DNA of 64,000 nt, taken from positions 1 through 64,000 of the forward strand of contig JANXAL010000045.1 in assembly GCA_025062325.1 (NCBI GenBank). Reading direction: 5' to 3'. Source of the stretch: Roseiflexus sp. GTDB taxonomy: Bacteria > Chloroflexota > Chloroflexia > Chloroflexales > Roseiflexaceae. The position numbers were made by a program, and so were the translations under genes. Shown here piece after piece: positions 1-64,000 of the stretch. Every line of letters begins with the position of its first letter. Position 1 is the first letter of the stretch. Under the pieces are notes generated by a model. It ran no database searches and had not been told where the DNA came from. It was given only the letters and a program-made list of their open reading frames with translations.

Positions 1-218
1 GTCCCTGAGCCCTTATTTCTATTTATGAATACCACATCTTCCCTGAGAAGGTCTTTGAACGAGGATATCTTCTTCGGGTTGCCCTTCTTGACTATGAAGC
101 CCTGCATCCTAGAGTAGCCTCTGACCAGCATAGCCTCTCTCTTAAGCCCGTAGACCTCGATGAAGGGTCTGTTGTATTCTAGTGTTTGCTCGGGTTTTTT
201 GCGCTCATGGACCAAAAC
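1..218 (-). CDS. Partial periplasmic-binding-protein-like (PBP-like) domain, foreign-looking
   Basis: One minus-strand frame stays open from about 218 to the window edge and reads as a credible protein, including the segments LVRGYSRMQGFIV and DVVFINRNKGSG. This pattern resembles the PBP-like domain of molybdate-sensing or MoeA-fused substrate-binding proteins, which usually continues into a conserved GSGTR; here the reading stops at the window edge. Codon use is unlike the rest of the window. Nearly all arginines are AGA or AGG, isoleucine is often ATA and lysine mostly AAG, as in thermophilic archaea, while neighbouring genes use CGN. Both ends are missing: the left by the window edge, the right at a C/G homopolymer tract. 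It could be transferred DNA, but an assembly junction with archaeal DNA is equally likely. The family call rests on motif memory only. Confidence 0.45.
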
Positions 219-266
219 CAACCCCCCCCCCCGGGGGGGTGTGGGGGGGTTGGGGGGGGTGGGCCC
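219..266. other. C/G homopolymer tract at a sequence discontinuity
   Basis: Long runs of C, then G, interrupted by single T residues, separate the archaeal-looking coding fragment from the dispersed repeats typical of this genome. Nothing else in the window resembles it. It looks more like a low-quality assembly or read-end artefact than a biological element. Confidence 0.5.
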
Positions 267-760
267 CACAAGGGCGTCAGGATACGGCAAATCCGCTTCG
301 CACACTAAAAAGCCTACGCTTGAGAGGGGGGAGAAGGGGGTAAGGGAGGATGAGGAGCAAACGGGCGTCAGGATGCGGCAAATCCGCTTCGCGCTCCAAA
401 AAGCCTCCACGTGATAGGAAGGGGGCGGGGGGATCTCACAAGGGTAGATTTTGCCAGCACGCCCTGATGGTGCATCGCCCGCTCTGGGCAGCAGGCCGCC
501 CCAACGCCCCCTTCTCCCCTTGTGGGAGAAGGGGATAGGGGGGATGAGGGGAAACAGGGCGCCAGGACGCGGAAAACATCCATCGCACCCCAAAAACTCT
601 ACACTTGTGAGCAGGGGGATGAGGGGAAAACAGGCGTCAAGATGTAGCAAATCCGCTTCGCATCTGCGGACCGCACGTCTGCACAAGTCGGGCGACGGTT
701 CGCTTGCCTTCCCCGCCGGGCGTACAGGGAAGGAGTAGGTTGAAGGTTGAAAGCTACCCC
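267..760. repeat. Dispersed composite repeat, left-end copies
   Basis: Noncoding stretch built from modules that recur elsewhere in the window (about 4440-4738, 11019-11580, 35930-36300, 42345-42535). Recognisable modules are CGGCAAATCCGCTTCGCAC, AAAAAGCCTAC followed by CTTGTGAGA-like sequence, and a hairpin of CCCCCTTCTCCC against GGGAGAAGGGG around 509-536. At least three partial module sets are concatenated here. Short open frames across it are by-products of the repeat. From about 760 to 915 only ordinary spacer is seen, with a short 'cgccttcgcgccc' repeat near 815-835. Confidence 0.7.
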
Positions 761-915
761 TGACCCCAACTTTACAAAAAAGAGGCGCCATCAATGGAGT
801 ACATACGTGAGTTCTTCGCGCCTTCGCGCCCTTGTGTGCGCTCCTTTGAAAGGTATCGCTCCCGACTCCTGTTGCTCGGTTCCTGGTTCTCAAGACACCG
901 CATACCGTCAAGGTC

Positions 916-924
916 TGGTATAAT
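916..924 (+). promoter_or_regulatory. Extended -10 promoter for yggT
   Basis: The sequence TGGTATAAT matches the extended -10 form TGnTATAAT, 42 bases before the yggT start. No convincing -35 is seen, as is usual for extended -10 promoters. Confidence 0.6.
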
Positions 925-966
925 GCAACCATTCCGAGCAGATGCCATGTAAGGAGGCAGGCTGAT

Positions 967-1224
967 ATGCCGTCGAGCTTCGTCGAAAGTTTTATTTTTC
1001 TCCTGATCGAGGTATTGTCGCTGGCAATCCTTTTTCGTGTGCTGCTCTCGTGGGTCGATCCGCCGGGCAATATGCGGATCACACAAGTGCTGCGCGATTT
1101 GACCGAACCAGTGCTTGCTCCTATCCGCAGCATCCTACCTCAGACGATGATGTTCGACTTTTCGCCAATCATTGCAATGTTGCTGCTGCAGGCGATCAGT
1201 CTGCTCATCCGTCAGGCGCTGTGA
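967..1224 (+). CDS. YggT family small membrane protein
   Basis: An 85-residue protein with two hydrophobic helices flanking a short loop with LLSWVDPPGN, followed by LTEPVLAPIRSILP, the signature of a single YggT repeat. YggT proteins are small inner-membrane proteins often near cell-division or cofactor genes; their exact role is not settled. The length is normal for a one-repeat member (many bacteria have two repeats). A good ribosome site, AAGGAGG, lies about 9 bases before ATG, and an extended -10 promoter lies further upstream. It stands alone with no gene following closely, so context adds little. Confidence 0.88.
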   Translation: MPSSFVESFIFLLIEVLSLAILFRVLLSWVDPPGNMRITQVLRDLTEPVLAPIRSILPQTMMFDFSPIIAMLLLQAISLLIRQAL

Positions 1225-1432
1225 GTCTGAAGCATTAGGAAGCTGCTCTTGCGAAAGGGAGCGACACGCTGAACGTTTGTCAGGGGCATACCGCCTGCTC
1301 TACTCATAACTCTACCTCCTCACTCACAATTGATCCGGTTTCGGTATGCCAGTTACGGAAGCATAAGTACGGAAGCGTGAGCAGGGCGTCTGTCCTGTTC
1401 TGATCAGTCTGCTTCCCTGGAAGGTTCCGCCC

Positions 1433-3088
1433 ATGAGCCGGGAGGCTACGGTCACATCGCCGGAGACGAATGAGACGATGACGCGCTCTGCACGAGCCGC
1501 GCCGATCCTGGCAGGCACAGTTTTCCTGTGCGGCGTCGGCACGCTTGGCGTCGAAATGATCGCCTCACGCCTGTTGGCGCCCTATTTTGGCACATCGCAA
1601 CCGATCTGGGCTGCGATCATTGGTCTGACGCTGGTTTACCTGGCAGTGGGATATCACCTTGGCGGGCGACTCGCTGACCGCTACCCCGACGAGCGCCTCC
1701 TCTATCGGATTGTGCTGCTCTCCGGCGTAGCAACGGCGCTCATCCCGCCACTCGCCGTCCCCATTCTTAGTTTCGCACAGCAGGCGACCGCGCAACTCGC
1801 GGTTGGCGGCTTCCTCGGCGCGCTTTTTGGCGTGCTGGCGCTGTTTGCCGTGCCAGTGACTCTGTTGGCGATGGTCGGACCGTTCGCCGTGCGCCTGCAG
1901 TTGCACCGCGCTGCGGCTGGCGTAAAGGTGGCAGGCGCTGCCGCCGGAACAGTATCCGCCATCTCAACCATTGGTTCGATTGTTGGAACATTCCTCACTG
2001 TGCTGGTGCTCATTCCCGCAATTGGCACCGCTGCAACGACCTATGTGTACGCCGGGTTGCTCGTTGTACTTGGGGCGGCTGGCGCGCGCAGTTGGGGAGC
2101 GCTGGCAGCGCTGGCGCTGACTGCAGCGCTGGCGGGATACACCTTATTCTCCCCTCGCCCTGTTAAGAGCGCCGGATGCGATGGATGCACTCTGATCGCC
2201 GAGTATGAATCGCCCTACAATTACATTCAGGTCGCCACCCGCCAGGACCCGGAGTATGGTCAGCAGGTCGTTCTCCTGCTAAACGAAGGGCTGGCGATCC
2301 ATTCGATCTACAACACGGCATACGACGGCAATCCCCTCGACACGCTGACCGGCGGCGGTCCGTGGGACTATTTCGCCATTGCGCCGTTTGTTGTCCCTGG
2401 CCGCGATCCGGCATCGGTGCGCAGCCTGGCGATGCTCGGTTCGGCAGCAGGAACAACGCCAGCGCAGTTTCTGGCGATCTTTGGACCTGAGACTCACATT
2501 GACGCTGTAGAGATCGACCCGGTGATCATTGAGGTGGGTCGGCGATTCTTCAACATGCGCGATGCTGCGACCGGTCCCGATCATCCGAACTACCGGGTGT
2601 ACGCTGAAGATGCGCGCTACTGGCTGGCGACTAGAGGCGGAATCTACGATGTGATCGGCATGGATGCTTATCATCAGCCCTACATTCCGTTCCATCTGAC
2701 GACGGTTGAGTTCTTTCAACTGGTACGGCAGCATCTTGCGCCCGATGGGGTAGCAGTGGTCAATGCTGGCCTGGGACCTAACGGCGACGACCGGTTGAGT
2801 CAGGCGATCGTTGCAACGATGGAACAGGTGTTTCCTCAGGTCATTGTGATTGAAACGGCGCGTCTGAGTAATCAGATTATTATTGGTGTGACCCGTGAGA
2901 TCGGCGATGGCTACGCTAATCTGCTCGAAGCGTATGAACGCCTTGAGCATCCGGCGCTGCGACGCACTCTTGAGCGCGTGTACGTTCCAACACGCCGGTC
3001 TACTGCGGTGCATGCGCCATTTACCGATGATCGCGCCCCGGTGGAACGACTCGTGGACTCTTTGATCTTCGAAACGTTGACGCGCTAG
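1433..3088 (+). CDS. Membrane-fused spermidine/spermine synthase-like protein
   Basis: 551 residues in two parts. The first ~235 residues are seven or eight hydrophobic segments, beginning near LAGTVFLCGVGTLGVEM. The remainder is a SAM-methyltransferase-type fold of the spermidine synthase family, with the nucleotide-binding stretch LGSAAGTTPAQFLAIFGP, the acidic motif VEIDPVIIEVGRRFF, and GMDAYHQPYIP where the catalytic acidic loop is expected. Such fused proteins are common in Chloroflexota. Whether they make polyamines, or modify something else at the membrane, is unknown. The chosen ATG follows GGAAGG. A likely terminator (3221-3246) lies downstream, so the gene is probably monocistronic. 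Confidence 0.82.
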   Translation: MSREATVTSPETNETMTRSARAAPILAGTVFLCGVGTLGVEMIASRLLAPYFGTSQPIWAAIIGLTLVYLAVGYHLGGRLADRYPDERLLYRIVLLSGVATALIPPLAVPILSFAQQATAQLAVGGFLGALFGVLALFAVPVTLLAMVGPFAVRLQLHRAAAGVKVAGAAAGTVSAISTIGSIVGTFLTVLVLIPAIGTAATTYVYAGLLVVLGAAGARSWGALAALALTAALAGYTLFSPRPVKSAGCDGCTLIAEYESPYNYIQVATRQDPEYGQQVVLLLNEGLAIHSIYNTAYDGNPLDTLTGGGPWDYFAIAPFVVPGRDPASVRSLAMLGSAAGTTPAQFLAIFGPETHIDAVEIDPVIIEVGRRFFNMRDAATGPDHPNYRVYAEDARYWLATRGGIYDVIGMDAYHQPYIPFHLTTVEFFQLVRQHLAPDGVAVVNAGLGPNGDDRLSQAIVATMEQVFPQVIVIETARLSNQIIIGVTREIGDGYANLLEAYERLEHPALRRTLERVYVPTRRSTAVHAPFTDDRAPVERLVDSLIFETLTR

Positions 3089-3220
3089 TGCGCTGATGAA
3101 CGAACGAATCCGGCATACCTGCGCCGCTGCGTTAGCGCCCTCAACGAGGAAGATCGAGTCTGGACATTCGCGCTGCGGGCTAAAGACCTCGCTCAGAGTG
3201 TAAGAGCCTCAGAGGGGCTT

Positions 3221-3246
3221 GCCCAATCTCAGTCTTGGGCTTCTTC
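3221..3246 (+). terminator. Stem-loop followed by T-rich tract
   Basis: GCCCAA and TTGGGC pair perfectly across an 8-base loop and are followed at once by TTCTTCT. Position after the fused spermidine-synthase gene fits a factor-independent terminator, though the stem is short. Confidence 0.5.
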
Positions 3247-3286
3247 TCCTGTCTGCTAGATTGTGCTGACAGGCAGGCATGGTGGC

Positions 3287-4210
3287 ATGGTCATTCTCTC
3301 CGCCTTCGTCGAAGTTTTGTTGCCTGTCACTATCGTTGTAGCGAGCGGCTACGCATTGCGGCATCGCTTTGAACTGGATCTCCCCTCACTCAATCGACTG
3401 AGCATGTATGTGCTCGGTCCGGCGCTGATCTTCACGACCATTGTGCGCATCGATGTGGCGGGCAACGAGGCGCTGCGTATCATCGCCGCCTCGGTGACGA
3501 TCTGCCTAGGTATGGGGGTTATTGGGCTGATCACCGGTGTGCTTTTGCGGCTGGATCGCGGGAGTCTGGCGGCGCTGCTGCTTTGCGTGATGTTTATGAA
3601 CTCGGGCAACTATGGCTTGCCGACCAGCCGCCTTGCCTTCGGCGAAGCTGGTTTCCAGCGCGCGCTACTCTACTTCATCGCTCAGACGATATTGGCGCAG
3701 ACGCTGGCAGCGCCGATCGCCAGTGCCGGGCAGAGCGACCTCAAAAGCGCAGTACGACAGATGTTTGCCATGCCGCAGATCTATGCTGTGACGCTTGGAT
3801 TGCTGGCGCGTTTCAGCGGGATCGATCTGCCGCACCGCAGCGACGCATTCGGAAGCGCCTTTCGAGGCGTGGCATTGATGGCCGATGCTGCGCTCCCGCT
3901 GCTTCTGCTTCTGCTGGGGATGCAACTTGCAAACGGGACTGCCGTTGAGGATGTGCGCTTGATGGCAGTTGTCGCGGTGTTGCGTCTGGGAGTCTCGCCA
4001 GTTCTGGCGTATGGCATTGCGCGAGCGCTGGCGCTCGACGATCTGGCGTGGCGCGTGGTAGTGCTGGAAGCCAGCATGCCAACTGCCGTCAATATGGCGC
4101 TCTACTCGCTTGAGTTTAACGCGCGCCCACGCTTTGTCGCCGGTGTGGTGGCGGCAACGACAGTGATGAGTCTGGTGACGCTGACGCTGTTGCTCAGTGT
4201 GCTGCGGTAG
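3287..4210 (+). CDS. AEC family transporter (auxin efflux carrier/malate permease type)
   Basis: About 307 residues with roughly ten hydrophobic helices and the family pattern of two five-helix halves. The first helix starts AFVEVLLPVTIVVASGYALR, and the centre contains MNSGNYGLPTSRLAFGE, a hallmark of the AEC/BART superfamily where the NYGLP region lines the substrate site. Members export or import organic acids, amino acids or auxin-like molecules; the substrate cannot be told here. A GTG at 3263 is also in frame, but the ATG at 3287 removes an uncharacteristic hydrophilic leader and is preferred. It lies downstream of a terminator, so probably has its own promoter. Confidence 0.85.
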   Translation: MVILSAFVEVLLPVTIVVASGYALRHRFELDLPSLNRLSMYVLGPALIFTTIVRIDVAGNEALRIIAASVTICLGMGVIGLITGVLLRLDRGSLAALLLCVMFMNSGNYGLPTSRLAFGEAGFQRALLYFIAQTILAQTLAAPIASAGQSDLKSAVRQMFAMPQIYAVTLGLLARFSGIDLPHRSDAFGSAFRGVALMADAALPLLLLLLGMQLANGTAVEDVRLMAVVAVLRLGVSPVLAYGIARALALDDLAWRVVVLEASMPTAVNMALYSLEFNARPRFVAGVVAATTVMSLVTLTLLLSVLR

Positions 4211-4746
4211 GCAGGCGAGAGGCGAGGGACGTAAGACAAGAGGCGAAAGGAGAGATGCGACGCGCATTCGGTCATTCGCTTCTCTTCGATTCTTCGCTTC
4301 CTTGCTTGCTGACAGGAGAAAGGCGCGCGTTGGCGGGTGGAAAGGCGGAGGGTGTCCGTTGCGCGTTAAGCGTGGGAAGACAAGAGGAAGATGAGATAAC
4401 ATAGAAGGTTATCGATTGAACCTCCTAACCCCTAACTCTTAACAAGTATAGATTTCCCCGGCAAGCCCTTACGTTGCATCGCCCGTTTTGAGCGTCAGGA
4501 TGCGTAAACTCCCCCTTCTCCCCTTGTGGGAGAAGGGGGTAGGGGGGATGAGGGGAACAAGGGCGTCAGGACGCGGCAAATCCGCTTCGCACGCCAAAAA
4601 GCCTACATTTGAGAGCTTCGCCCCCACCCCCGTGTGCGGAGGGCGCAGCGGGGGAGAAGGGGGCAAGGGGGATGTGGAGAAAACAGGCGTCAGGACGCGG
4701 CAAATCTCATATCGTGCCAAAAAATCTATCCCTTAACCCCCAACCC
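4211..4746. repeat. Intergenic composite repeat and heptad-like spacer
   Basis: No gene. The first part (4211-4260) is a degenerate GAGGCGA-type heptad. From about 4440 to 4738 there are two sets of the dispersed composite repeat seen at 267-760. A perfect 12-bp hairpin, CCCCCTTCTCCC against GGGAGAAGGGGG with loop CTTGT, lies at 4511-4539. It sits between two convergent genes (AEC transporter and a minus-strand operon), so the hairpin might also help end transcription. Confidence 0.7.
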
Positions 4747-6618
4747 CTATGCCCGCACCACTAGATACCCGATCAGCAGAATCAACTGAAAGACGACCGG
4801 GACCAATCCGCCGCCGATCAGTTGCCCGCCACGCCAGTCGTAGAGCGCGCTCCACAATCCCGCCGCCAGCCAGAACGACCAGCCAATGGCGCTAAGCCAG
4901 AGAAGCGCCGCCAGCGGCTGAGCGCCAAGCAAAAGGGTGATCAACGCTGCCAGCATAAGGAACAGACGCGGCTGTTGCACCCGCGGATACAGATAGAGTG
5001 GACGCATGCCATCCTCGCCGCCGCCGCTCATCTCATCGAGCGCGACGGCAGCAAGCGCTACCAGTGGCCATTCGAGCAACGCTAGCAGCGCCATCACTGC
5101 GATCGCCCCGATCAAGCGTGCATCCGGGATGGCATGTTGAACAAACGAACGATCAGCAAACAGCATCAGCGCAGGAAAGGCTGCCAGTCCGAGGGCAGGC
5201 GGAAGCACGCGCATCAACCGTGCAGACGTAACGTTCCGCGTATTCGGATCGCTGCGCGACTCCTCTACCAATCGAACGGACGCCGCGCTCGATTGCACGC
5301 TAAGCAGCAGGAGATCCGAACGCGCATCACTTCGGAAAGGAGAGGGTTGGTCGCTGCCGGTCGTTTGATGGCAACGCATTACTTCCAGCACGATGCGTTG
5401 CAACAACGCATCGGAGTTGCTGATGGCCGACGTGATCAGCACGCCCGGCAACAGGCTGCCGTCGTACAGTGCGCTGATAAGCCGGGCGTCTAGCGGCAAC
5501 CCTCCCACAACCTGTATCAGCACAACCTGCGTGTTCTCAGAAAACTCGGTGACCTTCATCACACGCAGGCGAGACCAGGGCACGAGAGTCCTGCCACGCA
5601 GCCGATGAACGATCAATCCCTCCCTGCGAACTTCCACGGTCGGCAGCAGATGGTATATAACTGATGCGACGCCAAGCAGGAAAATAAGGACGATATGCGC
5701 CTCTACCAACAGCCACCAAGGAACGGGAAGCGGCCGCAGGTCGAGTTGATTGAACACCGGCAGTGGACGCAACCCGGGAAATGTGAGCGCCAGGTAGGTC
5801 ATAATCAGCGTCAGATATCGCAGGACGGCTGCTCCAGCAATGATTGCTGCGCTCCAGGTCAGAATCATGCTGATACGGCGGGGATACTGTCCGACCACAA
5901 CATCGCCGGAAGCGTCTGCAGCGGCGGGTATGGCATCGCGCTGCGAGGCGCGTTGCGCAAAAAACGCTGTTGGGCTGAGCAGGAGCCGGAACAGTGGCGA
6001 GCTAGCGTGCTCTTGCAATTCAATGCGTCGTTCTGTCGCCATGGTGCGCGCTGCACGATCAGCTTCGCTAAGCAACGTCTTGACCAATTCATCGAATTCG
6101 CTGATCTGTGAGGTGATCAGAAATGCCGGACGAAATCCCAGGCAGTAGACAAAACTGTACCATCGATGCCAACCGGTCAGCCACCCGCGATCCGTTTCGA
6201 CCAGCAACACATAGCGATCGCCAGCCTCAGTCACTTTGATTGCGCGGATATTTTCCCATGGCACCGGCAACCAATCGTTGACGAACGCGACCAGCATGCC
6301 GCGTGCACTGGTACGCACCGTCGGCAGACTGTTCCGAAGAAGCAGCGCAACCGCCAGCGCCAGCGCCAGCCAGACTAGTTCAGGCAACAGATCTGTCAGC
6401 CCGGTGGGCTGAGGATCAGCGTTGGAAATAATGCGGACCAGATCAGCGAGCCAGGGAAGCCGGGCAAACAGAGCGGTATCGATGGAGTAGATCGACCAGA
6501 GCAGACTCAGGACGTCGCGCCCCAGCAGCGCCAAAGCAAGAAGAACTATGATAGTCGACAGAACCTCTACCGTGATGGTAAAGCGGCGAGGGTAACGATG
6601 CACTTTTTCAACGTTCAC
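4747..6618 (-). CDS. Duplicated membrane protein with PH-like segments, function unknown
   Basis: 623 residues in two similar halves, each with membrane helices followed by a soluble segment. The two soluble segments can be lined up: VPWENIRAIKVTEAGD (about 119-134) and VPWSRLRVMKVTEFSE (about 345-360), each followed by beta-like sequence ending FLITSQIS or VLITSAIS. The layout resembles bacterial PH (bPH) domains attached to membrane helices, but that fold is inferred from pattern only. A final cluster of helices follows after residue ~470. It starts with GTG, which overlaps the xseB stop in a GTGA junction, so it is translationally coupled to the exonuclease VII genes. No function is known to me. 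Confidence 0.7.
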   Translation of the reverse strand: MNVEKVHRYPRRFTITVEVLSTIIVLLALALLGRDVLSLLWSIYSIDTALFARLPWLADLVRIISNADPQPTGLTDLLPELVWLALALAVALLLRNSLPTVRTSARGMLVAFVNDWLPVPWENIRAIKVTEAGDRYVLLVETDRGWLTGWHRWYSFVYCLGFRPAFLITSQISEFDELVKTLLSEADRAARTMATERRIELQEHASSPLFRLLLSPTAFFAQRASQRDAIPAAADASGDVVVGQYPRRISMILTWSAAIIAGAAVLRYLTLIMTYLALTFPGLRPLPVFNQLDLRPLPVPWWLLVEAHIVLIFLLGVASVIYHLLPTVEVRREGLIVHRLRGRTLVPWSRLRVMKVTEFSENTQVVLIQVVGGLPLDARLISALYDGSLLPGVLITSAISNSDALLQRIVLEVMRCHQTTGSDQPSPFRSDARSDLLLLSVQSSAASVRLVEESRSDPNTRNVTSARLMRVLPPALGLAAFPALMLFADRSFVQHAIPDARLIGAIAVMALLALLEWPLVALAAVALDEMSGGGEDGMRPLYLYPRVQQPRLFLMLAALITLLLGAQPLAALLWLSAIGWSFWLAAGLWSALYDWRGGQLIGGGLVPVVFQLILLIGYLVVRA

Positions 6619-6878
6619 GCACCCGTCTCCGTAGCATCCGGCAGTTGATCTATGCCATCCATCAAGGTGCGCACACGCAGCGCTGCGCGATCCAGCAGGC
6701 GTTGACAGGCCTCGGCAGTTGCAACGCCCTCTTCATACAGCGCCAGCGCCTGCGCCAGCGGCAGATCGCCAGACTCAAGCTGTTCAACAATCTGCTGCAG
6801 GCGTAAGTACAGCATTTCGTACTCCTCACCAGGAGCAGGCTCATTAGTCGGCATCATACGTGCACCTGTTGACTCCAT
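6615..6878 (-). CDS. xseB: Exodeoxyribonuclease VII small subunit
   Basis: 87 residues, normal for XseB. It has the family core YLRLQQIVEQLESGDLPLAQ followed by LALYEEGVATAEACQRLL, which forms the helical hairpins that wrap the large subunit. Exonuclease VII degrades single-stranded DNA from both ends in repair and recombination. xseA lies upstream on the same strand but is separated by 226 bases of repeat-derived spacer, an unusual gap for this pair. The stop codon overlaps the start of the next gene. Start could also be one of the two Met codons at residues 8-9. Confidence 0.9.
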   Translation of the reverse strand: MESTGARMMPTNEPAPGEEYEMLYLRLQQIVEQLESGDLPLAQALALYEEGVATAEACQRLLDRAALRVRTLMDGIDQLPDATETGA

Positions 6879-7104
6879 AGCATCCGCCGTGCTGCATCCC
6901 TGAGTCGGCTTCAGGCAATACGTAGCGCTACCTTACACTACATGAACGTGAGAAAGAGCTGGGATTACCACATTTCTCGCAGAGACCGACACAAAGACGC
7001 AGAGGCGCACAGTTTCGCTCAAGATGATACCTTCGCGTCCTTGCGTCCCTACATTCATTAACCTTTCTGGAAAAAACCCTTGAAGAAGCGTCCAGATCGC
7101 GCCA
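6879..7104. repeat. Repeat-derived spacer between xseA and xseB
   Basis: Contains two inverted pieces of a short repeat, 'cacaaagacgcagaggcgcac' type near 6989-7010 and 'cgcgtccttgcgtccct' near 7027-7043, that can pair imperfectly. Similar pieces occur near 815, 36483 and 54440. It interrupts what is normally a tightly spaced gene pair. Confidence 0.6.
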
Positions 7105-8340
7105 TCATTGCCGTGGGATCGAAGCGCTCTGCGTCGAAAGACCATCGCCGGATGCTGATGGTTCCACGCGGGCGCGGAAACGACCTCGTCGCACGATGAC
7201 CTCAATGTGATCGTCTGGCGAAACCTGGCTTGCGTCTGTAATGAGCGCCCCTGTCGGTGACTGGACGACTGCGTACCCGCGCGCGAGCGTTGCCAGCGGG
7301 CTGAGCGCAGCGAGGCGACCGCGCGCCCCATCGAGATGGGCGCGTGCCAGGGTGAGACGGCGCTCCAGCATTGCGGTTGCACGACGCATGAGGTCATCAA
7401 TCTGTTGACGGTCGCGTCGAATGCGACTTTCTGGTGACCGCAGGTCCAGGCGCAGTTTCAGACGGGCAACCGCCTCACGCGCCCCTGCCAGACGTTGCGC
7501 TATTGCAGTTTCCAAGCGGGTGCGCAATTGAGCAATATCGTCGCTCAGTTGCGCAATGTCGGGTGACACCAGTTCAGCGGCTGCGGAGGGCGTAGGGGCG
7601 CGTACATCGGCGACAAAATCGATAATTGTTGTGTCGGTCTCATGACCGACCCCGCTGACAACGGGGACCGGGCTGGCGAACACAGCGCGCGCCACCTGTT
7701 CATCGTTGAAGGTCCAGAGGTCCTCAGCGGCGCCGCCGCCACGCGCCACGATAATGACGTCCACATCAGTCTTGTACAGCGCGTAGAGGGCATCGATGAT
7801 CGTATCGGCGGCGCCTGCGCCCTGCACCCGACATGGGGCGAAGACCACTTCGGCGAGCGGGTAACGGCGGCGCAGAATATTGAGCATATCCTGCAGCACC
7901 GCGCCAGTGGGCGACGTCACGATACCGATGCGGTGTGGCAGCGGCGGCAAGGGTCGTTTCCGCGACGGATCAAACAGACCTTCCGCCGCAAGACGCTCCT
8001 TCAGACGCTCGAACTGCGCCTGCAGCAGTCCGATGCCCGCGGGGCGCAACATATCGACGTATAGTTGAACCTGACCGCGCACCTCATAGAACGCCACGCG
8101 CCCATGAGCAAGCACCGCTTCGCCGTTGACGGGCAACGCTGTCAGACGCGAGGCGACCGACTTCCACATCACTGCCCCGATCTGGGCGTCGCCTTCTTTC
8201 AGGGTGAAGTAGCAGTGACCAGAGAAGTGACGACTGAAATTTGAAATCTCCCCTTCAACCCATACATCGCGGAGCAGATCATCGGCGTCTAGCAGGTCGC
8301 GCAGGTACATGTTAAGTTGAGAGACGGTCAGTAGCTGCAT
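7105..8340 (-). CDS. xseA: Exodeoxyribonuclease VII large subunit
   Basis: 411 residues, typical for XseA. The N-terminal OB-fold starts with LTVSQLNMYLRDLL and contains VWVEGEISNFSRHFSGHCYF, which binds single-stranded DNA. The catalytic domain follows with PHRIGIVTSPTGAVLQDMLN, VIIVARGGGAAEDLWTFND and PVVSGVGHETDTTIIDFVAD, the most conserved XseA motifs. A helical stalk that holds several XseB copies lies around 260-345. It is 60 bases downstream of accB and likely shares its promoter. Confidence 0.95.
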   Translation of the reverse strand: MQLLTVSQLNMYLRDLLDADDLLRDVWVEGEISNFSRHFSGHCYFTLKEGDAQIGAVMWKSVASRLTALPVNGEAVLAHGRVAFYEVRGQVQLYVDMLRPAGIGLLQAQFERLKERLAAEGLFDPSRKRPLPPLPHRIGIVTSPTGAVLQDMLNILRRRYPLAEVVFAPCRVQGAGAADTIIDALYALYKTDVDVIIVARGGGAAEDLWTFNDEQVARAVFASPVPVVSGVGHETDTTIIDFVADVRAPTPSAAAELVSPDIAQLSDDIAQLRTRLETAIAQRLAGAREAVARLKLRLDLRSPESRIRRDRQQIDDLMRRATAMLERRLTLARAHLDGARGRLAALSPLATLARGYAVVQSPTGALITDASQVSPDDHIEVIVRRGRFRARVEPSASGDGLSTQSASIPRQ

Positions 8341-8400
8341 AAGAACAAACCGACATCCTGCTCCGTCGAACGCTTCCTGAATGATGGCATCACCGCGCCG

Positions 8401-8949
8401 CTAGGATAGCGGCTCTATTACCATCAGTGGTTGACCATACTCCACCGGTTGCGCATTCTGCACCAGAATCTTCACCACGCGCCCGGAGAACTCGCTCTCG
8501 ATCTCGTTCATCATCTTCATCGCCTCGATAATACCAACGCGATCGCCAGCATGAATGATATCACCCTCCTGAACATACGGCGGGTCCTTCGGCGACGGCG
8601 CGGCATAGAACGTTCCAACCATCGGTGCAGCGATGATCTTGCCCGGCGGCAATGCATCCGGCTCCGGAGCCGGTGTAGCGGGCGGCGGCGTCTGGACCGG
8701 CGCCTGGACAAGGCCAATCGGTGGCGCCGATGGTTGCACCGTTGCGGCAATCGACGGCGTGACGAACATGGGAGCCGGCGCGTGATGGTGCAGGGATGGT
8801 CCCCGCTTGACGTGCAATCGCGTTGTTCCGCGCTCGATCGAGATCTCGCTAACGTCCGTTTCACTGATAATTCGCAACAATTCACGCACGGCGCTTAGAC
8901 CGAACTCTTCTTCGATCGATTCGGTACGATTGCGCTCATTTTCGCTCAT
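8401..8949 (-). CDS. accB: Biotin carboxyl carrier protein of acetyl-CoA carboxylase
   Basis: 182 residues. An acidic N-terminal segment is followed by a Pro/Ala linker (about 55-105) and a C-terminal biotinyl domain (about 106-182) with EAMKMMNEI; Lys145 is the expected biotin site. It carries carboxybiotin between the carboxylase and transferase subunits, for malonyl-CoA and fatty acids; in Chloroflexota phototrophs malonyl-CoA also feeds the 3-hydroxypropionate cycle. The frame is open further upstream, but the ATG at 8949 has GGAAGTGAG just before it, and the upstream extension crosses the promoter. The other acc subunits are not nearby. First gene of the accB-xseA-xseB-membrane protein run. 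Confidence 0.92.
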   Translation of the reverse strand: MSENERNRTESIEEEFGLSAVRELLRIISETDVSEISIERGTTRLHVKRGPSLHHHAPAPMFVTPSIAATVQPSAPPIGLVQAPVQTPPPATPAPEPDALPPGKIIAAPMVGTFYAAPSPKDPPYVQEGDIIHAGDRVGIIEAMKMMNEIESEFSGRVVKILVQNAQPVEYGQPLMVIEPLS

Positions 8950-9003
8950 AGTGCTTCTCACTTCCTGCGGTAATGCTGCATATGAGAGACTTTTCACAAC
9001 GCA

Positions 9004-9012
9004 ATTATAACA
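9004..9012 (-). promoter_or_regulatory. Extended -10 promoter for accB operon
   Basis: On the minus strand this reads TGTTATAAT, an extended -10, about 55 bases before the accB start. No clear -35 is seen. Confidence 0.55.
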
Positions 9013-9084
9013 CGGAGCAGGAATGTTCCGGGAACGACACGGCGCGCACCGCAGCGTATCGCCAACCCGGATTCTGCGGTTCAT

Positions 9085-9245
9085 GAGAGGAGGGAAGCGT
9101 TGAACGTCGAAGGTTGAACGTTGAAGGAGGAAAGAGTGGCAGTTCAAGGGTAGCAGGCGGGAAGGTTGAAGGCGGCGAAAAGATAGGACATGGCTTGCCG
9201 AAATTTGAACGTTGAACGCCCTGACCCCCAACCCCTATCAGGAGG
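9085..9245. repeat. GTTGAACGTTGAAGG-type spacer repeats
   Basis: Noncoding spacer between the divergent accB and gmhA genes. The word GAACGTTGAA or GAAGGTTGAA recurs at least five times at irregular distances, ending with 'tgacccccaacccctat'. The same words occur near 735-770 and 35585-35600. Confidence 0.55.
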
Positions 9246-9249
9246 CAAG

Positions 9250-9816
9250 ATGAGAGTCGACCGATACCTTACATCGCTGGCAACAACGCTTGCAGCACTT
9301 CCCCGTGAACCGTTGCGCGCAATCGAAGAGGCGTTGTGGCAGACCTATCTGCGCGACGGAACGATTATCATCTGCGGGAACGGCGGTAGTGCTGCTACGG
9401 CATCACATTTCGCATGTGATCTGGCAAAATGGACGATCAATGATGGTCGTCGTCGTCTACGCGCGCTTGCACTGACCGATAATGTGCCGGTAATGACCGC
9501 CTGGTCGAATGATACGGCATACGAGCGCGTCTTTCTTGAGCAGGTCATATCGCTCTATCGTCCCGGCGACACGCTGGTGGCGATTTCGGGCAGCGGCAAC
9601 TCGCCAAATGTGCTGCGCGCCGTCGAATGGATGGCAGCTCAGGGCGCCACGACCATTGGGCTGACCGGTTTCGGCGGCGGCAAGCTGGCGGGTCTGGCGC
9701 AGATTGCCGTCGTAGTTCCCAGCCGCTTTATGCCTGAGGTTGAAGATGTGCATAGCGCCATCTGCCATAGCCTGGCAGTGGCGCTTGGCGAGCGGATCAG
9801 CGCCGAATACGTATGA
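9250..9816 (+). CDS. gmhA: Phosphoheptose isomerase-like SIS domain protein
   Basis: 188 residues from the ATG that follows GGAGG. A SIS fold is indicated by IICGNGGSAATASHFACDLA, which contains the sugar-phosphate loop, then VAISGSGNSPNVLRAVEWM and the C-terminal VEDVHSAICHSLAVAL. GmhA interconverts sedoheptulose 7-phosphate and D-glycero-D-manno-heptose 7-phosphate, the first step to activated heptoses. Organisms of this type do not make typical lipopolysaccharide, so the heptose may go to glycoproteins or S-layer glycans, or the enzyme may serve another sugar phosphate. It overlaps the next sugar kinase by ATGA, indicating coupled translation. Confidence 0.85.
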   Translation: MRVDRYLTSLATTLAALPREPLRAIEEALWQTYLRDGTIIICGNGGSAATASHFACDLAKWTINDGRRRLRALALTDNVPVMTAWSNDTAYERVFLEQVISLYRPGDTLVAISGSGNSPNVLRAVEWMAAQGATTIGLTGFGGGKLAGLAQIAVVVPSRFMPEVEDVHSAICHSLAVALGERISAEYV

Positions 9817-10751
9817 CTCTGGTGATCGGTCTTGATTTCGGCGGCACCAAACTGGCTGCTGGCCTTGTCGATCTGGCGCGCGGCACTGTGCTGGCGCGCC
9901 GTGTGACGCCGACGCCGGTGGCCAGGGGCGCTGCTGCCAGCCTGGATGCGATGCTAACGATGGCGCGTGAGCTGATCGATGGCGCGCCAGCGCCGGTGCA
10001 CGGCGTCGGCGTCAGTTTCGGCGGGCCGGTGGCTGCCGACGGACGCACCGTGCGCCTCTCAATGCACGTTGCCGGATGGGAGAATTTCCCACTGGCTGAC
10101 CGTCTCAGCAATGCCCTGGGCTTGCCAACTACGGTCGCAAACGACGGCGACGCCGCAGCGCTGGCAGAGTTTCACTTCGGCGCAGGACGAGGCGTGCAGC
10201 ATCTCCTCTATCTGACGGTGAGCACGGGCATTGGCGGCGGCATCATTATCGGCGGGCGATTGTACCGCGGCGAGCGCGCCTGGGCCGGTGAAGCAGGACA
10301 TCAGGTGCTGAAACCGGATGGACCGCCCTGCCCGTGTGGGCGCAACGGCTGCCTGGAAGCACTGGCGTCCGGCTTGTCGATAGCTCGCGAGGCGCGCCTG
10401 CGGTTGCGCCGCCCCGAAGGCGTATCTAGTATGCTGGCTGCCATCCCGCCTGATGCACTGACAGCGCAACACGTTGCGGAAGCCGCCGCTGCTGGCGACG
10501 CACTGGCGCGCGCGGTCTGGAACGAGGCGATGGGGTGGCTGGGGATCGGCATTGCCTCAGCCGCCAACCTGCTTAACCCCGGGCGGGTGGTGCTTGGCGG
10601 CGGGTTGACCCGCGCTGGCGCTCTCCTGTTCGACCCGGTGCGCCACGTGGTGGCGCGCCGCGCCATAGACCCGGACCTGACGGTTGTACCCGCCGCGCTC
10701 GGCGATGACGTCGGCATTCTGGGGGGAGCGGCGCTGCTGCGCGAATCTTGA
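9813..10751 (+). CDS. ROK family sugar kinase
   Basis: 312 residues. The N-terminal ATP loop is LVIGLDFGGTKLAAGLVDL, the catalytic Asp lies in VANDGDAAALAEF, and the zinc-binding ROK signature appears as GHQVLKPDGPPCPCGRNGCLEA. No DNA-binding domain is attached, so it is a kinase and not a ROK repressor. Glucose or an N-acyl-hexosamine are the usual substrates. Overlap with gmhA suggests a shared sugar-phosphate pathway, but this kinase type is not the known heptose kinase. Its stop codon lies inside the -35 box of the downstream tRNA promoter. Confidence 0.87.
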   Translation: MTLVIGLDFGGTKLAAGLVDLARGTVLARRVTPTPVARGAAASLDAMLTMARELIDGAPAPVHGVGVSFGGPVAADGRTVRLSMHVAGWENFPLADRLSNALGLPTTVANDGDAAALAEFHFGAGRGVQHLLYLTVSTGIGGGIIIGGRLYRGERAWAGEAGHQVLKPDGPPCPCGRNGCLEALASGLSIAREARLRLRRPEGVSSMLAAIPPDALTAQHVAEAAAAGDALARAVWNEAMGWLGIGIASAANLLNPGRVVLGGGLTRAGALLFDPVRHVVARRAIDPDLTVVPAALGDDVGILGGAALLRES

Positions 10752-10776
10752 CAGCCCTGCATGCGGGTGCTAGAAT
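10748..10776 (+). promoter_or_regulatory. Consensus sigma70-type promoter for tRNA-Arg
   Basis: TTGACA (10748-10753), a 17-base spacer and TAGAAT (10771-10776), ending 11 bases before the tRNA. The -35 overlaps the stop codon of the ROK kinase gene. Confidence 0.85.
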
Positions 10777-10787
10777 TCCAAAGGAAT

Positions 10788-10864
10788 GGCCCCGTAGCTC
10801 AATTGGATAGAGCGGCAGCCTCCGGAGCTGCAGGCTACTGGTTCGAGCCCAGTCGGGGTCACCA
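10788..10864 (+). tRNA. tRNA-Arg (anticodon CCG)
   Basis: Full cloverleaf: acceptor GGCCCCG pairs with CGGGGTC (one G-U), D stem GCTC/GAGC, anticodon stem GCAGC/GCTGC with loop CTCCGGA giving anticodon CCG, 5-base variable loop, T stem ACTGG/CCAGT with TTCGAGC, discriminator A, and genome-encoded CCA. It reads CGG arginine codons, common in this GC-rich genome. Confidence 0.96.
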
Positions 10865-10869
10865 ATCGA

Positions 10870-10904
10870 AAAAGGGGGTGTACAGGATCGTGCATCCCCT
10901 TTTC
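10870..10904 (+). terminator. Terminator after tRNA-Arg
   Basis: AAAAGGGGGTG can pair with CATCCCCTTTT over an 11-bp stem with one G-T pair, and the right arm ends in a T run, 5 bases after the tRNA. From here to 11018 nothing else is seen. Confidence 0.7.
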
Positions 10905-11018
10905 TTTGTGACGGACCTGGATTGCACTGCTCGTGCCGCGAGCGGGACTGAAACCTGGACTATAATTTCTCCTGTGCAAAGTCTACGCAGGCTTGCCTCG
11001 AACGAGCAGAATGGATGC

Positions 11019-11580
11019 CTGCTGTATCCTAAAGCCCTTTTTTCCCCCTCATCCCCCCTCTCAAGTGTAGGCTTTTTGGTGTGCGAAGCGGATTTGCTGC
11101 ATCCTGACGCCCTTTTCCCCCTCATCCCCCCGCCCCCTTCTCCCACTAGGGGAGAAGGGGGAGTTAGGGCGTCCTAATGCCTGAAACGGGCGATGCCGAG
11201 TAAGGGCTTGCCGAAAACGCTCCACTTGTGAGCTTTTCCCCACCTCCTCACAAATGGAGCGTTTTTGAGGTGCGATGGATGTGCGCTGCGCCCTGACGCT
11301 CTTTGTTCCCCTTCATCTCCGGCCCCCTTCTCCCACCCCCCTGCGCCCCCTGCGTGCGGAGGATTGGGGGGAGAAGGGGGAGATGGGGCATCCTAACGCT
11401 CAAAACTGGCAATGCAACGTAAGGGCTCGCAAAAAATCTACCCTTGTGAGGGAAGGGAGCCGGGGGATAAGGGAGAACAGGCGTTGGGATGCGGAAAACG
11501 CGCTGCGCATCCGGAAACTCTACCCTAGAGAGCCTCACCCTCTGCAAGGAGAGTTTCAGTGCTCTTCTGTGAACCGAAAA
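11019..11580. repeat. Dispersed composite repeat, two copies, inverted orientation
   Basis: Two successive sets of the same modules as at 267-760, here mostly in the opposite orientation (GTGCGAAGCGGATTTGC near 11081-11097). Hairpins CCCCCTTCTCCC / GGGGAGAAGGGGG lie near 11129-11161 and 11323-11381. No coding sequence is supported. Confidence 0.7.
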
Positions 11581-11589
11581 TAATGACAA

Positions 11590-11630
11590 TTGCAATCAGG
11601 CTATCGCAATGATACTATCCGTGGTATCAT
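11590..11630 (+). promoter_or_regulatory. hicA promoter overlapped by a palindromic operator candidate
   Basis: TTGCAA (11590-11595), 17 bases, then TACTAT (11613-11618) forms a promoter 24 bases before the hicA start. A perfect inverted repeat, ATGATAC (11609-11615) and GTATCAT (11624-11630) with 8 bases between, covers the -10. HicB antitoxins of the ribbon-helix-helix type bind such palindromes to repress their own operon, so autoregulation is inferred. Confidence 0.6.
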
Positions 11631-11642
11631 AGGAGAGTAAAC

Positions 11643-11888
11643 ATGGCCGACTGCGACAAACTGCTGGAGAAGGCGCGTTGATCGCCAGCCAACCTGCGAT
11701 TTGACGAGTTGTGTCAACTGGCCGAATGCTATGGCTTCGTCCACGATCGCACGAGGGGAAGCCATCGAATCTCCAAGCGACCTGGATGGAAGGGAGTGTT
11801 GACATTTCAGGATGATAAGGGAAAAGCCAAACCCTACCAGGTACGTCAGCTCTTGCAGGCGATCGAGATCATCTCTAGTAATACTTGA
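11643..11888 (+). pseudogene. hicA: HicA toxin gene interrupted by an in-frame TGA
   Basis: The frame begins MADCDKLLEKAR, meets TGA at 11679-11681, then continues SPANLRFDELCQLAECYGF, RTRGSHRISKRPGW and KGKAKPYQVRQLLQAIE before its normal stop. That is the HicA mRNA-interferase fold, including the catalytic His in the GSH motif. HicA cleaves mRNA and is neutralised by HicB. A good ribosome site, AGGAGAG, precedes the ATG. Only codon 13 is disrupted; everything else is intact, so the mutation is recent, is a sequencing error, or is bypassed by a downstream restart. Partner hicB follows. Confidence 0.75.
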
Positions 11889-11965
11889 GGTGACAGACCT
11901 GATGACTCCTGGATAGTCAGCCAACCGGGAAGCCGGATGAGCGTGGATAGGTGTTGTGGGTCGAT

Positions 11966-12316
11966 ATGTCTCCGAAGTATAGCTGCAATATCATCTGGAG
12001 CCCCGAGGACGATGCGTATATTGCGACGTGCCCCGAATTTCCGGGCGTTTCAGCACTCGGTGACACTGTTGAAGTCGCTGCGACTGAATTGCAGAACGTC
12101 CTCGAGGCGACGATCGAAACATACCAGCAGGAGGGATGGCCGCTTCCTGAGCCACGCCGCCTCACGCCGCACAGTGGCAAATTACTCGTGCGAATGCCGC
12201 GATCCCTGCATCGTGAGATCGCTCTGCGCGCCGATGAGGAAGGAGTTTCGATCAATATGCTGATCGTTGCTCTCCTCTCCGAGGCGCTTGCCCGCCGACA
12301 ATCAACGGCGCCATAA
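11966..12316 (+). CDS. hicB: HicB antitoxin with C-terminal ribbon-helix-helix segment
   Basis: 116 residues from the ATG at 11966 (an earlier GTG at 11951 is less likely). The N-terminal partial RNase H-like domain contains WSPEDDAYIATCPEFPGVSA. The C-terminal part, KLLVRMPRSLHREIALRADE followed by SINMLIVALLSEALA, is a CopG/Arc-like DNA-binding segment that could bind the palindrome at 11609-11630. It would neutralise the adjacent HicA if that were made. The order toxin-antitoxin is the usual one for hicAB. It ends 7 bases from the convergent mnmG gene. Confidence 0.85.
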   Translation: MSPKYSCNIIWSPEDDAYIATCPEFPGVSALGDTVEVAATELQNVLEATIETYQQEGWPLPEPRRLTPHSGKLLVRMPRSLHREIALRADEEGVSINMLIVALLSEALARRQSTAP

Positions 12317-12322
12317 TCCGGT

Positions 12323-14350
12323 TTATGCGCCTGGTCTGGCATCGACCGCTATATCTCGTCCTCGCCGTTCCAGCGCAACAATCAGGATAGCCACATCAGC
12401 CGGGTTGATCCCAGCCAACCGCGCTGCCTGCCCGACCGTCGCCGGACGGAACCGTTGCAGCGTCTGACGCGCCTCGTTGCGCAACCCGCGGAGCGCAGCG
12501 AAGTCGAAATCGGGCGGAATGCGGCGCGATTCCATCCGACGCAGACGTTCGACCTCGCGCTGCTGTTTTTGCAAATACCCGCCGTACTTCGCTTCGATCT
12601 CCACCTGCTCTGCAATATCGCCATCGCACAGCGGCAGATCGAGCGCCTGCCGGAGTTGCTCATACCGGACTTCGGGGCGGCGCAGTACGTCTTCAGCGCT
12701 CATTTCGCTGCTGAGCGGCGCAATTCCAGCTTCGCTCAAGCGAGCATTAATCGCGGCTGACGGGAACAGACGCCGCCCACGCAGCAGACTCAGGAGGCGC
12801 TCTTTTTCCTCGCGCTTGCGCTCGACCGCTTCAACCCGCTCGCGGTCAACCAGTCCCAACTCGCCCGCCAGCGGCGTCAGCCGCAGGTCGGCATTATCGG
12901 CGCGCAGCAGCAAACGATGCTCTGCGCGCGAGGTGAACATACGATAGGGTTCACGGATTTCCTTGGTGACCAGATCGTCGATCAATACGCCGATGTAGGC
13001 TTCGTCGCGGCGCAGGATGACCGGCGGCTTCCCTTGAATGAAACGCGCAGCGTTGATGCCGGCCATCAACCCCTGTGCGGCGGCTTCTTCGTAGCCGGTT
13101 GTGCCGTTGATCTGACCGGCGAAGAACAATCCGGGCGCGCGGCGCGACGACATATCGGCGGCGATCTCGCCAGTCGCCAGCGCATCGTACTCGATCGCGT
13201 ATCCGATGCGCATCAACTCAACGCGGCGCAATGCCGGAATGCTGCGCAACATCGCCCATTGCACGTCTTCCGGCAGTGAGGTGTTGCATCCCTGGACATA
13301 CACCTCATTCGTCGACCAGCCTTCGGGTTCGAGGAACAAGCCGTGGCGCTCCTTATCGGCGAAGCGCACGATCTTGTCCTCAATCGAAGGACAGTAGCGC
13401 GGACCCACGCCCTCGATGATCCCGCTGAACAGCGGCGCCCGATGCAGATTGCGTCGCACGATCTCGTGAAACTCTGGCGTCGTATGCACCAGGTAGCACG
13501 GCAACTGCGGACGCCAGGAGTCGAGGAACGGTTCCGGATAGGCGTGGGCGGGCGCGCCGGTGAACGCCGGTTCGGGAGGCGTTTGGCCCAATGTGCGGTA
13601 GTAATGCCCGAAGAAGAGCGGCGTCGGACTGCCGTGCTGCACACTGGTCTGCGAAAAATCGATGGTGCGCGCATCGATGCGCGGCGGCGTGCCGGTTTTG
13701 AGACGCACGAGCGGAAAACCAAGCGCTGCCAGGTCCTCGCCAAGCGCTATGGCTGGAGCTTCACCAGCCCGCCCTGCGCCCCAGATCGCATCGCCGGTAA
13801 TCGCCCGACCACGCAGGAAGGTGCCAGTGGTCAACACCAGCGCCCGACTCTGGTAGACCCGGCGGGTATGGGTGACGACCGCGTAGTGACCGGGCAGGAT
13901 TCCTTCGAGATGGTTCGATGGCGTATCGCTGCCGTTGCGCCTGAGCGGTTGCGGCAAGATGATGCGCTCGACCATCGCCTGCCGCAGGTCGAGGTTTGGC
14001 GTCGTTTCGAGCGTTTCCTTCATCACTTTTGCGTAGAGGCGCTTATCCGCCTGAGCGCGCGGCGCCTGCACCGCCGGTCCTTTGCTCTCATTGAGCAGGC
14101 GAATCTGAATGAACGTGCGGTCGGTCACCCGCCCCATCAACCCGCCAAGCGCGTCGATCTCGCGCACCAGATGCCCCTTCGCTGGTCCGCCAATCGACGG
14201 GTTGCACGACATGTGCGCCAGTTTGTCAAGGTCAATCGTCAGCAGCAGCGTGCGACAACCCATGCGTGCCGCAGCGTGCGCGGCCTCGCATCCGGCATGA
14301 CCGGCGCCAATAACAATGATATCGTAAATGTATGGGTGGACACTGTACAT
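12323..14350 (-). CDS. mnmG: tRNA uridine 5-carboxymethylaminomethyl modification enzyme MnmG
   Basis: 675 residues, slightly longer than most MnmG/GidA proteins. The FAD-binding start IIVIGAGHAGCEAAHAAARM, the loop SCNPSIGGPAKGHLVREID and GYEEAAAQGLMAGINAAR are diagnostic. With MnmE it installs the aminomethyl-type group at U34 of several tRNAs, using methylenetetrahydrofolate, FAD and GTP. mnmE lies 7 kb away in this window. The gene has a 5' leader of roughly 70 bases behind a TATAAT box at 14430-14435. Confidence 0.96.
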   Translation of the reverse strand: MYSVHPYIYDIIVIGAGHAGCEAAHAAARMGCRTLLLTIDLDKLAHMSCNPSIGGPAKGHLVREIDALGGLMGRVTDRTFIQIRLLNESKGPAVQAPRAQADKRLYAKVMKETLETTPNLDLRQAMVERIILPQPLRRNGSDTPSNHLEGILPGHYAVVTHTRRVYQSRALVLTTGTFLRGRAITGDAIWGAGRAGEAPAIALGEDLAALGFPLVRLKTGTPPRIDARTIDFSQTSVQHGSPTPLFFGHYYRTLGQTPPEPAFTGAPAHAYPEPFLDSWRPQLPCYLVHTTPEFHEIVRRNLHRAPLFSGIIEGVGPRYCPSIEDKIVRFADKERHGLFLEPEGWSTNEVYVQGCNTSLPEDVQWAMLRSIPALRRVELMRIGYAIEYDALATGEIAADMSSRRAPGLFFAGQINGTTGYEEAAAQGLMAGINAARFIQGKPPVILRRDEAYIGVLIDDLVTKEIREPYRMFTSRAEHRLLLRADNADLRLTPLAGELGLVDRERVEAVERKREEKERLLSLLRGRRLFPSAAINARLSEAGIAPLSSEMSAEDVLRRPEVRYEQLRQALDLPLCDGDIAEQVEIEAKYGGYLQKQQREVERLRRMESRRIPPDFDFAALRGLRNEARQTLQRFRPATVGQAARLAGINPADVAILIVALERRGRDIAVDARPGA

Positions 14351-14429
14351 ATGACGGGAAAATTGCTTCGCGTGCGATATATCGGGCTATCAGCAGAGAT
14401 GCCCGCATGGTTCGACAACGACAGCATTC

Positions 14430-14435
14430 ATTATA
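14430..14435 (-). promoter_or_regulatory. -10 box for mnmG
   Basis: TATAAT on the minus strand, 80 bases before the mnmG start. It lies 31 bases from the -10 of the divergent lipoprotein gene, so the two promoters overlap and could compete. Confidence 0.5.
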
Positions 14436-14465
14436 CCTGGTTTCCTGGAGCGGATCAGGACGATA

Positions 14466-14474
14466 TGCTACAAT
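14466..14474 (+). promoter_or_regulatory. Extended -10 promoter giving a possibly leaderless mRNA
   Basis: TGCTACAAT fits TGnTAnAAT and ends 6 bases before the ATG at 14481. A transcript starting about 7 bases after the -10 would begin on the start codon, leaving no ribosome site. Confidence 0.5.
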
Positions 14475-14480
14475 GAGGCC

Positions 14481-15056
14481 ATGATGATCCGCCGTGATTG
14501 TGCACATATTCGCACGGATCTGTCCATCGTCCTGTGCGCGTTCGTTATCTTACTGCTGACTGGGTGCTCGACCGCCCCCACCACCGACGAAACGAACATT
14601 GGGGGCGGGATTTCACCAGAGGCGGTGACCGAGAGTTTCTTTGAAGACCTGCAACGGGCATTACAGGATCCGAATTTGCACCAGGAAGAGACGCGCAGTT
14701 TCTGGGCTGAACGACTGGCGGGATACTTTGCGCCTGCCGAGCGCGATGTGCAGCGGATTGCGCTGCGCCGTGCATTGGCGTCGTTCGCTGGCGGTCTGCG
14801 CCAACTAGCGGAGGACGAAACCGCAGTCTTCGAGCTTCGCGGTCTTCAACCAGTGGAAAAGGTTGCCGACGATGGCAAACAAGCGCTGGTGCGCCTGCCT
14901 TCCGCTTCGATCTCAATGACGCTCATACGCACAACGGAACGCGGCGCGTTTGTATTCTACGAGCAAACGATCAGTCTCAGTCGGGTGATTGGCCGTCCCG
15001 ACGGCACAGTGCCGACCATCAAAATTGATGGGCGATGGTATTTGACCGAAGGATGA
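14481..15056 (+). CDS. Predicted lipoprotein of unknown function
   Basis: 191 residues. A charged start is followed by a hydrophobic helix ending in the lipobox LLTGC (Cys ~29), so the mature protein should be lipid-anchored outside the membrane. The rest, including VTESFFEDLQRALQDP and VPTIKIDGRWYLTEG at the C-terminus, resembles small NTF2-like or DUF4878-type extracytoplasmic domains, where a final 'W-Y-L' strand is common; this is only a resemblance. It is 6 bases from the cNMP/ferredoxin gene and is probably cotranscribed with it. An almost leaderless start is suggested by the promoter position. Confidence 0.72.
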   Translation: MMIRRDCAHIRTDLSIVLCAFVILLLTGCSTAPTTDETNIGGGISPEAVTESFFEDLQRALQDPNLHQEETRSFWAERLAGYFAPAERDVQRIALRRALASFAGGLRQLAEDETAVFELRGLQPVEKVADDGKQALVRLPSASISMTLIRTTERGAFVFYEQTISLSRVIGRPDGTVPTIKIDGRWYLTEG

Positions 15057-15062
15057 GAGTCT

Positions 15063-16511
15063 ATGGGATTGAAGAACGCGCTGTTCGAAGATCAGAGCGC
15101 TGTTACGCCAGCGCGTGAGATGACCACGCGCTCTTGGGATCGCCGTCAGCAGCAAACACAGGCACTGGCGCGTCTCGACTGTTTGAGAGGCGTCGCGCCT
15201 GATACTCTGGCGCGCCTGGCGGCCTGCGCGACATTGCGTGCATTTATGCCGGGGACAATTATTGCGAATGAACTGCATCCCCTTTCGTGCCTCATGCTGA
15301 TCGTGCAGGGATCAGTCAGCCTGACCCTCCACGACCGCGCCGGGCAGGAGGTGTTGATCGGCATCCTCGAACGCGGCGACTGCCTTGGCGTGGTATCGTT
15401 GTTTGGCGACCGGTTTCGCGGAGCGACGGTGCGCGCCGAAACCGTCTGCTACCTGGTGCAGATTCCGCTCACAGACGTGCGAGCGATGCTGCCTAGCGCC
15501 CCCGAACTGGAACGAGCGCTGCGCCAGATTTATCAGCAACGCCTGGTCGAGAGCACGTTGGGTCGTGTGCCGCTCTTCAGTCGTCTATCACCAGTCGAGC
15601 GCATCCATATCGCCAGAGCGCTCCGCCCGATCCAGTACAGTCGCGGTGCAGTCATGCTGCAGCAGGGCGCTATTGGTGATGCTTTGTATATCATCATGTC
15701 AGGTCAGGTGGTGGTGGAGCAGAACGGACAGGCGATCGCCTACCTGGAAGAGGGCGACTTTTTCGGTGAGATGTCGCTGCTGACCCGCCAGCCGCACAAT
15801 GCCGACGTGCGGGCGCTGACGCCGGTGAAGGCGCTGGCATTGCCCGCGCAGGACCTGGAGGATCTGCTGGCGAGCCAGCCGGAGCTGGCGAAACAGTTGC
15901 GCGAAGTCGTTGAACAGCGAAAGGCGGCTGGCCGGGCGATACAGAATGATACAGAGCGCCAGATGCAACTGGCAATGGTGCTCGAACACGGACTACGCCG
16001 GGGAACGCATGTTCTGGTGCGCGATCTGAGCCTGTGCAAGCCGGGATGCACCATTTGTGAGGATGCTTGCACGTCGCGCCACGGTTCCAGTCGCATTCAT
16101 TTTTCCGGTTTGACGCTCAATGGACTGGAGATCGCCGATGCGTGTCGACAGTGTCGGGTGGGCGCTGAATGCGTCGAAGCATGCCCGGAGCATGCGATCA
16201 TCTGGAATGACCGCAGGGCGCTGATCATCACTGACGCCTGCACCGGTTGCGGCGAATGTGTGCCTGCCTGTCCCTACGATGCGGTGCATCTGAAACCCCT
16301 CGCTCCTGTGCATCAGTCGCCGTTGTGGAGTTTGTGGGAACGCTGGCAGCGCTGGAGAACGCCGGTTATTCATCTGGAAGCGGCGCATCAACCGCGACAA
16401 CGTGCGCACAAGTGCGACCTATGCCATGGTTACAACGACCTGGCATGCGTGAGCGCCTGCCCGACCGGTGCGCTCCGTCTTGCGCCGGTTGAGGAAGTAT
16501 TCCCATTGTGA
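15063..16511 (+). CDS. Two cyclic-nucleotide-binding domains fused to a polyferredoxin module
   Basis: 482 residues. Two cNMP-binding-like barrels come first (about 45-155 and 165-275); the second has AVMLQQGAIGDALYIIMSGQ and YLEEGDFFGEMSLLTRQPHN, close to the phosphate-binding cassette. After a helical linker the last ~170 residues carry Cys clusters: CKPGCTICEDAC, CRQCRVGAECVEACP, CTGCGECVPACPYDA and CDLCHGYNDLACVSACPTG, enough for several [4Fe-4S] clusters. There is no DNA-binding domain, so this is not a CRP-type regulator. It may couple a nucleotide or other ligand signal to electron transfer, since the FeS part resembles HycB/DMSO-reductase beta subunits. It sits just before pucC and puhE, which suggests a role in phototrophic redox control; that is inference. 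Confidence 0.85.
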   Translation: MGLKNALFEDQSAVTPAREMTTRSWDRRQQQTQALARLDCLRGVAPDTLARLAACATLRAFMPGTIIANELHPLSCLMLIVQGSVSLTLHDRAGQEVLIGILERGDCLGVVSLFGDRFRGATVRAETVCYLVQIPLTDVRAMLPSAPELERALRQIYQQRLVESTLGRVPLFSRLSPVERIHIARALRPIQYSRGAVMLQQGAIGDALYIIMSGQVVVEQNGQAIAYLEEGDFFGEMSLLTRQPHNADVRALTPVKALALPAQDLEDLLASQPELAKQLREVVEQRKAAGRAIQNDTERQMQLAMVLEHGLRRGTHVLVRDLSLCKPGCTICEDACTSRHGSSRIHFSGLTLNGLEIADACRQCRVGAECVEACPEHAIIWNDRRALIITDACTGCGECVPACPYDAVHLKPLAPVHQSPLWSLWERWQRWRTPVIHLEAAHQPRQRAHKCDLCHGYNDLACVSACPTGALRLAPVEEVFPL

Positions 16512-16525
16512 ACGGACATGTGCGC

Positions 16526-16554
16526 TTGACATGAGCATACTGCCGCGTTATGAT
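16526..16554 (+). promoter_or_regulatory. Consensus sigma70-type promoter for pucC-like gene
   Basis: TTGACA (16526-16531), exactly 17 bases, then TATGAT (16549-16554), 72 bases before the ATG. One of the two best full promoters in the window. Confidence 0.78.
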
Positions 16555-16626
16555 GGCGCGCAGAAGTTAGGACACGGTTACGGTAGCGTCGCGTAAGCAC
16601 GCGAGCAGTCGCATAAGGGGGCCGCG

Positions 16627-18051
16627 ATGGCGACTCGAACCCACCGATTGGCAGGTCTGGCGCAGCGGGTCGGGGCCTGGGTGAGCGATCATCAGGCAAT
16701 CGGCTGGTGGATAAGCGTGCTGCGCCTGGGTCTCTTCCAACTCGGCATGGGAATCGCGCTGGCGCCGATCACCGGCACGCTCAACCGCGTGTTGATTGGT
16801 GATTTGTACGTCCCCGCCGCTATCGTCGCGTCATTAATGGCCATTCACTACTTCGTATCGCCGGTACGCGCGATCTTTGGCTACCAGTCGGACGTACATC
16901 GCGCAAAAGGGCGTTGGCGTATGCCCTATATCGTGCTGGGCGCAGTGCTGACCTATGGCGGGCTGGCAACGGCGCCGTTTTCGTTGATCCTGCTAGGCCC
17001 CGGCAGTTCGTTGCCATTCACCGTAGCGCTTGCCGTTTGTACGGCTATCTTCCTGGCATACGGCATTGGCGTCAACATTGTTGAAACAGCATACCTCGCT
17101 CTGGTCAGCGACATTACGCCGCCACGCGAACGGGGCAAGGTGCTGGCAGTGTTGTGGATGATGCTGGTCATTGGAACGATTGTCAGTTCGATTATCATCG
17201 GCGCCATTCTCGAAAACTATTCGCCCGTGCTGTTGATCCAGGTGATGCAGAGCTCAGCGGTGATCTTTGCCGTCCTGGCAGCGATTTCGGTTTTGGGTCG
17301 TGAGCGGCTCCGTCCTGATGGGACTCTCATCAGCCACACCGAGGACATCCGAATCCGGCTGACACTGATTGAGCAGTTGCGCGCAGTCTGGCAGCAACCC
17401 GGATTGCGAGCGCTCTTCGTGGTGCTGTTTGGAGGAACGCTGGCGCTTGCCACGCACGATATTTTGCTCGAACCGTATGGCGGTCAGGTGCTTGGCATGA
17501 GCGTTGCAGCGACAACGCGACTGACGGCGCTGTGGGGTGTGGCGATGATTACTGGCATTGCTATAGCGGGTGTCGCCCTGTGGCGCGGTCGGTCGCCGAT
17601 CAGCGTTATCATCAGCGGATGCGCTGCTGGCGCGTTAGGGTTCCTGGTGGTCATCGCCGCAGGCGCCAGCCTCGATGTCACGGTGTTCCGCAGTGGCGTC
17701 TTCTTTATCGGCATCGGTCGCGGATTGTTCATTGTCGCTTCGATAGCGTTGATTATGGCGCTTGCTGATCGTGCACACGCCGGGTTGTTCATTGGTCTGT
17801 GGGGTGTGACACAGGCGCTGGCGCAGGGGTTCGGCACAGTCGGCGGCGGCCTAGCGCGCGATATTGTTCAACTGCAAACTGGCAGCATCCTGCTGGGATA
17901 TACGGCGGTCTATGCGACAGCGTTCGTCATTCTGCTGATCACGCTTGGCTTGATCGCGGCGTTGCGGTTGGGCCGCCAGTTGCGCGAGGGAGCGGTACGC
18001 TCGCCGTGGTCAGGGCTGCAGGATTTGCCGGGTGATCAGATCCTGTTCTGA
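16627..18051 (+). CDS. pucC: PucC/LhaA family (bacteriochlorophyll delivery) membrane protein
   Basis: 474 residues with about twelve hydrophobic helices, of the BCD branch of the major facilitator superfamily. The segment LRLGLFQLGMGIALAPITGTLNRVLI and then HYFVSPVRAIFGYQSDVHR are characteristic (each shown in part), as is IGRGLFIVASIALIMALAD near the end. PucC and LhaA assist assembly of light-harvesting complexes, probably by handling bacteriochlorophyll in the membrane. The organism should therefore be phototrophic. It has its own strong promoter and is followed, after a repeat spacer, by puhE. Confidence 0.88.
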   Translation: MATRTHRLAGLAQRVGAWVSDHQAIGWWISVLRLGLFQLGMGIALAPITGTLNRVLIGDLYVPAAIVASLMAIHYFVSPVRAIFGYQSDVHRAKGRWRMPYIVLGAVLTYGGLATAPFSLILLGPGSSLPFTVALAVCTAIFLAYGIGVNIVETAYLALVSDITPPRERGKVLAVLWMMLVIGTIVSSIIIGAILENYSPVLLIQVMQSSAVIFAVLAAISVLGRERLRPDGTLISHTEDIRIRLTLIEQLRAVWQQPGLRALFVVLFGGTLALATHDILLEPYGGQVLGMSVAATTRLTALWGVAMITGIAIAGVALWRGRSPISVIISGCAAGALGFLVVIAAGASLDVTVFRSGVFFIGIGRGLFIVASIALIMALADRAHAGLFIGLWGVTQALAQGFGTVGGGLARDIVQLQTGSILLGYTAVYATAFVILLITLGLIAALRLGRQLREGAVRSPWSGLQDLPGDQILF

Positions 18052-18210
18052 AAGGCGCGAGGCAAGAGGCGAGAGGTGAGAGGGGTTTGGGGACGGAAAT
18101 GTTGCACCTTGGTCGAATGTTGACCGTCGTCTAACCCCTAATCCTTAATCCCTAACCCTTCTCCCGGTTCTCGGCTCTCAGTTCCTGGTTCTCAGTTCTC
18201 GGTTCTTCAC
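18052..18210. repeat. Short-word repeats between pucC and puhE
   Basis: Three repeat types in tandem: GAGGCGA-like heptads (18052-18082), 'taacccctaatccttaatccctaaccc' words (18132-18160), and GGTTCTCAGTTC-like words (18165-18206). No ribosome site remains directly before puhE, whose ATG abuts the repeats. Confidence 0.6.
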
Positions 18211-18990
18211 ATGCCCGATCTCCCTCCGATACTGCTGCGTTACATCGCACCGCTGGTCTATGCACTGGCGCTCTGGTGGGCGTCGACTGCTGCCATCATT
18301 CTGCTCTACCGCTTGCCGCAGCGCACGTATCGCCTGAGTTTTGTCGCCATCACCCTGGCGGCGCTGGCATCGCTCTACGGCGTTTGGCTAGGGCGCGGTG
18401 ATGCCAGCATGTGGGGAGCGTATCTGGGATTCACCTGCGGGACGCTGGTGTGGGGATGGCAACTCGCCGGATTCTATATGGGATTCGTGACCGGGCCGCG
18501 CCAGGAACCGTTTGTCTGGCATCCGAGCAACGTCGTGCGTTTTGGGCAGGCGATTCACGCGAGCCTGCACCACGAACTCGCAGCGCTAGGGGGTGCTGGA
18601 GTCCTGGCGGCGCTCAGTTGGAATGCGCCGAACATGCTGGGGTTATGGACGTATCTGCTGCTCTGGCTGATGCATCTGGCAGCAAAGATCAACATTTTTC
18701 TGGGAGCGCGCAATTTTCACGCTGGCTTGCTACCGGATCATCTTCGTTATCTGGGAGTGTTTTTGCGCTATCGCCCGATGAATGCGTTCTTTCCCCTCTC
18801 CGTCACCGGTGCTGTCGTGATTGCAACGTTATTCTGGCGTTGGGCGCTGCATCCGAACGCATCCGATTTTGAGGCTGTCGCGGGTGCGCTGCTCGGTTTT
18901 CTCACGCTCCTTGGTCTGCTTGAAATCTGGCTGCTTATGACCCCGCCCGTTGGCAAGGCATGGGGAGAATGTCGAGTGGATGGCGGGTAG
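18211..18990 (+). CDS. puhE: PuhE family photosynthetic complex assembly protein
   Basis: 259 residues with about seven membrane helices. PuhE (DUF3623) features seen are GYLGFTCGTLVWGWQLAGFY-type sequence near residue 70, HPSNVVRFGQAIHASLHHEL and LHLAAKINIFLGARNFHAGL-like sequence in the centre. In purple bacteria puhE, next to puhA, influences reaction-centre and light-harvesting assembly; Chloroflexota of this type lack the H subunit, so here it may act with PucC. The preceding gene pucC is on the same strand. Likely membrane-bound. Confidence 0.87.
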   Translation: MPDLPPILLRYIAPLVYALALWWASTAAIILLYRLPQRTYRLSFVAITLAALASLYGVWLGRGDASMWGAYLGFTCGTLVWGWQLAGFYMGFVTGPRQEPFVWHPSNVVRFGQAIHASLHHELAALGGAGVLAALSWNAPNMLGLWTYLLLWLMHLAAKINIFLGARNFHAGLLPDHLRYLGVFLRYRPMNAFFPLSVTGAVVIATLFWRWALHPNASDFEAVAGALLGFLTLLGLLEIWLLMTPPVGKAWGECRVDGG

Positions 18991-18998
18991 ACGACCAA

Positions 18999-19988
18999 TC
19001 ACCAGTAATGAACGAGCGGCACATCAGTCATGCTCAGCAATCCAGGTCTTGCCTGACGGATGCTGGGAATCGCGTTGACCACCAGGGCAGCGGTTGCAAT
19101 GTCGCCATGAATGCCGCCAGCGATGGTCATCCGCAGCGGCGGCTCACCATCAATCGCAACAGTGTCTTGCGGATCCGGCGCGCCGACGTACATCTGCAGC
19201 TCAAGCGTAATGACTTCGCGCTCGCCAATGTAGCCGCGCACGATCTGATGCACGCCAGCCACCTGCCCGGCTTCCACCGACACGTGCTCTGTGGTGATGG
19301 CGCGTTCAGCAATCACCGGCATGATCGTATCATCCCCGGCATCAAGTCGCCATCCCAGCGCAGCAGCAATCATATGCATCGACTCGGGCAATCCGACGTG
19401 ACGCACTGTCCCCTCGCGCACCCGCTGTGCAAATTCGTCCGTCGTCAACCCGGCGCCGATCTTTCGCTGCAACGGTTCCCGACGCTGTGCCGCATCCACA
19501 ATGCGCAGCACGCGAACGGCGCGCACTTCAGCACACGCCGCCGTCAACATGATTGGCAGCGCATCCATTGCGTACCCGGGGTTTACCCCTGCACCGAGCA
19601 GCGTCACACCAGCCGCACGTGCAGCAGCATCGAGGTCCGCCGCCAGTTGCGGGTGCGCGCTCCAGGGATAGGCAAGTTCTTCACACGTCGAAATCACATC
19701 CGCTCCGGCAGCGATACATTCCTGGAGTTGCGACGTTACAGCGGCAAGCGACGATTGCGTGGCATGCAGCACAATATCAGGACGCACGCGCTGCAGAGTT
19801 TCGACTGCGTCAGCGCTGACCACAATGCCCATCGCCTCGCGCCCCAACAGCTCGCCAAGATCGCGCCCGGCCTTCTGCGGATCAATGTCAATCGCGCCGA
19901 TCACCCGAACACCAGATCGTGCGCACGCGAGACGAGCAATACCTATGCCAATCGGTCCAAGTCCGTAACAAACGACGCGTATTGCCAT
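18999..19988 (-). CDS. Dihydrodipicolinate-reductase-like (2,4-diaminopentanoate dehydrogenase type) oxidoreductase
   Basis: 329 residues. The Rossmann start is IRVVCYGLGPIGIGIARLA followed by GAIDIDPQKAGRDLGELLG, and VISTCEELAYPW plus LLGAGVNPGYAMDALP match the DapB-like subgroup typified by 2,4-diaminopentanoate dehydrogenase of ornithine fermentation. The acidic residue after the second strand suggests a preference for NAD. Other genes of that pathway are not present, so the substrate may be another amino or hydroxy acid. It is divergent from the receiver/RodZ-like gene. A ribosome site GGAAGGA precedes the ATG. Confidence 0.72.
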   Translation of the reverse strand: MAIRVVCYGLGPIGIGIARLACARSGVRVIGAIDIDPQKAGRDLGELLGREAMGIVVSADAVETLQRVRPDIVLHATQSSLAAVTSQLQECIAAGADVISTCEELAYPWSAHPQLAADLDAAARAAGVTLLGAGVNPGYAMDALPIMLTAACAEVRAVRVLRIVDAAQRREPLQRKIGAGLTTDEFAQRVREGTVRHVGLPESMHMIAAALGWRLDAGDDTIMPVIAERAITTEHVSVEAGQVAGVHQIVRGYIGEREVITLELQMYVGAPDPQDTVAIDGEPPLRMTIAGGIHGDIATAALVVNAIPSIRQARPGLLSMTDVPLVHYW

Positions 19989-20022
19989 ACGCTTTGTCCT
20001 TCCGGGCGGATATACGTCATGC

Positions 20023-20028
20023 TATAAT
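20023..20028 (+). promoter_or_regulatory. -10 box for receiver/RodZ-like gene
   Basis: TATAAT 31 bases before the ATG at 20060, within GCTATAATAGC, an 11-base near-palindrome that on the other strand reads TATTAT and could also serve the divergent gene. Confidence 0.45.
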
Positions 20029-20059
20029 AGCGCGCTGCTAGCAGAAATGTCAATTTCTT

Positions 20060-21433
20060 ATGAAAATTCCGACCATTCTGATTATTGATGACGATGTTGT
20101 GCTGCTGGCGCGGTTGGCGACAATCCTGAAAGAAGCGGGCTATGAGACCGCCCAGGCGACCAGCATACGGCAGGCAGAACAGGCGCTCGGCAACGCGCCG
20201 ATCGATCTGGCGCTGATCGAGCCTGCCATTGACCACCGCGCCGGATGGGAGTTCCTTCCTCGCTTGGCGCAACGTGTGCCAACCATCGTGATAAGCGGCG
20301 AAGGCCTCGAAGAAGACGTTGTCCGCGGATTTGACGCTGGCGCTATTGATTATCTCACAAAGCCGTTTCGTACCGGCGAATTGCTGGCGCGTTTACGTAC
20401 ACACCTGCGGTTGCGATCCGGCAGCGCGGTTGCCGCGCCCCGCGTTTCGCCCGCTACCGATCAACCTGCCCCTGTGTCATCCCCAGCCCAGCCTCCTGTA
20501 GCCGCCAAAGTGATCGATCTTGGCGACGATGACGCGCTGCTCGACGAAGCTTCGGAATATGCGGCAGACATGCCGGAATCCTCTGCCCGATCACCAGCGT
20601 CGGCATTATCTGCCAAGCGCCTGCGCCACGAGCGTTCCCCCGCAGAAGAGGAAGAGTCAGTGTTCATTTCTCATACTGAAGAGCGCGGGCTGATTGTCGA
20701 CCAAGCGCGAGCGGATGTTGACGAGCTGCGGGTTGACGAACTGGAGCGATTACCGCTCGGCGTTCGCCTTCGCGCTGCCCGTCAGCGCCGACGCATTACC
20801 CTGGTACAGGCGGAACTCGACACTAGAATCCGCATGTCGTACATTCAGGCGATGGAGGAAGAAAAATTCTCCCTGCTTCCGCACGGGCCGATGACCGAGA
20901 CGATGGTCAAGACATACGCCGCCTACCTGGGGTTAAGTGTCACGAATGCGCTTGAAGAGTATCGCAAACGCCACTACACCGCGCCAGTCGAACCAGTGGT
21001 CGCGCTAGGCGGATCGTCGCTCCCGCGATCTGCGCCGCCGTGGTGGGTGTGGGTCGCGGTGGTGATACTGGCGCTGGTCGTCGGGATCGGCGGCATCTTG
21101 GCGCTCGACCCGGCAGGCGTGGCCGCCCTTGGTCAGCGTGCACGCATGCTATTTTCACCGCCAACGGCGACGCCTACTCCAACACCAACGCTCGCACCGA
21201 CGGCGACTCCTACCTTGACTGCAACGCCAAGCCCTGTGCCAACAGCAACAGTCACGCCAAGCCCGACGTCGGAACCGACCGCGACAATAGAGCCGACATC
21301 GACGCCAACGTCCACAGCGCGTCCGCGACCAACGCCGCGTCCGCAACCGACGCCTGTCCCGCCGACGCCTGTCCCGCCGACGCCTGTCCCGCCGACGCCT
21401 GAACCTCAGCCCGAACCAACAGCTCAGCCGTAA
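20060..21433 (+). CDS. Degenerate receiver domain fused to RodZ-like HTH, membrane helix and Pro/Thr tail
   Basis: 457 residues. Residues 1-125 form a response-regulator receiver with the acid pocket Asp10-Asp12 and Lys in YLTKPF, but the phosphoacceptor position is Glu54 (DLALIEP) in place of Asp. After an Ala/Pro/acidic linker comes a RodZ-type helix-turn-helix (about 230-310; [20 protein letters not shown], then [13 protein letters not shown]). A single membrane helix ([20 protein letters not shown], ~330) is followed outside by Thr/Pro repeats and three VPPTP units. RodZ links the MreB cytoskeleton to the cell wall; fusion with a receiver that may be locked in an active-like state is unusual. 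Confidence 0.85.
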
Positions 21434-21596
21434 TGGCTTCTCCGCATGCCTTGGCAAGGGTGACGCAAAAGCGCAAAAATGCAAAGTGGATAGGGACGGC
21501 AGTCCGGCAAGCGTTCGGGTGCTGCGCCTGAACGTTCGCCGTGCTATGCGCAACGGACAGTTCCCGCGAACGTCATCGCCAACCGGATGCAACGTC

Positions 21597-21605
21597 TGGT
21601 ACAAT
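21597..21605 (+). promoter_or_regulatory. Extended -10 promoter for mnmE
   Basis: TGGTACAAT fits TGnTAnAAT and ends 15 bases before the ATG at 21621, so the leader is very short. Confidence 0.5.
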
Positions 21606-21620
21606 AAATAATTGTCGCCT

Positions 21621-23015
21621 ATGATGTACGACGATACGATCGCAGCCATTGCCACGCCTCCCGGCGAAGGCGGAATAGGCATCGTGCGCATCAGCGGGAA
21701 AGATGCGCTCCACATCCTGGAGCGCATCTTTGTGCCAGCGCGCCCTGGTCCCTGGAAGCCCTACCGGATGCGGTATGGGCATGTGGTTGATCGCCAGGGC
21801 GCCAGAGTAGACGAGGCGCTTGCCGTCTTTATGCGCGGTCCGCGCAGTTTTACCGCTGAAGATACCGCCGAAATCTCGGTACACGGCGGTCCGCTCGTGG
21901 TTGAGCAGGTGCTGCAGCAGGCACTGGCAGCCGGGGCGCGAGCCGCCAATCCCGGCGAGTTTACGATGCGCGCCTTTTTGAATGGACGAATCGATCTCAC
22001 CCAGGCGGAAGCGACGCTCGATATCATCACTGCGCGAACAACCACGGCGCTGGCGCTGGCGGAGGCGCAACTGGAGGGTTGGCTTTCGCGTGAACTGCGC
22101 CGCATCCGCGACCTGCTCATGGATCCGCTCGCATACTGCACAGCACTGGTTGACTTTCCCGAAGATGAGGTTGAGCCGCAGGACATCGAGACCCCTCTGA
22201 CGACGGCAGTCCAGGCGCTTGATGCGCTAGTCGCTACGGCGCAGCAAGGGATTATCTACCGCCAGGGGGCGCGCGCCACGCTAGTTGGTCGCCCGAATGC
22301 CGGAAAGTCGAGCCTGTTGAATGCGCTGCTGCGGATCGATCGGGCAATCGTGACGCCGATCCCTGGAACAACGCGCGATACACTGGAGGAAACCGCCAAT
22401 CTGGGAGGCGTGCCAGTAGTGCTGACAGATACTGCCGGAATTACGGAGAGCGCTGATCCGGTTGAGCGCCTTGGTGTAGAACGGAGCCGTCGAGCGATAG
22501 CGCTGGCGGACCTGCTGCTGCTAGTGGTTGATGGCACACTCCAGCCTGCCGACGATGACCGCGAGATGGCGATCTTGACCAGAGGCAAACGTACCATTCT
22601 GACTGTCAACAAGATCGACCTGATTGGCGGTGCTGATGCAGTGCAGGAATGTGTAACATCGATGCGATGTTTTTATGAGGATGCGCGTGGTGCGCCTTTC
22701 GATGCGATGGTAGCGGTTTCGGCGCTGACCGGGCAGGGGCTGGATGCGCTTGGCGCAACGATCGCACGCCTGTTGCTTGGCGAGTCGTCTCCTGCCGATG
22801 GACGCCTGGTGACGAACGCACGGCATCGCGATGCACTTGCGCGCGCTGCGGATCACGCCCGTGACGCGCTTGACGGTTTCCGACGCGGCGTATCACCCGA
22901 TCTGCTGGCGGTTGACCTGACTGCCGCGATCAATGCCATCGGTGAAGTGACCGGCGAGACGGTCGGCGACGATCTGCTGCACGCCATCTTCAGCCGCTTC
23001 TGCATCGGAAAGTGA
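21621..23015 (+). CDS. mnmE: tRNA uridine-5 modification GTPase MnmE
   Basis: About 464 residues. The N-terminal folate-binding domain contains DTIAAIATPPGEGGIGIVRI and PGEFTMRAFLNGRIDLTQAE; the G domain has GRPNAGKSSLLNALL, DTAGI and NKIDLI; the C-terminus ends FCIGK, with the conserved Cys. It partners MnmG in U34 modification of tRNA. An in-frame TTG at 21612 exists, but ATG at 21621 or 21624 begins directly at the conserved region. It is 8 bases from the DUF58 gene, so cotranscription is likely. Confidence 0.95.
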   Translation: MMYDDTIAAIATPPGEGGIGIVRISGKDALHILERIFVPARPGPWKPYRMRYGHVVDRQGARVDEALAVFMRGPRSFTAEDTAEISVHGGPLVVEQVLQQALAAGARAANPGEFTMRAFLNGRIDLTQAEATLDIITARTTTALALAEAQLEGWLSRELRRIRDLLMDPLAYCTALVDFPEDEVEPQDIETPLTTAVQALDALVATAQQGIIYRQGARATLVGRPNAGKSSLLNALLRIDRAIVTPIPGTTRDTLEETANLGGVPVVLTDTAGITESADPVERLGVERSRRAIALADLLLLVVDGTLQPADDDREMAILTRGKRTILTVNKIDLIGGADAVQECVTSMRCFYEDARGAPFDAMVAVSALTGQGLDALGATIARLLLGESSPADGRLVTNARHRDALARAADHARDALDGFRRGVSPDLLAVDLTAAINAIGEVTGETVGDDLLHAIFSRFCIGK

Positions 23016-23022
23016 CAGCGTC

Positions 23023-24306
23023 ATGCACTACGTGCGCCCTCTCAGCCTCGTTGCTATCGCGCTACTGCTCTTTGTGGCAGCGCAGGGCACGGGCATCGAG
23101 CTGTTTTTCCACCTGAGCTACCTTCTGGTCAGCATCGTGCTAGTGGCATACCTGTGGGTATGGCTCAACCTGCGCGGTCTGAGCGTGCGGCGCGAAGTCT
23201 TCACACGTCGTGCGCAGGTCGGGGACGTGATGCGCGAGCGTATTACTCTGATCAACCACTGGTTTCTGCCCAAACTTTGGATCGAAGTGATCGACCGCTC
23301 AAATCTGCCGGATCACAGCGTCGGTTTCGTAACGTATTTGCCAGGCTACGAGCAGCGGCGCCAGGTCATCCGCACCCCCTGCACCATGCGCGGGAAGTTT
23401 CGGCTGGGTCCGGTAACGCTGGCAAGCAGCGATCTCCTTGGTCTGTTCCGTCTCCAGCGCAATATTGCGGGTGATGATGAGATCCTAGTCTATCCGCGCA
23501 CCTCGCCCCTGCCTAGCTTTGCGCTCCCTGGCGCTGAGTTGCCCGGCGGTCAGGATCTCAGACGACGCACACACCACACTACCCCGAATGTTGCTGCCAT
23601 TCGTGACTATCAACCGGGCGACAGCTTCAACCGCATCCATTGGCGGAGCACAGCGCGCCTCGGCAGATTGATTGTGAAAGAATTTGAACTCGACCCGACC
23701 GCCGAGGTCTATGTCATGATCGATATGCACGAATATGTGCAACTGGCATGGTGGCCAAGGGACGGAAGGTTGACCATGCGAAGTCAACGGACTGCCGAGT
23801 CCTCCGAGGAATATGCCGTGCATGCAGCAGCGTCGATTGCGCGGCACGCGCTCGAACAGAACCGCGCGGTGGGATTGATCGCCTGGGGACAGCGCCGCGA
23901 AGTCATTCCACCTGAGCGCGAGGCGCGGCAGTTGTACAAAATCCTGGAGGCGCTGGCGGAACTGCGTGCGTATGGGTCCGCGTCATTGGCGGAAGTGTTG
24001 AGCGCTGAAAACGCACGATTCGGGCGCAATTGCACGCTGGTGATCATCACTCCGTCGCCGGACGAGCGGTGGGTCACAGGAGTGCAGCACCTGCTCTACC
24101 GGGGCGTGCGCGTCGTCGCCATCTTGATCGATGCGCAATCGTTCGGCGGCGAGCGCAGCAATGAGCCGATCCGCACGCGTCTGGCGGAACTGTGCGTGCC
24201 AACTTACACATGGAGACGCGGGCAGTCGCTGGAAGCGGCGCTCGCCCAACCTGCGCTGGCTAGTGTGCAGCACACAGGCATAGCGACAAATGTTGCATTG
24301 TCGTAA
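23023..24306 (+). CDS. DUF58 domain protein with N-terminal membrane helices
   Basis: 427 residues. Two hydrophobic helices (about 5-50) precede a beta-rich segment and then the DUF58 core, with RDYQPGDSFNRIHWRSTARL and LIVKEFELDPTAEVYVMID. DUF58 proteins have a von Willebrand-like fold and usually lie next to MoxR ATPase and transglutaminase genes, which are not present here. The role is unknown, perhaps in envelope or cofactor assembly. The gene follows mnmE by 8 bases. Confidence 0.85.
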   Translation: MHYVRPLSLVAIALLLFVAAQGTGIELFFHLSYLLVSIVLVAYLWVWLNLRGLSVRREVFTRRAQVGDVMRERITLINHWFLPKLWIEVIDRSNLPDHSVGFVTYLPGYEQRRQVIRTPCTMRGKFRLGPVTLASSDLLGLFRLQRNIAGDDEILVYPRTSPLPSFALPGAELPGGQDLRRRTHHTTPNVAAIRDYQPGDSFNRIHWRSTARLGRLIVKEFELDPTAEVYVMIDMHEYVQLAWWPRDGRLTMRSQRTAESSEEYAVHAAASIARHALEQNRAVGLIAWGQRREVIPPEREARQLYKILEALAELRAYGSASLAEVLSAENARFGRNCTLVIITPSPDERWVTGVQHLLYRGVRVVAILIDAQSFGGERSNEPIRTRLAELCVPTYTWRRGQSLEAALAQPALASVQHTGIATNVALS

Positions 24307-24374
24307 AAATCGTCAACGTCACGACATCCACTCAACGAATCAGTTCGTACCACACGGTACACGGGATAAGAGAT

Positions 24375-25430
24375 ATGCATTTCCGGAGTGCCGTGATGAA
24401 CCGGGTCCGAACCTGTGATCTCCGCCTGACTATCGCTGATCGAGATTCTGAGTCTGAAGGCGACGCCTTCTGGCAGACCGACATCACCGATGTCGCTGAG
24501 AGACGAGCATCTTCGAGCGAAACGCTTGATGACTCAACGCAGATGTACCTGCGAGAAATCGGGCAGGTTGGGCTGCTGAGCGCCGAAGAAGAGATTGCGC
24601 TAGCAAACGACATCAGTGCTGGGCGCGAAGCGCAAGAGCGGTTGAAGACGCAGCATTTTGACTCGGCGGCTGAGCGTCTGCTGCTCGAACAGCGTGTGAT
24701 GCAGGCGGAAGAGGCGCGCCGTCGCCTGATCCAGGCAAACCTGCGCCTGGTCGTCAGCGTTGCCAAGAAGTATATTGGCGGTCCACTCTCATTTATGGAC
24801 CTGGTTCAGGAGGGGAACATTGGTCTGATGCGTGCCGTCGAGAAGTTCGACGCTAGCAAGGGCAATCGTTTCTCGACCTACGCGACGTGGTGGATTCGCC
24901 AGGCGATCACACGCGCCATCGCTGAACAGAGCCGCCTCATCCGGCTGCCCGTGCACCTGAGTGATGTTATCGCACAGCTGCGGCGTGTCGCCCGGAGGCT
25001 CGAACAATCGCTAGAACGGGAGCCGACTATCGAAGAGATTGCCGCAGCGGTTGGCATGCCAGAGCGCAAAGTGAAGCTGCTGTTGCAGGCGTCGGCACAG
25101 CCAATCTCGCTGGAACAGCCAATCACGAGCGATGGCGAGGGGCAGATCGGCGAACTGCTGGCGGATGATAGCGCCGATGCGCCGATGGAGATTGCCACGC
25201 AGCGCATGCTCCAGCACGATCTGGCACAGGCGCTGATGGAACTGCCCGACCGCGAGCGAGCGGTGCTGCAATTGCGGTACGGTCTGACCGACGGCCGCCG
25301 CCGGACGCTTGAGGAGATCGGTTCGACGTTTGGCATCACCCGCGAGCGCACCCGGCAGATCGAAGCCGATGCGCTGCGTCTGCTGCGGCGCCCCGACGTC
25401 GGTGCGCGGTTGCAAGCGTATCTGGAGTGA
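24375..25430 (+). CDS. RNA polymerase sigma factor, sigma70 family (group 2 type)
   Basis: 351 residues. Region 1.2 is seen as DSTQMYLREIGQVGLLSAEE, region 2 as LRLVVSVAKKYIGG, LVQEGNIGLMRAVEKFD and TYATWWIRQAITRAI, region 3 as REPTIEEIAAAVGMPERKV, and region 4.2 as FGITRERTRQIEADAL. It lacks the long region 1.1 of a primary sigma and so fits an alternative (group 2) factor, though many Chloroflexota have several similar ones. The intact region 2.4 suggests recognition of ordinary TATAAT-type -10 elements. The Met at 24396 is an alternative start. Confidence 0.9.
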   Translation: MHFRSAVMNRVRTCDLRLTIADRDSESEGDAFWQTDITDVAERRASSSETLDDSTQMYLREIGQVGLLSAEEEIALANDISAGREAQERLKTQHFDSAAERLLLEQRVMQAEEARRRLIQANLRLVVSVAKKYIGGPLSFMDLVQEGNIGLMRAVEKFDASKGNRFSTYATWWIRQAITRAIAEQSRLIRLPVHLSDVIAQLRRVARRLEQSLEREPTIEEIAAAVGMPERKVKLLLQASAQPISLEQPITSDGEGQIGELLADDSADAPMEIATQRMLQHDLAQALMELPDRERAVLQLRYGLTDGRRRTLEEIGSTFGITRERTRQIEADALRLLRRPDVGARLQAYLE

Positions 25431-25487
25431 AAGAATATACCTGATTACCCTCTAACCAGCAACAGTGCTTCATCGGGGATTATGAGA

Positions 25488-25549
25488 CGATAGGTGGCAT
25501 TGATACAAAGGCTGCTATTTCTTGCCTCGTGTCGCACAGCCACCTATCG
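25488..25549. repeat. 11-bp perfect inverted repeat with 40-base spacer
   Basis: CGATAGGTGGC (25488-25498) is the exact reverse complement of GCCACCTATCG (25539-25549). It lies between the convergent sigma factor gene and the AT-richer membrane protein. It may be a long-looped terminator or the scar of a small element; the arms are not repeated elsewhere in the window that I could see. Confidence 0.5.
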
Positions 25550-25590
25550 CTTCCTTGATCGAATCTCAGTCATAGCGCCTGACTCATCCG

Positions 25591-26625
25591 CTACTTTGCT
25601 AAATTCGTTTGCTGGATCGCAGGTTTCATCATAAGAAATACCAGAGCAACCAAATACAATGCAACCACGCTCCACATTCGTTGCCCGGTCAAACGACTAA
25701 AAATAAAAAGGATCCACGAAATTCCCGCGAAGATAAGGCCTCTTTTTCGGGTGTTGGGAATCAATCCTAGTGCAACATGGTCATAGAAATCCGGATATTG
25801 CGGAAAGCACGCTAGCGCAAGAAGGAGGCGAGCTGCAGGGTCTTTCCAGCGAATTAGCGCAATGCACAACAAGAAACCGGGAATAGTCCAAATAACTACT
25901 AACCTGCGATATCTTGGTCGTACAATATTCTCTAGCCAATCAAAAGGCCAAGATTGGAGTATAGGAATCGTCACCACGCAAATTATGATCATTCCGATCA
26001 AAACCAGGATTGCTTTCCTTATACTCGGCTGCACAGCTACTGCAGCCATTGCAAGGGGGGGCTTTACGACGGAGAGAGGCGAAAGAAGAGAAAATAGAAG
26101 AAAGAAGGTTAACAAAATAGACCACTGCGCATCTAAAACACAAGCCCAAAATGAAGCTGAGGCGAGTATAGGGGTACAATGTGGCATTCTGATGTGAATA
26201 GCATAAGCCAGTAAGAATGATGAGATTGCAAGGAAAATCGAAACTGCCAAATCATCGCTAAGATATGCAAGAGGAAATATCAAGAGGATTGCGGGCATCG
26301 GATAGAGAAGGACATCAGGAGGAAAGGTTTCAGGTCCAAGATTGGTAAGTTTATATGGATTATTTCCAAGCAAAAGAGATCGTGCAGCATTGAGTGGCCA
26401 AGAGAAGTCGCCGGCGTGACCCCCCAAAAGCCCGCGAAAATAGTACGAAGTTCCAAAAACCACTACACCTGTTAGAAAAGCCGCGATAACCGATCTAATG
26501 CGAGAATGCGATGATGGAAGACTATCTGTTTGAAAAAGGTATGTATACATAACACAATAGATAACCACACGCAGCAGAAGTGCGGATGGTTTGGTAAAGT
26601 TGCCGGTTGTGCCGTCTCCCGGCAT
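25591..26625 (-). CDS. Polytopic membrane protein, possibly glycosyltransferase-87-like, AT-richer than neighbours
   Basis: 344 residues with about eight to ten hydrophobic helices and few charged loops. GDFSWPLNAARSLLLGNNPY followed by YPMPAILLIFPLAYLSDD resembles the first loop and helix of mannosyltransferase-like (DUF2029/GT87) proteins, where an Asp or Glu in the first periplasmic loop is catalytic; the match is partial. Base composition is visibly lower in GC than adjacent genes, with ATA and AGA codons, suggesting acquisition. The start may be the annotated Met or the one before YTYLFQ at about 26550. It follows hicB by 3 bases and could be a passenger of that toxin-antitoxin locus. 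Confidence 0.6.
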   Translation of the reverse strand: MPGDGTTGNFTKPSALLLRVVIYCVMYTYLFQTDSLPSSHSRIRSVIAAFLTGVVVFGTSYYFRGLLGGHAGDFSWPLNAARSLLLGNNPYKLTNLGPETFPPDVLLYPMPAILLIFPLAYLSDDLAVSIFLAISSFLLAYAIHIRMPHCTPILASASFWACVLDAQWSILLTFFLLFSLLSPLSVVKPPLAMAAVAVQPSIRKAILVLIGMIIICVVTIPILQSWPFDWLENIVRPRYRRLVVIWTIPGFLLCIALIRWKDPAARLLLALACFPQYPDFYDHVALGLIPNTRKRGLIFAGISWILFIFSRLTGQRMWSVVALYLVALVFLMMKPAIQQTNLAK

Positions 26626-26628
26626 TGA

Positions 26629-26844
26629 CTACAGCGAAACAGCAATGTACTCGGCAAAAGAATGAGGCTCGGGAATGGGCAGGTTATCTTCGAGTAATCC
26701 CCGAACGTGCATCTCGATGGCCTCGTGCATATTGCGCGTGACCTCTTCGCGGGTCTTGCCAGTTGCGATGCAGCCGGGCAAATCCGGTGAGTAGGCCGAG
26801 TAGTTGCCATTGGCTTTTTCGACAACGATCAGAAAGCGATACAT
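26629..26844 (-). CDS. hicB: HicB antitoxin (short form)
   Basis: 71 residues with the HicB core YRFLIVVEKANGNYSAYSPD, LPGCIATGKTREE and a short helix; no DNA-binding domain is attached. It should neutralise the HicA encoded 2 bases upstream. This is the only hicAB pair in the window in which both genes are intact. Confidence 0.88.
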   Translation of the reverse strand: MYRFLIVVEKANGNYSAYSPDLPGCIATGKTREEVTRNMHEAIEMHVRGLLEDNLPIPEPHSFAEYIAVSL

Positions 26845-26846
26845 CT

Positions 26847-27053
26847 CTACCTCCCGCCTTTCCCGGATTTCGGCAACTGCGCTTGCTTCAAAATGCTGTT
26901 GAGTGTACCCGGCGCCAGATCGTCATTAGGATGACCAGCGATCGTTACACGTCCCGGTTTGACAGGATGCTTGTATTGCCGATGACTGCCTTTTGTGGCA
27001 ACCAGATACCAGCCATCCTCTTCAATCAACCTGATCACATCACGAACCTTCAT
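26847..27053 (-). CDS. hicA: HicA toxin (mRNA interferase), intact
   Basis: 68 residues, normal length. The fold is a double-stranded-RNA-binding-like domain with VIRLIEEDGWYLVATKGSHR; the His of GSH is the expected catalytic residue, followed by YKHPVKPGRVTIAGHP. HicA cleaves mRNA to arrest growth when HicB is lost. Cotranscribed with hicB from an extended -10 promoter at 27106-27114. Confidence 0.9.
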   Translation of the reverse strand: MKVRDVIRLIEEDGWYLVATKGSHRQYKHPVKPGRVTIAGHPNDDLAPGTLNSILKQAQLPKSGKGGR

Positions 27054-27065
27054 CGGCGTTTGGGC

Positions 27066-27389
27066 TCACCTTAAGTGGCTGGCTCTGACCGGGGATACAA
27101 ACACTATTTTAGCACAAACTGAAGGCGCACTAGAATGATCGTGCGCGGCGGTGAAATAGCGCTCGAGTCGATGATACGTCTTCACCGAAGTGCGCGTGAT
27201 GTTCTCCGCCTTGAGGATCAGCGTTTTGACGGCGGCTGGCGCGGCAATAATCGCGTTAGCGACGTTAACGTCCGTAAACCAGGCTGACGTAACCAGGACA
27301 TATTCCTGTGCAGCGCAGACATCGTGGATGAGCAGCGCGATATCGAACGGGCGTCCAGGCTTATTGAAGTAGACCCGTATCGCGGGCAT
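27066..27389 (-). pseudogene. Fragment resembling a phospholipase-D-like domain
   Basis: An open frame of 107 residues starts MPAIRVYFNKPGRPFDIALL and contains YVLVTSAWFTDVNVANAI, like the first strand and helix of PLD-superfamily nucleases. It has no HxK motif and stops where the hicA promoter begins. I take it as a truncated remnant left by insertion of the hicAB pair; it could instead be a small unknown gene. Confidence 0.35.
27106..27114 (-). promoter_or_regulatory. Extended -10 promoter for the intact hicAB pair
   Basis: Minus-strand TGCTAAAAT fits TGnTAnAAT, 53 bases before the hicA start. Confidence 0.45.
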
Positions 27390-27481
27390 CGGAATCCCCT
27401 CAGTGTTGAAGCGGCGCAGGTGGAGTGTAGCACGTGCGAGGGGCGATGAGAAGCGCAGGAAATTGCTCGAACGATCTATTC

Positions 27482-27895
27482 TTAACGAGCGAGACTCTCA
27501 CGGGACCCAATATATTCAAGCACCGCCTGGGTTATCAGCCCTGAACGACTCTCACCGTGTTCACTCGCATATTTATCCATCAGATGTAATACACGCTCCG
27601 GCAACGTAATATTGACCCTGCGCGTTGTACCCGATAATTTTGTAACATCAACTGTAACGAATGCCCAGATCCCTCCGGCATAATCGGAATTACTTTGATG
27701 CAATTCAACCGGTTTTGGCGTTGGGATAGGCTCGCCATCTGCTAATAAGCCTTCCAGATGGCACTCAATGGCTTCAACGGCTTCTTGCAACGCTTCATCG
27801 AGCGCTTCACCTGCGCTGAAGCAACCAGGCAAATCAGGCACAGTAACGCCATAATCACTTTCAGGGTCCTTATGGACGACAACAGGGTAACGCAT
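27482..27895 (-). CDS. hicB: HicB antitoxin with ribbon-helix-helix domain
   Basis: 137 residues. The N-terminal HicB domain has VVVHKDPESDYGVTVPDLPG and CFSAGEALDEALQEAVEAIE; the C-terminus has RRVNITLPERVLHLMDKYAS, a CopG-type DNA-binding segment. It is complete, but the partner toxin just upstream is damaged, so this antitoxin may be maintained for other reasons, such as protection against related HicA toxins. Confidence 0.88.
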   Translation of the reverse strand: MRYPVVVHKDPESDYGVTVPDLPGCFSAGEALDEALQEAVEAIECHLEGLLADGEPIPTPKPVELHQSNSDYAGGIWAFVTVDVTKLSGTTRRVNITLPERVLHLMDKYASEHGESRSGLITQAVLEYIGSRESLAR

Positions 27896-27901
27896 CGGCG
27901 A

Positions 27902-28105
27902 TCACTCCTTCTCCGACCAGGACCATCCGGCTTGACGGTAGATACTCCTCAACGTCCCTACAGGTAAATCTTTCTTTGGATGCGGAACAATCACTCGTCC
28001 AGGCTTATCAGGATGTTTGTAGTGGTAGTGGCTGCCCCGAATATGGACCAGTATCCACGATTGTGATTGGAGCAGGGATCGGCCCCGGCGAGGATGATCT
28101 CGGCG
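27902..28105 (-). pseudogene. hicA: HicA toxin with disrupted 5' end
   Basis: The last ~55 residues match HicA well: ILVHIRGSHYHYKHPDKPGR, then VPHPKKDLPVGTLRSIYRQA, including the GSH catalytic His. There is no credible start codon in this frame near the expected N-terminus; the expected 'EII..L..AD' helix appears in a different frame (about 28070-28105). A frameshift near 28065 is the simplest reading, leaving hicB without a functional toxin. The cupredoxin promoter lies immediately beyond. Confidence 0.6.
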
Positions 28106-28120
28106 CGCACGAATTGGGCC

Positions 28121-28129
28121 TGGTATACT
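28121..28129 (+). promoter_or_regulatory. Extended -10 promoter for cupredoxin lipoprotein
   Basis: TGGTATACT fits TGnTATAnT, 58 bases before the ATG at 28187. Confidence 0.5.
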
Positions 28130-28186
28130 TCTACGAAGAAGAAGCTGTTCGACCACGATATTCGACGCAAGGAAGGCTCAAGCGCG

Positions 28187-28888
28187 ATGAAATCACTTAT
28201 CCTGTCCATTACAGCATTCGTGTTGCTTGCAGGGTGCGGCGTGCCACCTTCCGCAGCGCCGGCTGGCGCCACCGTCATCGTCCCGTCAACCCCGGTTCCA
28301 GACACCACACTTGTGCCGACTAATGCTATCGCGACCTCTGCGCCGACCACTGCTACTGCGACCTCTGCGCCGACTACTGCCATCACAACCTCGGCGCCAA
28401 CCACCGCAATTGCAACCTCCGCACCAACCACCGCAATTGCAATCCTCGCGCCAACTACCGCCATCGCAAACCCGGCGCCGACCACGGTAGCGGCGACTAC
28501 GGCGCCGACCACAGCGGTTGCGACTTCTGCGCCGACCACCGCAGTTGCAACCCCTGTGCCGACCACTCCCCCTACGACTGCCCCGACCCTCGCGCCGCCT
28601 ATCGTTGCACTAACACCAGCGCCCACAGCGGAGTCAGGTGCGATTGCGGTTGATATTATCGGCTTTGTCTACGAACCGAATCCCGTTGTGATCCGCGTTG
28701 GCACGACTGTCATATGGACCAACCGCGATACAACTGTGCATACCGTAACCGCTGAGGATGCGTCCTTTGAGTCAGGGTTGCTGACGCTGGGTGCAACCTT
28801 TCGCTTCACCTTCACGCAACCGGGTGAGTTCTCCTACATCTGTACGCGCCATCCTGCCATGGTGGGAATTGTCCAGGTGACGCCGTAA
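28187..28888 (+). CDS. Blue-copper (plastocyanin/auracyanin-like) lipoprotein
   Basis: 233 residues. A signal peptide ends in the lipobox VLLAGC (Cys ~16). A low-complexity stalk of about 110 residues follows, made of APTTAIATS-type units with a 24-base DNA period. The C-terminal cupredoxin domain starts near VDIIGFVYEPNPVVIRVG and holds all four type 1 copper ligands: His in TVHTVT, then Cys, His and Met in YICTRHPAMVG. It should carry electrons at the outer membrane face, as auracyanins do in these phototrophs between the alternative complex III and the reaction centre or oxidase. Start chosen at the Met with AAGGAAGG upstream. Confidence 0.88.
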   Translation: MKSLILSITAFVLLAGCGVPPSAAPAGATVIVPSTPVPDTTLVPTNAIATSAPTTATATSAPTTAITTSAPTTAIATSAPTTAIAILAPTTAIANPAPTTVAATTAPTTAVATSAPTTAVATPVPTTPPTTAPTLAPPIVALTPAPTAESGAIAVDIIGFVYEPNPVVIRVGTTVIWTNRDTTVHTVTAEDASFESGLLTLGATFRFTFTQPGEFSYICTRHPAMVGIVQVTP

Positions 28889-28980
28889 GGAAGGATCTAT
28901 GCGAGCGTCCATTGTAGCGATAGGCATAACGGTCGAACCGCAGTGAATTTAGGTGACAGCGCTCAGGGCTTGTGTTTGGT

Positions 28981-29445
28981 TCAAGTACTCTTCGACGGCT
29001 GTGAGAGCTCTGTCTGAATTGCTGCAATCACTCGCATAACGCCCTTCTCAGCGGTACGCTGCTTGATAAGCCCCTCTTTCGCGGCGCCTGAGACACTGAT
29101 TGTTGTCGTTCCTTCAGAGAACGATACGATTTCAATCCCAATCAGGCAGGGATTCATGTTCAGAAAGCCGGAGCCGATAATACCCATCACTGCTGGATTT
29201 GGCGACTCTATCGCCTCGCTGTCTTGAATCTGGCCCAGCCTTGCCAGTACGTCAACAATGATTCGCAGTGCTCGTTCCGCATCGCAGGACAAGGTAAGCG
29301 ACTGATTGTATGTTTCAGTCGGAAGGAAGCGAGAGACGAACGATGCGCCGATATAACCGCCGAGAGCTCCACCAAGACCGCCAAAGCTTCCGCCAACTGC
29401 GCCTAACTTGCCAAGTTCGCGTGCAAGTATTTCGTCCTTGTTCAT
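28981..29445 (-). CDS. Small hypothetical protein with Gly-rich hydrophobic segment
   Basis: 154 residues from the Met at 29445. Residues ~12-40 are Gly-rich and hydrophobic (LGAVGGSFGGLGGALGGYIG), which could insert in a membrane. The remainder predicts alpha/beta sequence without motifs I recognise. The open frame extends upstream, but that part has no coding character. It lies between the cupredoxin gene and the glycine riboswitch. Confidence 0.55.
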   Translation of the reverse strand: MNKDEILARELGKLGAVGGSFGGLGGALGGYIGASFVSRFLPTETYNQSLTLSCDAERALRIIVDVLARLGQIQDSEAIESPNPAVMGIIGSGFLNMNPCLIGIEIVSFSEGTTTISVSGAAKEGLIKQRTAEKGVMRVIAAIQTELSQPSKST

Positions 29446-29724
29446 AACAACCTCGTGTGCTGAGCAACGAATATGGCTTATTGCAGCCGATGGAGTAGAT
29501 ACCAGTGACTGCAATGCGGTCAGGCGCCCACGAGATCGCTGCTCTGGACCGGCGGAGGAAGCCACCGTTCTAGAACTGCATCGGTTTGATGCAGGATGCA
29601 AGTGACAGTTGCTTGCAGCTTTATCCAGGAGTGGTTTGAGAAGCGCCCGTTAATGCCCGACGCCAGCAGGGCATATCCAGCAGTGCGCTTCCCGCGCGAG
29701 TGACACTTATTGCCAGGGTGGGGG

Positions 29725-29850
29725 CGGGTGCAGATGACCGTCACCCGGGCGGAGAGGAGAGCAACCTGCTGACGCCTGGCGCCGCAGGGACGCATTCGAC
29801 GTGTGCCTCCCGGCGCAGGTGACGGCCACCTCTCAGGCAAAGGAAAGGGG
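29725..29850 (+). ncRNA. Glycine riboswitch (gcvT element), orphan
   Basis: On the plus strand the conserved glycine-aptamer elements occur in order: GGGCGGAGAGG (29747-29757), GGCGCCGCAGGGAC (29778-29791) and CCTCTCAGGCAAAGG (29829-29843), with GAGAGG able to pair with CCTCTC. In other bacteria this aptamer precedes glycine-cleavage or glycine-transport genes. Here the next bases are a 'taacccctacttcctaacc' repeat and then the 3' end of etfA in the opposite direction, so no plus-strand gene is controlled. Only one aptamer is recognisable. No terminator or ribosome site follows. It may be a relic, or drive an RNA antisense to etfA. Confidence 0.72.
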
Positions 29851-29886
29851 TCGCGGGCATGACCCCTAACCCCTACTTCCTAACCG

Positions 29887-30873
29887 CTACTTCCCCGTGC
29901 GCTTCTTGATCTCCTCAGTCAGCAGCGGCACGATCTCGTTAGCATCGCCGACGACACCATACGTAGCGACGCGGAAGATTGGCGCGTCCGGGTCTTTGTT
30001 AATCGCTACAATCGTGCGCGACGAGCGCATGCCCGCCAGGTGCTGGATCGCGCCAGAGATGCCGATCGCCATATACAGTTTCGGGCTGACCGTCTTGCCG
30101 GTCTGACCAACCTGATGTTCATAGGGCACCCAGCCAGCATCGACGATCGCGCGCGACGCGCCGTAGGCGCCGCCGACCGCTTCCGCAAGCGGGGGGATCA
30201 GTCTGTAATAGTTCTCGGGCGACCCCAGGCCGCGCCCGCCCGACACGATAATTGCCGCGTCCGCCAGGTTGACGGCGCCCTGCTTCGGCGCAACACTCAC
30301 GACCTTTGCCCGCATCGGCACGCTAGGCATGGCTTCCGTCACCACAACGCCAGAACGACCAGGGTTCGGCTGCGGCTCCGGAAAACTCTGCTTGCGCACT
30401 GAGACGACCGCCGTTTTGCCTGGAGCGAACGCCAGTGTATTGATGACGTTACCGCCGTGCGAGCTGCGGACAGCGCTTACCGTGCCATTTTCAAGCGAAA
30501 CATTCGTTGAATCGGCGGCGACGCCAGTATCGAGCTCCGCCGCTAGCGCCGCACTAAAGTCACGCATTTGGAAACTGGCGCCGGTCATAATCAGGATGGG
30601 CTGATATTTCTTCGCCAGCGCTGCCGCCGCTCCAACATACGCATCAGTGGTATACTGCGCCAGCGCACTGTCGTCAACCACATATGCTGTATCAGCGCCG
30701 TAACTGAAGGCGACGTTGGCAAGATCACCAACGCCAGCGCCCAGGATCAGCGCGCCGACCTTCATGCCGTTGGCATCAGCCAGTTCGCGCGCTTTGCCGA
30801 GCAATTCCTTCGACACCCCGGCCATCTCGCCCTGGCTGGTTCGCTCAATAAAAACCCAGATCTCATTCGCCAT
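29887..30873 (-). CDS. etfA: Electron transfer flavoprotein alpha subunit
   Basis: 328 residues, normal. The C-terminal FAD-binding domain contains [20 protein letters not shown], then [40 protein letters not shown] and [20 protein letters not shown], all classic EtfA motifs. With EtfB it takes electrons from acyl-CoA dehydrogenase and passes them to a quinone reductase. It follows etfB by 13 bases. Confidence 0.96.
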
Positions 30874-30886
30874 AGACGTGCTCCTG

Positions 30887-31663
30887 TCAGATAACCTGCG
30901 CTTCTATCAACTTGTCGACCAGTTTCTTGACCTTCTCAGCGGCGTCCTTCCCTTCGATAATTTCACCCTTCGGGCGCGGCGGCGGCGGCACGCGATTGAC
31001 CAGCTTCAGCGCGGGAGTCAGATCAGCGGCGCTGAGACCCAGATCCGCCGCCGACCAAGTCGGGATCTCGACTTTAGCGACTTTGCGGATGCGTAGCAAC
31101 GACGGATAGCGCGGTTCATTGATGCCTTTGACGACCGTCACCACGGCGGGTAGGCTCGCCTCGACCGTTTCGACGACCTCTTCGAGATGGCGCTCAGCGA
31201 CAATCTTACCGCTTTCGAGTGAGACAATCTTGCCGACATATGTCAACTGTGTCCAGCCGAGCAAGCGCGCCAGCGCTGGCGCGAACGCTCCGGTTTCGTC
31301 ATCGGTTGAGTTGCGACCGCCCAGCACCAGGTCAACATCGCCAAGCTTCTTGATAGCTGCAGCAGCGACCCGCGCAGCGCCGAGAGTGTCCAGGTTAGTG
31401 AACGCCGGATCGCTCAACAGCAGCGAATCAGTGGCGCCCATCGCAAGCGCGCGACGAATCTGTTCTTTCCAGTCCTCTGGACCGATGGAAAGAACGGTGA
31501 CCTTGCCGCCCAGTTTTTCGTTCCATTGCAGCGCCTCCTCGACGGCATACTCATCGAAGAGGTTCATAATTTGCTCGATCCCATCGGCGTTGATCGACAG
31601 ATCCGCGTTGATCTTGACTGAGTTGTCGCGCGGAACCTGTTTCATGCAGACGACAATGTGCAT
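30887..31663 (-). CDS. etfB: Electron transfer flavoprotein beta subunit
   Basis: 258 residues. It begins MHIVVCMKQVPRDNSVKIN and has MNLFDEYAVEEALQWNEKLG and DLVLGGRNSTDDETGAFAPA, the AMP-binding and dimer motifs of EtfB. It has its own promoter and dyad at 31752-31775, though it also lies 106 bases after the acyl-CoA dehydrogenase gene and may be read through. Confidence 0.96.
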   Translation of the reverse strand: MHIVVCMKQVPRDNSVKINADLSINADGIEQIMNLFDEYAVEEALQWNEKLGGKVTVLSIGPEDWKEQIRRALAMGATDSLLLSDPAFTNLDTLGAARVAAAAIKKLGDVDLVLGGRNSTDDETGAFAPALARLLGWTQLTYVGKIVSLESGKIVAERHLEEVVETVEASLPAVVTVVKGINEPRYPSLLRIRKVAKVEIPTWSAADLGLSAADLTPALKLVNRVPPPPRPKGEIIEGKDAAEKVKKLVDKLIEAQVI

Positions 31664-31751
31664 AGCGCCTCCCTCTCGCGCCGCCGCTTATCAGCGGCTT
31701 CGCATCAATGCTTCTTCCCCCGATTATCCTGTTGTGCTGGTAACACGTTGC

Positions 31752-31775
31752 ATTATAGCATGATGTTCATCATGC
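31752..31775 (-). promoter_or_regulatory. etfBA promoter with adjoining palindrome
   Basis: On the minus strand an extended -10, TGCTATAAT (31760-31752), lies 89 bases before etfB. It is overlapped by an 8+2+8 palindrome, GCATGATG-TT-CATCATGC (31758-31775), which also covers the stop of the acyl-CoA dehydrogenase. The palindrome looks like an operator for a dimeric repressor; fatty-acid regulators of the TetR or GntR type are typical for such genes, but none is encoded here. Confidence 0.55.
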
Positions 31776-33014
31776 CCATTCATCTGGATTATACGCTGGC
31801 AGCTCGCGGCGCAGCGGCTTATTTTCGCGGAAGCCAAGCGCGAAATCCGCCTGGAGCAATTCCTGCAATTCGCGGGTGCCTTCGTAGATAATGGCGCCAC
31901 GAGCGTTGCGCAGATAGCGCTCGACGGGATATTCGTCGCTGTAGCCGTAGGCGCCGTGGATCTGAAGTGCATCATCGGCAGCCTCAAAACTGCTGACAGT
32001 CGCGTGCCATTTGGCAAGGGTTGTTTCGCGGGTGTTACGGCGCCCTTGATTCTTCATCCAGCCCGCGCGGTAGACGAGTAGGCGGCTAGTGTCGAGTTTG
32101 CGCACCATATGGCTGATCATGCGTTTGACCAGTTGATGCTCGGCGATGGGAACGCCAAATGTCTGGCGTTCTTTCGCGTAGCGGATGCTGGCTTCCAGGC
32201 TCGCCTGAATGAGTCCGGTCGCTCCGGCGGCGACAGTATAGCGTCCGTTATCGAGCGCCGACATGGCGATCTTGAACCCTTCGCCCTCTTCGCCGAGCCG
32301 ATTGGCGACCGGCACGCGCACGTCCTCCAGGATGACCGAACCGGTATTGCCAGCGCGCACCCCAAGCTTGCCGTGGATCGGGCGGCTGCTGAAACCAGGC
32401 ATGGTGCGCTCCACGATGAAACACGAAATGCCCCGGTTCCCCTTCGACGGGTCGGTCTTGGCAAAGACTAGGAAGTTGTCGGCAATATCGGCCAGGCTGA
32501 TCCAGGTTTTCTCGCCATTCAGGATGTAATAGTCGCCGTCGCGCCGTGCGGTGGTGAGCATCGCGCCGGCATCGGTGCCACTGTTCGGTTCGGTCAGGCA
32601 GTAGGCAGCGATCTTCTCTCCTTTTGCCTGCGGGATCAGGTACTTCCGCTGCTGTTCTTCCGTTCCCCACTGAAACAGCGTCAGCGAGTTCAAGGCGGTG
32701 TGGACGCTCATGACCACCCGCAGGAAACTGTCGACCCGCTCTAGTTCCTCACACACGACTGCCAGCGCCAGGTAGTCCATCCCTGCGCCGCCGAGCCGTG
32801 TTGGCAGGCAGATGCCGAGCAGCCCAAGCTCGCCCATGCGCTTCAGAATGGGACGAATATGAGGGCGGGTCTCCGGTCCCTCCATCGCCGCGCCGCTGCG
32901 GTCCCACTCACGAATGAAGGGAGCGACCTCTTTTTCGGCAAATTCGCGCACCGTGCGGCGCAGAATCTGGTGTTCCTCGGTCAGGAACATGTCGTAGTTA
33001 GCGGTGAAGTCCAT
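31770..33014 (-). CDS. Acyl-CoA dehydrogenase
   Basis: 414 residues. FAD-binding motif AAYCLTEPNSGTDAGAM, substrate region VRAGNTGSVILEDVRVP, and the catalytic base in AIIYEGTRELQELL. It oxidises an acyl-CoA to the enoyl-CoA and donates electrons to the Etf encoded next. Chain-length preference is uncertain; the sequence is between short-chain and glutaryl-CoA types. The Met at 33014 follows CAGGAGAAAC and is 17 bases after the MFS stop, so the upstream extension of the frame is not used. Confidence 0.93.
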   Translation of the reverse strand: MDFTANYDMFLTEEHQILRRTVREFAEKEVAPFIREWDRSGAAMEGPETRPHIRPILKRMGELGLLGICLPTRLGGAGMDYLALAVVCEELERVDSFLRVVMSVHTALNSLTLFQWGTEEQQRKYLIPQAKGEKIAAYCLTEPNSGTDAGAMLTTARRDGDYYILNGEKTWISLADIADNFLVFAKTDPSKGNRGISCFIVERTMPGFSSRPIHGKLGVRAGNTGSVILEDVRVPVANRLGEEGEGFKIAMSALDNGRYTVAAGATGLIQASLEASIRYAKERQTFGVPIAEHQLVKRMISHMVRKLDTSRLLVYRAGWMKNQGRRNTRETTLAKWHATVSSFEAADDALQIHGAYGYSDEYPVERYLRNARGAIIYEGTRELQELLQADFALGFRENKPLRRELPAYNPDEWA

Positions 33015-33031
33015 TGTCGTTTCTCCTGAAA

Positions 33032-34393
33032 CTACACCTTCGCAGGCGGTACATTCCCGGCTTCGAGAATAGCGCGGCGCACATCGACGCGCAGCAACAG
33101 CGCAATGCCGACAATGAAGAAGACGAGCAGCAGCAGGATTGCAATACGGTAGCTGCCGGTGAACTGGAGCGCCAAACCAAATACGAATGGCCCAAGCCAA
33201 CTGGTGCCGCGTTCGCTGACTTCATACAGGCTGAAGTACTCCGACTCCTGCCCTGGCGGGATCATTTGCGAAAAGAGCGACCGGCTGATCGCCTGGCTCC
33301 CGCCCAGCACGAGCGCAATCGCCGCTGCCAGGATATAGAACTGCGTCGAATTGCCAGGCTGAATCCAGCCATACGCCGCAAAGATCACGCTTGTCCAGAT
33401 CACCAGGCTCACCAAGAGAGCGCGGGTGGCGCCGAGCCATCCGGCAATGCGCCCAAAGACGAGCGCGCCGACGAAGGCGACGAACTGCACCATCAGAATA
33501 GCAGAAATCAGCGTGGACTGCTCCAGCTTCAATTCTTCGGCGCCGAACTGCGAGGCCAGGGCGATCACCGTCTGGATGCCATCATTGTAGAACAGATAGG
33601 CGCCAAGGAACACGAGCGTCTGCGGATAGTGGCGCGCTTTGCGGAGCGTCTCCCACAACTGCTTGAAACCGATGGTCACGTAATGTTCCCCGGGCGGAAT
33701 GCGTTTGATTGGATCGCGCCGGCGCAGCGCCAGCAGCGGAATAATCGTGAAGATCGCCCACCACATGCCTGCCGATGTGAGGCTGATCCGCACAGCATGC
33801 TCGGAAGAAACGCCAAACGACTCAGCGTTTTGGAACAGGAGCAGGTTGGCGACGAGCAACAATCCGCCGCCAAGGTAGCCGAGCGCCCATCCCTGCGATG
33901 ATACGGCGTCACGCCGGTCGGGACTGGCAATCTCTGGCAGAAAGGCGTTGTAGAACACGATCGATGCGCCAAAACTCAGATTAGCAATCAGAAACAGCAA
34001 TCCGCCAAAGAGATAGTTGCTGCCATCGAGAAAATAGAGCAGCATCGTGGCAATGGCGCCCATATAGGCGAATACGCCCAGGAGATGCTTCTTCAGATGG
34101 GTGTAGTCGGCAATCGCGCCCAGGATCGGCAGAAAGAGAACCTGAAGCAGCACCGAAAGCGAAACCATGTAGGGAAAAAACGCGCCAGCGGCGACCGGGA
34201 TGCCCAGCGGATAAACGAACCCGGCGGCATCGGCGGCGCGCCGTGTCACTGAGGTCAGATACGGACCAAGGAAGACGGTGACGACCGTGGTGGAAAAGGC
34301 GGAATTCGCCCAGTCGTAGAAATACCAGCCGACCTGTTCGCGGCGATCATCAGTCGCAGCGACGCTGGCGCTGCGGGCGATCTCGATCCCCAT
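33032..34393 (-). CDS. MFS transporter, UMF1/Atg22-like family
   Basis: 453 residues with about twelve helices. The UMF1 signature is present at the start, GWYFYDWANSAFSTTVVTVF followed by FLPILGAIADYTHLKKHLLG. Members are thought to export amino acids or other small molecules; substrates in bacteria are unknown. Placement between enoyl-CoA hydratase and acyl-CoA dehydrogenase suggests an acyl or amino-acid substrate linked to the pathway. Start chosen at the Met with GAGGAGTG upstream. Confidence 0.87.
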   Translation of the reverse strand: MGIEIARSASVAATDDRREQVGWYFYDWANSAFSTTVVTVFLGPYLTSVTRRAADAAGFVYPLGIPVAAGAFFPYMVSLSVLLQVLFLPILGAIADYTHLKKHLLGVFAYMGAIATMLLYFLDGSNYLFGGLLFLIANLSFGASIVFYNAFLPEIASPDRRDAVSSQGWALGYLGGGLLLVANLLLFQNAESFGVSSEHAVRISLTSAGMWWAIFTIIPLLALRRRDPIKRIPPGEHYVTIGFKQLWETLRKARHYPQTLVFLGAYLFYNDGIQTVIALASQFGAEELKLEQSTLISAILMVQFVAFVGALVFGRIAGWLGATRALLVSLVIWTSVIFAAYGWIQPGNSTQFYILAAAIALVLGGSQAISRSLFSQMIPPGQESEYFSLYEVSERGTSWLGPFVFGLALQFTGSYRIAILLLLVFFIVGIALLLRVDVRRAILEAGNVPPAKV

Positions 34394-34424
34394 ACACTCC
34401 TCTCTTCTCGTAACCCCTCGTATA

Positions 34425-34569
34425 TCACGCCTCTCGTCCACCGGAGACGGTGCAAGGTCTCTGCGGCACGCCTCGCTCCTGCCGGAGACAGTGCAGAACA
34501 ACGTCGCTACGGCGTATCTCGTGTCTGCCAGAGACAATTGCGGGGCAACGTCTCTTCTCGGGGCGCCTG
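34425..34569. repeat. GGAGACRGTGC-type repeats
   Basis: Three spaced copies of a GGAGAC or AGAGAC word followed by GTGC- or ATTGC-like sequence (34442, 34490 and 34529) between the echA-like gene and the MFS gene. They lead into the larger hairpin cluster. Confidence 0.5.
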
Positions 34570-34652
34570 GCGACGGCGCGGTGCGCCGTCGCTTCTGCGA
34601 CGCACCGCGCTGCAGAGGAGACGGTGTGCCGCACTGTCTCCTCTGCAGCGCG
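34570..34652. repeat. Cluster of three mutually exclusive hairpins
   Basis: Hairpin A: GCGACGGCGC with GCGCCGTCGC (34570-34592, loop GGT). Hairpin B: GCGCGGTGCG (34576-34585) with CGCACCGCGC (34601-34610). Hairpin C: 17-bp perfect arms CGCGCTGCAGAGGAGAC (34606-34622) and its complement (34636-34652), extended by a G-T and three more pairs to a 21-bp stem. A and B share bases, as do B and C. It lies 8 bases after the enoyl-CoA hydratase stop, where it could stabilise or end that transcript. Confidence 0.75.
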
Positions 34653-34660
34653 TCTTATGT

Positions 34661-35446
34661 CTACTTCCCCTTCCACGTCGGTTGACGTTTCTCGAGAAAC
34701 GCGGATGTTCCTTCCTTTGCGTCCTCGGTGGCCACAATCGAACCAAAGAGCGCCGCCTCGTACATACATCCCTCCGCCAGCGGCATGTCCAAACCACGAT
34801 TGATCGCCTGCTTGATGGCCGTAATCGCCAGCGGCGCTTTCGAGGCGATCTTCAGCGCCAGCGCGCGCGCCTCATCCATCAACGACGCTGCTGGCACGAC
34901 GCGCTCGACCAGACCGAGGCGCAGCGCCTCTTCCGCTGAGATCATGTCGCCGGTCATGCAGAGCAGGCGCGCCGCCCCCGGACCGATCAGGCGCGGCAGA
35001 CGCTGGGTGCCGCCCCAACCGGGAAAGATGCCAAGATTGATCTCCGGTTGACCGAGCATTGCGGTTTCGGCAGCGATGCGAATATCGCAATTCATCGCTA
35101 GTTCCAGCCCGCCGCCGAGCGCATACCCATTGATTGCCGCGATGATCGGCTTTGTCATCTGGTGCATGAACAGACCAAGCTCGTGAGCGGCTTCGCTGAA
35201 CCGTCGCGCGGCATCAGCGCTCGGCAACACCCGGATTTCGGTGATGTCGGCGCCAGCGGCGAATGCGCGGTCGCCAGCGCCGGTAATGATGGCGACTCGC
35301 TGCGATGCGTCAGTCTCGAACGCACGCAATGCCGCGAGAAGCTCGGCGATGGTCGCCTGATTAAGCGCATTGCGCACCCGTTCACGGTTGATCGTGATGA
35401 TCGTCAGCGGACCGTCGGCGGACACGAGGATGTTGTCGTAGGTCAT
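34661..35446 (-). CDS. Enoyl-CoA hydratase/isomerase family protein
   Basis: 261 residues of the crotonase family. Oxyanion-hole segments are GDRAFAAGADITEI and INGYALGGGLELAMNCDIRI; the two catalytic Glu positions lie in LGQPEINLGIFPGWGGTQRL (one Glu is clear). It hydrates 2-enoyl-CoA in beta-oxidation. First gene of the run leading to MFS, acyl-CoA dehydrogenase and etfBA. SD TAAGGAGG and an extended -10 lie upstream. Confidence 0.93.
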   Translation of the reverse strand: MTYDNILVSADGPLTIITINRERVRNALNQATIAELLAALRAFETDASQRVAIITGAGDRAFAAGADITEIRVLPSADAARRFSEAAHELGLFMHQMTKPIIAAINGYALGGGLELAMNCDIRIAAETAMLGQPEINLGIFPGWGGTQRLPRLIGPGAARLLCMTGDMISAEEALRLGLVERVVPAASLMDEARALALKIASKAPLAITAIKQAINRGLDMPLAEGCMYEAALFGSIVATEDAKEGTSAFLEKRQPTWKGK

Positions 35447-35486
35447 AGCGCATCCTCCTTATCTGCAGTACGTACAGGGCGAGCGT

Positions 35487-35495
35487 ATTATAACA
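35487..35495 (-). promoter_or_regulatory. Extended -10 promoter for the acyl-CoA oxidation run
   Basis: Minus-strand TGTTATAAT, 41 bases before the hydratase start. A GTACGTAC palindrome lies in the leader at 35469-35476. Confidence 0.6.
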
Positions 35496-36610
35496 GGCGA
35501 GAGGCGAGAGGCGCGAGAGATGAGGGGTTGCAGATAGAGACATTGCGTCGCAACATCTCCACAAGGCGTGAAGAGTTAGAGGAAGTGTGAAGGTTGAAGG
35601 CGGGAACGGTACAGACGGGAAGTTTGCGGGCACTGGCTAGGAACGCCTCCGACCCGTAAGGTCTCCATTGCGGATCACGCTCCGCAATGGAATGTCACCA
35701 GCGGAACAGCCTTCGGCTGAGGTTCGCAACGTAGCTTGACTTCGAGGATCTTGGGGTAAAGGCCGGACGAGCGCCCTGATGGACGCCTTCAGAGGGACAG
35801 CATTGAGGTGTGCGTCTCCATGGATTGCCCAAAACGGGGGTTCAGGGGTGGCCTCCGAGATGATGGTGAAATGATTCCGGCAGGCGCCAGCGTTTGGCGC
35901 CCAGCCACATTGTAGGGGCGCCCTGTGTAGGCGCCCTCATAAGTGTAACGTTTTGTGAGTGCGATGGATGTTTTCCGCATCCTGACGCCCTTTTCCCCTC
36001 ATCCCCCCGCCCTCTCCTCCCACCCTCACAAGTGCATTGATAGCAATGAATAAATGTTTTTCGCGTCCTGATGCCCTTTTCCCCCTTATCCCCCCACCCC
36101 CTTCTCTCACAAGGGGAGCAGGGGGTGGTTGCATATCTTGACGACCAGAACGGGCGATGCAATGGAAGGGGGTGACCAAAAAAATCTACACCTGTGAGCT
36201 TCTCCCACCAGGGGAGAAGGGGGAGATGGGGCGTTCTGATGCTCACAACGGGCAATGCAACCTAGGAGCGTGCTGGAAAAATCTACCCCGTGAGCCGTGG
36301 GCGCTCCGGAGGTAACGCGCATACTGCTCGCGCTTCCGCGAGAAGTGTAAACGGTCACGACAATGGCTCTCCGCGCGTGCGTGTAACGGCATTTGACGCA
36401 ATCGTGCACAATTCGACGAGATGCACTGCCGTTCAAACAAAGGTGTACAATCTACCATCGATGACTGGGCGCTGAAGAGTCTTTGCACCTTCGCGCCTTT
36501 GTGTGAACCGATTGGAACAGTGCTCGAGCGAACGGGGCGCGAAGAGGGCAAGCCATCATCAACAGCTTCGCGCTAAAGGTCTTTTCGCTTTTGTGCGAAC
36601 TTGTTTTGAA
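35496..36610. repeat. 1.1-kb gene-free spacer of mixed repeats
   Basis: No coding sequence is supported. Heptad GAGGCGA-type words (35498-35520) and GAAGGTTGAAGG words (35588-35602) come first. A perfect 11-bp hairpin, TCCATTGCGGA / TCCGCAATGGA, lies at 35664-35691. From about 35930 to 36300 are two or three sets of the dispersed composite repeat, inverted relative to 4440-4738. Near 36480-36605 are 'ccttcgcgcctttgtgtgaac' pieces like those near 815 and 54440. Confidence 0.7.
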
Positions 36611-36621
36611 AGGAGCACTCT

Positions 36622-37386
36622 ATGCACATCGCAGGAAACGGCGCCCTGATCACTGGCGGCGCTTCGGGGTTAGGAGCTGGGGTGGCGCGCCATCTGGCAG
36701 CGCTCGGCGCAACAGTGACGATTGTCGACGTCAACCGCGAGGCAGGTGTGGCGCTGGCAGCGGAACTCGGCGAACGGGCGCGCTTTGTTGCCGCCGATGT
36801 CACCGACGCCGAACAGATGCAGGCGGCGGTCGGAGCAGCCGCAAGCGACGGCAACCTGCGCATGCTCGTCTGCTGCGCAGGCATCGCCACGGCGGAGCGC
36901 ACCCTGGGCAAAGAGGGACCGCTGCCGCTCGACCGATTTACGCGCGTGATCGCAGTCAACCTGATCGGCACCTTCAACGCCATCCGGCTGGCTGCTGCAG
37001 TGATGGCAGGCAACACCCCTAACGATGACGGCGAGCGCGGCGTGATTGTCTGCACTGCCTCGATTGCAGCATTCGAGGGGCAGATCGGGCAGGCAGCGTA
37101 CAGCGCCTCGAAAGCGGGTGTGGTTGGTATGATACTGCCGCTGGCGCGCGAACTGGCGCGGCACGGGATTCGCGTCATCGGCATCGCTCCGGGAACCTTC
37201 GACACGCCGATGTTGGCGGGGTTGCCCGAGGCAGCGATTACGGCGCTGGCGCAGCAGGTTCCATTTCCGCCACGTCTCGGTCGACCGTCGGAGTTTGCTG
37301 CGCTGGTGCAACACATCGTCGAAAACCCGATGCTGAACGGCACAACCATCCGTCTCGACGGCGCGTTGCGCATGGGTCCGCGATAG
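36622..37386 (+). CDS. SDR, type II 3-hydroxyacyl-CoA dehydrogenase-like
   Basis: 254 residues. NAD site [20 protein letters not shown], Asp after the second strand (VTIVDVNRE) favouring NAD, and the catalytic Ser-Tyr-Lys in [20 protein letters not shown] and the following K. The [16 protein letters not shown] region is close to human HSD10-type hydroxyacyl-CoA dehydrogenases. It would catalyse the third beta-oxidation step, complementing the hydratase and dehydrogenase encoded divergently at 31.8-35.4 kb. Good SD AAAGGAG before the ATG. Confidence 0.88.
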
Positions 37387-37525
37387 CGCTATCACTGGTG
37401 GTCGGGCAGTGGCGAAATACCATTGAGTTGGAGCCGCACAGCGCTATTGGAGCGATGCACATGCGTAAATAAATGTCGGTGAAAGCCCCTAAACCGACCG
37501 ACACCATCTCGATACGAGGCGTGCG

Positions 37526-37790
37526 ATGCCTCCATCTCCTGAAGACCTCATCGCGCGGATTGAGCAGGCGCCAGCGATACTTCCTGCCGACAGCGAGGAA
37601 TATGCCGCGCTCGCAGCGCTGTGCGACCAGATTCCGCCAGGGGCGCGTCCGCACGATCGCCGGTCTGCCGATCAACGCGGTTCACGCTGCCTGCGACGCC
37701 AATATCGCCACCGAGCAGGTCATTGTCTATCCGCTGTCGGGCGATGCCGACATTCTGCCTGCAAGGTGCAGGTGCTACGTGTATGCTCAG
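37526..37790 (+). pseudogene. Unrecognised frameshifted gene remnant
   Basis: One frame reads MPPSPEDLIARIEQAPAILP and continues to about 37640; the sense then moves to another frame with RTIAGLPINAVHAACDANIA and YPLSGDADILPA. Together they look like a single small protein split by one frameshift. I do not recognise the family. It directly precedes the decayed vapBC genes. Confidence 0.35.
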
Positions 37791-37820
37791 AATAGATGCT
37801 TGCTCGCAGGGGAGAGCGTC

Positions 37821-38055
37821 ATGGATACCGCGAAGATCTTCAAGAACGGGACAGAGCCGGGTCGTCCGGTTGCCGAAAGAGTATCGGTTTCGCAGCGCCA
37901 GAGTGTGCTTGAAACGCATGGGAAATGCAGTCGTGCTTATTCCTGAGTATGACTCGTGGCAAACACTCATCGAGAGTTTGTCCATGTTTTCTGACAACTT
38001 CATGGCAGAGCGCAATCAACCGCCAACCCAACCACGCGAGGATCTGTTTGAATGA
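37821..38055 (+). pseudogene. vapB: VapB antitoxin with a one-base insertion
   Basis: The start MDTAKIFKNG is followed by an extra base near 37851; in the next frame the protein continues QSRVVRLPKEYRF, VCLKRMGNAVVLIPEYDSW and ends QPREDLFE. This is a SpoVT/AbrB-type VapB antitoxin, 77 residues if repaired. SD GGGGAGAG precedes the ATG. The stop overlaps the vapC start (ATGA). Confidence 0.7.
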
Positions 38056-38417
38056 GGTATCTGCTCGATACGAACATCTGCGTCCTCCTTATTCGGCAAA
38101 AGTCGCAGACCGTCTTACAGAAGCTCACGCAGCACCCCATCGCTGATATTGCCATCTCCGCGATTACAGTCGCCAACTGCAATACGGTGTTGCAAGGAGC
38201 GCGTACTGTCCAAAACTAAAAGGCGCTCGATTACTTCTCACTGCCCTTGACGATCTTGCCCTTTGATGAGCGGGCGCGGTCGCATACGGTGCGATGCGCG
38301 CCTCCCTCAAAGCGCAGAGAACGCCAATCGGAGCGCTTGATGCCTTGCTTGCCGCTCAGGCGGTCAGCTACAGGCTCATTTTCGTAGCCAAAGCAGTTCC
38401 GCCTGCCCACGTGGGAA
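38052..38417 (+). pseudogene. vapC: VapC PIN-domain toxin with several frameshifts
   Basis: It begins MRYLLDTNICVLLIRQKSQT, the PIN start with the first catalytic Asp, and runs in frame to about 38170. The sense then continues in other frames: ELQYG-like sequence, DYFSLPLTILPFDERAR near 38230-38280, and KAQRTPIGALDALLAAQAVS near 38303-38365, which holds a further catalytic Asp. At least three frame changes are needed, so the ribonuclease is dead. It is partner to the decayed vapB. Confidence 0.7.
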
Positions 38418-38652
38418 CAGCACGCATATATGCGCTCAGGGGCATCGCCATGCGCGGGGGCGCGCCAGCGGCGCGCCCCTATACGTCCTCGGACGCGCTA
38501 GCGGCGCGACCCGACTGGTTCCCCTCCCCCAGATGCACGACCATGCGCGAGGGCGCGCCAGCGGTGCTCCTCTACCTGCCACCTGCCCACGTTCAACGTA
38601 CAACGTTCGACACTCGGCGCGTATCGCTCCCATCTGCGCACGCGCGCTCAAA
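38418..38652. other. Gene-free spacer with a GC-rich hairpin
   Basis: No gene seen. A perfect 10-bp hairpin GGGGCGCGCC / GGCGCGCCCC with a 3-base loop lies at 38457-38479, and GGGCGCGCCAGCGGTGCTCC near 38551 is a partial copy. The words GCGCTAGCGGCGCG and GAGGGCGCGCCAGCGG also recur. Confidence 0.55.
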
Positions 38653-38673
38653 ATGGTGTATCATGTCATTAGT

Positions 38674-40698
38674 ATGACACACATGCTCCAACACGTCTCC
38701 GCGCCTGCAGACTATTGCGTACCAGATCAACTGCATACCCACATTACCCTGATCGAGGCGATTGGTCAGCCGCTAGTCATCACTGATCGATCTGGCATCA
38801 TCGTGTACTGGAACGGCGCGGCGGAAACCGCCTTCGGCTGGCGTTGGGACGAGATGATCGGCCGGTCAGTCGTGTCCCTATCAGATCGTCCCAGTTGGCG
38901 GCGCAGACTGTCGCGTGCGCTGGATGCAGTTGTGCGCACTGGTCAGTGGCATGGCGAACTGCTCGTCGAGCGCAGGGACGGAACCAAGGCGGCGGTGCTG
39001 GTCAACGCTCGTCTCTGGCGCAGCGAGCCGGAGGATGCAGAGTTCATCATCGGCATCGCTACCGATCTCAGTCAGCAAAAGCGCATTGAAGCGCGTCTAC
39101 GTCGCCGTCTAGCAGTTCAGCGGCAGCAAACTGCCGAGCTGCATCAGCGTTTGAAGCAGCAACTGACCGATGTGCGCTTAGCGAACCACATGTTGAGTAA
39201 GGAAATCGCCGAGCGCATCAGCGCCGAGCAAAAACTGCGGTTCCACGCCACGCTACTGGCTGCCGTCAGTCAGGCCGTTATTGCAACGAACCTCTCGCGC
39301 GAAATCATCTACTGGAGCCGATCAGCAGAGCGCATCTTCGGCTGGAGTGAAGCTGAAATGATCGGTCGCCACGTCTATGATCTGGTGGCGGAACCAAAGG
39401 ATGATGCACTGATTGCAGAGATGCGTGCGACTATCGCCGCTGGTCGCACGTGGGAAGGTGAGCTTACCCTGGTACGACGTGACGGAACAACGTTTCCTGC
39501 GTTTGTGACGGTTGCAGCGATCTATGATGAGCAGCAGCGTCGGAGTGGCGCCATTGGCATCGTCAGCGATATGACTGAGCGCAAACGTGATCGTCAAGCG
39601 CTGGCGGATGCTAACGCACGCCTTCAGGAAATGAATGCCGACCTGCGCTTGAGCCGCGACCTGCTGCACACCATCGTTGATAATCTCGATGATGCACTGG
39701 CATTGATTGATGATCACGGCAGCATCCAGGCAGCCAACCGCCAGTTCGCCCGCCTTTTTGACATGCCGCCAGACGCGCTTCCTGGCAAACCATGCAGCGA
39801 GATTTGCCCGGCGATTGCGCCAATTGTGTCACGCACCCTGTCGAGCGGGCTCAAAGCTTCGGGGCGAGTGCAGGTGCAGCGTCCATCAGGTGCGACGGTC
39901 ATTCTGGATATTCACAGCATCCCTCTGAGCGACGCCGATGAGTCACGGCGCGTGGTGCTGCGCCTGGTGGATGTCACCGAACGTCTGCAACTTGAGGCGA
40001 TCATGCGCCAGAATGAGCGACTGGCGACGAGCAGCCGTCTGGCAGCGATTGTCGCGCACGAGATCAACACACCATTGCAGTCGATCCAGAATTACCTGTA
40101 CCTGTTGCATTCTCAGGGATCCGAGCAGTCGTCAGAGTTTCTCAGTCTGGTCAGCGATGAGATCTGTCGCGTGTCAGGATTGCTGCGCCGTCTGCTCGAT
40201 CTCCACCGTCCCAGCGATGGATCGACCGAACTGATCGATTGCAATACGTTAATCGAGCGAGTGCTTTTGTTGCTCAGCAGCACCCTGGCAAGCAATGGCA
40301 TCCGCGTGGAACTATCTCTAGCGCCTCATTTGCCGCGGGTGTCGGGGCAGCGCGATGCACTGACGCAGGTATTGCTCAACTTGCTGATGAACGCCGTCGA
40401 TGCTATGCCATACGGCGGAGTTCTGCGCCTCACAACACGCTTTGTAGGCGAGACTGCCAACCGATCGCTGGCTTCCTGCGTACAGGTTATTGTCGAAGAC
40501 ACGGGACCGGGGATTCCAGCCGATCTGCAAGAACGCATTTTTGACCCGTTCTTCACTACAAAGCCGCACGGATCAGGATTGGGTCTGGCCGTCAGTCGCC
40601 AGATTGTCGAGCAGCATGGTGGAACGCTATGCGTGCAGAGCATTCCCGGCAACGGCGCTGCGTTCATTGTCACACTCCCGGTGACAGATGAAGCGTAA
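38674..40698 (+). CDS. PAS-domain sensor histidine kinase
   Basis: About 674 residues. Three PAS domains: ~20-145 (IEAIGQPLVITDRSGIIVYW), ~195-320 (AVIATNLSREIIYWSRSAER) and ~335-455 (DNLDDALALIDDHGSIQAAN). The H-box is AAIVAHEINTPLQSIQNYLY (His ~475) and the ATPase has VLLNLLMNAVDAM, VEDTGPGIPADL and GSGLGLAVSRQIVEQHGG. No membrane helix, so it is a cytosolic sensor; redox, oxygen or light-related ligands are possible via PAS but no cofactor residue is evident. Alternative starts lie at 38653 and 38683. No ribosome site is clear; a TATCAT box ends 9 bases before the ATG. The partner regulator follows. Confidence 0.9.
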   Translation: MTHMLQHVSAPADYCVPDQLHTHITLIEAIGQPLVITDRSGIIVYWNGAAETAFGWRWDEMIGRSVVSLSDRPSWRRRLSRALDAVVRTGQWHGELLVERRDGTKAAVLVNARLWRSEPEDAEFIIGIATDLSQQKRIEARLRRRLAVQRQQTAELHQRLKQQLTDVRLANHMLSKEIAERISAEQKLRFHATLLAAVSQAVIATNLSREIIYWSRSAERIFGWSEAEMIGRHVYDLVAEPKDDALIAEMRATIAAGRTWEGELTLVRRDGTTFPAFVTVAAIYDEQQRRSGAIGIVSDMTERKRDRQALADANARLQEMNADLRLSRDLLHTIVDNLDDALALIDDHGSIQAANRQFARLFDMPPDALPGKPCSEICPAIAPIVSRTLSSGLKASGRVQVQRPSGATVILDIHSIPLSDADESRRVVLRLVDVTERLQLEAIMRQNERLATSSRLAAIVAHEINTPLQSIQNYLYLLHSQGSEQSSEFLSLVSDEICRVSGLLRRLLDLHRPSDGSTELIDCNTLIERVLLLLSSTLASNGIRVELSLAPHLPRVSGQRDALTQVLLNLLMNAVDAMPYGGVLRLTTRFVGETANRSLASCVQVIVEDTGPGIPADLQERIFDPFFTTKPHGSGLGLAVSRQIVEQHGGTLCVQSIPGNGAAFIVTLPVTDEA

Positions 40699-40782
40699 CG
40701 GGCAATGCGTGTCAGGAGCAGGCGTTCATCATCGATAGCATATGCAGCGAGAAACGCAGCCATCTGAAAGAGCGATGTCACG

Positions 40783-41568
40783 ATGCGCGGGCACGGTCGA
40801 GTTCTCCTTGTCGAAGACGACCACGCGGCGCTCATGTCGCTGCGCCGCATTCTGGAAAGCGCTGGCTATCACGTCACAGCCATTGCCGATGGTGAAACGG
40901 CATGTCAGCACTTGAAGGAGATTGGTAGTGACACATACGATGTCGTGCTTACCGATCTGCGGATGAACAATGTCAACGGCCTAGATGTGCTGCGTGCGGC
41001 GCGACGGTTGCCAGATCCGCCAGAAGTCGTCCTCTTGACAGGCTATGGCACGCTTGGCACCGCCATTGAAGCGTTGCGCGCCGGCGTCTACGACTATCTG
41101 CTCAAACCCTGCAAGCCAGACGAACTTCTGCGTTCTATCGAGGGAGCCATGCAGCGTCGTTACGATTCTGCGCTGCACCGCGCAGTTCTGCGCGAACAGG
41201 CGCGCAACGCTGCATCAGACGAACATCTCATTGAACAGGTGCGCTATCTGCGTGTGGGGGACCTGTTGATTGATCGCTTCCACCGGCGGGTTATCTTCAG
41301 AAATAGGGTCATCCAGGTTACGCCGACTGAGTATGAATTGTTGTGTTGTCTGGCTGAAGCGCACGGTCAGGTGCTTACGTTTCGGGAAATCGTACGGCGC
41401 GTCTATCTTGATGCCCATGCCATTTCCGATGACGAAGCTCAACAACTTCTCAAAACCCACATTCATAATCTACGGCATAAGATCGATCCTGCCTACATCA
41501 TCAATGTTCGGGGTGTAGGGTATCGGTTGATTGATCCGCAAACGTTGCATCACCATTCGGAACGCTGA
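40783..41568 (+). CDS. OmpR-type response regulator
   Basis: 261 residues. The receiver has Asp12-Asp13 (LLVEDDH), phosphoacceptor Asp58 in VVLTDLRMNNVNG, Thr in LLTGYGT and Lys in YDYLLKPCKP. The C-terminal winged helix is typical of OmpR/PhoB, with VTPTEYELLCCLAEAHGQVL, THIHNLRHKID and NVRGVGYRL. It should be phosphorylated by the kinase encoded 84 bases upstream and bind DNA. Target genes cannot be named. Confidence 0.93.
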   Translation: MRGHGRVLLVEDDHAALMSLRRILESAGYHVTAIADGETACQHLKEIGSDTYDVVLTDLRMNNVNGLDVLRAARRLPDPPEVVLLTGYGTLGTAIEALRAGVYDYLLKPCKPDELLRSIEGAMQRRYDSALHRAVLREQARNAASDEHLIEQVRYLRVGDLLIDRFHRRVIFRNRVIQVTPTEYELLCCLAEAHGQVLTFREIVRRVYLDAHAISDDEAQQLLKTHIHNLRHKIDPAYIINVRGVGYRLIDPQTLHHHSER

Positions 41569-41711
41569 GTGAACTGTCCTTTGCACTATGGCGCTACACC
41601 GGAAACGACGCCTGACCATCAGGCATTTGCACGCACTCTTAGCTTCGCGCACAATGCTCATCGCTTATCACTCGTCACACGTACCACTTGTCATCAGTAT
41701 GAGAGGTATCT

Positions 41712-42293
41712 GTGCCTCGTGTAATGCGCTCCGATGACTGGGACCGTCTATTTGCGCCGAACGCGCCGAAGCGCGGCGGTCCGCTGCGCGCGTTGATCAA
41801 CCTCGTGCTGTTCGCTCTTTTGCTTGGAGCGCTGGCTGTAGGCGGGAGCTGGCTGGTGAGCGAGCGCCAGCGGCAGGCGGAACGACTCGCTGCAACGGCA
41901 ACTGCCTATGTCGCCACGGTCGTGCCGCAACGGACCCGCGTCGCTGGCGCCACACAAACTGTAGCAGCTCAGGGAACAGCAACACGTATTGCGTTACGCA
42001 CCGCCACGGCGCAGGCGGCAGCCAGTCCAACCAGCATGCCCGAGCCGGGCATTGGAAGCGGCGAGGTCGTGAGGGGCGGCAACCTGCGCCGGGAGCCGCG
42101 CATTGCACCAGAGACCGTCATCGGACTCATCTATCCGGGCGACCGGATCACATTCCTGGAACGTCGCACCATTGGCGGGCAGGTATGGTTTCGGATCCGG
42201 ATCGATCAACCGGCAGCCAACCGATCGGGGGAAGGCGTCCCTGCTGGGACGGTAGGATGGGCATCGGCGCTTCTGCTCTCAACGCCTCCCTGA
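41712..42293 (+). CDS. Membrane-anchored protein with SH3-like C-terminal domain
   Basis: 193 residues. A short cytosolic start is followed by one membrane helix (LINLVLFALLLGALAVGGSW, ~28-48), an Ala/Thr-rich stalk (55-110) and a C-terminal domain with GGNLRREPRIAPETVIGLIY and VWFRIRIDQ then GTVGWASALLL, the pattern of bacterial SH3 (SH3b) domains. It probably binds cell-wall or surface polymers. The GTG start has GAGAGG 6 bases upstream; ATG at 41724 is an alternative. Confidence 0.7.
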   Translation: MPRVMRSDDWDRLFAPNAPKRGGPLRALINLVLFALLLGALAVGGSWLVSERQRQAERLAATATAYVATVVPQRTRVAGATQTVAAQGTATRIALRTATAQAAASPTSMPEPGIGSGEVVRGGNLRREPRIAPETVIGLIYPGDRITFLERRTIGGQVWFRIRIDQPAANRSGEGVPAGTVGWASALLLSTPP

Positions 42294-42535
42294 TACGAGA
42301 ACGTATATCTGTTACGTATCTGTGCATCCCTATCCTAACCCTTGACAGGTCTAGATTTTTTGGGGAACGACAGAGGTTTGCCGTGTCCTGAGGACCTTTT
42401 TTCCCCTCATCCCCCCGCCCTCTTCCTCACACGTGTAGCATTTTGAGGTGCGATGGATGTTTGCCGCGTCCTGACGCCCAAAACGGGCGATGCAAGGCGC
42501 AGGCTTGTCAGAAAAGACCATACCCTTGAGCCATC
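42294..42535. repeat. Dispersed composite repeat between convergent genes
   Basis: One set of the composite repeat in inverted orientation (42345-42535): 'ttttttcccctcatccccccgccctc', GGTGCGATGGATGTTTGCCG, 'gcgtcctgacgcccaaaacgggcgatgc'. Nothing coding. Confidence 0.65.
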
Positions 42536-43693
42536 CTACCCGCCGCGACTCACATCACGCGCCATCTGTGCGCGGCGCGCTTCCCGCTGGCGCTCCAGGT
42601 ACGATAGGACCGCGTAGGCTTCAGAAATGTCCTCAATGCTTACCAACCCTAGGTAGATCTCTCCTTCATACACGGCAACAACGCGCGTGCCATGCGCACT
42701 CATCACCTGACGCACCTCATCAAGGGTTGCGCTCGATGGGACACGCACAAACTCACGCTGCATAATGCCAGTAACATAGAGATCGCGGGTGTCGCTTGCC
42801 AGCGCGCGCAGCACATCTTCGCGCGTGACGATGCCAATCAGTCGATTGCCCTGCATGACGGCGAAATCGGGCTGGTAGCTAGTCAAAATATAATCAACCA
42901 CCTTGCTCACGCGGTCGCCGATGTCGAGCGTGAGTGCGTGGCGATTATACGCATCGCCAACACGCATGGTTTCAAGCATCGTGCGCGCCTGTCCCTCAGC
43001 ATTCTCCTGCCCGGCGCCAAGAAAGATGAACACTGCGACTAGCGCCAGCAAGAAGTTTCCGCTCACAATCCCCAGAATGCCAAGGACAACAGCGATCCCC
43101 TGACCGAGGAGCGTGGCAATGCGCGTGGCGCGGCGAAAGCCAATGATCATTGCCAGCACAGAGCGTAGAATGCGCCCGCCATCGAGTGGAAACGCCGGGA
43201 TCATGTTGAAGAGCACGAGCATAACATTGGCCTGCAACAACCACAGCGTCAAACCCTGAATCGACGGCGCCGGAAACGCCCCACGCCCAATCTCCAGAGT
43301 CTCAAGATCAAAAACCCCGAACACAAGCGCCGTTCCAGCCACTAGCAGCAGTACGGCAGCAATGATGACATTCACCAGTGGTCCAGCAGCGGCGATGACC
43401 AGTTCGTGCCATGCCCTCGATGGGTTTCGCCCTAGCAACGCCAGGCCGCCAAGCGGCAGCAGAATGATCTCACGCACCGGGATGCCAAAAGCGCGCGCCG
43501 CAATGCCATGCCCTAATTCATGCAGTGTGACGCAGAGAAAGAGCAGCAGGATCAACAAGGCGCCAAACGCTGCGCCGACTGCGCCATACGACGCTCCGCC
43601 AGCAATCGCACCAAGAATAACGATCAAAAAGAATGTCAGGTGAATCTTGATATCGATGCCGGCGACCTGGGCAATTCGAAATGACCATCCCAT
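42536..43693 (-). CDS. Site-2 protease (M50 family) with paired CBS domains
   Basis: 385 residues. The zinc site His58-Glu59-x-x-His62 lies in TLHELGHGIAARAFG, and the third ligand in NMIPAFPLDGGRILRS. Six or so membrane helices fill residues 15-235, and two CBS motifs occupy 240-365 (ILTSYQPDFAVMQGNRLIGI, then MSAHGTRVVAVYEGEIYLGL). It cleaves membrane-bound proteins within the membrane, probably under control of an adenine nucleotide sensed by the CBS pair. Targets unknown. Confidence 0.92.
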   Translation of the reverse strand: MGWSFRIAQVAGIDIKIHLTFFLIVILGAIAGGASYGAVGAAFGALLILLLFLCVTLHELGHGIAARAFGIPVREIILLPLGGLALLGRNPSRAWHELVIAAAGPLVNVIIAAVLLLVAGTALVFGVFDLETLEIGRGAFPAPSIQGLTLWLLQANVMLVLFNMIPAFPLDGGRILRSVLAMIIGFRRATRIATLLGQGIAVVLGILGIVSGNFLLALVAVFIFLGAGQENAEGQARTMLETMRVGDAYNRHALTLDIGDRVSKVVDYILTSYQPDFAVMQGNRLIGIVTREDVLRALASDTRDLYVTGIMQREFVRVPSSATLDEVRQVMSAHGTRVVAVYEGEIYLGLVSIEDISEAYAVLSYLERQREARRAQMARDVSRGG

Positions 43694-43776
43694 TCTCGTT
43701 CTCCAAAAAATCTAATTCCCCCGCCTTTCCCCCGACAATCGCACCAAACCCCGTCATACTTTTCACTACCGGTACG

Positions 43777-44769
43777 TCATGATACCAGATTCGGATTGAC
43801 AACATATGACCACCAGTTGTTGCTGACACCAAACGTCTCACCGCCGACCCGCGGCAGATGGCTGAGCCACCACAGATGGTGGAGACGCATATCGCCGCCA
43901 CCCCATTCCTGGCAGTCAACCCAACGGGGGCGTCCTGGCATATCGGGAAACGTCAGCCAATCGTCGCAATAACTGATAACTGGTCGCGGATTGCCCCAAT
44001 CGTAGTCGTGCTCAGAGTTCGGGGCGAAATGCACGTTACCGCAGTGCGCCTGTCCGGGGTGGGTCTTGTCGTAGCGGGTGAAGATGTTCCACAGGTTCTG
44101 GTCTGGCGGATGCGCCGCGAACACGCGGCTCATGATCGACTCGACGCGATGACCGAAGTTCTCCAGCATGCAATCGACATCGCGCTCATAGTTGAATGCC
44201 ATGATGACAAACCTACCAGAGCAGTGATCGGTGTGCGGCACTGGCGGCGAGTTGCACCAGAACGCGCCACGCCCGACCATGGTCGATTCATAGTCGCCAG
44301 CGTAGGGAAAGGAGAAGAACCAGACCTCATCCATCTCGCCGCGCTCGTAGCGCCCGATCAGGTCGAACGCCGCAACCTGTGATTCGTAGTCGATCCTGTC
44401 GGGTTCGTGCATCCGACGTGATCGCCAGGCAGCGACATAACTTTCTCCCGTGTAACGAAAGCCGTCGATCTTGCGCGGAAACCAGTCGGCGTCGATCCGC
44501 TCAACGATGCGGTACCGCACATACCCGCCGCTCGCCTGTTCCAGATCGGCAATGTATTGATGCGCCAGACGTTCTGGATCATTCCAGCCGAAGATCTCGG
44601 TCAAACGGCGTCCGCCTTCGGACGCAACCGGCGGGTTGTGTACAATCATCAGAACGCGGGGAAAGACCGGTTCAACCGGTGATCGCGGTGCATTCGGCAG
44701 AGTCGAGATAGACGAGGAACGTTCGGCTCTACGTATGCGATTCAAAAGGCGGCGCAGCACATCGCTCAT
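43777..44769 (-). CDS. Conserved-looking protein of unknown function
   Basis: 330 residues, soluble, no signal or membrane helix. It has RVLMIVHNPPVASEGGRRLT near residue 38, repeated Trp and His residues, and segments such as MDEVWFFSFPYAGDYESTMV, then GRGAFWCNSPPV, and GGDMRLHHLWWLSHLPRVGG near the end. The composition suggests a surface-binding or lectin-like protein, but I recognise no domain. The start overlaps the stop of the small upstream gene (ATGA), so they are cotranslated. Confidence 0.75.
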   Translation of the reverse strand: MSDVLRRLLNRIRRAERSSSISTLPNAPRSPVEPVFPRVLMIVHNPPVASEGGRRLTEIFGWNDPERLAHQYIADLEQASGGYVRYRIVERIDADWFPRKIDGFRYTGESYVAAWRSRRMHEPDRIDYESQVAAFDLIGRYERGEMDEVWFFSFPYAGDYESTMVGRGAFWCNSPPVPHTDHCSGRFVIMAFNYERDVDCMLENFGHRVESIMSRVFAAHPPDQNLWNIFTRYDKTHPGQAHCGNVHFAPNSEHDYDWGNPRPVISYCDDWLTFPDMPGRPRWVDCQEWGGGDMRLHHLWWLSHLPRVGGETFGVSNNWWSYVVNPNLVS

Positions 44770-44972
44770 TGCGCGTCATCATCGTTGCCGACAATCACGA
44801 TATGTGAACGAATCCCAAGCGCAGCGAGTTGTTGCAAACAGATAACAATGTATTTGGCAGCAATCCGTCGCTCTTCCTCCGTAGTGTCGAGCAGCGGATC
44901 GTAGCCAGGCAACTGCGACTTCACGAAGAGGCCGTCGAGGATTTCCTGCTCTTCAGGAGTCAGTGCATTCAT
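44766..44972 (-). CDS. Small acidic hypothetical protein
   Basis: 68 residues from the Met before NALTPEEQEILDGLF; an earlier in-frame Met (44999) would add nine residues. Helical and acidic, with IAAKYIVICLQQLAALGI in the middle. Overlap with the next gene suggests a joint role. Not recognised. Confidence 0.6.
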   Translation of the reverse strand: MNALTPEEQEILDGLFVKSQLPGYDPLLDTTEEERRIAAKYIVICLQQLAALGIRSHIVIVGNDDDAQ

Positions 44973-45161
44973 GGCCGGCGACCCCCTGTTCTGTCGCAAG
45001 CAGACCTTCGCATCGTCCCGGCGGATGCCGGGAGTCAGACGCTTCTCAGGAAACGTTAGCTACTTCCCCTCGCCGGTATCTCACTAATAGTACCACAGGT
45101 TTCGAGTCGCAGGCGAGGATCGCGGGGACGAGTAAGATGCACCCGCCGACTACGCCTGAAA

Positions 45162-46214
45162 TCATTCCGCCGAGAAGCGAAACACTGTTGTATGACGATA
45201 CGTCTCACCAGGATTGAGGACCGTCGAAGGGAACTGCGGTTGATTTGGCGAGTCAGGGAAGTGCTGCGTTTCCAGACAGAGCGCGGCATGTTTGGTCAGC
45301 ACGTGTCGATTGCGAGCAGTCAACGTTCCATCAAGGAAGTTGCCAGTATACAGATGAATGCCGGGTTGGGTGGTCAACACGTCCAGGACGCGACCGCTCG
45401 CTGGATCAACGAGACGCGCTGCGTGACGCAACTCGCCAGCAGCGCCATCAATAACCCATGTGTGATCATACCCTCCGCGCCCGTTGCGCAGCTGCTCATC
45501 ATCGGCGTGGATACGCGCGCCAATGGGGGTTGGCGCAGTGAAATCCATCACCGTGCCGCGCACCGGGCGAATCTCGCCGGTTGGTATCAGCGATGTGTCG
45601 ATGGGCAAAAAATGACTGGCGAACAACTGCAACTCATGGTGCAGAATGTTCCCGGCGCCGCTCAGATTGAAATAGGCGTGGTTTGTCAGATTGACTATTG
45701 TCGGCTGATCGGTCGTCGCGTGATAATCGATGCGCAGCGCCCCATCAGCGGTCAGCGTATATGTCACAGCAACGCTCAGATTGCCCGGATATCCCTCCTC
45801 ACCATCGCGGCTGAGGTACGTCAGTTCGAGCGCCGGTTCAGCGGCGTCGGATATGGAACGCGCCGTCCAGATGACCTTATCGAAGCCGATGATGCCGCCA
45901 TGGAGGTGATGTGCGCCATGGTTGCGCGCCAAGCGGTATGTCGTTCCGCCAAGGGAAAAGGCGCCATGAGCAATCCGGTTGGCGAAACGCCCGATCAGCC
46001 CGCCGATGTATGCCGAGTTGTGCAGATAGGGATTCAGGGAGTCAAAACCGACCACGACGTCCCCCAGCCGTCCGTGTCGATCTCGGGAGCGGAGCGATAC
46101 GAGCGCGCCGCCATAAGTGATGATCTGCGCTTCAATGTCGTGTGCGCCGCGCAGCGTAAAGCGCTCAACGGTTTGATCCTCGACAGATCCGAAAGGTTCG
46201 CGAAGCATACCCAT
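45162..46214 (-). CDS. galM: Aldose 1-epimerase
   Basis: About 350 residues. Family motifs are GFDSLNPYLHNSAYIGGLIG, GRFANRIAHGAFSLGG, NHGAHHLHGGIIGFDKVIW, TNHAYFNLSG (catalytic His) and the catalytic Glu in LCLETQHFPDSPNQPQFPST. It interconverts alpha- and beta-anomers of aldoses. The Met at 46214 has GGAG at the right distance; an upstream Met adds nine residues. It follows the tricorn gene by 59 bases and may be cotranscribed. Confidence 0.93.
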   Translation of the reverse strand: MGMLREPFGSVEDQTVERFTLRGAHDIEAQIITYGGALVSLRSRDRHGRLGDVVVGFDSLNPYLHNSAYIGGLIGRFANRIAHGAFSLGGTTYRLARNHGAHHLHGGIIGFDKVIWTARSISDAAEPALELTYLSRDGEEGYPGNLSVAVTYTLTADGALRIDYHATTDQPTIVNLTNHAYFNLSGAGNILHHELQLFASHFLPIDTSLIPTGEIRPVRGTVMDFTAPTPIGARIHADDEQLRNGRGGYDHTWVIDGAAGELRHAARLVDPASGRVLDVLTTQPGIHLYTGNFLDGTLTARNRHVLTKHAALCLETQHFPDSPNQPQFPSTVLNPGETYRHTTVFRFSAE

Positions 46215-46273
46215 GGCCGTCTCCGTGTCATTGCCACCCAATTGCCTGTCGGCGCGCGATGCCTCTCGAGACG

Positions 46274-49200
46274 CTATGTTGCTGCATCGAGATCTGCAAG
46301 CAATGTACGCGCCGCCGCTTCGAGCTGCGCATCACGTCCATAGCGCCACGCTCCCAACTGCAACGGCACATCGACGTCGACCGGTCGACCGCACCCTTCC
46401 AGGTCTTCGCCTTCGGGCGTCGTGACGCGCAGTTGAGGCAGTTGCAGCGACGACCCATCGATCAGACGCCGCGTGAATGCGCCAACTACAGCGCCAGCCG
46501 TCGGTTTTCCGACAATTTTGCCCATTCCCTGGCGGCGATACGACTCTGCAAAAGTTTCCGCATTGGAACTTGTCAGTTCGTTCGTGACGAGAATGGTCGG
46601 CTTGTTCAACACGCGATTACCAAAAATATGCGACGAGTCGGCGACGGAGCGATTGCGGAATGCGCTGAATAGGACGCTGCGACGCATCAGGACATCAAGA
46701 ATAAAGGTTGCCGTGTGCCCGCCCGAGTTAAAGCGGATATCAACGACCAGACCCTCTTTATTGTGCATCTCGACATCAAGGTCGGTCAGAAACTGCTGGT
46801 AGGCGTCGTAATTCATCTTGCGGATATGCAGATATCCGATTCGCCCATTACTGGCCCGATGCACGATCTGTTCATTCTCAAGCACCCACGCGCGATACCG
46901 CAGCCAGTCGTACTGCTCCGCCGAGACCGGGCGCACCTCCACGTCTCGTTGCTCGCCGGCAGGGGTGGCCACGCGCAGGATGACACGCCGTCCCGCCGTG
47001 CGTTGCAGTAATGCGTCGAGGGACGCATTCGGCGTGAGCGGGGCGCCATTCACCGCCAGCACCACCTCGCCGGGTTGGAGCGCGCCGTCGCGCGCGACTG
47101 CCGCCGGACTATCAGGAATAACCTTGGCGACACGAAACCGACCGTTGCGCAGATATTCGACCGGGTCGATTGAGATGCCCAGATAGCCGTCTTGACCGCC
47201 ACTTCCATCGCTTCTGAACAATCTGACGTGCGAAGAACGGAGCTCGCCGACCATCAGGTTAATTAGGAGGTAAACTTCGTAGGTTGTCTGCGCTCCCCGG
47301 ATCAGCGGCGCATACCGTTCATGCATCGCGTCCCAATCAATGCCGCGAAAGCGCTCATCGTAGAAGCAATCTCGCAGCAAACGCCAGCATTCTTCGAATA
47401 TTTGCCGCTTTTCCTGAGCAAAATCAACGACCACCTCCGCCGATATCGCCAGCGTCGTTTGTTCACCCTTGGGAAATTTACGCACTGCAATGGCTCCGCC
47501 GTCAAGGAAGTAGAGATGCCTGCCATCAGGTGTGAACCAGGCATGCGATTTCGCACCTGGCGTACTGGTCAACTGACGCGGTCCCTGATCGGCGCGCGAC
47601 TCATCGAGGGGCAGCACCCAGAGGTTCTGCCGACCTGCAACGGTTGCGCTGCACACCAGATCGCGCCCGTCCGGGCTGATGCACAACGCGATGGCATCCA
47701 TCTGCGGCGGCGTCAGCAGGCGCAATCGGCGTTCGATGCCGCTGAAGACGATGGTCACTTCGGGTGATGATGCGCGCCCAGATGGCCTGGACGGCACGTT
47801 GTGCTGGACAGACGGGCGGTTAGACACGGTATCAGGTTTGATTCCGGGAACCACACTCGGCTTCGGTTCACGATCCGTGTCAGCGTGATGAGCACGAATC
47901 AAGCTGGGCGTAGGCGGATAGCTGGCGGATTGTTCGCCGCGATGATCGTGTGCGGGCGGCTCGAACAGCCGCTCAAACTCCGCCTCGTGAAACATCGGCG
48001 ATTGTGGTTGCAGGTCGATGCGCGCAACCTGCGACTCTGCACGATATTGACCGGTCGTAAAGATAATGAACCGTCCATCAGGCGACCACAGCGGTCCTGC
48101 CGCCTGCAAATTGCTGAGGAACGAAATCTGGTGCGCCTGTTCTTCCTCAATGTGCTGCACATACAGGTTGCTGAAGAAGCGTTCGTCCTGGGCGCAGAAC
48201 GCCAACCAGCGACTGTCGGGCGACCAGGCGAACGATGCGCCGAACACAAAGCGCGCCCGCACAAAGGGGCGATCTTCGCCGCTGACGAGGTCGATCAGAC
48301 GGATCTCGTCATCGCCGCTAGCATACGCGATCCAGCGTCCGTCAGGCGAAAAACATGGTGCGCTTTTACGCTTTGGTCTGTGAGTCAAGCGGGTTTCGCA
48401 ACGGGCGGGAAAATCGTAGCGATACACCTCTTCGTCGCCGTGGCGGTCGGAAACATACACTAGACAACGACTATCGGGCGACCAGGCGATATCGCTATCG
48501 CGGAAAGCCGTCTGCGACACGCGATACGCCGGTCCTTGGCGCTGATCCCGTTCCGTTTCCTTATCGGCGAAGTCCGCAAAGATTTTGCCCCGCACTGTAA
48601 AAGCAACTTTCTTCCCATCAGGCGAGAGCGCTAGCTCATCCACATCGCGCGTGTAGGTCTGCACCCGAACTGGCGTCGTCTTAGCATCCTGATGCACCTG
48701 AATGAGGACACGCATGGCGGCGCCGGTTGTCAGATCGAGGGTCCAAACGCCAAAATCACGCTCAAACGCGATCATCTTGCCATCGGCGCTGATCGAGGGC
48801 CAGAGCAGACGCCCATTGCGAAAAGCAGTAATGCGTTCTGCGACGCCGCCTTGGCGCGGCACAACCCACAGATTTTCGCAGCCGTCGCGGTCAGACACGA
48901 AGAAGATCGTCTGACTGTCGGGTGACCACATTGGGCAATAATTCAGCCCCGGCGCATTGCTCAATTGATAGAAATCATCAGCATCGGGCGCATTCGACAC
49001 TACCCAGAGTTCGGCGCCGCCATATGGATTGGGACCTCGCCGCCACCAGGGATCGCGCATTAGGCTGAATGCCAGCCAGCGGCCGCAGGGTGAAACGGCA
49101 ACCGTGCCGAGTCGTTCGTACGGTTGGGCGATCCAGAGCACCGGCGTGCCGCCCGTTGCCGCGATGCGATAGATGGCTGTTCCTTGACGCTCGCGCTGAG

Positions 49201-49534
49201 AAGTGAAGTAGATTGCAGCGCCGTCAGGAGACCAGCACTCGACAGCACTCTGCGCTTCGTGGTACGTGAGCCGTCGCACTTCGCCGCCGTTGAGCGGCAA
49301 CACGTACACATCGCCCTGCCCGGTGCGCGATGAAGTGAACGCGATTGCCGATCCATCGGGCGACCAGCGTGGCAGCATATGGTTTGCAGAATGGGCGGTC
49401 AGTCGTTCGGCGCGCCCACCGCTGGCAGCGACCAGCCAGATATCACCGGCATACACAAATGCGATGCGAGCGCCGGCGGGATCGATTGAGGGCGCGCGAA
49501 AGTAGGGACGGGTGGTATGTTGATCGTCGGTCAC
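46274..49534 (-). CDS. tri: Tricorn protease (S41 family)
   Basis: 1086 residues. Beta-propeller repeats run from the N-terminus to ~520 (LPRWSPDGSAIAFTSSRTGQ, CWSPDGAAIYFTS and others), with a second short propeller near 590-680. Then come a core helical part (~700-760, with the base His in LRSSHVRL), a PDZ domain (~765-850; GALQPGEVVLAVNGAP) and the serine peptidase core (TSSNAETFAESYRRQGMGKI, Ser ~965; KPTAGAVV). Tricorn trims peptides released by the proteasome or other proteases. Unlike many, this one begins with GTG, preceded by AAGGA. Confidence 0.93.
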   Translation of the reverse strand: MTDDQHTTRPYFRAPSIDPAGARIAFVYAGDIWLVAASGGRAERLTAHSANHMLPRWSPDGSAIAFTSSRTGQGDVYVLPLNGGEVRRLTYHEAQSAVECWSPDGAAIYFTSQRERQGTAIYRIAATGGTPVLWIAQPYERLGTVAVSPCGRWLAFSLMRDPWWRRGPNPYGGAELWVVSNAPDADDFYQLSNAPGLNYCPMWSPDSQTIFFVSDRDGCENLWVVPRQGGVAERITAFRNGRLLWPSISADGKMIAFERDFGVWTLDLTTGAAMRVLIQVHQDAKTTPVRVQTYTRDVDELALSPDGKKVAFTVRGKIFADFADKETERDQRQGPAYRVSQTAFRDSDIAWSPDSRCLVYVSDRHGDEEVYRYDFPARCETRLTHRPKRKSAPCFSPDGRWIAYASGDDEIRLIDLVSGEDRPFVRARFVFGASFAWSPDSRWLAFCAQDERFFSNLYVQHIEEEQAHQISFLSNLQAAGPLWSPDGRFIIFTTGQYRAESQVARIDLQPQSPMFHEAEFERLFEPPAHDHRGEQSASYPPTPSLIRAHHADTDREPKPSVVPGIKPDTVSNRPSVQHNVPSRPSGRASSPEVTIVFSGIERRLRLLTPPQMDAIALCISPDGRDLVCSATVAGRQNLWVLPLDESRADQGPRQLTSTPGAKSHAWFTPDGRHLYFLDGGAIAVRKFPKGEQTTLAISAEVVVDFAQEKRQIFEECWRLLRDCFYDERFRGIDWDAMHERYAPLIRGAQTTYEVYLLINLMVGELRSSHVRLFRSDGSGGQDGYLGISIDPVEYLRNGRFRVAKVIPDSPAAVARDGALQPGEVVLAVNGAPLTPNASLDALLQRTAGRRVILRVATPAGEQRDVEVRPVSAEQYDWLRYRAWVLENEQIVHRASNGRIGYLHIRKMNYDAYQQFLTDLDVEMHNKEGLVVDIRFNSGGHTATFILDVLMRRSVLFSAFRNRSVADSSHIFGNRVLNKPTILVTNELTSSNAETFAESYRRQGMGKIVGKPTAGAVVGAFTRRLIDGSSLQLPQLRVTTPEGEDLEGCGRPVDVDVPLQLGAWRYGRDAQLEAAARTLLADLDAAT

Positions 49535-49888
49535 GGGCGATCCTTCTCTGCTACAGCGCGTCGTACAACCCCCAAATTATAGAAGCGACTCACGACGCAG
49601 GCAAGTTATGCTGGCAACAAATCGCTCATACGTGCATTGATCATTCCAATCCCGGCGACCGCGTCTGATACGCTGGTGCGCTCCAAATCGACGACAGAAT
49701 ACGTTTACTATTATGAGCGCACAGGCTCCGCATGCTCTCGTTGTCGGTACGCCGCGTCCTGAACATCCAGTCCTGGGCACCACCGATCGCCGCCGCGCTG
49801 GAGCGATCCGAGATGGATGGACAAAGCCTGTCTTCTCCTTGCTCACAGGAGCTTGCCCGGCATTCGCACAAAGCAGAGAGGCAACGCC
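49535..49888. other. Gene-free spacer
   Basis: No convincing coding region, hairpin or repeat was seen between the tricorn start and the first decayed solute-binding gene. Short frames here lack coding character. Confidence 0.5.
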
Positions 49889-50213
49889 ATCCAACATTTG
49901 TGGATCATCCTGACGCTCTGGATAATGCTCCTCGCAGCGTGCCATGCGCCGCAGTCATCAGACAGCGCAACTTCAGTTCCTGGAACGACGCCGACAACGC
50001 CCAATCTCAATCCGGTCGTAGTCGCCACACCTGAACCGCAGCCAGCGCCGCCCACACCGTCACCGTGACATTATGCGCGCGGGCGAATCTGCCACGCACC
50101 GACTCGCTCGCACCCGCCGCGAACTGCATCCCGACATCTTCGTCACACCGAGGAAACCTCATTGCGCATCTGACGCTCGATCTGAGCATAGCGCACAAGG
50201 CGGCGCCGCACCC
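49889..50213 (+). pseudogene. Heavily deleted copy of the double solute-binding lipoprotein gene
   Basis: Pieces align in order with the intact gene at 51594-54380. At 49889 the start codon is ATC, followed by codons for QHLWIILTLWIMLLAAC (the signal and lipobox). Next comes the linker NLNPVVVATPEPQ (near 50000-50040), then RRELHPDIFV (50118-50147, matching REQRPDIFV), then LDLSIAHK (about 50177-50200, matching LDLSIVHK). Everything between these pieces has been deleted, so the gene is dead. Confidence 0.75.
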
Positions 50214-50329
50214 TGCATTCGCCAGTTAGCGCTCCGAACTCGCTCACCTCTTTCTGCCGCGATGTGAGGGGGCGACCTCCTAACATGGACTTTACGCTGG
50301 TTTTGCTATTCTTGTTTCAGTACCATTGA

Positions 50330-51100
50330 TGAGCAGGTTACGATCTCATTTGCGGTGTGGGAATATGAGCGCGACGCCTGCCAGACGCTGGCGGATCGAT
50401 TTATGACTGAGCATCCCAGCATCAAAGAGGCGCTCGTGCTGCTCAATGACATCATGAGCGCGCCGGGCAGCGAGGGGCCAACCAGTCCGCGTTACCGCAA
50501 TTGGCGCGTTGAGTCGGGCCGTGTCCTCGGTGACCAGCGACCCGAAGACGAATGTGCATCAGGCGCTGGCGAACGCGCAACGTCAGCTCCAGGAATCAAT
50601 TGCACAGCGGGAACTGACGCCGACGCCCAAACCGAATCTCGATCCGGTCGTGGTCGCCACGCCGGAGCCGCAAGAAGCGCCGATTGGCGCCACGACCGTG
50701 AGGTTTGGCCTGTACGGGTATGATCCGGCTCAAACACGCCGTATTGTGTGCGCCTTCCACAATCAGCGCCCGGATATTTTCATGCAGCTAAAACCATTCG
50801 TCGGGATGTGGTTCGGGTCTGCCGAGTTGTTTCAGGAAGGGGCGCGGCTGCGCCGATCAGTCCAGGCGACAACGTATCGCCGCCATTTGCGCCGGTAGCG
50901 CCAACCGCCGCGCCGCTGACGCCGGTCGAGCGCGGGATTCGGGCAGCGCCGCTGCCGGTCGGCGGCGCGGGCATGCCGTCGAGTAAGTTGCTCCTGCTGA
51001 CGATGGCGTATGTCGAGTGCCTGAACCGACCTGATGGCAAGCCTGCGATATGCGCAACACAGGTGGATCAGGAATATCAGAGGTTTAGCGTTGAAAACCG
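50330..51100 (+). pseudogene. Second decayed copy of the double solute-binding lipoprotein gene
   Basis: Blocks match the intact gene in order: VWEYERDACQTLADRF near 50355 (domain 1 start), then SDPKTNVHQALANAQRQLQE, the linker TPTPKPNLDPVVVATPEPQE, GLYGYDPAQ and NQRPDIFMQLKPF, GMWFGSAELFQEGA, LTPVERGIRAAPLPVG and finally ECLNRPDGKPAIC. The central parts of both domains are missing and the frame changes more than once. It has no signal peptide. This and the copy before it sit head-to-tail with the intact gene. Confidence 0.8.
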
Positions 51101-51593
51101 ATCCAGCCCTGGAACTTTTTCGACAGCGCAGTCGTCCTGAGTCAGGAGCGCCCACTGCTGTAGCAATGTCTCATCTTGGTATCATTGCGAGTCGACGGTA
51201 TTTGACTATCATGATGTCGGGAGTGAATCAGCGCGCCTTTATCTTTATACAGCATACGGCGAACGCATACATATACGAACCGCGCCACCTTCGGGTGATC
51301 AGTGCTATGTCAGAGTTTTCCTTCAAAGCAGCAGCCGGTGACGAACCGGGCGCCTCCCTAAATGACCCTGCATTGTCGTCATTAGCAAGGAGTGCAAGCG
51401 ATGCTTCTGGCCAGCGTAGCGCGGCTTCGGCGAGCGTCTGGCGGACGTCTCGCTTTGCGTCGCCCCGCGAGAGTGCGGCATAGCAGCTCGTTAGCCGACC
51501 TCGATTGGATAGGCCCTGAGTCCCAATCCTCCCTCTTGCTGGCGGCAGTCGCAGGAGGTGCGTCATATTCGGGGCAAAAAGAAAGGCAAACTC
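51101..51593. other. Gene-free spacer before the intact lipoprotein gene
   Basis: Nothing is recognised in this ~490 base stretch except AAAGG 8 bases before the downstream ATG. It may contain the promoter, but no clear -35/-10 pair was seen. Confidence 0.45.
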
Positions 51594-54380
51594 ATGCAAC
51601 GTTTGTGGATACTACTGACCCTCTGGGCGGCGCTACTTGCGTCGTGCGGTGCGCCGCGACCATCGAGCGATGCAACGACGGCGCCTGGTGCGACGCCAAC
51701 AAGAGGGAGCGAGACGGTCACGATTTCATTTGCAGTGTGGGAATACGAACGCGATGCCTACCAGACCCTGGCAGATCGGTTTACGACTGAGCATCCTGAC
51801 ATTAAAGTAGTCCTTGTGTCACTCGATGACACGCTGGTGGACGAGTCCGGGAATTACGAATCGATCAATCCGCTCAATTTTCTGCGGCGGATCGTGTCAG
51901 CCGCCGATACGGCGCCCTCCTCATACTGGCTAACCCCTGAAGCGTTTGGCACGCCTCTGCTCCTCGACCTCAAGCCGCTGATGGATGCCGACCCATCGTT
52001 TCAACGCAACGACTTCCTTCCCGGCACGCTCGAGCGTTACACGGCGAAGGGCGGGATCTGGGCGCTGCCGCGCTCCTACAGCGTACCCCTGATCATCTAC
52101 AACCGCACCTTGTTCCAGAACGCCAATCTGCCTGAACCGCGCCCCGGCTGGACGTGGGACGATCTGCTGGCAGCCGCCGAGCGCCTAACCGAGCGCAGCG
52201 GTTCAACCATCCTCACTTATGGATTCCTGGAACCAAGCGGCGGTGCGCTGACGCTTATGAGCCTGCTCGAAAAGCAGGGAATTAACCCGCTAACGGCATC
52301 AGCAGCGGAAGTAGACCTCACAGCGCCAGAATACGTTGCGGCGCTTGAGCGCATCCAGGAGTGGCGCCGCACCGGCGTACTGATCGAACCGTATTCGCAC
52401 GGCGCTTCTGCCGAAGACCCCACACGTCTAGTGCGCGAAGGGCGGGTCGCTATATGGAGCGACATGTTCTACATCAGCAACGACGACGGATCGCCCTGGA
52501 CACCCGATTTTCCGGTCGGTCGCGCGCCGTTTCCGAAGGGTTCCTTCTACGATCCCTTCTTTAGCTCGACTGAAGGGTTCATCATCAGCGGCGGCACGGC
52601 GCATCCCGCTGCTGCATGGCGCTGGATCGAATGGCTCTCGCGCCAGCCGGTTGCCGAGGACCAGCAGAGTTTTGTTCCTTTCTCGCGTCTGCCTGCCCGG
52701 CAGTCGGTGGCGCAGCAGACGGAGTTTTGGAACAAACTCGACCCGCAGACTGCCGAGGCGTACCGCTGGGCGATAGCAAACAGCGGGACACTGCCAAGCT
52801 CGCAGTTCGATTATACCGTGATAAGTGCGTTGAGCCAGGCAGTTTCCAAAATCACCAGCGATCCGAAGGCAAATGTACGCCAGGTACTGGCAGACGCGCA
52901 ACGTCAGCTGCGGGAATCAATCGCGCAGCGTGAACTGACGCCAACGCCCAAGCCTAATCTTAATCCGGTAGTGGTTGCCACGCCGGAGCCGCAGGAAGCG
53001 CCAGTTGGCGCCACGACCGTGACGTTTGGCACGTATGGGTATGATCCGGCTCAAATGCGTCGTATTGCGCGCGCCTTCCGCGAACAACGCCCCGATATTT
53101 TCGTGCAGTTGAAGCAGTTTGAGTGGACTCCTGAGATGCAGGAGGCGACCGCTGCCACGCTGGCGCAGACCAACGACTGTTTCTTCTGGTTCGGTCCGCT
53201 CTCTCGCAACGACGAGGCGGCCCTGCTTGACCTGCGTCCGCTGATCGAGGCCGACCCCACCTTCCCGCGTGATGATATCTTCCCGGCGGCGCTGGCGCAG
53301 TACAGTCGTGAAGGACGCATCTATGGGCTGCCCTATTCGATCAACATGCGCACGCTGGTTTACAACCACGCTGCCTTCGAGGCGGCGGGCGTGCAACCGC
53401 CGCGCGCCGAGTGGAAGCCCAGCGATTTCCTGGCAGCGGCGCAGGCGCTCACCAGAGGCGAAGGGAACGATCAGCGATGGGGGTATGTACCGCTGGGAGG
53501 TCCGCAGGCTGATTTGCTTTTCTTCATCAGTCAGTTCGGCGCGCGTCTGGTGGTTGGCGAGGGCAAAGACCTGCGCCCGAACTATATCGATCCGAAGACG
53601 ATCGCTGCTATCCGCTGGTACCTCGACCTGAGCATAGTGCACAAGGTCTCGCCGCCGCTCAAGTTTTACTACAAGCGCGACGATGTGAGCGGTCAGGATC
53701 GTTCCTATGAGTTGGCCCAATCCGGTCGGGTCGGGATGTGGTTCGGGTATGCCGAGACATTCCAAGAAGGGGTTATCACTCAGCCGATTGCGCCGGAAGG
53801 CGGACCTGCGCTGCCAACTGCTGTGCCGCTGACGCCGGTCGAGCGCGACATCCGAGCGGCGCCGCTGCCGGTCGGCGCTGCCGGTGTGCCGCCAAGCGAG
53901 TTGTTCCTGCGCGGCCTCTTCATTTCGGCGCGGGCGCAGCAGCCACAGGCGTGCTGGGAATGGATTAAGTTCCTTTCCAGCGATACGTCCCTGATGTATA
54001 GCGACATGCCCGCCCGCCGCTCAATTGCACAGTCTGAGACATTTCTCAAACAGATCCCACCGGAGCGCGCCGCACAGTTCGAGGCTATTCGGGCAACCCT
54101 GGCCATCCCGTCGCAAAATGTCAACGACCAGAACGCCTTCTACGGTCAGTATTCCGACCCCTACTGGTTCTTCAAGGCGCTTAGCGCTGTTGTTGAGAAA
54201 GGCGCCAATCTCGAAAAGGAACTTGCTGAAGCACAGCGCTTTGCAACTGCTTTTGCCGAATGCATGAACCGCGCAAACGCACGAGCGCCAGCATGCGCCA
54301 AAGAGGTCGATCCGGACTACAAGGGGTTCAACGTCGAAGAGGAAGAGATGCGTCCGCTGCCTGCCGGTTATGCACCCTGA
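51594..54380 (+). CDS. Lipoprotein with two tandem extracellular solute-binding domains
   Basis: 928 residues. A signal peptide ends in the lipobox LLASC (Cys ~18). Domain 1 (about 38-440) begins VTISFAVWEYERDAYQTLAD and has GGIWALPRSYSVPLIIYNRT. A Pro-rich linker (TPTPKPNLNPVVVATPEP, ~447) leads to domain 2 (about 472-925), which opens TVTFGTYGYDPAQMRRIARA and contains EGRIYGLPYSINMRTLVYNH. Both belong to the sugar-binding family 1 of ABC transporters (SBP_bac_1). Normally one such domain works with MalF/MalG-type permeases, which are missing here; a HlyD-like adaptor, FtsX permease and ABC ATPase follow instead. It may sense or deliver a sugar-like ligand. Tandem decayed copies lie just upstream. 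Confidence 0.86.
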   Translation: MQRLWILLTLWAALLASCGAPRPSSDATTAPGATPTRGSETVTISFAVWEYERDAYQTLADRFTTEHPDIKVVLVSLDDTLVDESGNYESINPLNFLRRIVSAADTAPSSYWLTPEAFGTPLLLDLKPLMDADPSFQRNDFLPGTLERYTAKGGIWALPRSYSVPLIIYNRTLFQNANLPEPRPGWTWDDLLAAAERLTERSGSTILTYGFLEPSGGALTLMSLLEKQGINPLTASAAEVDLTAPEYVAALERIQEWRRTGVLIEPYSHGASAEDPTRLVREGRVAIWSDMFYISNDDGSPWTPDFPVGRAPFPKGSFYDPFFSSTEGFIISGGTAHPAAAWRWIEWLSRQPVAEDQQSFVPFSRLPARQSVAQQTEFWNKLDPQTAEAYRWAIANSGTLPSSQFDYTVISALSQAVSKITSDPKANVRQVLADAQRQLRESIAQRELTPTPKPNLNPVVVATPEPQEAPVGATTVTFGTYGYDPAQMRRIARAFREQRPDIFVQLKQFEWTPEMQEATAATLAQTNDCFFWFGPLSRNDEAALLDLRPLIEADPTFPRDDIFPAALAQYSREGRIYGLPYSINMRTLVYNHAAFEAAGVQPPRAEWKPSDFLAAAQALTRGEGNDQRWGYVPLGGPQADLLFFISQFGARLVVGEGKDLRPNYIDPKTIAAIRWYLDLSIVHKVSPPLKFYYKRDDVSGQDRSYELAQSGRVGMWFGYAETFQEGVITQPIAPEGGPALPTAVPLTPVERDIRAAPLPVGAAGVPPSELFLRGLFISARAQQPQACWEWIKFLSSDTSLMYSDMPARRSIAQSETFLKQIPPERAAQFEAIRATLAIPSQNVNDQNAFYGQYSDPYWFFKALSAVVEKGANLEKELAEAQRFATAFAECMNRANARAPACAKEVDPDYKGFNVEEEEMRPLPAGYAP

Positions 54381-54409
54381 TGTACAAGAGTTGTTTCTCA
54401 GGAAGGCTA

Positions 54410-54475
54410 TCGCAAAGACGCAATAAAGTGCGATGCTTTGCGCCTTTGCGTCTCTGCGTCAACTTTTGCAAGCGT
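54410..54475. repeat. Short 'cgcaaagacgc' inverted repeat
   Basis: 'atcgcaaagacgcaat' and 'tttgcgcctttgcgtctctgcg' can pair imperfectly. This belongs to the family also seen near 815, 6990 and 36483. Confidence 0.5.
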
Positions 54476-54495
54476 TGCTGCAGGATTAGTATGCC

Positions 54496-56097
54496 ATGCG
54501 ATGGATGATGCGCTGGATCATATGGTGCTGCGTCGTGCTGCTGACCGCCTGTGGCACGACACAAGCGGCGCCAGAGCCGCCAACTCCCACTCCTCTCCCG
54601 CCCGACCCGGCGCTTGAACGCCCGACATACCGGGTGCAACGCGGTGTGATTGAACAGGTGGTCACGGTAACCGCCCGCGCAACGCCGGTTGACATGGTCC
54701 GGTTGGCGTTTCGGCGCGATGGGCGCGTGAATGTGGTGAACGTCCGCCGTGGCGATGTCGTCAAGCAGGGTGACATTCTGGCAGAACTCCAGCAGGAAGA
54801 GGCGCTCGACGAGTTGCGCCGCGCCGAGGATGATCTCGCGCAGGCGCGGCGTGACCTCGAGAGCGCGCGGCTAGCAAAAGAGAAACGGATCAAGGAGCGT
54901 GAGCTCGATGTCGAGCGCGCCAGGCGCGAACTCGAACGATTGCTGCCTGGCGGTGAGGCGGACCTGTTCGCAGAACTTCAAGAGCGCCTGGAAACGGCGC
55001 AGCGCGAGTTGCGCAGAACGCGCGACGACGCCTCGTGGTCGAAAACGTCGGCGGAGGAAGCGCTGCTCGACCGCGCCGAGGCTCTTTCCGACACGCAAAA
55101 AGCGTACAGCACCGCCTACTGGAACTGGAACTGGGTGCAGCGCTACGGCACCGATCCCGAAAATCCGTTCATCACGAACGAAGCAGGTGTGCGGGTCCCG
55201 AACCTTCTGACCGAAAAGCAAAAGGAAGAGTATCGCGTGAAATTAATCCAGGCGGAGCGTGCTTTGCGTGACGCCGAGCGTAACCTGGAGCAGGCGCAGC
55301 GCGCCCGCGATCGCGCGTATGAAGATGAGATCGTCCGTATTCGCGAGGCGGAGAAGAAAGTCGAAGAAGCGCAGCGTGCGCTTGATATGTTGCTCCAGGG
55401 AAAGAATAAAACCATTGAAGAGGCGCGGCTGGCGTTCGAACGGGCACAGGTGGCGCTGGAGGAGGCGCGGAACGAGACGCTCAACAGCGCCATCCGCGCC
55501 GTCGAGAACGCCGAGCGCGCACTAGAAAAAGCGCGCCGCCGCGTCAATGATGGACGTGTGATTGCACCGCAGAATGGAACCGTCTTGGCGGTCGCCATCG
55601 AACCTGGAGCGACCGTGACGGCATTCGAGCCGGTCATCGAAGTCGCCGATCCGTCGAACGTCGAGTTTGCTGCAACCCTAAGCCCACAGCAGATGCGGTT
55701 GCTCTCCGAAGGACAGAGCGTTGAAATTCGTCTGCTATCGCGCCCTGACCTGGCAATCCCCGGCGTTATCCGCCGTATGCCAGCGCCCTATGGATCAGGC
55801 GGAAGCGGCGCCGTGCAGGATCGTGATGCCACAACGCGCTTCCAGGTTGTTGATGCGCGCGGACAAACGTTCGAGGCGGGAGTGACTGTTGCGCGAGTCA
55901 GCATTGTGCTGGAGCGCAAAGAAAACGTCCTCTGGCTGCCGCCGGAAGCCATCCGCTCATTCGAGGGCCGCCGCTTCGTCATTCTGCGCGAGGGGGAACG
56001 TGAACGCCGCGTGCCGGTGCGGATCGGCATCGAAACTGAGGAGCGGGTCGAAATTCTCGAGGGACTGGACGAAGGCGACATCGTGGTTGGATCGTAG
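54496..56097 (+). CDS. Membrane-fusion (HlyD/MacA-type) adaptor lipoprotein
   Basis: 533 residues. Lipobox VLLTAC (Cys ~19), then the first half of a lipoyl-like domain (VVTVTARATPVDMVRLAFRR, with VVNVRRGDVVKQGDILAEL). A long coiled coil follows (about 95-350, with many Glu, Arg and Ala heptads), then the second half (GRVIAPQNGTVLAVAIEPGA) and beta-barrel segments to the end. Such adaptors link an ABC transporter of the MacB type to outer structures or substrates. Being lipid-anchored fits a monoderm-like envelope. The stop is one base from the permease start. Confidence 0.88.
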   Translation: MRWMMRWIIWCCVVLLTACGTTQAAPEPPTPTPLPPDPALERPTYRVQRGVIEQVVTVTARATPVDMVRLAFRRDGRVNVVNVRRGDVVKQGDILAELQQEEALDELRRAEDDLAQARRDLESARLAKEKRIKERELDVERARRELERLLPGGEADLFAELQERLETAQRELRRTRDDASWSKTSAEEALLDRAEALSDTQKAYSTAYWNWNWVQRYGTDPENPFITNEAGVRVPNLLTEKQKEEYRVKLIQAERALRDAERNLEQAQRARDRAYEDEIVRIREAEKKVEEAQRALDMLLQGKNKTIEEARLAFERAQVALEEARNETLNSAIRAVENAERALEKARRRVNDGRVIAPQNGTVLAVAIEPGATVTAFEPVIEVADPSNVEFAATLSPQQMRLLSEGQSVEIRLLSRPDLAIPGVIRRMPAPYGSGGSGAVQDRDATTRFQVVDARGQTFEAGVTVARVSIVLERKENVLWLPPEAIRSFEGRRFVILREGERERRVPVRIGIETEERVEILEGLDEGDIVVGS

Positions 56098-56098
56098 T

Positions 56099-58951
56099 AT
56101 GCGTCGGATGCTGGCTTTGCTTTCCGTCCTGACTGCAGCCTCCAAGCGCTTGCACGCCAACCTTGGGCTGGCGCTCTGCGCATGGCTGGCGGCGGTCACA
56201 GCCGTTGCGCTGGCGTCCGCTATTCCGGCATATGCTGAAGCAGCCAGCCTGCGTCTGCTGCAGGACGAAATTCGACAGCAGGAGGAACGTCAAGGACGCT
56301 CGCCGTTTGCGCTGCTGCTGCGGTATGTCGGCGCATGGAACACGCCGCTGGAGTGGGAGCGCGTTGCCCCGGCAGACGACTATCTGCGGCGCGAAGGCAT
56401 TCCTGGTCTCAATCTGCCGCTCAACAGCTTGGCGCGCCATGTCCGCACTGCGCCGCTCCGCGTGTTCCTGGCTGTCGATGGCGACGCAGTTTTTCTCAAA
56501 AATGCGCCGCTTGGCTTCATGAGCGGTCTTGATGATCGGATGCGGATCATCGATGGGCAGATGCCAGCATCGGCAGCGGATGGCGCTGTCTTGGACGTGA
56601 TGATCGCTCGCGCATTCGCCGATGAAGCTGGCGTGAATGTGGGCGATACGCTCACGATCATCGCTCCTGGCACACGCCCTGCAACGTTGCAGGCGCGCGT
56701 GGCGGCGATCTGGGAGCCGGTCAATCGCAACGATCCGGCGTGGTTCTTCCCACCCGACGCATTGAACGATCTGCTTCTCGTGTCGGAGGCGAGTTTCACC
56801 GGTCCTATCGCCAGGGCGCTGCGCAACGAGGTCGATCAGGCGCTCTGGTTCGTGCGGCTGAGCGGCGAAGGCATCACCAGCGCGCAAGTCGCGCCGCTCC
56901 TGAGCCGCGTAGAAAGTGTGCGCGTGCGCGTCAACGGTATCATCCCCGGGCTGCGGCTCGAACAGGGACCGTCGGAGGCGCTGCAACGCTATCAGGAGCG
57001 TGTGGCGACGTTGACGACCCAACTGTCCGTCTTCAGCGCGCCGATCCTGGCACTGACCCTCTACTTTGCGGCGCTGATCGCCGCACTGCTCGTGCGGCGT
57101 CAGAGCAGCGAGATTGCGCTCCTCAAGTCGCGCGGCGTAAGAAGCGCACAGATTCTGGGCATGTACCTGGTTGAATGGACAATCATCGGTGCGGCGGCGC
57201 TCGCGGTCGGATTGCCGCTAGGGCTTGCCTTCGCCTCAGTAATGAGCCGGGTGCGCTCATTCCTCGATGTCGATCTGTCAGTTCCCAGCGCCCCGCTGTC
57301 GCTTGGTGCGCAGAGCCTGACCTTTGCTCTGGTCGTCCTGGCGATTACCGTGGTTGCATCGTTGCTACCGGCGCTTGCAGCAACGCGCCGCACCCTAGTA
57401 GAGGAACAGCAACAAACGGCGCGCGCAGTACGCCCGCCCCTCTGGCAGCGCGCCTATCTCGATCTGTTGCTCCTCATCCCGGCAGCATACGGCATCTATC
57501 AACTGCAGACAGGTGGAGGACTGTTTCAGGGCAATGCGGATCCGTTCAGCAATCCGCTGCTGATAGCTACCCCGGCGCTCCTCTGTTTTGCCCTTGGTCT
57601 GCTGGCGCTGCGGCTTATCCCGCTGATCCTGGAAGGGCTGGCGCGACTGGCGACCATTCCGGCATGGGTTGCGCCGCTGGTCACGTTACGCGCGCTGGCA
57701 CGGCAGACCGACAGTTACCGCGGCGCGCTGCTCCTGCTCATCCTGACACTCAGCCTGGCAACGTACAGTTCCACCATGGCGGACACGCTCGATGGAGCGA
57801 TGCGGACGGAGCTGACATATCAGGTTGGCGCGATGACCCAACTCTTCGAGACCGGCGAGAGCGCCGAGCGTGGGCGCCCTAATCAGCCTGGCAGACCGCC
57901 GCAGCAATCGCGTCGCGATATTGATATTCGTGAAGAAGCGCGTTTCCTGTTTGTTCCAGTAAGCGAGCATCTCCAGGCGCCGGGCGTGCGGGCGGCTGCG
58001 CGGGTCGGGCGCTATGACGCTTTCGTCAATGTCGGTGCGAGTAACCGGCAGGCGCAGTTGATCGGGATTGATCGGACCGATTTTCCGAAGGTGATCACTC
58101 GGTTTGACCGCGCCTGGGGCGGCGGCGAGTCACTCGGCGGATTGATGAACCTGCTGGCGCGTTACCCGAATGGCGCACTCGTCAGCCGCGACCTGCTGGG
58201 CGAGGGTCTGCGAGTTGGCGATGCGCTGCCAGCCACGTTGCAGCTCTACGGCGATCAGCGCGAAGTGCGGTTCCGCATTGTCGCCGCCATCGATCTCTGG
58301 CCCGGTTTCTATCCCCAGGACGGACCGATTATCGTTGCCAACCTGAACTATATCTTCGACGAAATGGGCGGTCAGTACCCGTATGATGTCTGGATCGCCC
58401 GCGATCCGGCGATTCCCCTTGAGGAGGTGGTCGCCGGAGTGCGTGGGTTAGGCATCCCGGTGATTGATGTCCTCGACAGCGCAACGCTCATTGCTCGCGA
58501 ACAGGCTCGTCCGCAGCGTCAGGGATTGTTTGGCGTCCTGACCATCGGCTTTCTGACGGCTGGCGTATTAACGCTGCTCGGTTTTCTGGTTGCGGGATTC
58601 ATTACCGCACGCCGTCGGGCGATTGAGCTAGGTATGCTACGGGCGCTAGGGTTGAGCGGATCCGGAGTTGCGGCAGCGCTTGTGCTGGAACAACTGCTGC
58701 TGATTGGCGCTGGCCTGGCGGCTGGCAGCGGAATCGGCGCACTGGCGGCATTGTTGATCGTGCCCTTCATGCAGGTCGGTGTAGGACCGTATCCTGGCGT
58801 GCCTGCATACCCGCCGCGCCTAGCGTGGGAAAGTATGACGAGCATCTACGCGGCATTCGGCGTAACGCTCCTACTCTCGCTGCTGGCGCTTGGCGCATCA
58901 CTGGCGCGAATCCGGTTGTTCCAGGCGGTGAAACTGGGGGATGTGAACTGA
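56099..58951 (+). CDS. Large FtsX-type ABC permease (MacB-like)
   Basis: 950 residues. A first membrane helix (ANLGLALCAWLAAVTAVALA, ~20-40) is followed by a large extracytoplasmic MacB-like domain (to ~315), then a cluster of helices with VRRQSSEIALLKSRGVRSAQ, the cytoplasmic coupling loop of FtsX. A second half repeats the plan: helices near 455-560, a second external domain (~600-810) and a terminal three-helix FtsX bundle with ARRRAIELGMLRALGLSGSG. It therefore holds two permease halves in one chain and should pair with the two-ATPase fusion downstream. Start chosen at the ATG after the adaptor stop. Confidence 0.88.
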   Translation: MRRMLALLSVLTAASKRLHANLGLALCAWLAAVTAVALASAIPAYAEAASLRLLQDEIRQQEERQGRSPFALLLRYVGAWNTPLEWERVAPADDYLRREGIPGLNLPLNSLARHVRTAPLRVFLAVDGDAVFLKNAPLGFMSGLDDRMRIIDGQMPASAADGAVLDVMIARAFADEAGVNVGDTLTIIAPGTRPATLQARVAAIWEPVNRNDPAWFFPPDALNDLLLVSEASFTGPIARALRNEVDQALWFVRLSGEGITSAQVAPLLSRVESVRVRVNGIIPGLRLEQGPSEALQRYQERVATLTTQLSVFSAPILALTLYFAALIAALLVRRQSSEIALLKSRGVRSAQILGMYLVEWTIIGAAALAVGLPLGLAFASVMSRVRSFLDVDLSVPSAPLSLGAQSLTFALVVLAITVVASLLPALAATRRTLVEEQQQTARAVRPPLWQRAYLDLLLLIPAAYGIYQLQTGGGLFQGNADPFSNPLLIATPALLCFALGLLALRLIPLILEGLARLATIPAWVAPLVTLRALARQTDSYRGALLLLILTLSLATYSSTMADTLDGAMRTELTYQVGAMTQLFETGESAERGRPNQPGRPPQQSRRDIDIREEARFLFVPVSEHLQAPGVRAAARVGRYDAFVNVGASNRQAQLIGIDRTDFPKVITRFDRAWGGGESLGGLMNLLARYPNGALVSRDLLGEGLRVGDALPATLQLYGDQREVRFRIVAAIDLWPGFYPQDGPIIVANLNYIFDEMGGQYPYDVWIARDPAIPLEEVVAGVRGLGIPVIDVLDSATLIAREQARPQRQGLFGVLTIGFLTAGVLTLLGFLVAGFITARRRAIELGMLRALGLSGSGVAAALVLEQLLLIGAGLAAGSGIGALAALLIVPFMQVGVGPYPGVPAYPPRLAWESMTSIYAAFGVTLLLSLLALGASLARIRLFQAVKLGDVN

Positions 58952-59030
58952 GAGGCGAGAACGAAGAACCAAGAACTGAGAAGCGGGAATCCTGCACCTG
59001 CCTCTGGGGGCGTGGGCAGCGCACTGGTCA

Positions 59031-59190
59031 GTGATGAGTGATGAGTGACGAGTGACGAGTAACGAGGGATGAGTGACCAGTGATGAGTGACGAGGGATGA
59101 GTAATGAGGGACGAGGGACAAGGGACGAGGGGTGAGGGATGCAGGGCGAGGGGCGAGTGATGAGTGACGAGTAACGAGGGGCGAGTGATT
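59031..59190. repeat. Degenerate heptamer tandem array (GTGAYGA)
   Basis: About 23 head-to-tail 7-base units, consensus GTGAYGA, with GGGACGA and GTAACGA variants. The period is kept without any slip. Its position between the permease and ATPase genes interrupts what is otherwise one operon. Confidence 0.75.
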
Positions 59191-59334
59191 GGTCTGTACC
59201 CTTTCACGCTAACCCCGGGTACGCGAGTCTCTCGCCTGCGCTGACCCATTTGTTTACGTGTCGTTGCAACCATAGAGGCGCAGAGGACGTAGAGATTGAA
59301 CGTTACAGTTGAATATTGAACGTTAGACATCGAG

Positions 59335-59550
59335 ATCATTCGCTTACTCGCTAACCCATTCGCTTATTCGCTGGCGCTATTCGCTTATTCGTTGATGAAT
59401 TCGTTGACCCATTCGGTTATTCGTTAACCCATTCGGTTATTCGTTGACCCATTCGGTTATTCGTTGACCCATTCGTTGACCCATTCGCTTATTCGTTGAC
59501 CCATTCGGTTATTCGCTGACCCATTCGTTGACCCATTCGCTTATTCGCTG
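59335..59550. repeat. 20-base tandem array (CCCATTCGSTTATTCGYTGA)
   Basis: About nine to ten units of 20 bases, some shortened to 12 (CCCATTCGTTGA). Each unit carries TTGACC or TTAACC, like a -35 box. The array stops 7 bases before a TATAAC box (59557-59562), which itself ends 5 bases before the ATPase ATG. No spacers of unique sequence, so not CRISPR. Confidence 0.72.
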
Positions 59551-59567
59551 ACGCGATATAACAGAGC

Positions 59568-61265
59568 ATGAACGCGACAGATCACATCATCCACGCCAGT
59601 GGTCTGGTTAAAATCTACAAAGTCGCTGAGCTGGAAGTGGTAGCGCTTCAGGGATTGGACCTGGAAGTGGCGCGGGGGGAGTTCCTGGCGCTGGTTGGTC
59701 CTTCCGGCTCGGGCAAATCTACGCTCCTCAACGCCATTGGCGGTCTTGATCGCCCATCCGCCGGACAGTTAATTGTCGACGGTCTTGATCTGACGGCGCT
59801 GACGCCTGCCCAATTGAGCGCCTACCGCCGCGAGCGCGTTGGCTTCATCTGGCAGCAGACGACTCGCAACCTGCTGCCGTACCTCAGCGCACGCGAAAAC
59901 ATCGAACTGCTGATGACCTTTGCCGGGCGCAGCGGGCGCGAACGACGCGCCTGGGCGAATGAGTTGCTGGAAGCGGTCGGCATGGCAGAGAAAGCCTCGA
60001 CTCCGGTCACGCAACTGTCCGGCGGTCAGCAGCAGCGCGTCGCCATTGCCTGCGCTTTGGCGAACCAACCGCGTATCCTGCTCGGCGACGAACCAACCGG
60101 TGAGTTGGACTGGGACACGGCGCAGCGGGTGCTGGCGCTGCTCCGCGATCTGCGGACGCGCTACGGTCTGACAATCGTCCTGGTCACGCACGATCCGCGC
60201 GTGGCAGAGCAGGCAGACCGGGTGATCGCCATCCGCGACGGGCGAACCAGCACCGAAACGCGCCGCGACGATGGGAAAACATCGGGAGATGAGGTATCGG
60301 CGGCGGCAGGACGGAGCGGGCGCGCGCGCGCCGCCGAGGAACTCGTCGTCGTTGATCGCGCCGGGCGCCTGCAGATCCCCAGCGATCAGCGCGCACTCGC
60401 GGGAATCGGGCGGCGCGCGCGCGTCGAACTCGTCGACGGCGGCATCCTCATTCGTCCGGTGGAAGATGATCGGATCGCCATTCCGACCGAGGAACCAACC
60501 AGTGACCAGCACCACCATTATCTCTATGAGGATGATGTATCCCCTGTGACCTCCCCGGCTGCGCCAGCCGCTCCGCTGATCGAAGTTAGAGGCGTAACGC
60601 GCGTCTTTGGCGCAGGCATTCGCGCTGTCCACGCCCTGCGCGGCGTTGATCTCACCATCGAACGGAGTGCGTTTGTCGCTCTCGTGGGTCCAAGCGGCAG
60701 CGGCAAGACGACGCTGTTGAACATCATCGGCGGGCTTGACCGCCCGACGAGCGGCAGCGTCGTTATCGAAGGGCGACGCATCGATCAGATGACTCCCGAT
60801 GAACTGACCCGTCTGCGGCGTCAGATGGGATTCATTTTTCAGAGTTTTGCGCTTTTGCCGACATCATCGGCCTTCGAGAACGTCGAACTGGCGCTGCGCC
60901 TGACGAGGCGAGCGCCCCGCCACCAATGGGACGCGCGCGTGCGTCGGGTGCTTGCTGCGGTTGGTCTGACTGACTGGACCAACCATCGCCCCTACGAGTT
61001 GAGCGGCGGTCAGCAGCAGCGTGTCGCCCTGGCGCGGGCGCTGGTCACCTCCCCGCGCATCATTCTGGCAGACGAGCCAACCGGCGATCTCGACAGCCGC
61101 ACCGGGAGACGAGTACTGACTATGCTGCGCACCCTCTGTGACCAGGAGGGAGTGACGCTGATCATGGCATCGCACGATCCAGCCGTGCTTGAGTTCGCCT
61201 CCTCGATCTATCACATGCGCGATGGCGTCATTATCGGGTGCGAGCAGGGAGTTACTGCTCGTTAA
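59568..61265 (+). CDS. Two-domain ABC ATPase fused around an AbrB-like segment
   Basis: 565 residues. The first ATPase (1-225) has Walker A GPSGSGKSTLLNAIGG, LSGGQQQRVAIACALA and ILLGDEPTGELDWD; the second (about 340-560) has GPSGSGKTTLLNIIGG, LSGGQQQRVALARALV and IILADEPTGDLDSR. Both are of the MacB/LolD type. Between them (~262-302) lies LVVVDRAGRLQIPSDQ followed by RARVELVDGGILIRPV, a SpoVT/AbrB-like swapped-hairpin pattern seen in antitoxins and regulators. It should power the double FtsX permease upstream. The ATG lies very near a TATAAC box; no ribosome site is seen, so it may be leaderless. Confidence 0.88.
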   Translation: MNATDHIIHASGLVKIYKVAELEVVALQGLDLEVARGEFLALVGPSGSGKSTLLNAIGGLDRPSAGQLIVDGLDLTALTPAQLSAYRRERVGFIWQQTTRNLLPYLSARENIELLMTFAGRSGRERRAWANELLEAVGMAEKASTPVTQLSGGQQQRVAIACALANQPRILLGDEPTGELDWDTAQRVLALLRDLRTRYGLTIVLVTHDPRVAEQADRVIAIRDGRTSTETRRDDGKTSGDEVSAAAGRSGRARAAEELVVVDRAGRLQIPSDQRALAGIGRRARVELVDGGILIRPVEDDRIAIPTEEPTSDQHHHYLYEDDVSPVTSPAAPAAPLIEVRGVTRVFGAGIRAVHALRGVDLTIERSAFVALVGPSGSGKTTLLNIIGGLDRPTSGSVVIEGRRIDQMTPDELTRLRRQMGFIFQSFALLPTSSAFENVELALRLTRRAPRHQWDARVRRVLAAVGLTDWTNHRPYELSGGQQQRVALARALVTSPRIILADEPTGDLDSRTGRRVLTMLRTLCDQEGVTLIMASHDPAVLEFASSIYHMRDGVIIGCEQGVTAR

Positions 61266-61305
61266 CCTTTTGTAGCCGAACTATTACACAAACCGTCCAC
61301 ATCGC

Positions 61306-61314
61306 TGCTATACT
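61306..61314 (+). promoter_or_regulatory. Extended -10 promoter for hydrogenase operon
   Basis: TGCTATACT fits TGnTATAnT, 101 bases before the small-subunit ATG. Confidence 0.5.
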
Positions 61315-61414
61315 CTGCCCACAACGTACTTCCCTCCGTACCCACATCTGAGTCAGCCTTGCTGACCTAATGATCGTTTAGCGCAACCGGTTCTCCGAGC
61401 CGAGGAGGTCGCGT

Positions 61415-62671
61415 ATGCCTGCTCGTCCTTTGTCGCTGGAGGAACGTCTGGCGGCGCGCGGCGTTTCGCGCCGTCAGTTCCTCAAGTTCTGCGCTGCCAT
61501 GACCGCAACGCTCGCCCTGCCCTCCACCTTCACCCCGCGCATCGCTAAAGCGTTGAACACCGCAGAACGTATTCCGGTCGTCTGGTTGGAATTTCAAGAT
61601 TGCGCCGGCAATACTGAATCCTTCCTACGCGCTGAATCGCCCGGTGTCGCTGACATCGTACTGGAGCAGATCAGCCTAGAGTACCACGAGACCATCATGG
61701 CGCCAGCCGGTCACCGCGCCGAACAGTCGCTCGATGCCGTGGTGGAACATTATCCCGGTCAGTACATCGCTATCGTCGAGGGATCGATCCCGGTTGCCAA
61801 CGGCGGGGTGTACTGCACCATCGGCGGTCGGACAGCGTTGAGCATCGCAGAACGGGTATGTTCCAACGCATTGGCAACGATCGCGGTTGGCGCGTGCGCG
61901 TGGGATGGCGGCTGGCCCGCTGCTAGTCCGAATCCGACCGGCGCCGTTGGAGTGCGTCAGGCAGTGCCTGGTCTCAAAAACTTGATCAACCTGCCGGGCT
62001 GCCCGATGAACGTGATGAATCTGACGGCCGTCATCGTTCACTATCTGACGTTCAAGCAACTGCCAGCAACCGACGAGCAGGGACGCCCCTTCTTCGCCTA
62101 CGGGCAGCTCATCCATAACAACTGCGAGCGCCGGGGTCACTTCGACTCCGGTCGCTTTGTTGAACGCTGGGGTGATGAGGGCCATCGCCTGGGATGGTGT
62201 CTGTACAAGATGGGATGCAAAGGACCGCAAACCCTCTCGAACTGTCCGGCTGTCGGATGGAACGGCACCTCCTACTGGCCCATCGGCGCCGGGCATGGGT
62301 GCGTTGGCTGCATGTCGCCGCGTTTCTGGGACACGATGACGCCCTTCTACGAGCGCTTGCCGAACGTCGAGGGCTTCGGCGTCGAGGTGACCGCCGACAC
62401 GCTGGGGGCGATCGCGGTTGGCGCGGTGGCGGCGGCTGGCGTTATCCACGGCGTCGCCAGCGCAGTTCGGGCGCGTATGCAGCCGATCGCAGCGCACGAT
62501 GGCGGCGAGACGCTGGTGGAAGCCGCAGAGCGCGCCGTGCAGGTTGTGGAGCAGATTGCAGGACCGGTCAAACCAGCGGAGGCGCCGAAGGAAGCCACGG
62601 GGAAAGCCATCGCCCTGGGCGAAAGCGAAGAGAGCATTCGTTCCGGGCAGGACGGACCGTCCGCGTCCTAA
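61415..62671 (+). CDS. hupS: [NiFe] hydrogenase small subunit, group 1, with a Cys-to-Asn change
   Basis: 418 residues. A Tat signal is at the start (SRRQFLKFCAAMTATLAL), so the enzyme should be exported. Ligand motifs for the Fe-S relay follow: proximal cluster DCAGNTESF (Cys63), VYCTIGGRT and LPGCPMNVMN; other clusters HNNCERRGHF, GWCLYKMGCKGPQTLSNCPA and GHGCVGCMSP. In almost all group 1 enzymes the first motif is CxGC or CxCC; here the fourth position is Asn66. A hydrophobic helix (DTLGAIAVGAVAAAGVIHGV, ~327) anchors the C-terminus, followed by an unusual Ala/Glu tail. GAGGAGG precedes the ATG. Confidence 0.9.
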   Translation: MPARPLSLEERLAARGVSRRQFLKFCAAMTATLALPSTFTPRIAKALNTAERIPVVWLEFQDCAGNTESFLRAESPGVADIVLEQISLEYHETIMAPAGHRAEQSLDAVVEHYPGQYIAIVEGSIPVANGGVYCTIGGRTALSIAERVCSNALATIAVGACAWDGGWPAASPNPTGAVGVRQAVPGLKNLINLPGCPMNVMNLTAVIVHYLTFKQLPATDEQGRPFFAYGQLIHNNCERRGHFDSGRFVERWGDEGHRLGWCLYKMGCKGPQTLSNCPAVGWNGTSYWPIGAGHGCVGCMSPRFWDTMTPFYERLPNVEGFGVEVTADTLGAIAVGAVAAAGVIHGVASAVRARMQPIAAHDGGETLVEAAERAVQVVEQIAGPVKPAEAPKEATGKAIALGESEESIRSGQDGPSAS

Positions 62672-62701
62672 TGGGTTGAGCAGATCAGGGGAGGAAGCGC
62701 C

Positions 62702-64000
62702 ATGGCAAAGATTGCGATTGATCCGATTACGCGCATCGAAGGGCACCTGCGCATCGAGGCGCAGATTGAGCGCGGGCGTGTCGTTGATGCCTGGAGCAGT
62801 TCGACGATGTTCCGCGGCATGGAGATCGTCCTGCGCGGACGCGATCCGCGCGACGCCTGGGTGTTTGCCCAGCGCATCTGCGGCGTCTGCACGACCGTTC
62901 ATGCCCTTGCGTCGGTGCGCGCTGTCGAAAATGCGCTTGATATTCAGATTCCCGATAATGCCCGGCTCATTCGCAACATCATCGCCGGGGCGCAATACGT
63001 GCAGGACCACGTCATCCATTTCTACCACCTGCACGCGCTGGACTGGGTGGACATCGTGAGCGCGCTCAAAGCCGATCCGGTCAAAACGTCGGAACTGGCG
63101 CAGAGCATCTCCGACTGGCCCAAATCGTCGCCAGCCTACTTCAAAGGCGTCCAGGAGCGATTGCAAAAGTTCGTGGACAGCGGGCAACTGGGGATCTTTG
63201 GCAACGCCTACTGGGGGCATCCGGCGTATGCCCTGCCGCCTGAAGCCAACCTGATGGCGGTCGCGCACTACCTAGAGGCGTTGGAGTGGCAGAAAGACGT
63301 TATCAGGATCCATGCCATTCTAGGCGGCAAGAATCCCCATCCGCAGACGTACCTCGTCGGCGGAATGGCAACGCCGCTTGATCCAAATGCACAGCAGGCC
63401 GTCAATACGATCCGTATCGCACAGTTGAAGACGCTGGCGGAACAGGCGCGAGTATTTGTGAATAAAGTCTACCTCCCTGACGTGATTGCTATCGCCTCTT
63501 TCTACAAAGACTGGGCAAAGCTCGGCGCTGGCGTGGGCAACTATCTGTCGTATGGCGACTTCCCCGCCGCAAAGGATGGAAATGTCGCCAGTTACTGGTT
63601 GCCGCGCGGCGTTATTGTGAACAAGAACATCGACCAGAAGCCGCTGCCGATGAACCACGAGCGCGTGACCGAATATGTCGCTCACTCTTGGTTCCGCTAC
63701 AGCGTGGGCGATCAGCAGGCGCTCCACCCCTGGAGAGGCGAGACGATCCCGAACTACACTGGTCCGCAACCACCCTACGACTGGCTCAACACCGACGGCA
63801 AATACTCCTGGCTCAAAACGCCGCGCTACGACGACATGCCGATGGAGGTCGGCCCGCTGGCGCGCATGCTCATCGGATACGCTGCCGGTCAGCAGCGCAT
63901 TCGGGAATTGGTCGACACGACGCTCAAGCAGTTGGGAGTAGGACCGGCGGCGCTCTTCTCGACGCTGGGACGCACCGCCGCACGCGCGATCGAAACAGCG
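62702..64000 (+). CDS. hupL: [NiFe] hydrogenase large subunit, partial at window end
   Basis: 433 codons are visible; the gene runs off the window. It begins KIAIDPITRIEGHLRIEAQI, and the L1 motif RICGVCTTVHALASVRAVEN holds two of the four Cys that bind the Ni-Fe centre. The second pair, expected near residue 550, is not in view. The large subunit oxidises or produces hydrogen. Cotranscribed with the small subunit, 31 bases apart, with AGGGGAGGA before the ATG. Confidence 0.92.
   Translation, partial: MAKIAIDPITRIEGHLRIEAQIERGRVVDAWSSSTMFRGMEIVLRGRDPRDAWVFAQRICGVCTTVHALASVRAVENALDIQIPDNARLIRNIIAGAQYVQDHVIHFYHLHALDWVDIVSALKADPVKTSELAQSISDWPKSSPAYFKGVQERLQKFVDSGQLGIFGNAYWGHPAYALPPEANLMAVAHYLEALEWQKDVIRIHAILGGKNPHPQTYLVGGMATPLDPNAQQAVNTIRIAQLKTLAEQARVFVNKVYLPDVIAIASFYKDWAKLGAGVGNYLSYGDFPAAKDGNVASYWLPRGVIVNKNIDQKPLPMNHERVTEYVAHSWFRYSVGDQQALHPWRGETIPNYTGPQPPYDWLNTDGKYSWLKTPRYDDMPMEVGPLARMLIGYAAGQQRIRELVDTTLKQLGVGPAALFSTLGRTAARAIETA

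Follow-up and report, generated by a model that had tools for sequence, protein, structure and literature searches.

The window, i.e. the whole stretch of 64,000 bp analysed here (positions 1 to 64,000 of contig JANXAL010000045.1 from Roseiflexus sp., contig C97 in our numbering), contains an intact gene for a lipoprotein with two solute-binding domains, preceded on the same strand by the remnants of two further copies and followed by the genes of an exporter (Table 1). The intact gene product has a lipobox-like start, LLASCGAP, as read from the sequence, and PF01547 from Pfam was matched in two stretches (E 7.7e-45). Both halves match oligosaccharide-binding proteins in sequence, and for the fold predicted with AlphaFold2 (mean pLDDT 78.4) the top Foldseek hits in the PDB were cycloalternan-, sucrose-, maltose- and trehalose-binding proteins, so that the lipoprotein possesses the SBP_bac_1 fold of the solute-binding proteins of type I importers (MalE-like). 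The family was called uncommon in a first-pass annotation of this DNA, which is borne out by its presence in 3 of 201 genomes in a sample of the phylum; within the own family of the host it occurs in 24 of 26 genomes. A divergent intact paralog with 52% identity is located elsewhere in the same genome (G000:C129:7013-9757, locus L034). No exporter gene lies within its 10-kb contig, and the gene beside it is, judging from its sequence, presumably sensor-kinase-like.

Table 1 Features of the receptor gene array, the adjoining exporter operon and the dispersed repeat in the window
Feature	Position	Strand	Evidence
Conserved 5′ flank of divergent Tricorn-like protease gene, left anchor of the array	49535..49605		identity to relatives
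Copy 1 block 1: signal peptide and first Thr-Pro linker	49890..49998	+	gene nt 2-110, nhmmer E 3.7e-18
Copy 1 block 2: second Thr-Pro linker and domain 2 start	49999..50143	+	gene nt 1359-1511, nhmmer E 2.7e-14
Copy 1 block 3	50176..50209	+	gene nt 2029-2062, nhmmer E 3.5e-5
Remains of copy 2 leader	50277..50327	+	leader alignment; similarity to G005 spacer
Copy 2 block 1	50329..50490	+	gene nt 116-280, nhmmer E 5.3e-41
Copy 2 block 2: inter-domain linker and domain 2 start	50492..50800	+	gene nt 1220-1528, nhmmer E 5.3e-90
Copy 2 block 3	50800..50997	+	gene nt 2137-2317, nhmmer E 2.4e-33
Copy 2 block 4: C-terminal end, upstream-paralog type	50997..51101	+	gene nt 2647-2751, nhmmer E 4.5e-18
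Spacer from copy 2 to intact copy, including leader of intact copy	51102..51593	+	match to G002 inter-copy spacer
Promoter-like pair TTGCGA-16-TATCAT	51185..51212	+	scan and leader alignment
Intact double solute-binding lipoprotein	51594..54380	+	928 aa, two SBP_bac_1 domains
HlyD/MacA-type adaptor	54496..56097	+	PF13437; TIGR01730 110.5 bits, cut-off 94.9
FtsX-type permease, start codon approximate	56102..58951	+	PF02687 57.7 bits, cut-off 25.5
Two MacB/LolD-type ATPase domains fused in one protein	59568..61265	+	NCBIfam LolD/DevA/FtsE models, two stretches each
Dispersed repeat sites	319-644, 4442-4704, 11056-11499, 35934-36295, 42373-42495	both	

Seven remnant blocks were found on the plus strand 5′ of the intact gene by self-comparison and with an nhmmer profile built from nine genus copies of the double binding protein gene. 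The blocks are collinear with the gene, with one coordinate reset between copy 1 and copy 2, and differ from the intact copy by 14–31%. About 290 nt of roughly 2780 are left of copy 1 (49890-50209; about 10%) and about 774 nt of roughly 2780 of copy 2 (50329-51101; about 28%). The first-pass annotation had described three head-to-tail copies in order of decay, the first reduced to four short blocks, the second retaining more and the third complete; this picture holds except that copy 1 consists of three blocks, with four in copy 2. In 50 shuffles of the region the profile gave a single match, at −6.2 bits, and nothing better than E 0.09 was found with it in the remainder of the window. No further remnants were detected in the own genome, where the remnant DNA matches the local gene and, weakly, the C129 paralog. 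As a control for gene-specific decay, 48 ORFs of the window were compared by tblastn with 24 intergenic gaps of at least 150 bases, which recovered the remnant of this gene, the other matches being two ORFs overlapping a dispersed repeat and one HicB-like partial sequence. The remnants have the properties of pseudogenes, being homologous to an intact relative, collinear with it and adjoining it, with the reading frame disrupted by large deletions. The stretch 50842-50900, which interrupts the match of copy 2 to the intact gene, is not a deletion: 50800-50997 aligns to relatives in one piece.

The locus was compared within the genus, namely in the genome of the window and five others (G001–G005). 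The gene order Tricorn-like protease, double binding protein(s), HlyD, FtsX, ATPase is kept as far as the contigs reach, the ATPase lying outside the stretches of G001, G002 and G005 and FtsX outside that of G005. A comparison of copy number, proposed in the first-pass annotation, revealed from one to three copies at the locus, with remnants in some genomes: one copy in G001, two in G002, two in G003 (with the frame of the upstream one stopped at codon 901, out of 914 that can be aligned), one copy and a 102-nt remnant in G004, three copies and a 99-nt remnant in G005, and one intact copy with two fossils in the window. The first copy of G005 comprises domain 1 only and is open for 476 codons. 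One copy in G002 and the second copy in G005 are each split over two contigs, and the order of these two arrays is partly derived from contig ends. The HlyD-adjacent (proximal) copy is intact in all six genomes, and a further copy or remnant lies upstream of it in five of the six. Upstream copies with domain 1 only and an open frame occur in two genera (L029:1519-2946 and L042:7362-8903), and these are possibly working single-domain proteins.

The flanks and spacers are conserved as well. The left anchor of the array is 76–84% identical to the corresponding position in G002, G004 and G005, and 72% to that in G003. The following region, 49606-49890, has no other match in the own genome and none in the fetched loci past about its first 32 bases, where the similarity of the left anchor to G004 continues. 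Of the copy 2 leader, positions 50277-50319 are 79% identical to the spacer preceding G005 copy 2. The spacer that separates copy 2 from the intact copy matches the one between the two G002 copies with 74.5% identity over 529 columns (E 2e-98); by its alignment it is an ordinary inter-copy spacer orthologous to that of G002, and since the match extends over the whole length, the window still retains the layout of the old array. A promoter scan gave two sites against 0.8 expected, of which the pair listed in Table 1 lies in the leader of the intact gene, and the block carrying it is common to the leaders of the copies. Internally repetitive spacers were observed at L026:8580-10240 and L032:11660-12570, with repeats common to Roseiflexus genomes.

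The nearest relative of copy 2 is not the adjacent intact gene. Its largest block, block 2, is 87.1% identical to G002 copy 1 and 85.2% to G005 copy 2, against 81.7% to its own intact gene. Block 3 is 85.4% identical to G002 copy 1 and 90.0% to G005 copy 2 (199 columns) and matches the own gene in two shorter pieces (86.0 and 81.6%), while block 4 is 82% identical to G002 copy 1 and 81% to the end of G005 copy 2, with no match to the own intact gene at E 1e-3. Block 1 matches both G002 copies about equally (86.7% for copy 1 and 86.5% for copy 2), so some gene conversion is possible. A tree of 753 columns unites copy 2 with G002 copy 1 and G005 copy 2 at a support of 100/100, and a tree pairing it with the neighbouring intact gene is rejected (p-AU 3.2e-7); when the divergent paralog and outgroups, i.e. 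long-branch rows, were added, the same clade was obtained with support falling to 85/80. Judged by these alignments, copy 2 represents, in decayed form, the ortholog of an upstream paralog whose frame is open in G002 and G005.

In the first-pass annotation, better matches of the blocks to other genes were named as evidence against tandem duplication followed by internal deletions. For copy 2 such matches literally exist, but they occupy the equivalent position in the same array, so that the date and genealogy have to be revised, copy 2 not being a duplicate of its present neighbour, while the tandem origin and the deletions stand. An origin of both remnants within this lineage, by recent tandem duplication of today's intact gene with subsequent deletions and the oldest duplicate most decayed, would likewise produce collinear tandem blocks with graded loss. 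This course of events is very unlikely, given that copy 2 is nearer to the upstream copies of G002 and G005 than to its neighbour, that the corresponding tree is rejected and that block 4 carries the C-terminal type of the upstream paralog.

For the first two blocks of copy 1, the truncated first copy of G005 is the best or nearly the best fit: the 3′ part of block 1 is 82% identical to it over 73 nt (the whole block is 69% identical to the own intact gene), and block 2 is 86% identical over 57 nt. Block 3 is 91% identical to the G004 copy, and the continuation of copy 1 matches the sequence directly past the G005 first copy. Copy 1, which with about 290 nt is too short for a tree or a proof, is most likely an ortholog of this truncated copy. 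An array of at least two genes, and probably three, is older than the species and decays separately in individual lineages.

A single duplication common to the whole genus was considered and rejected, as the G003 upstream copy groups with the G003 and G001 copies, and a tree uniting it with the copy 2 group is rejected (p 1.7e-69). The G003 pair is thus a separate duplication or has been converted; a test of its two copies as sisters gave p 0.23. Across 912 columns, 35 amino-acid differences are fixed between the upstream type (two sequences) and the proximal type (four), and the C-terminal tail, with 32 comparable columns, accounts for 12 of these; a control split among the proximal copies gave 11 fixed differences in all. 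The upstream-type copies stop directly past an NVEN motif, and the G003 upstream copy after NVE; the proximal copies of the genus have an acidic tail ending in Pro-Ala-Gly plus three or four further residues. Given the small number of sequences, a divergence of the tail between the paralog types is suggested as a lead only.

For G002 copy 1 and G005 copy 2, the dN/dS ratio is 0.17 over 924 codons; on this codon evidence, the upstream paralog is under purifying selection where it is open, namely in G002 and G005. Private changes at codon positions 1/2/3 number 13/23/22 in copy 2 of the window and 8/4/28 and 16/10/32 in its two open orthologs (Fisher p 0.004 for positions 1 and 2 against 3). Taken together, the ratio and the codon-position spectrum of copy 2 indicate that the gene worked in the ancestor and that the constraint was lost in the lineage of the window. 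The upstream copy of G003 is open yet relaxed, with 67/47/76 changes at the three positions versus 19/13/39 in its neighbour.

Selection on the remnants themselves, e.g. because the downstream gene uses them as a long regulatory leader or as a source of short peptides, would agree with the conservation of the spacer 51102-51593 and of the promoter-like block among species, and also with the persistence of the remnants, whereas young Salmonella pseudogenes vanish fast according to the part of PMC2916853 consulted. Such a role is improbable, since the conserved leader sits outside the remnant blocks, the private substitutions of copy 2 show no concentration at third positions and quite different pieces are retained in the relatives.

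The deletions were reconstructed with relatives, 10–19% different, standing in for the pre-deletion sequence. In copy 2, a 5′ deletion that begins in the promoter region and reaches about codon 40 has taken the promoter, the start codon and the signal peptide, and three more deletions, of about 940, 620 and 330 bp, lie inside the gene. The first-pass annotation had proposed looking for direct repeats at the deletion ends. By eye, one is present at the first deletion of copy 1, which fuses the two Thr-Pro linkers and has its junction in the short repeat ACGCCGAC found at both ends, and the three internal junctions of copy 2 share 0–3 bases, which is the chance level. Repeat-mediated deletion was therefore rejected as a general rule, a clear short repeat occurring at that one junction among those examined by eye. 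The deletions appear to be illegitimate, the first one in copy 1 perhaps having occurred at the short linker repeat.

The explanation to which we assign a probability of about 85% is that of an ancestral tandem array before the HlyD-FtsX-ATPase exporter operon, in which the upstream genes decayed in the lineage of the window and the proximal one remained intact. Several Roseiflexus species would have inherited the array, each gene with its own leader, from their common ancestor. In the lineage of the window, the two upstream genes would have lost selection and then suffered several large deletions, one of which removed the promoter and the start of copy 2, while the exporter-proximal gene would have been kept for its service to the exporter; in other lineages, the same upstream genes would have stayed intact, been truncated or disappeared. 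An artefact of the draft assembly, with collapsed or chimeric repeats, is very improbable, for although the genome is a 143-contig draft and the arrays break the G002 and G005 assemblies, the blocks are 14–31% off the intact gene, copy 2 is closer to paralogs of other species and the flanks and spacer show conservation where it is expected.

Read as a decayed ancestral array, the fossils are an unusually well documented case of ordinary gene birth and death. Duplicated genes, loss of constraint and removal by deletion are what the locus has in common with the birth-and-death evolution of tandem arrays and with bacterial pseudogene decay (Kuo and Ochman 2010; PMC2916853); in contrast to these, the remnants here have stayed collinear across a divergence at the species level, and in two relatives copy 2 has an open ortholog at the same place. 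The array members, being intact, truncated, fragmented or absent across sister species, form a natural gene-decay series, and because they are at different stages of decay, the sizes and ends of the deletions and the time of loss of selection become measurable.

The more novel part is the association of the double binding protein with an exporter. The context of the lipoprotein gene, not mentioned in the first-pass annotation, is that it heads a conserved operon of the MacAB/FtsX type consisting of genes for the HlyD adaptor, the FtsX permease and the ATPases. The operon shares with exporters of the MacAB/DevBCA/LolCDE type (FtsX fold) the combination of a HlyD/MacA adaptor, an FtsX permease and MacB/LolD-type ATPases; it differs from them in the conserved extra double solute-binding lipoprotein and in having the ATPase and the permease encoded by separate genes, not as a single MacB-like ATPase-permease polypeptide, with two ATPase domains fused.

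Exporter genes were present in the fetched stretch at 12 of 20 loci and, in a second set sharing two genomes (G009 and G002) with the first, at 20 of 30 loci; two of the 12, L036 and L043, have weak or distant matches only. No exporter gene was found at the other 8 and 10 loci, several of which are short contigs and others copies away from the exporter, such as the C129 paralog and the L059 series. The latter (L059:45-15208, from an Anaerolineae draft genome) contains at least four consecutive genes for double binding proteins and a terminal fragment, with no exporter genes found in that stretch. The exporter linkage itself reaches Anaerolineae, at about 30% identity, the binding protein gene there being sometimes located between two ATPase genes.

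Solute-binding proteins usually serve importers. The cognate PF00528 permeases expected for a MalE-like importer are not located nearby: none of the 38 matches to this family in the own genome lies on C97, and in G003, G009 and G012 the match nearest to the locus is 18–28 kb away. The conserved link of a sugar-binding-type receptor with an exporter runs counter to the importer rule and is directly testable. The likeliest reading is that the lipoprotein acts as an extracellular receptor for the exporter, and the ligand captured outside the cell would most likely be oligosaccharide-like. More tentatively, and with less than even odds, the lipoprotein may be a dedicated receptor of an FtsX-type exporter in Chloroflexota, recruited from an import-type part, with the array as a turnover zone of alternative receptors which are born, diverge (mainly in the C-terminal tail) and decay, the exporter-adjacent one being kept.

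Two substrate-binding domains in one polypeptide are also known from GlnPQ, where, according to the part of PMC8025302 consulted, tandem domains are fused to the membrane domain of an importer and bind amino acids. Unlike GlnPQ, the protein of the window is a separate lipoprotein with sugar-binding-type domains, encoded beside an exporter with no importer permease. Neither this array nor the combination of a double binding protein and an exporter is described in the parts of the literature that were searched.

Two minor observations concern the remainder of the window. A dispersed intergenic repeat of about 90–250 bp occurs in at least five places on both strands, its pieces being 70–90% alike. 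The small ORF at 27482-27895 on the minus strand, which we take from its sequence to be HicB-like, has a partial relative of 59 residues with 44% identity in the neighbouring gap 26626-27481.
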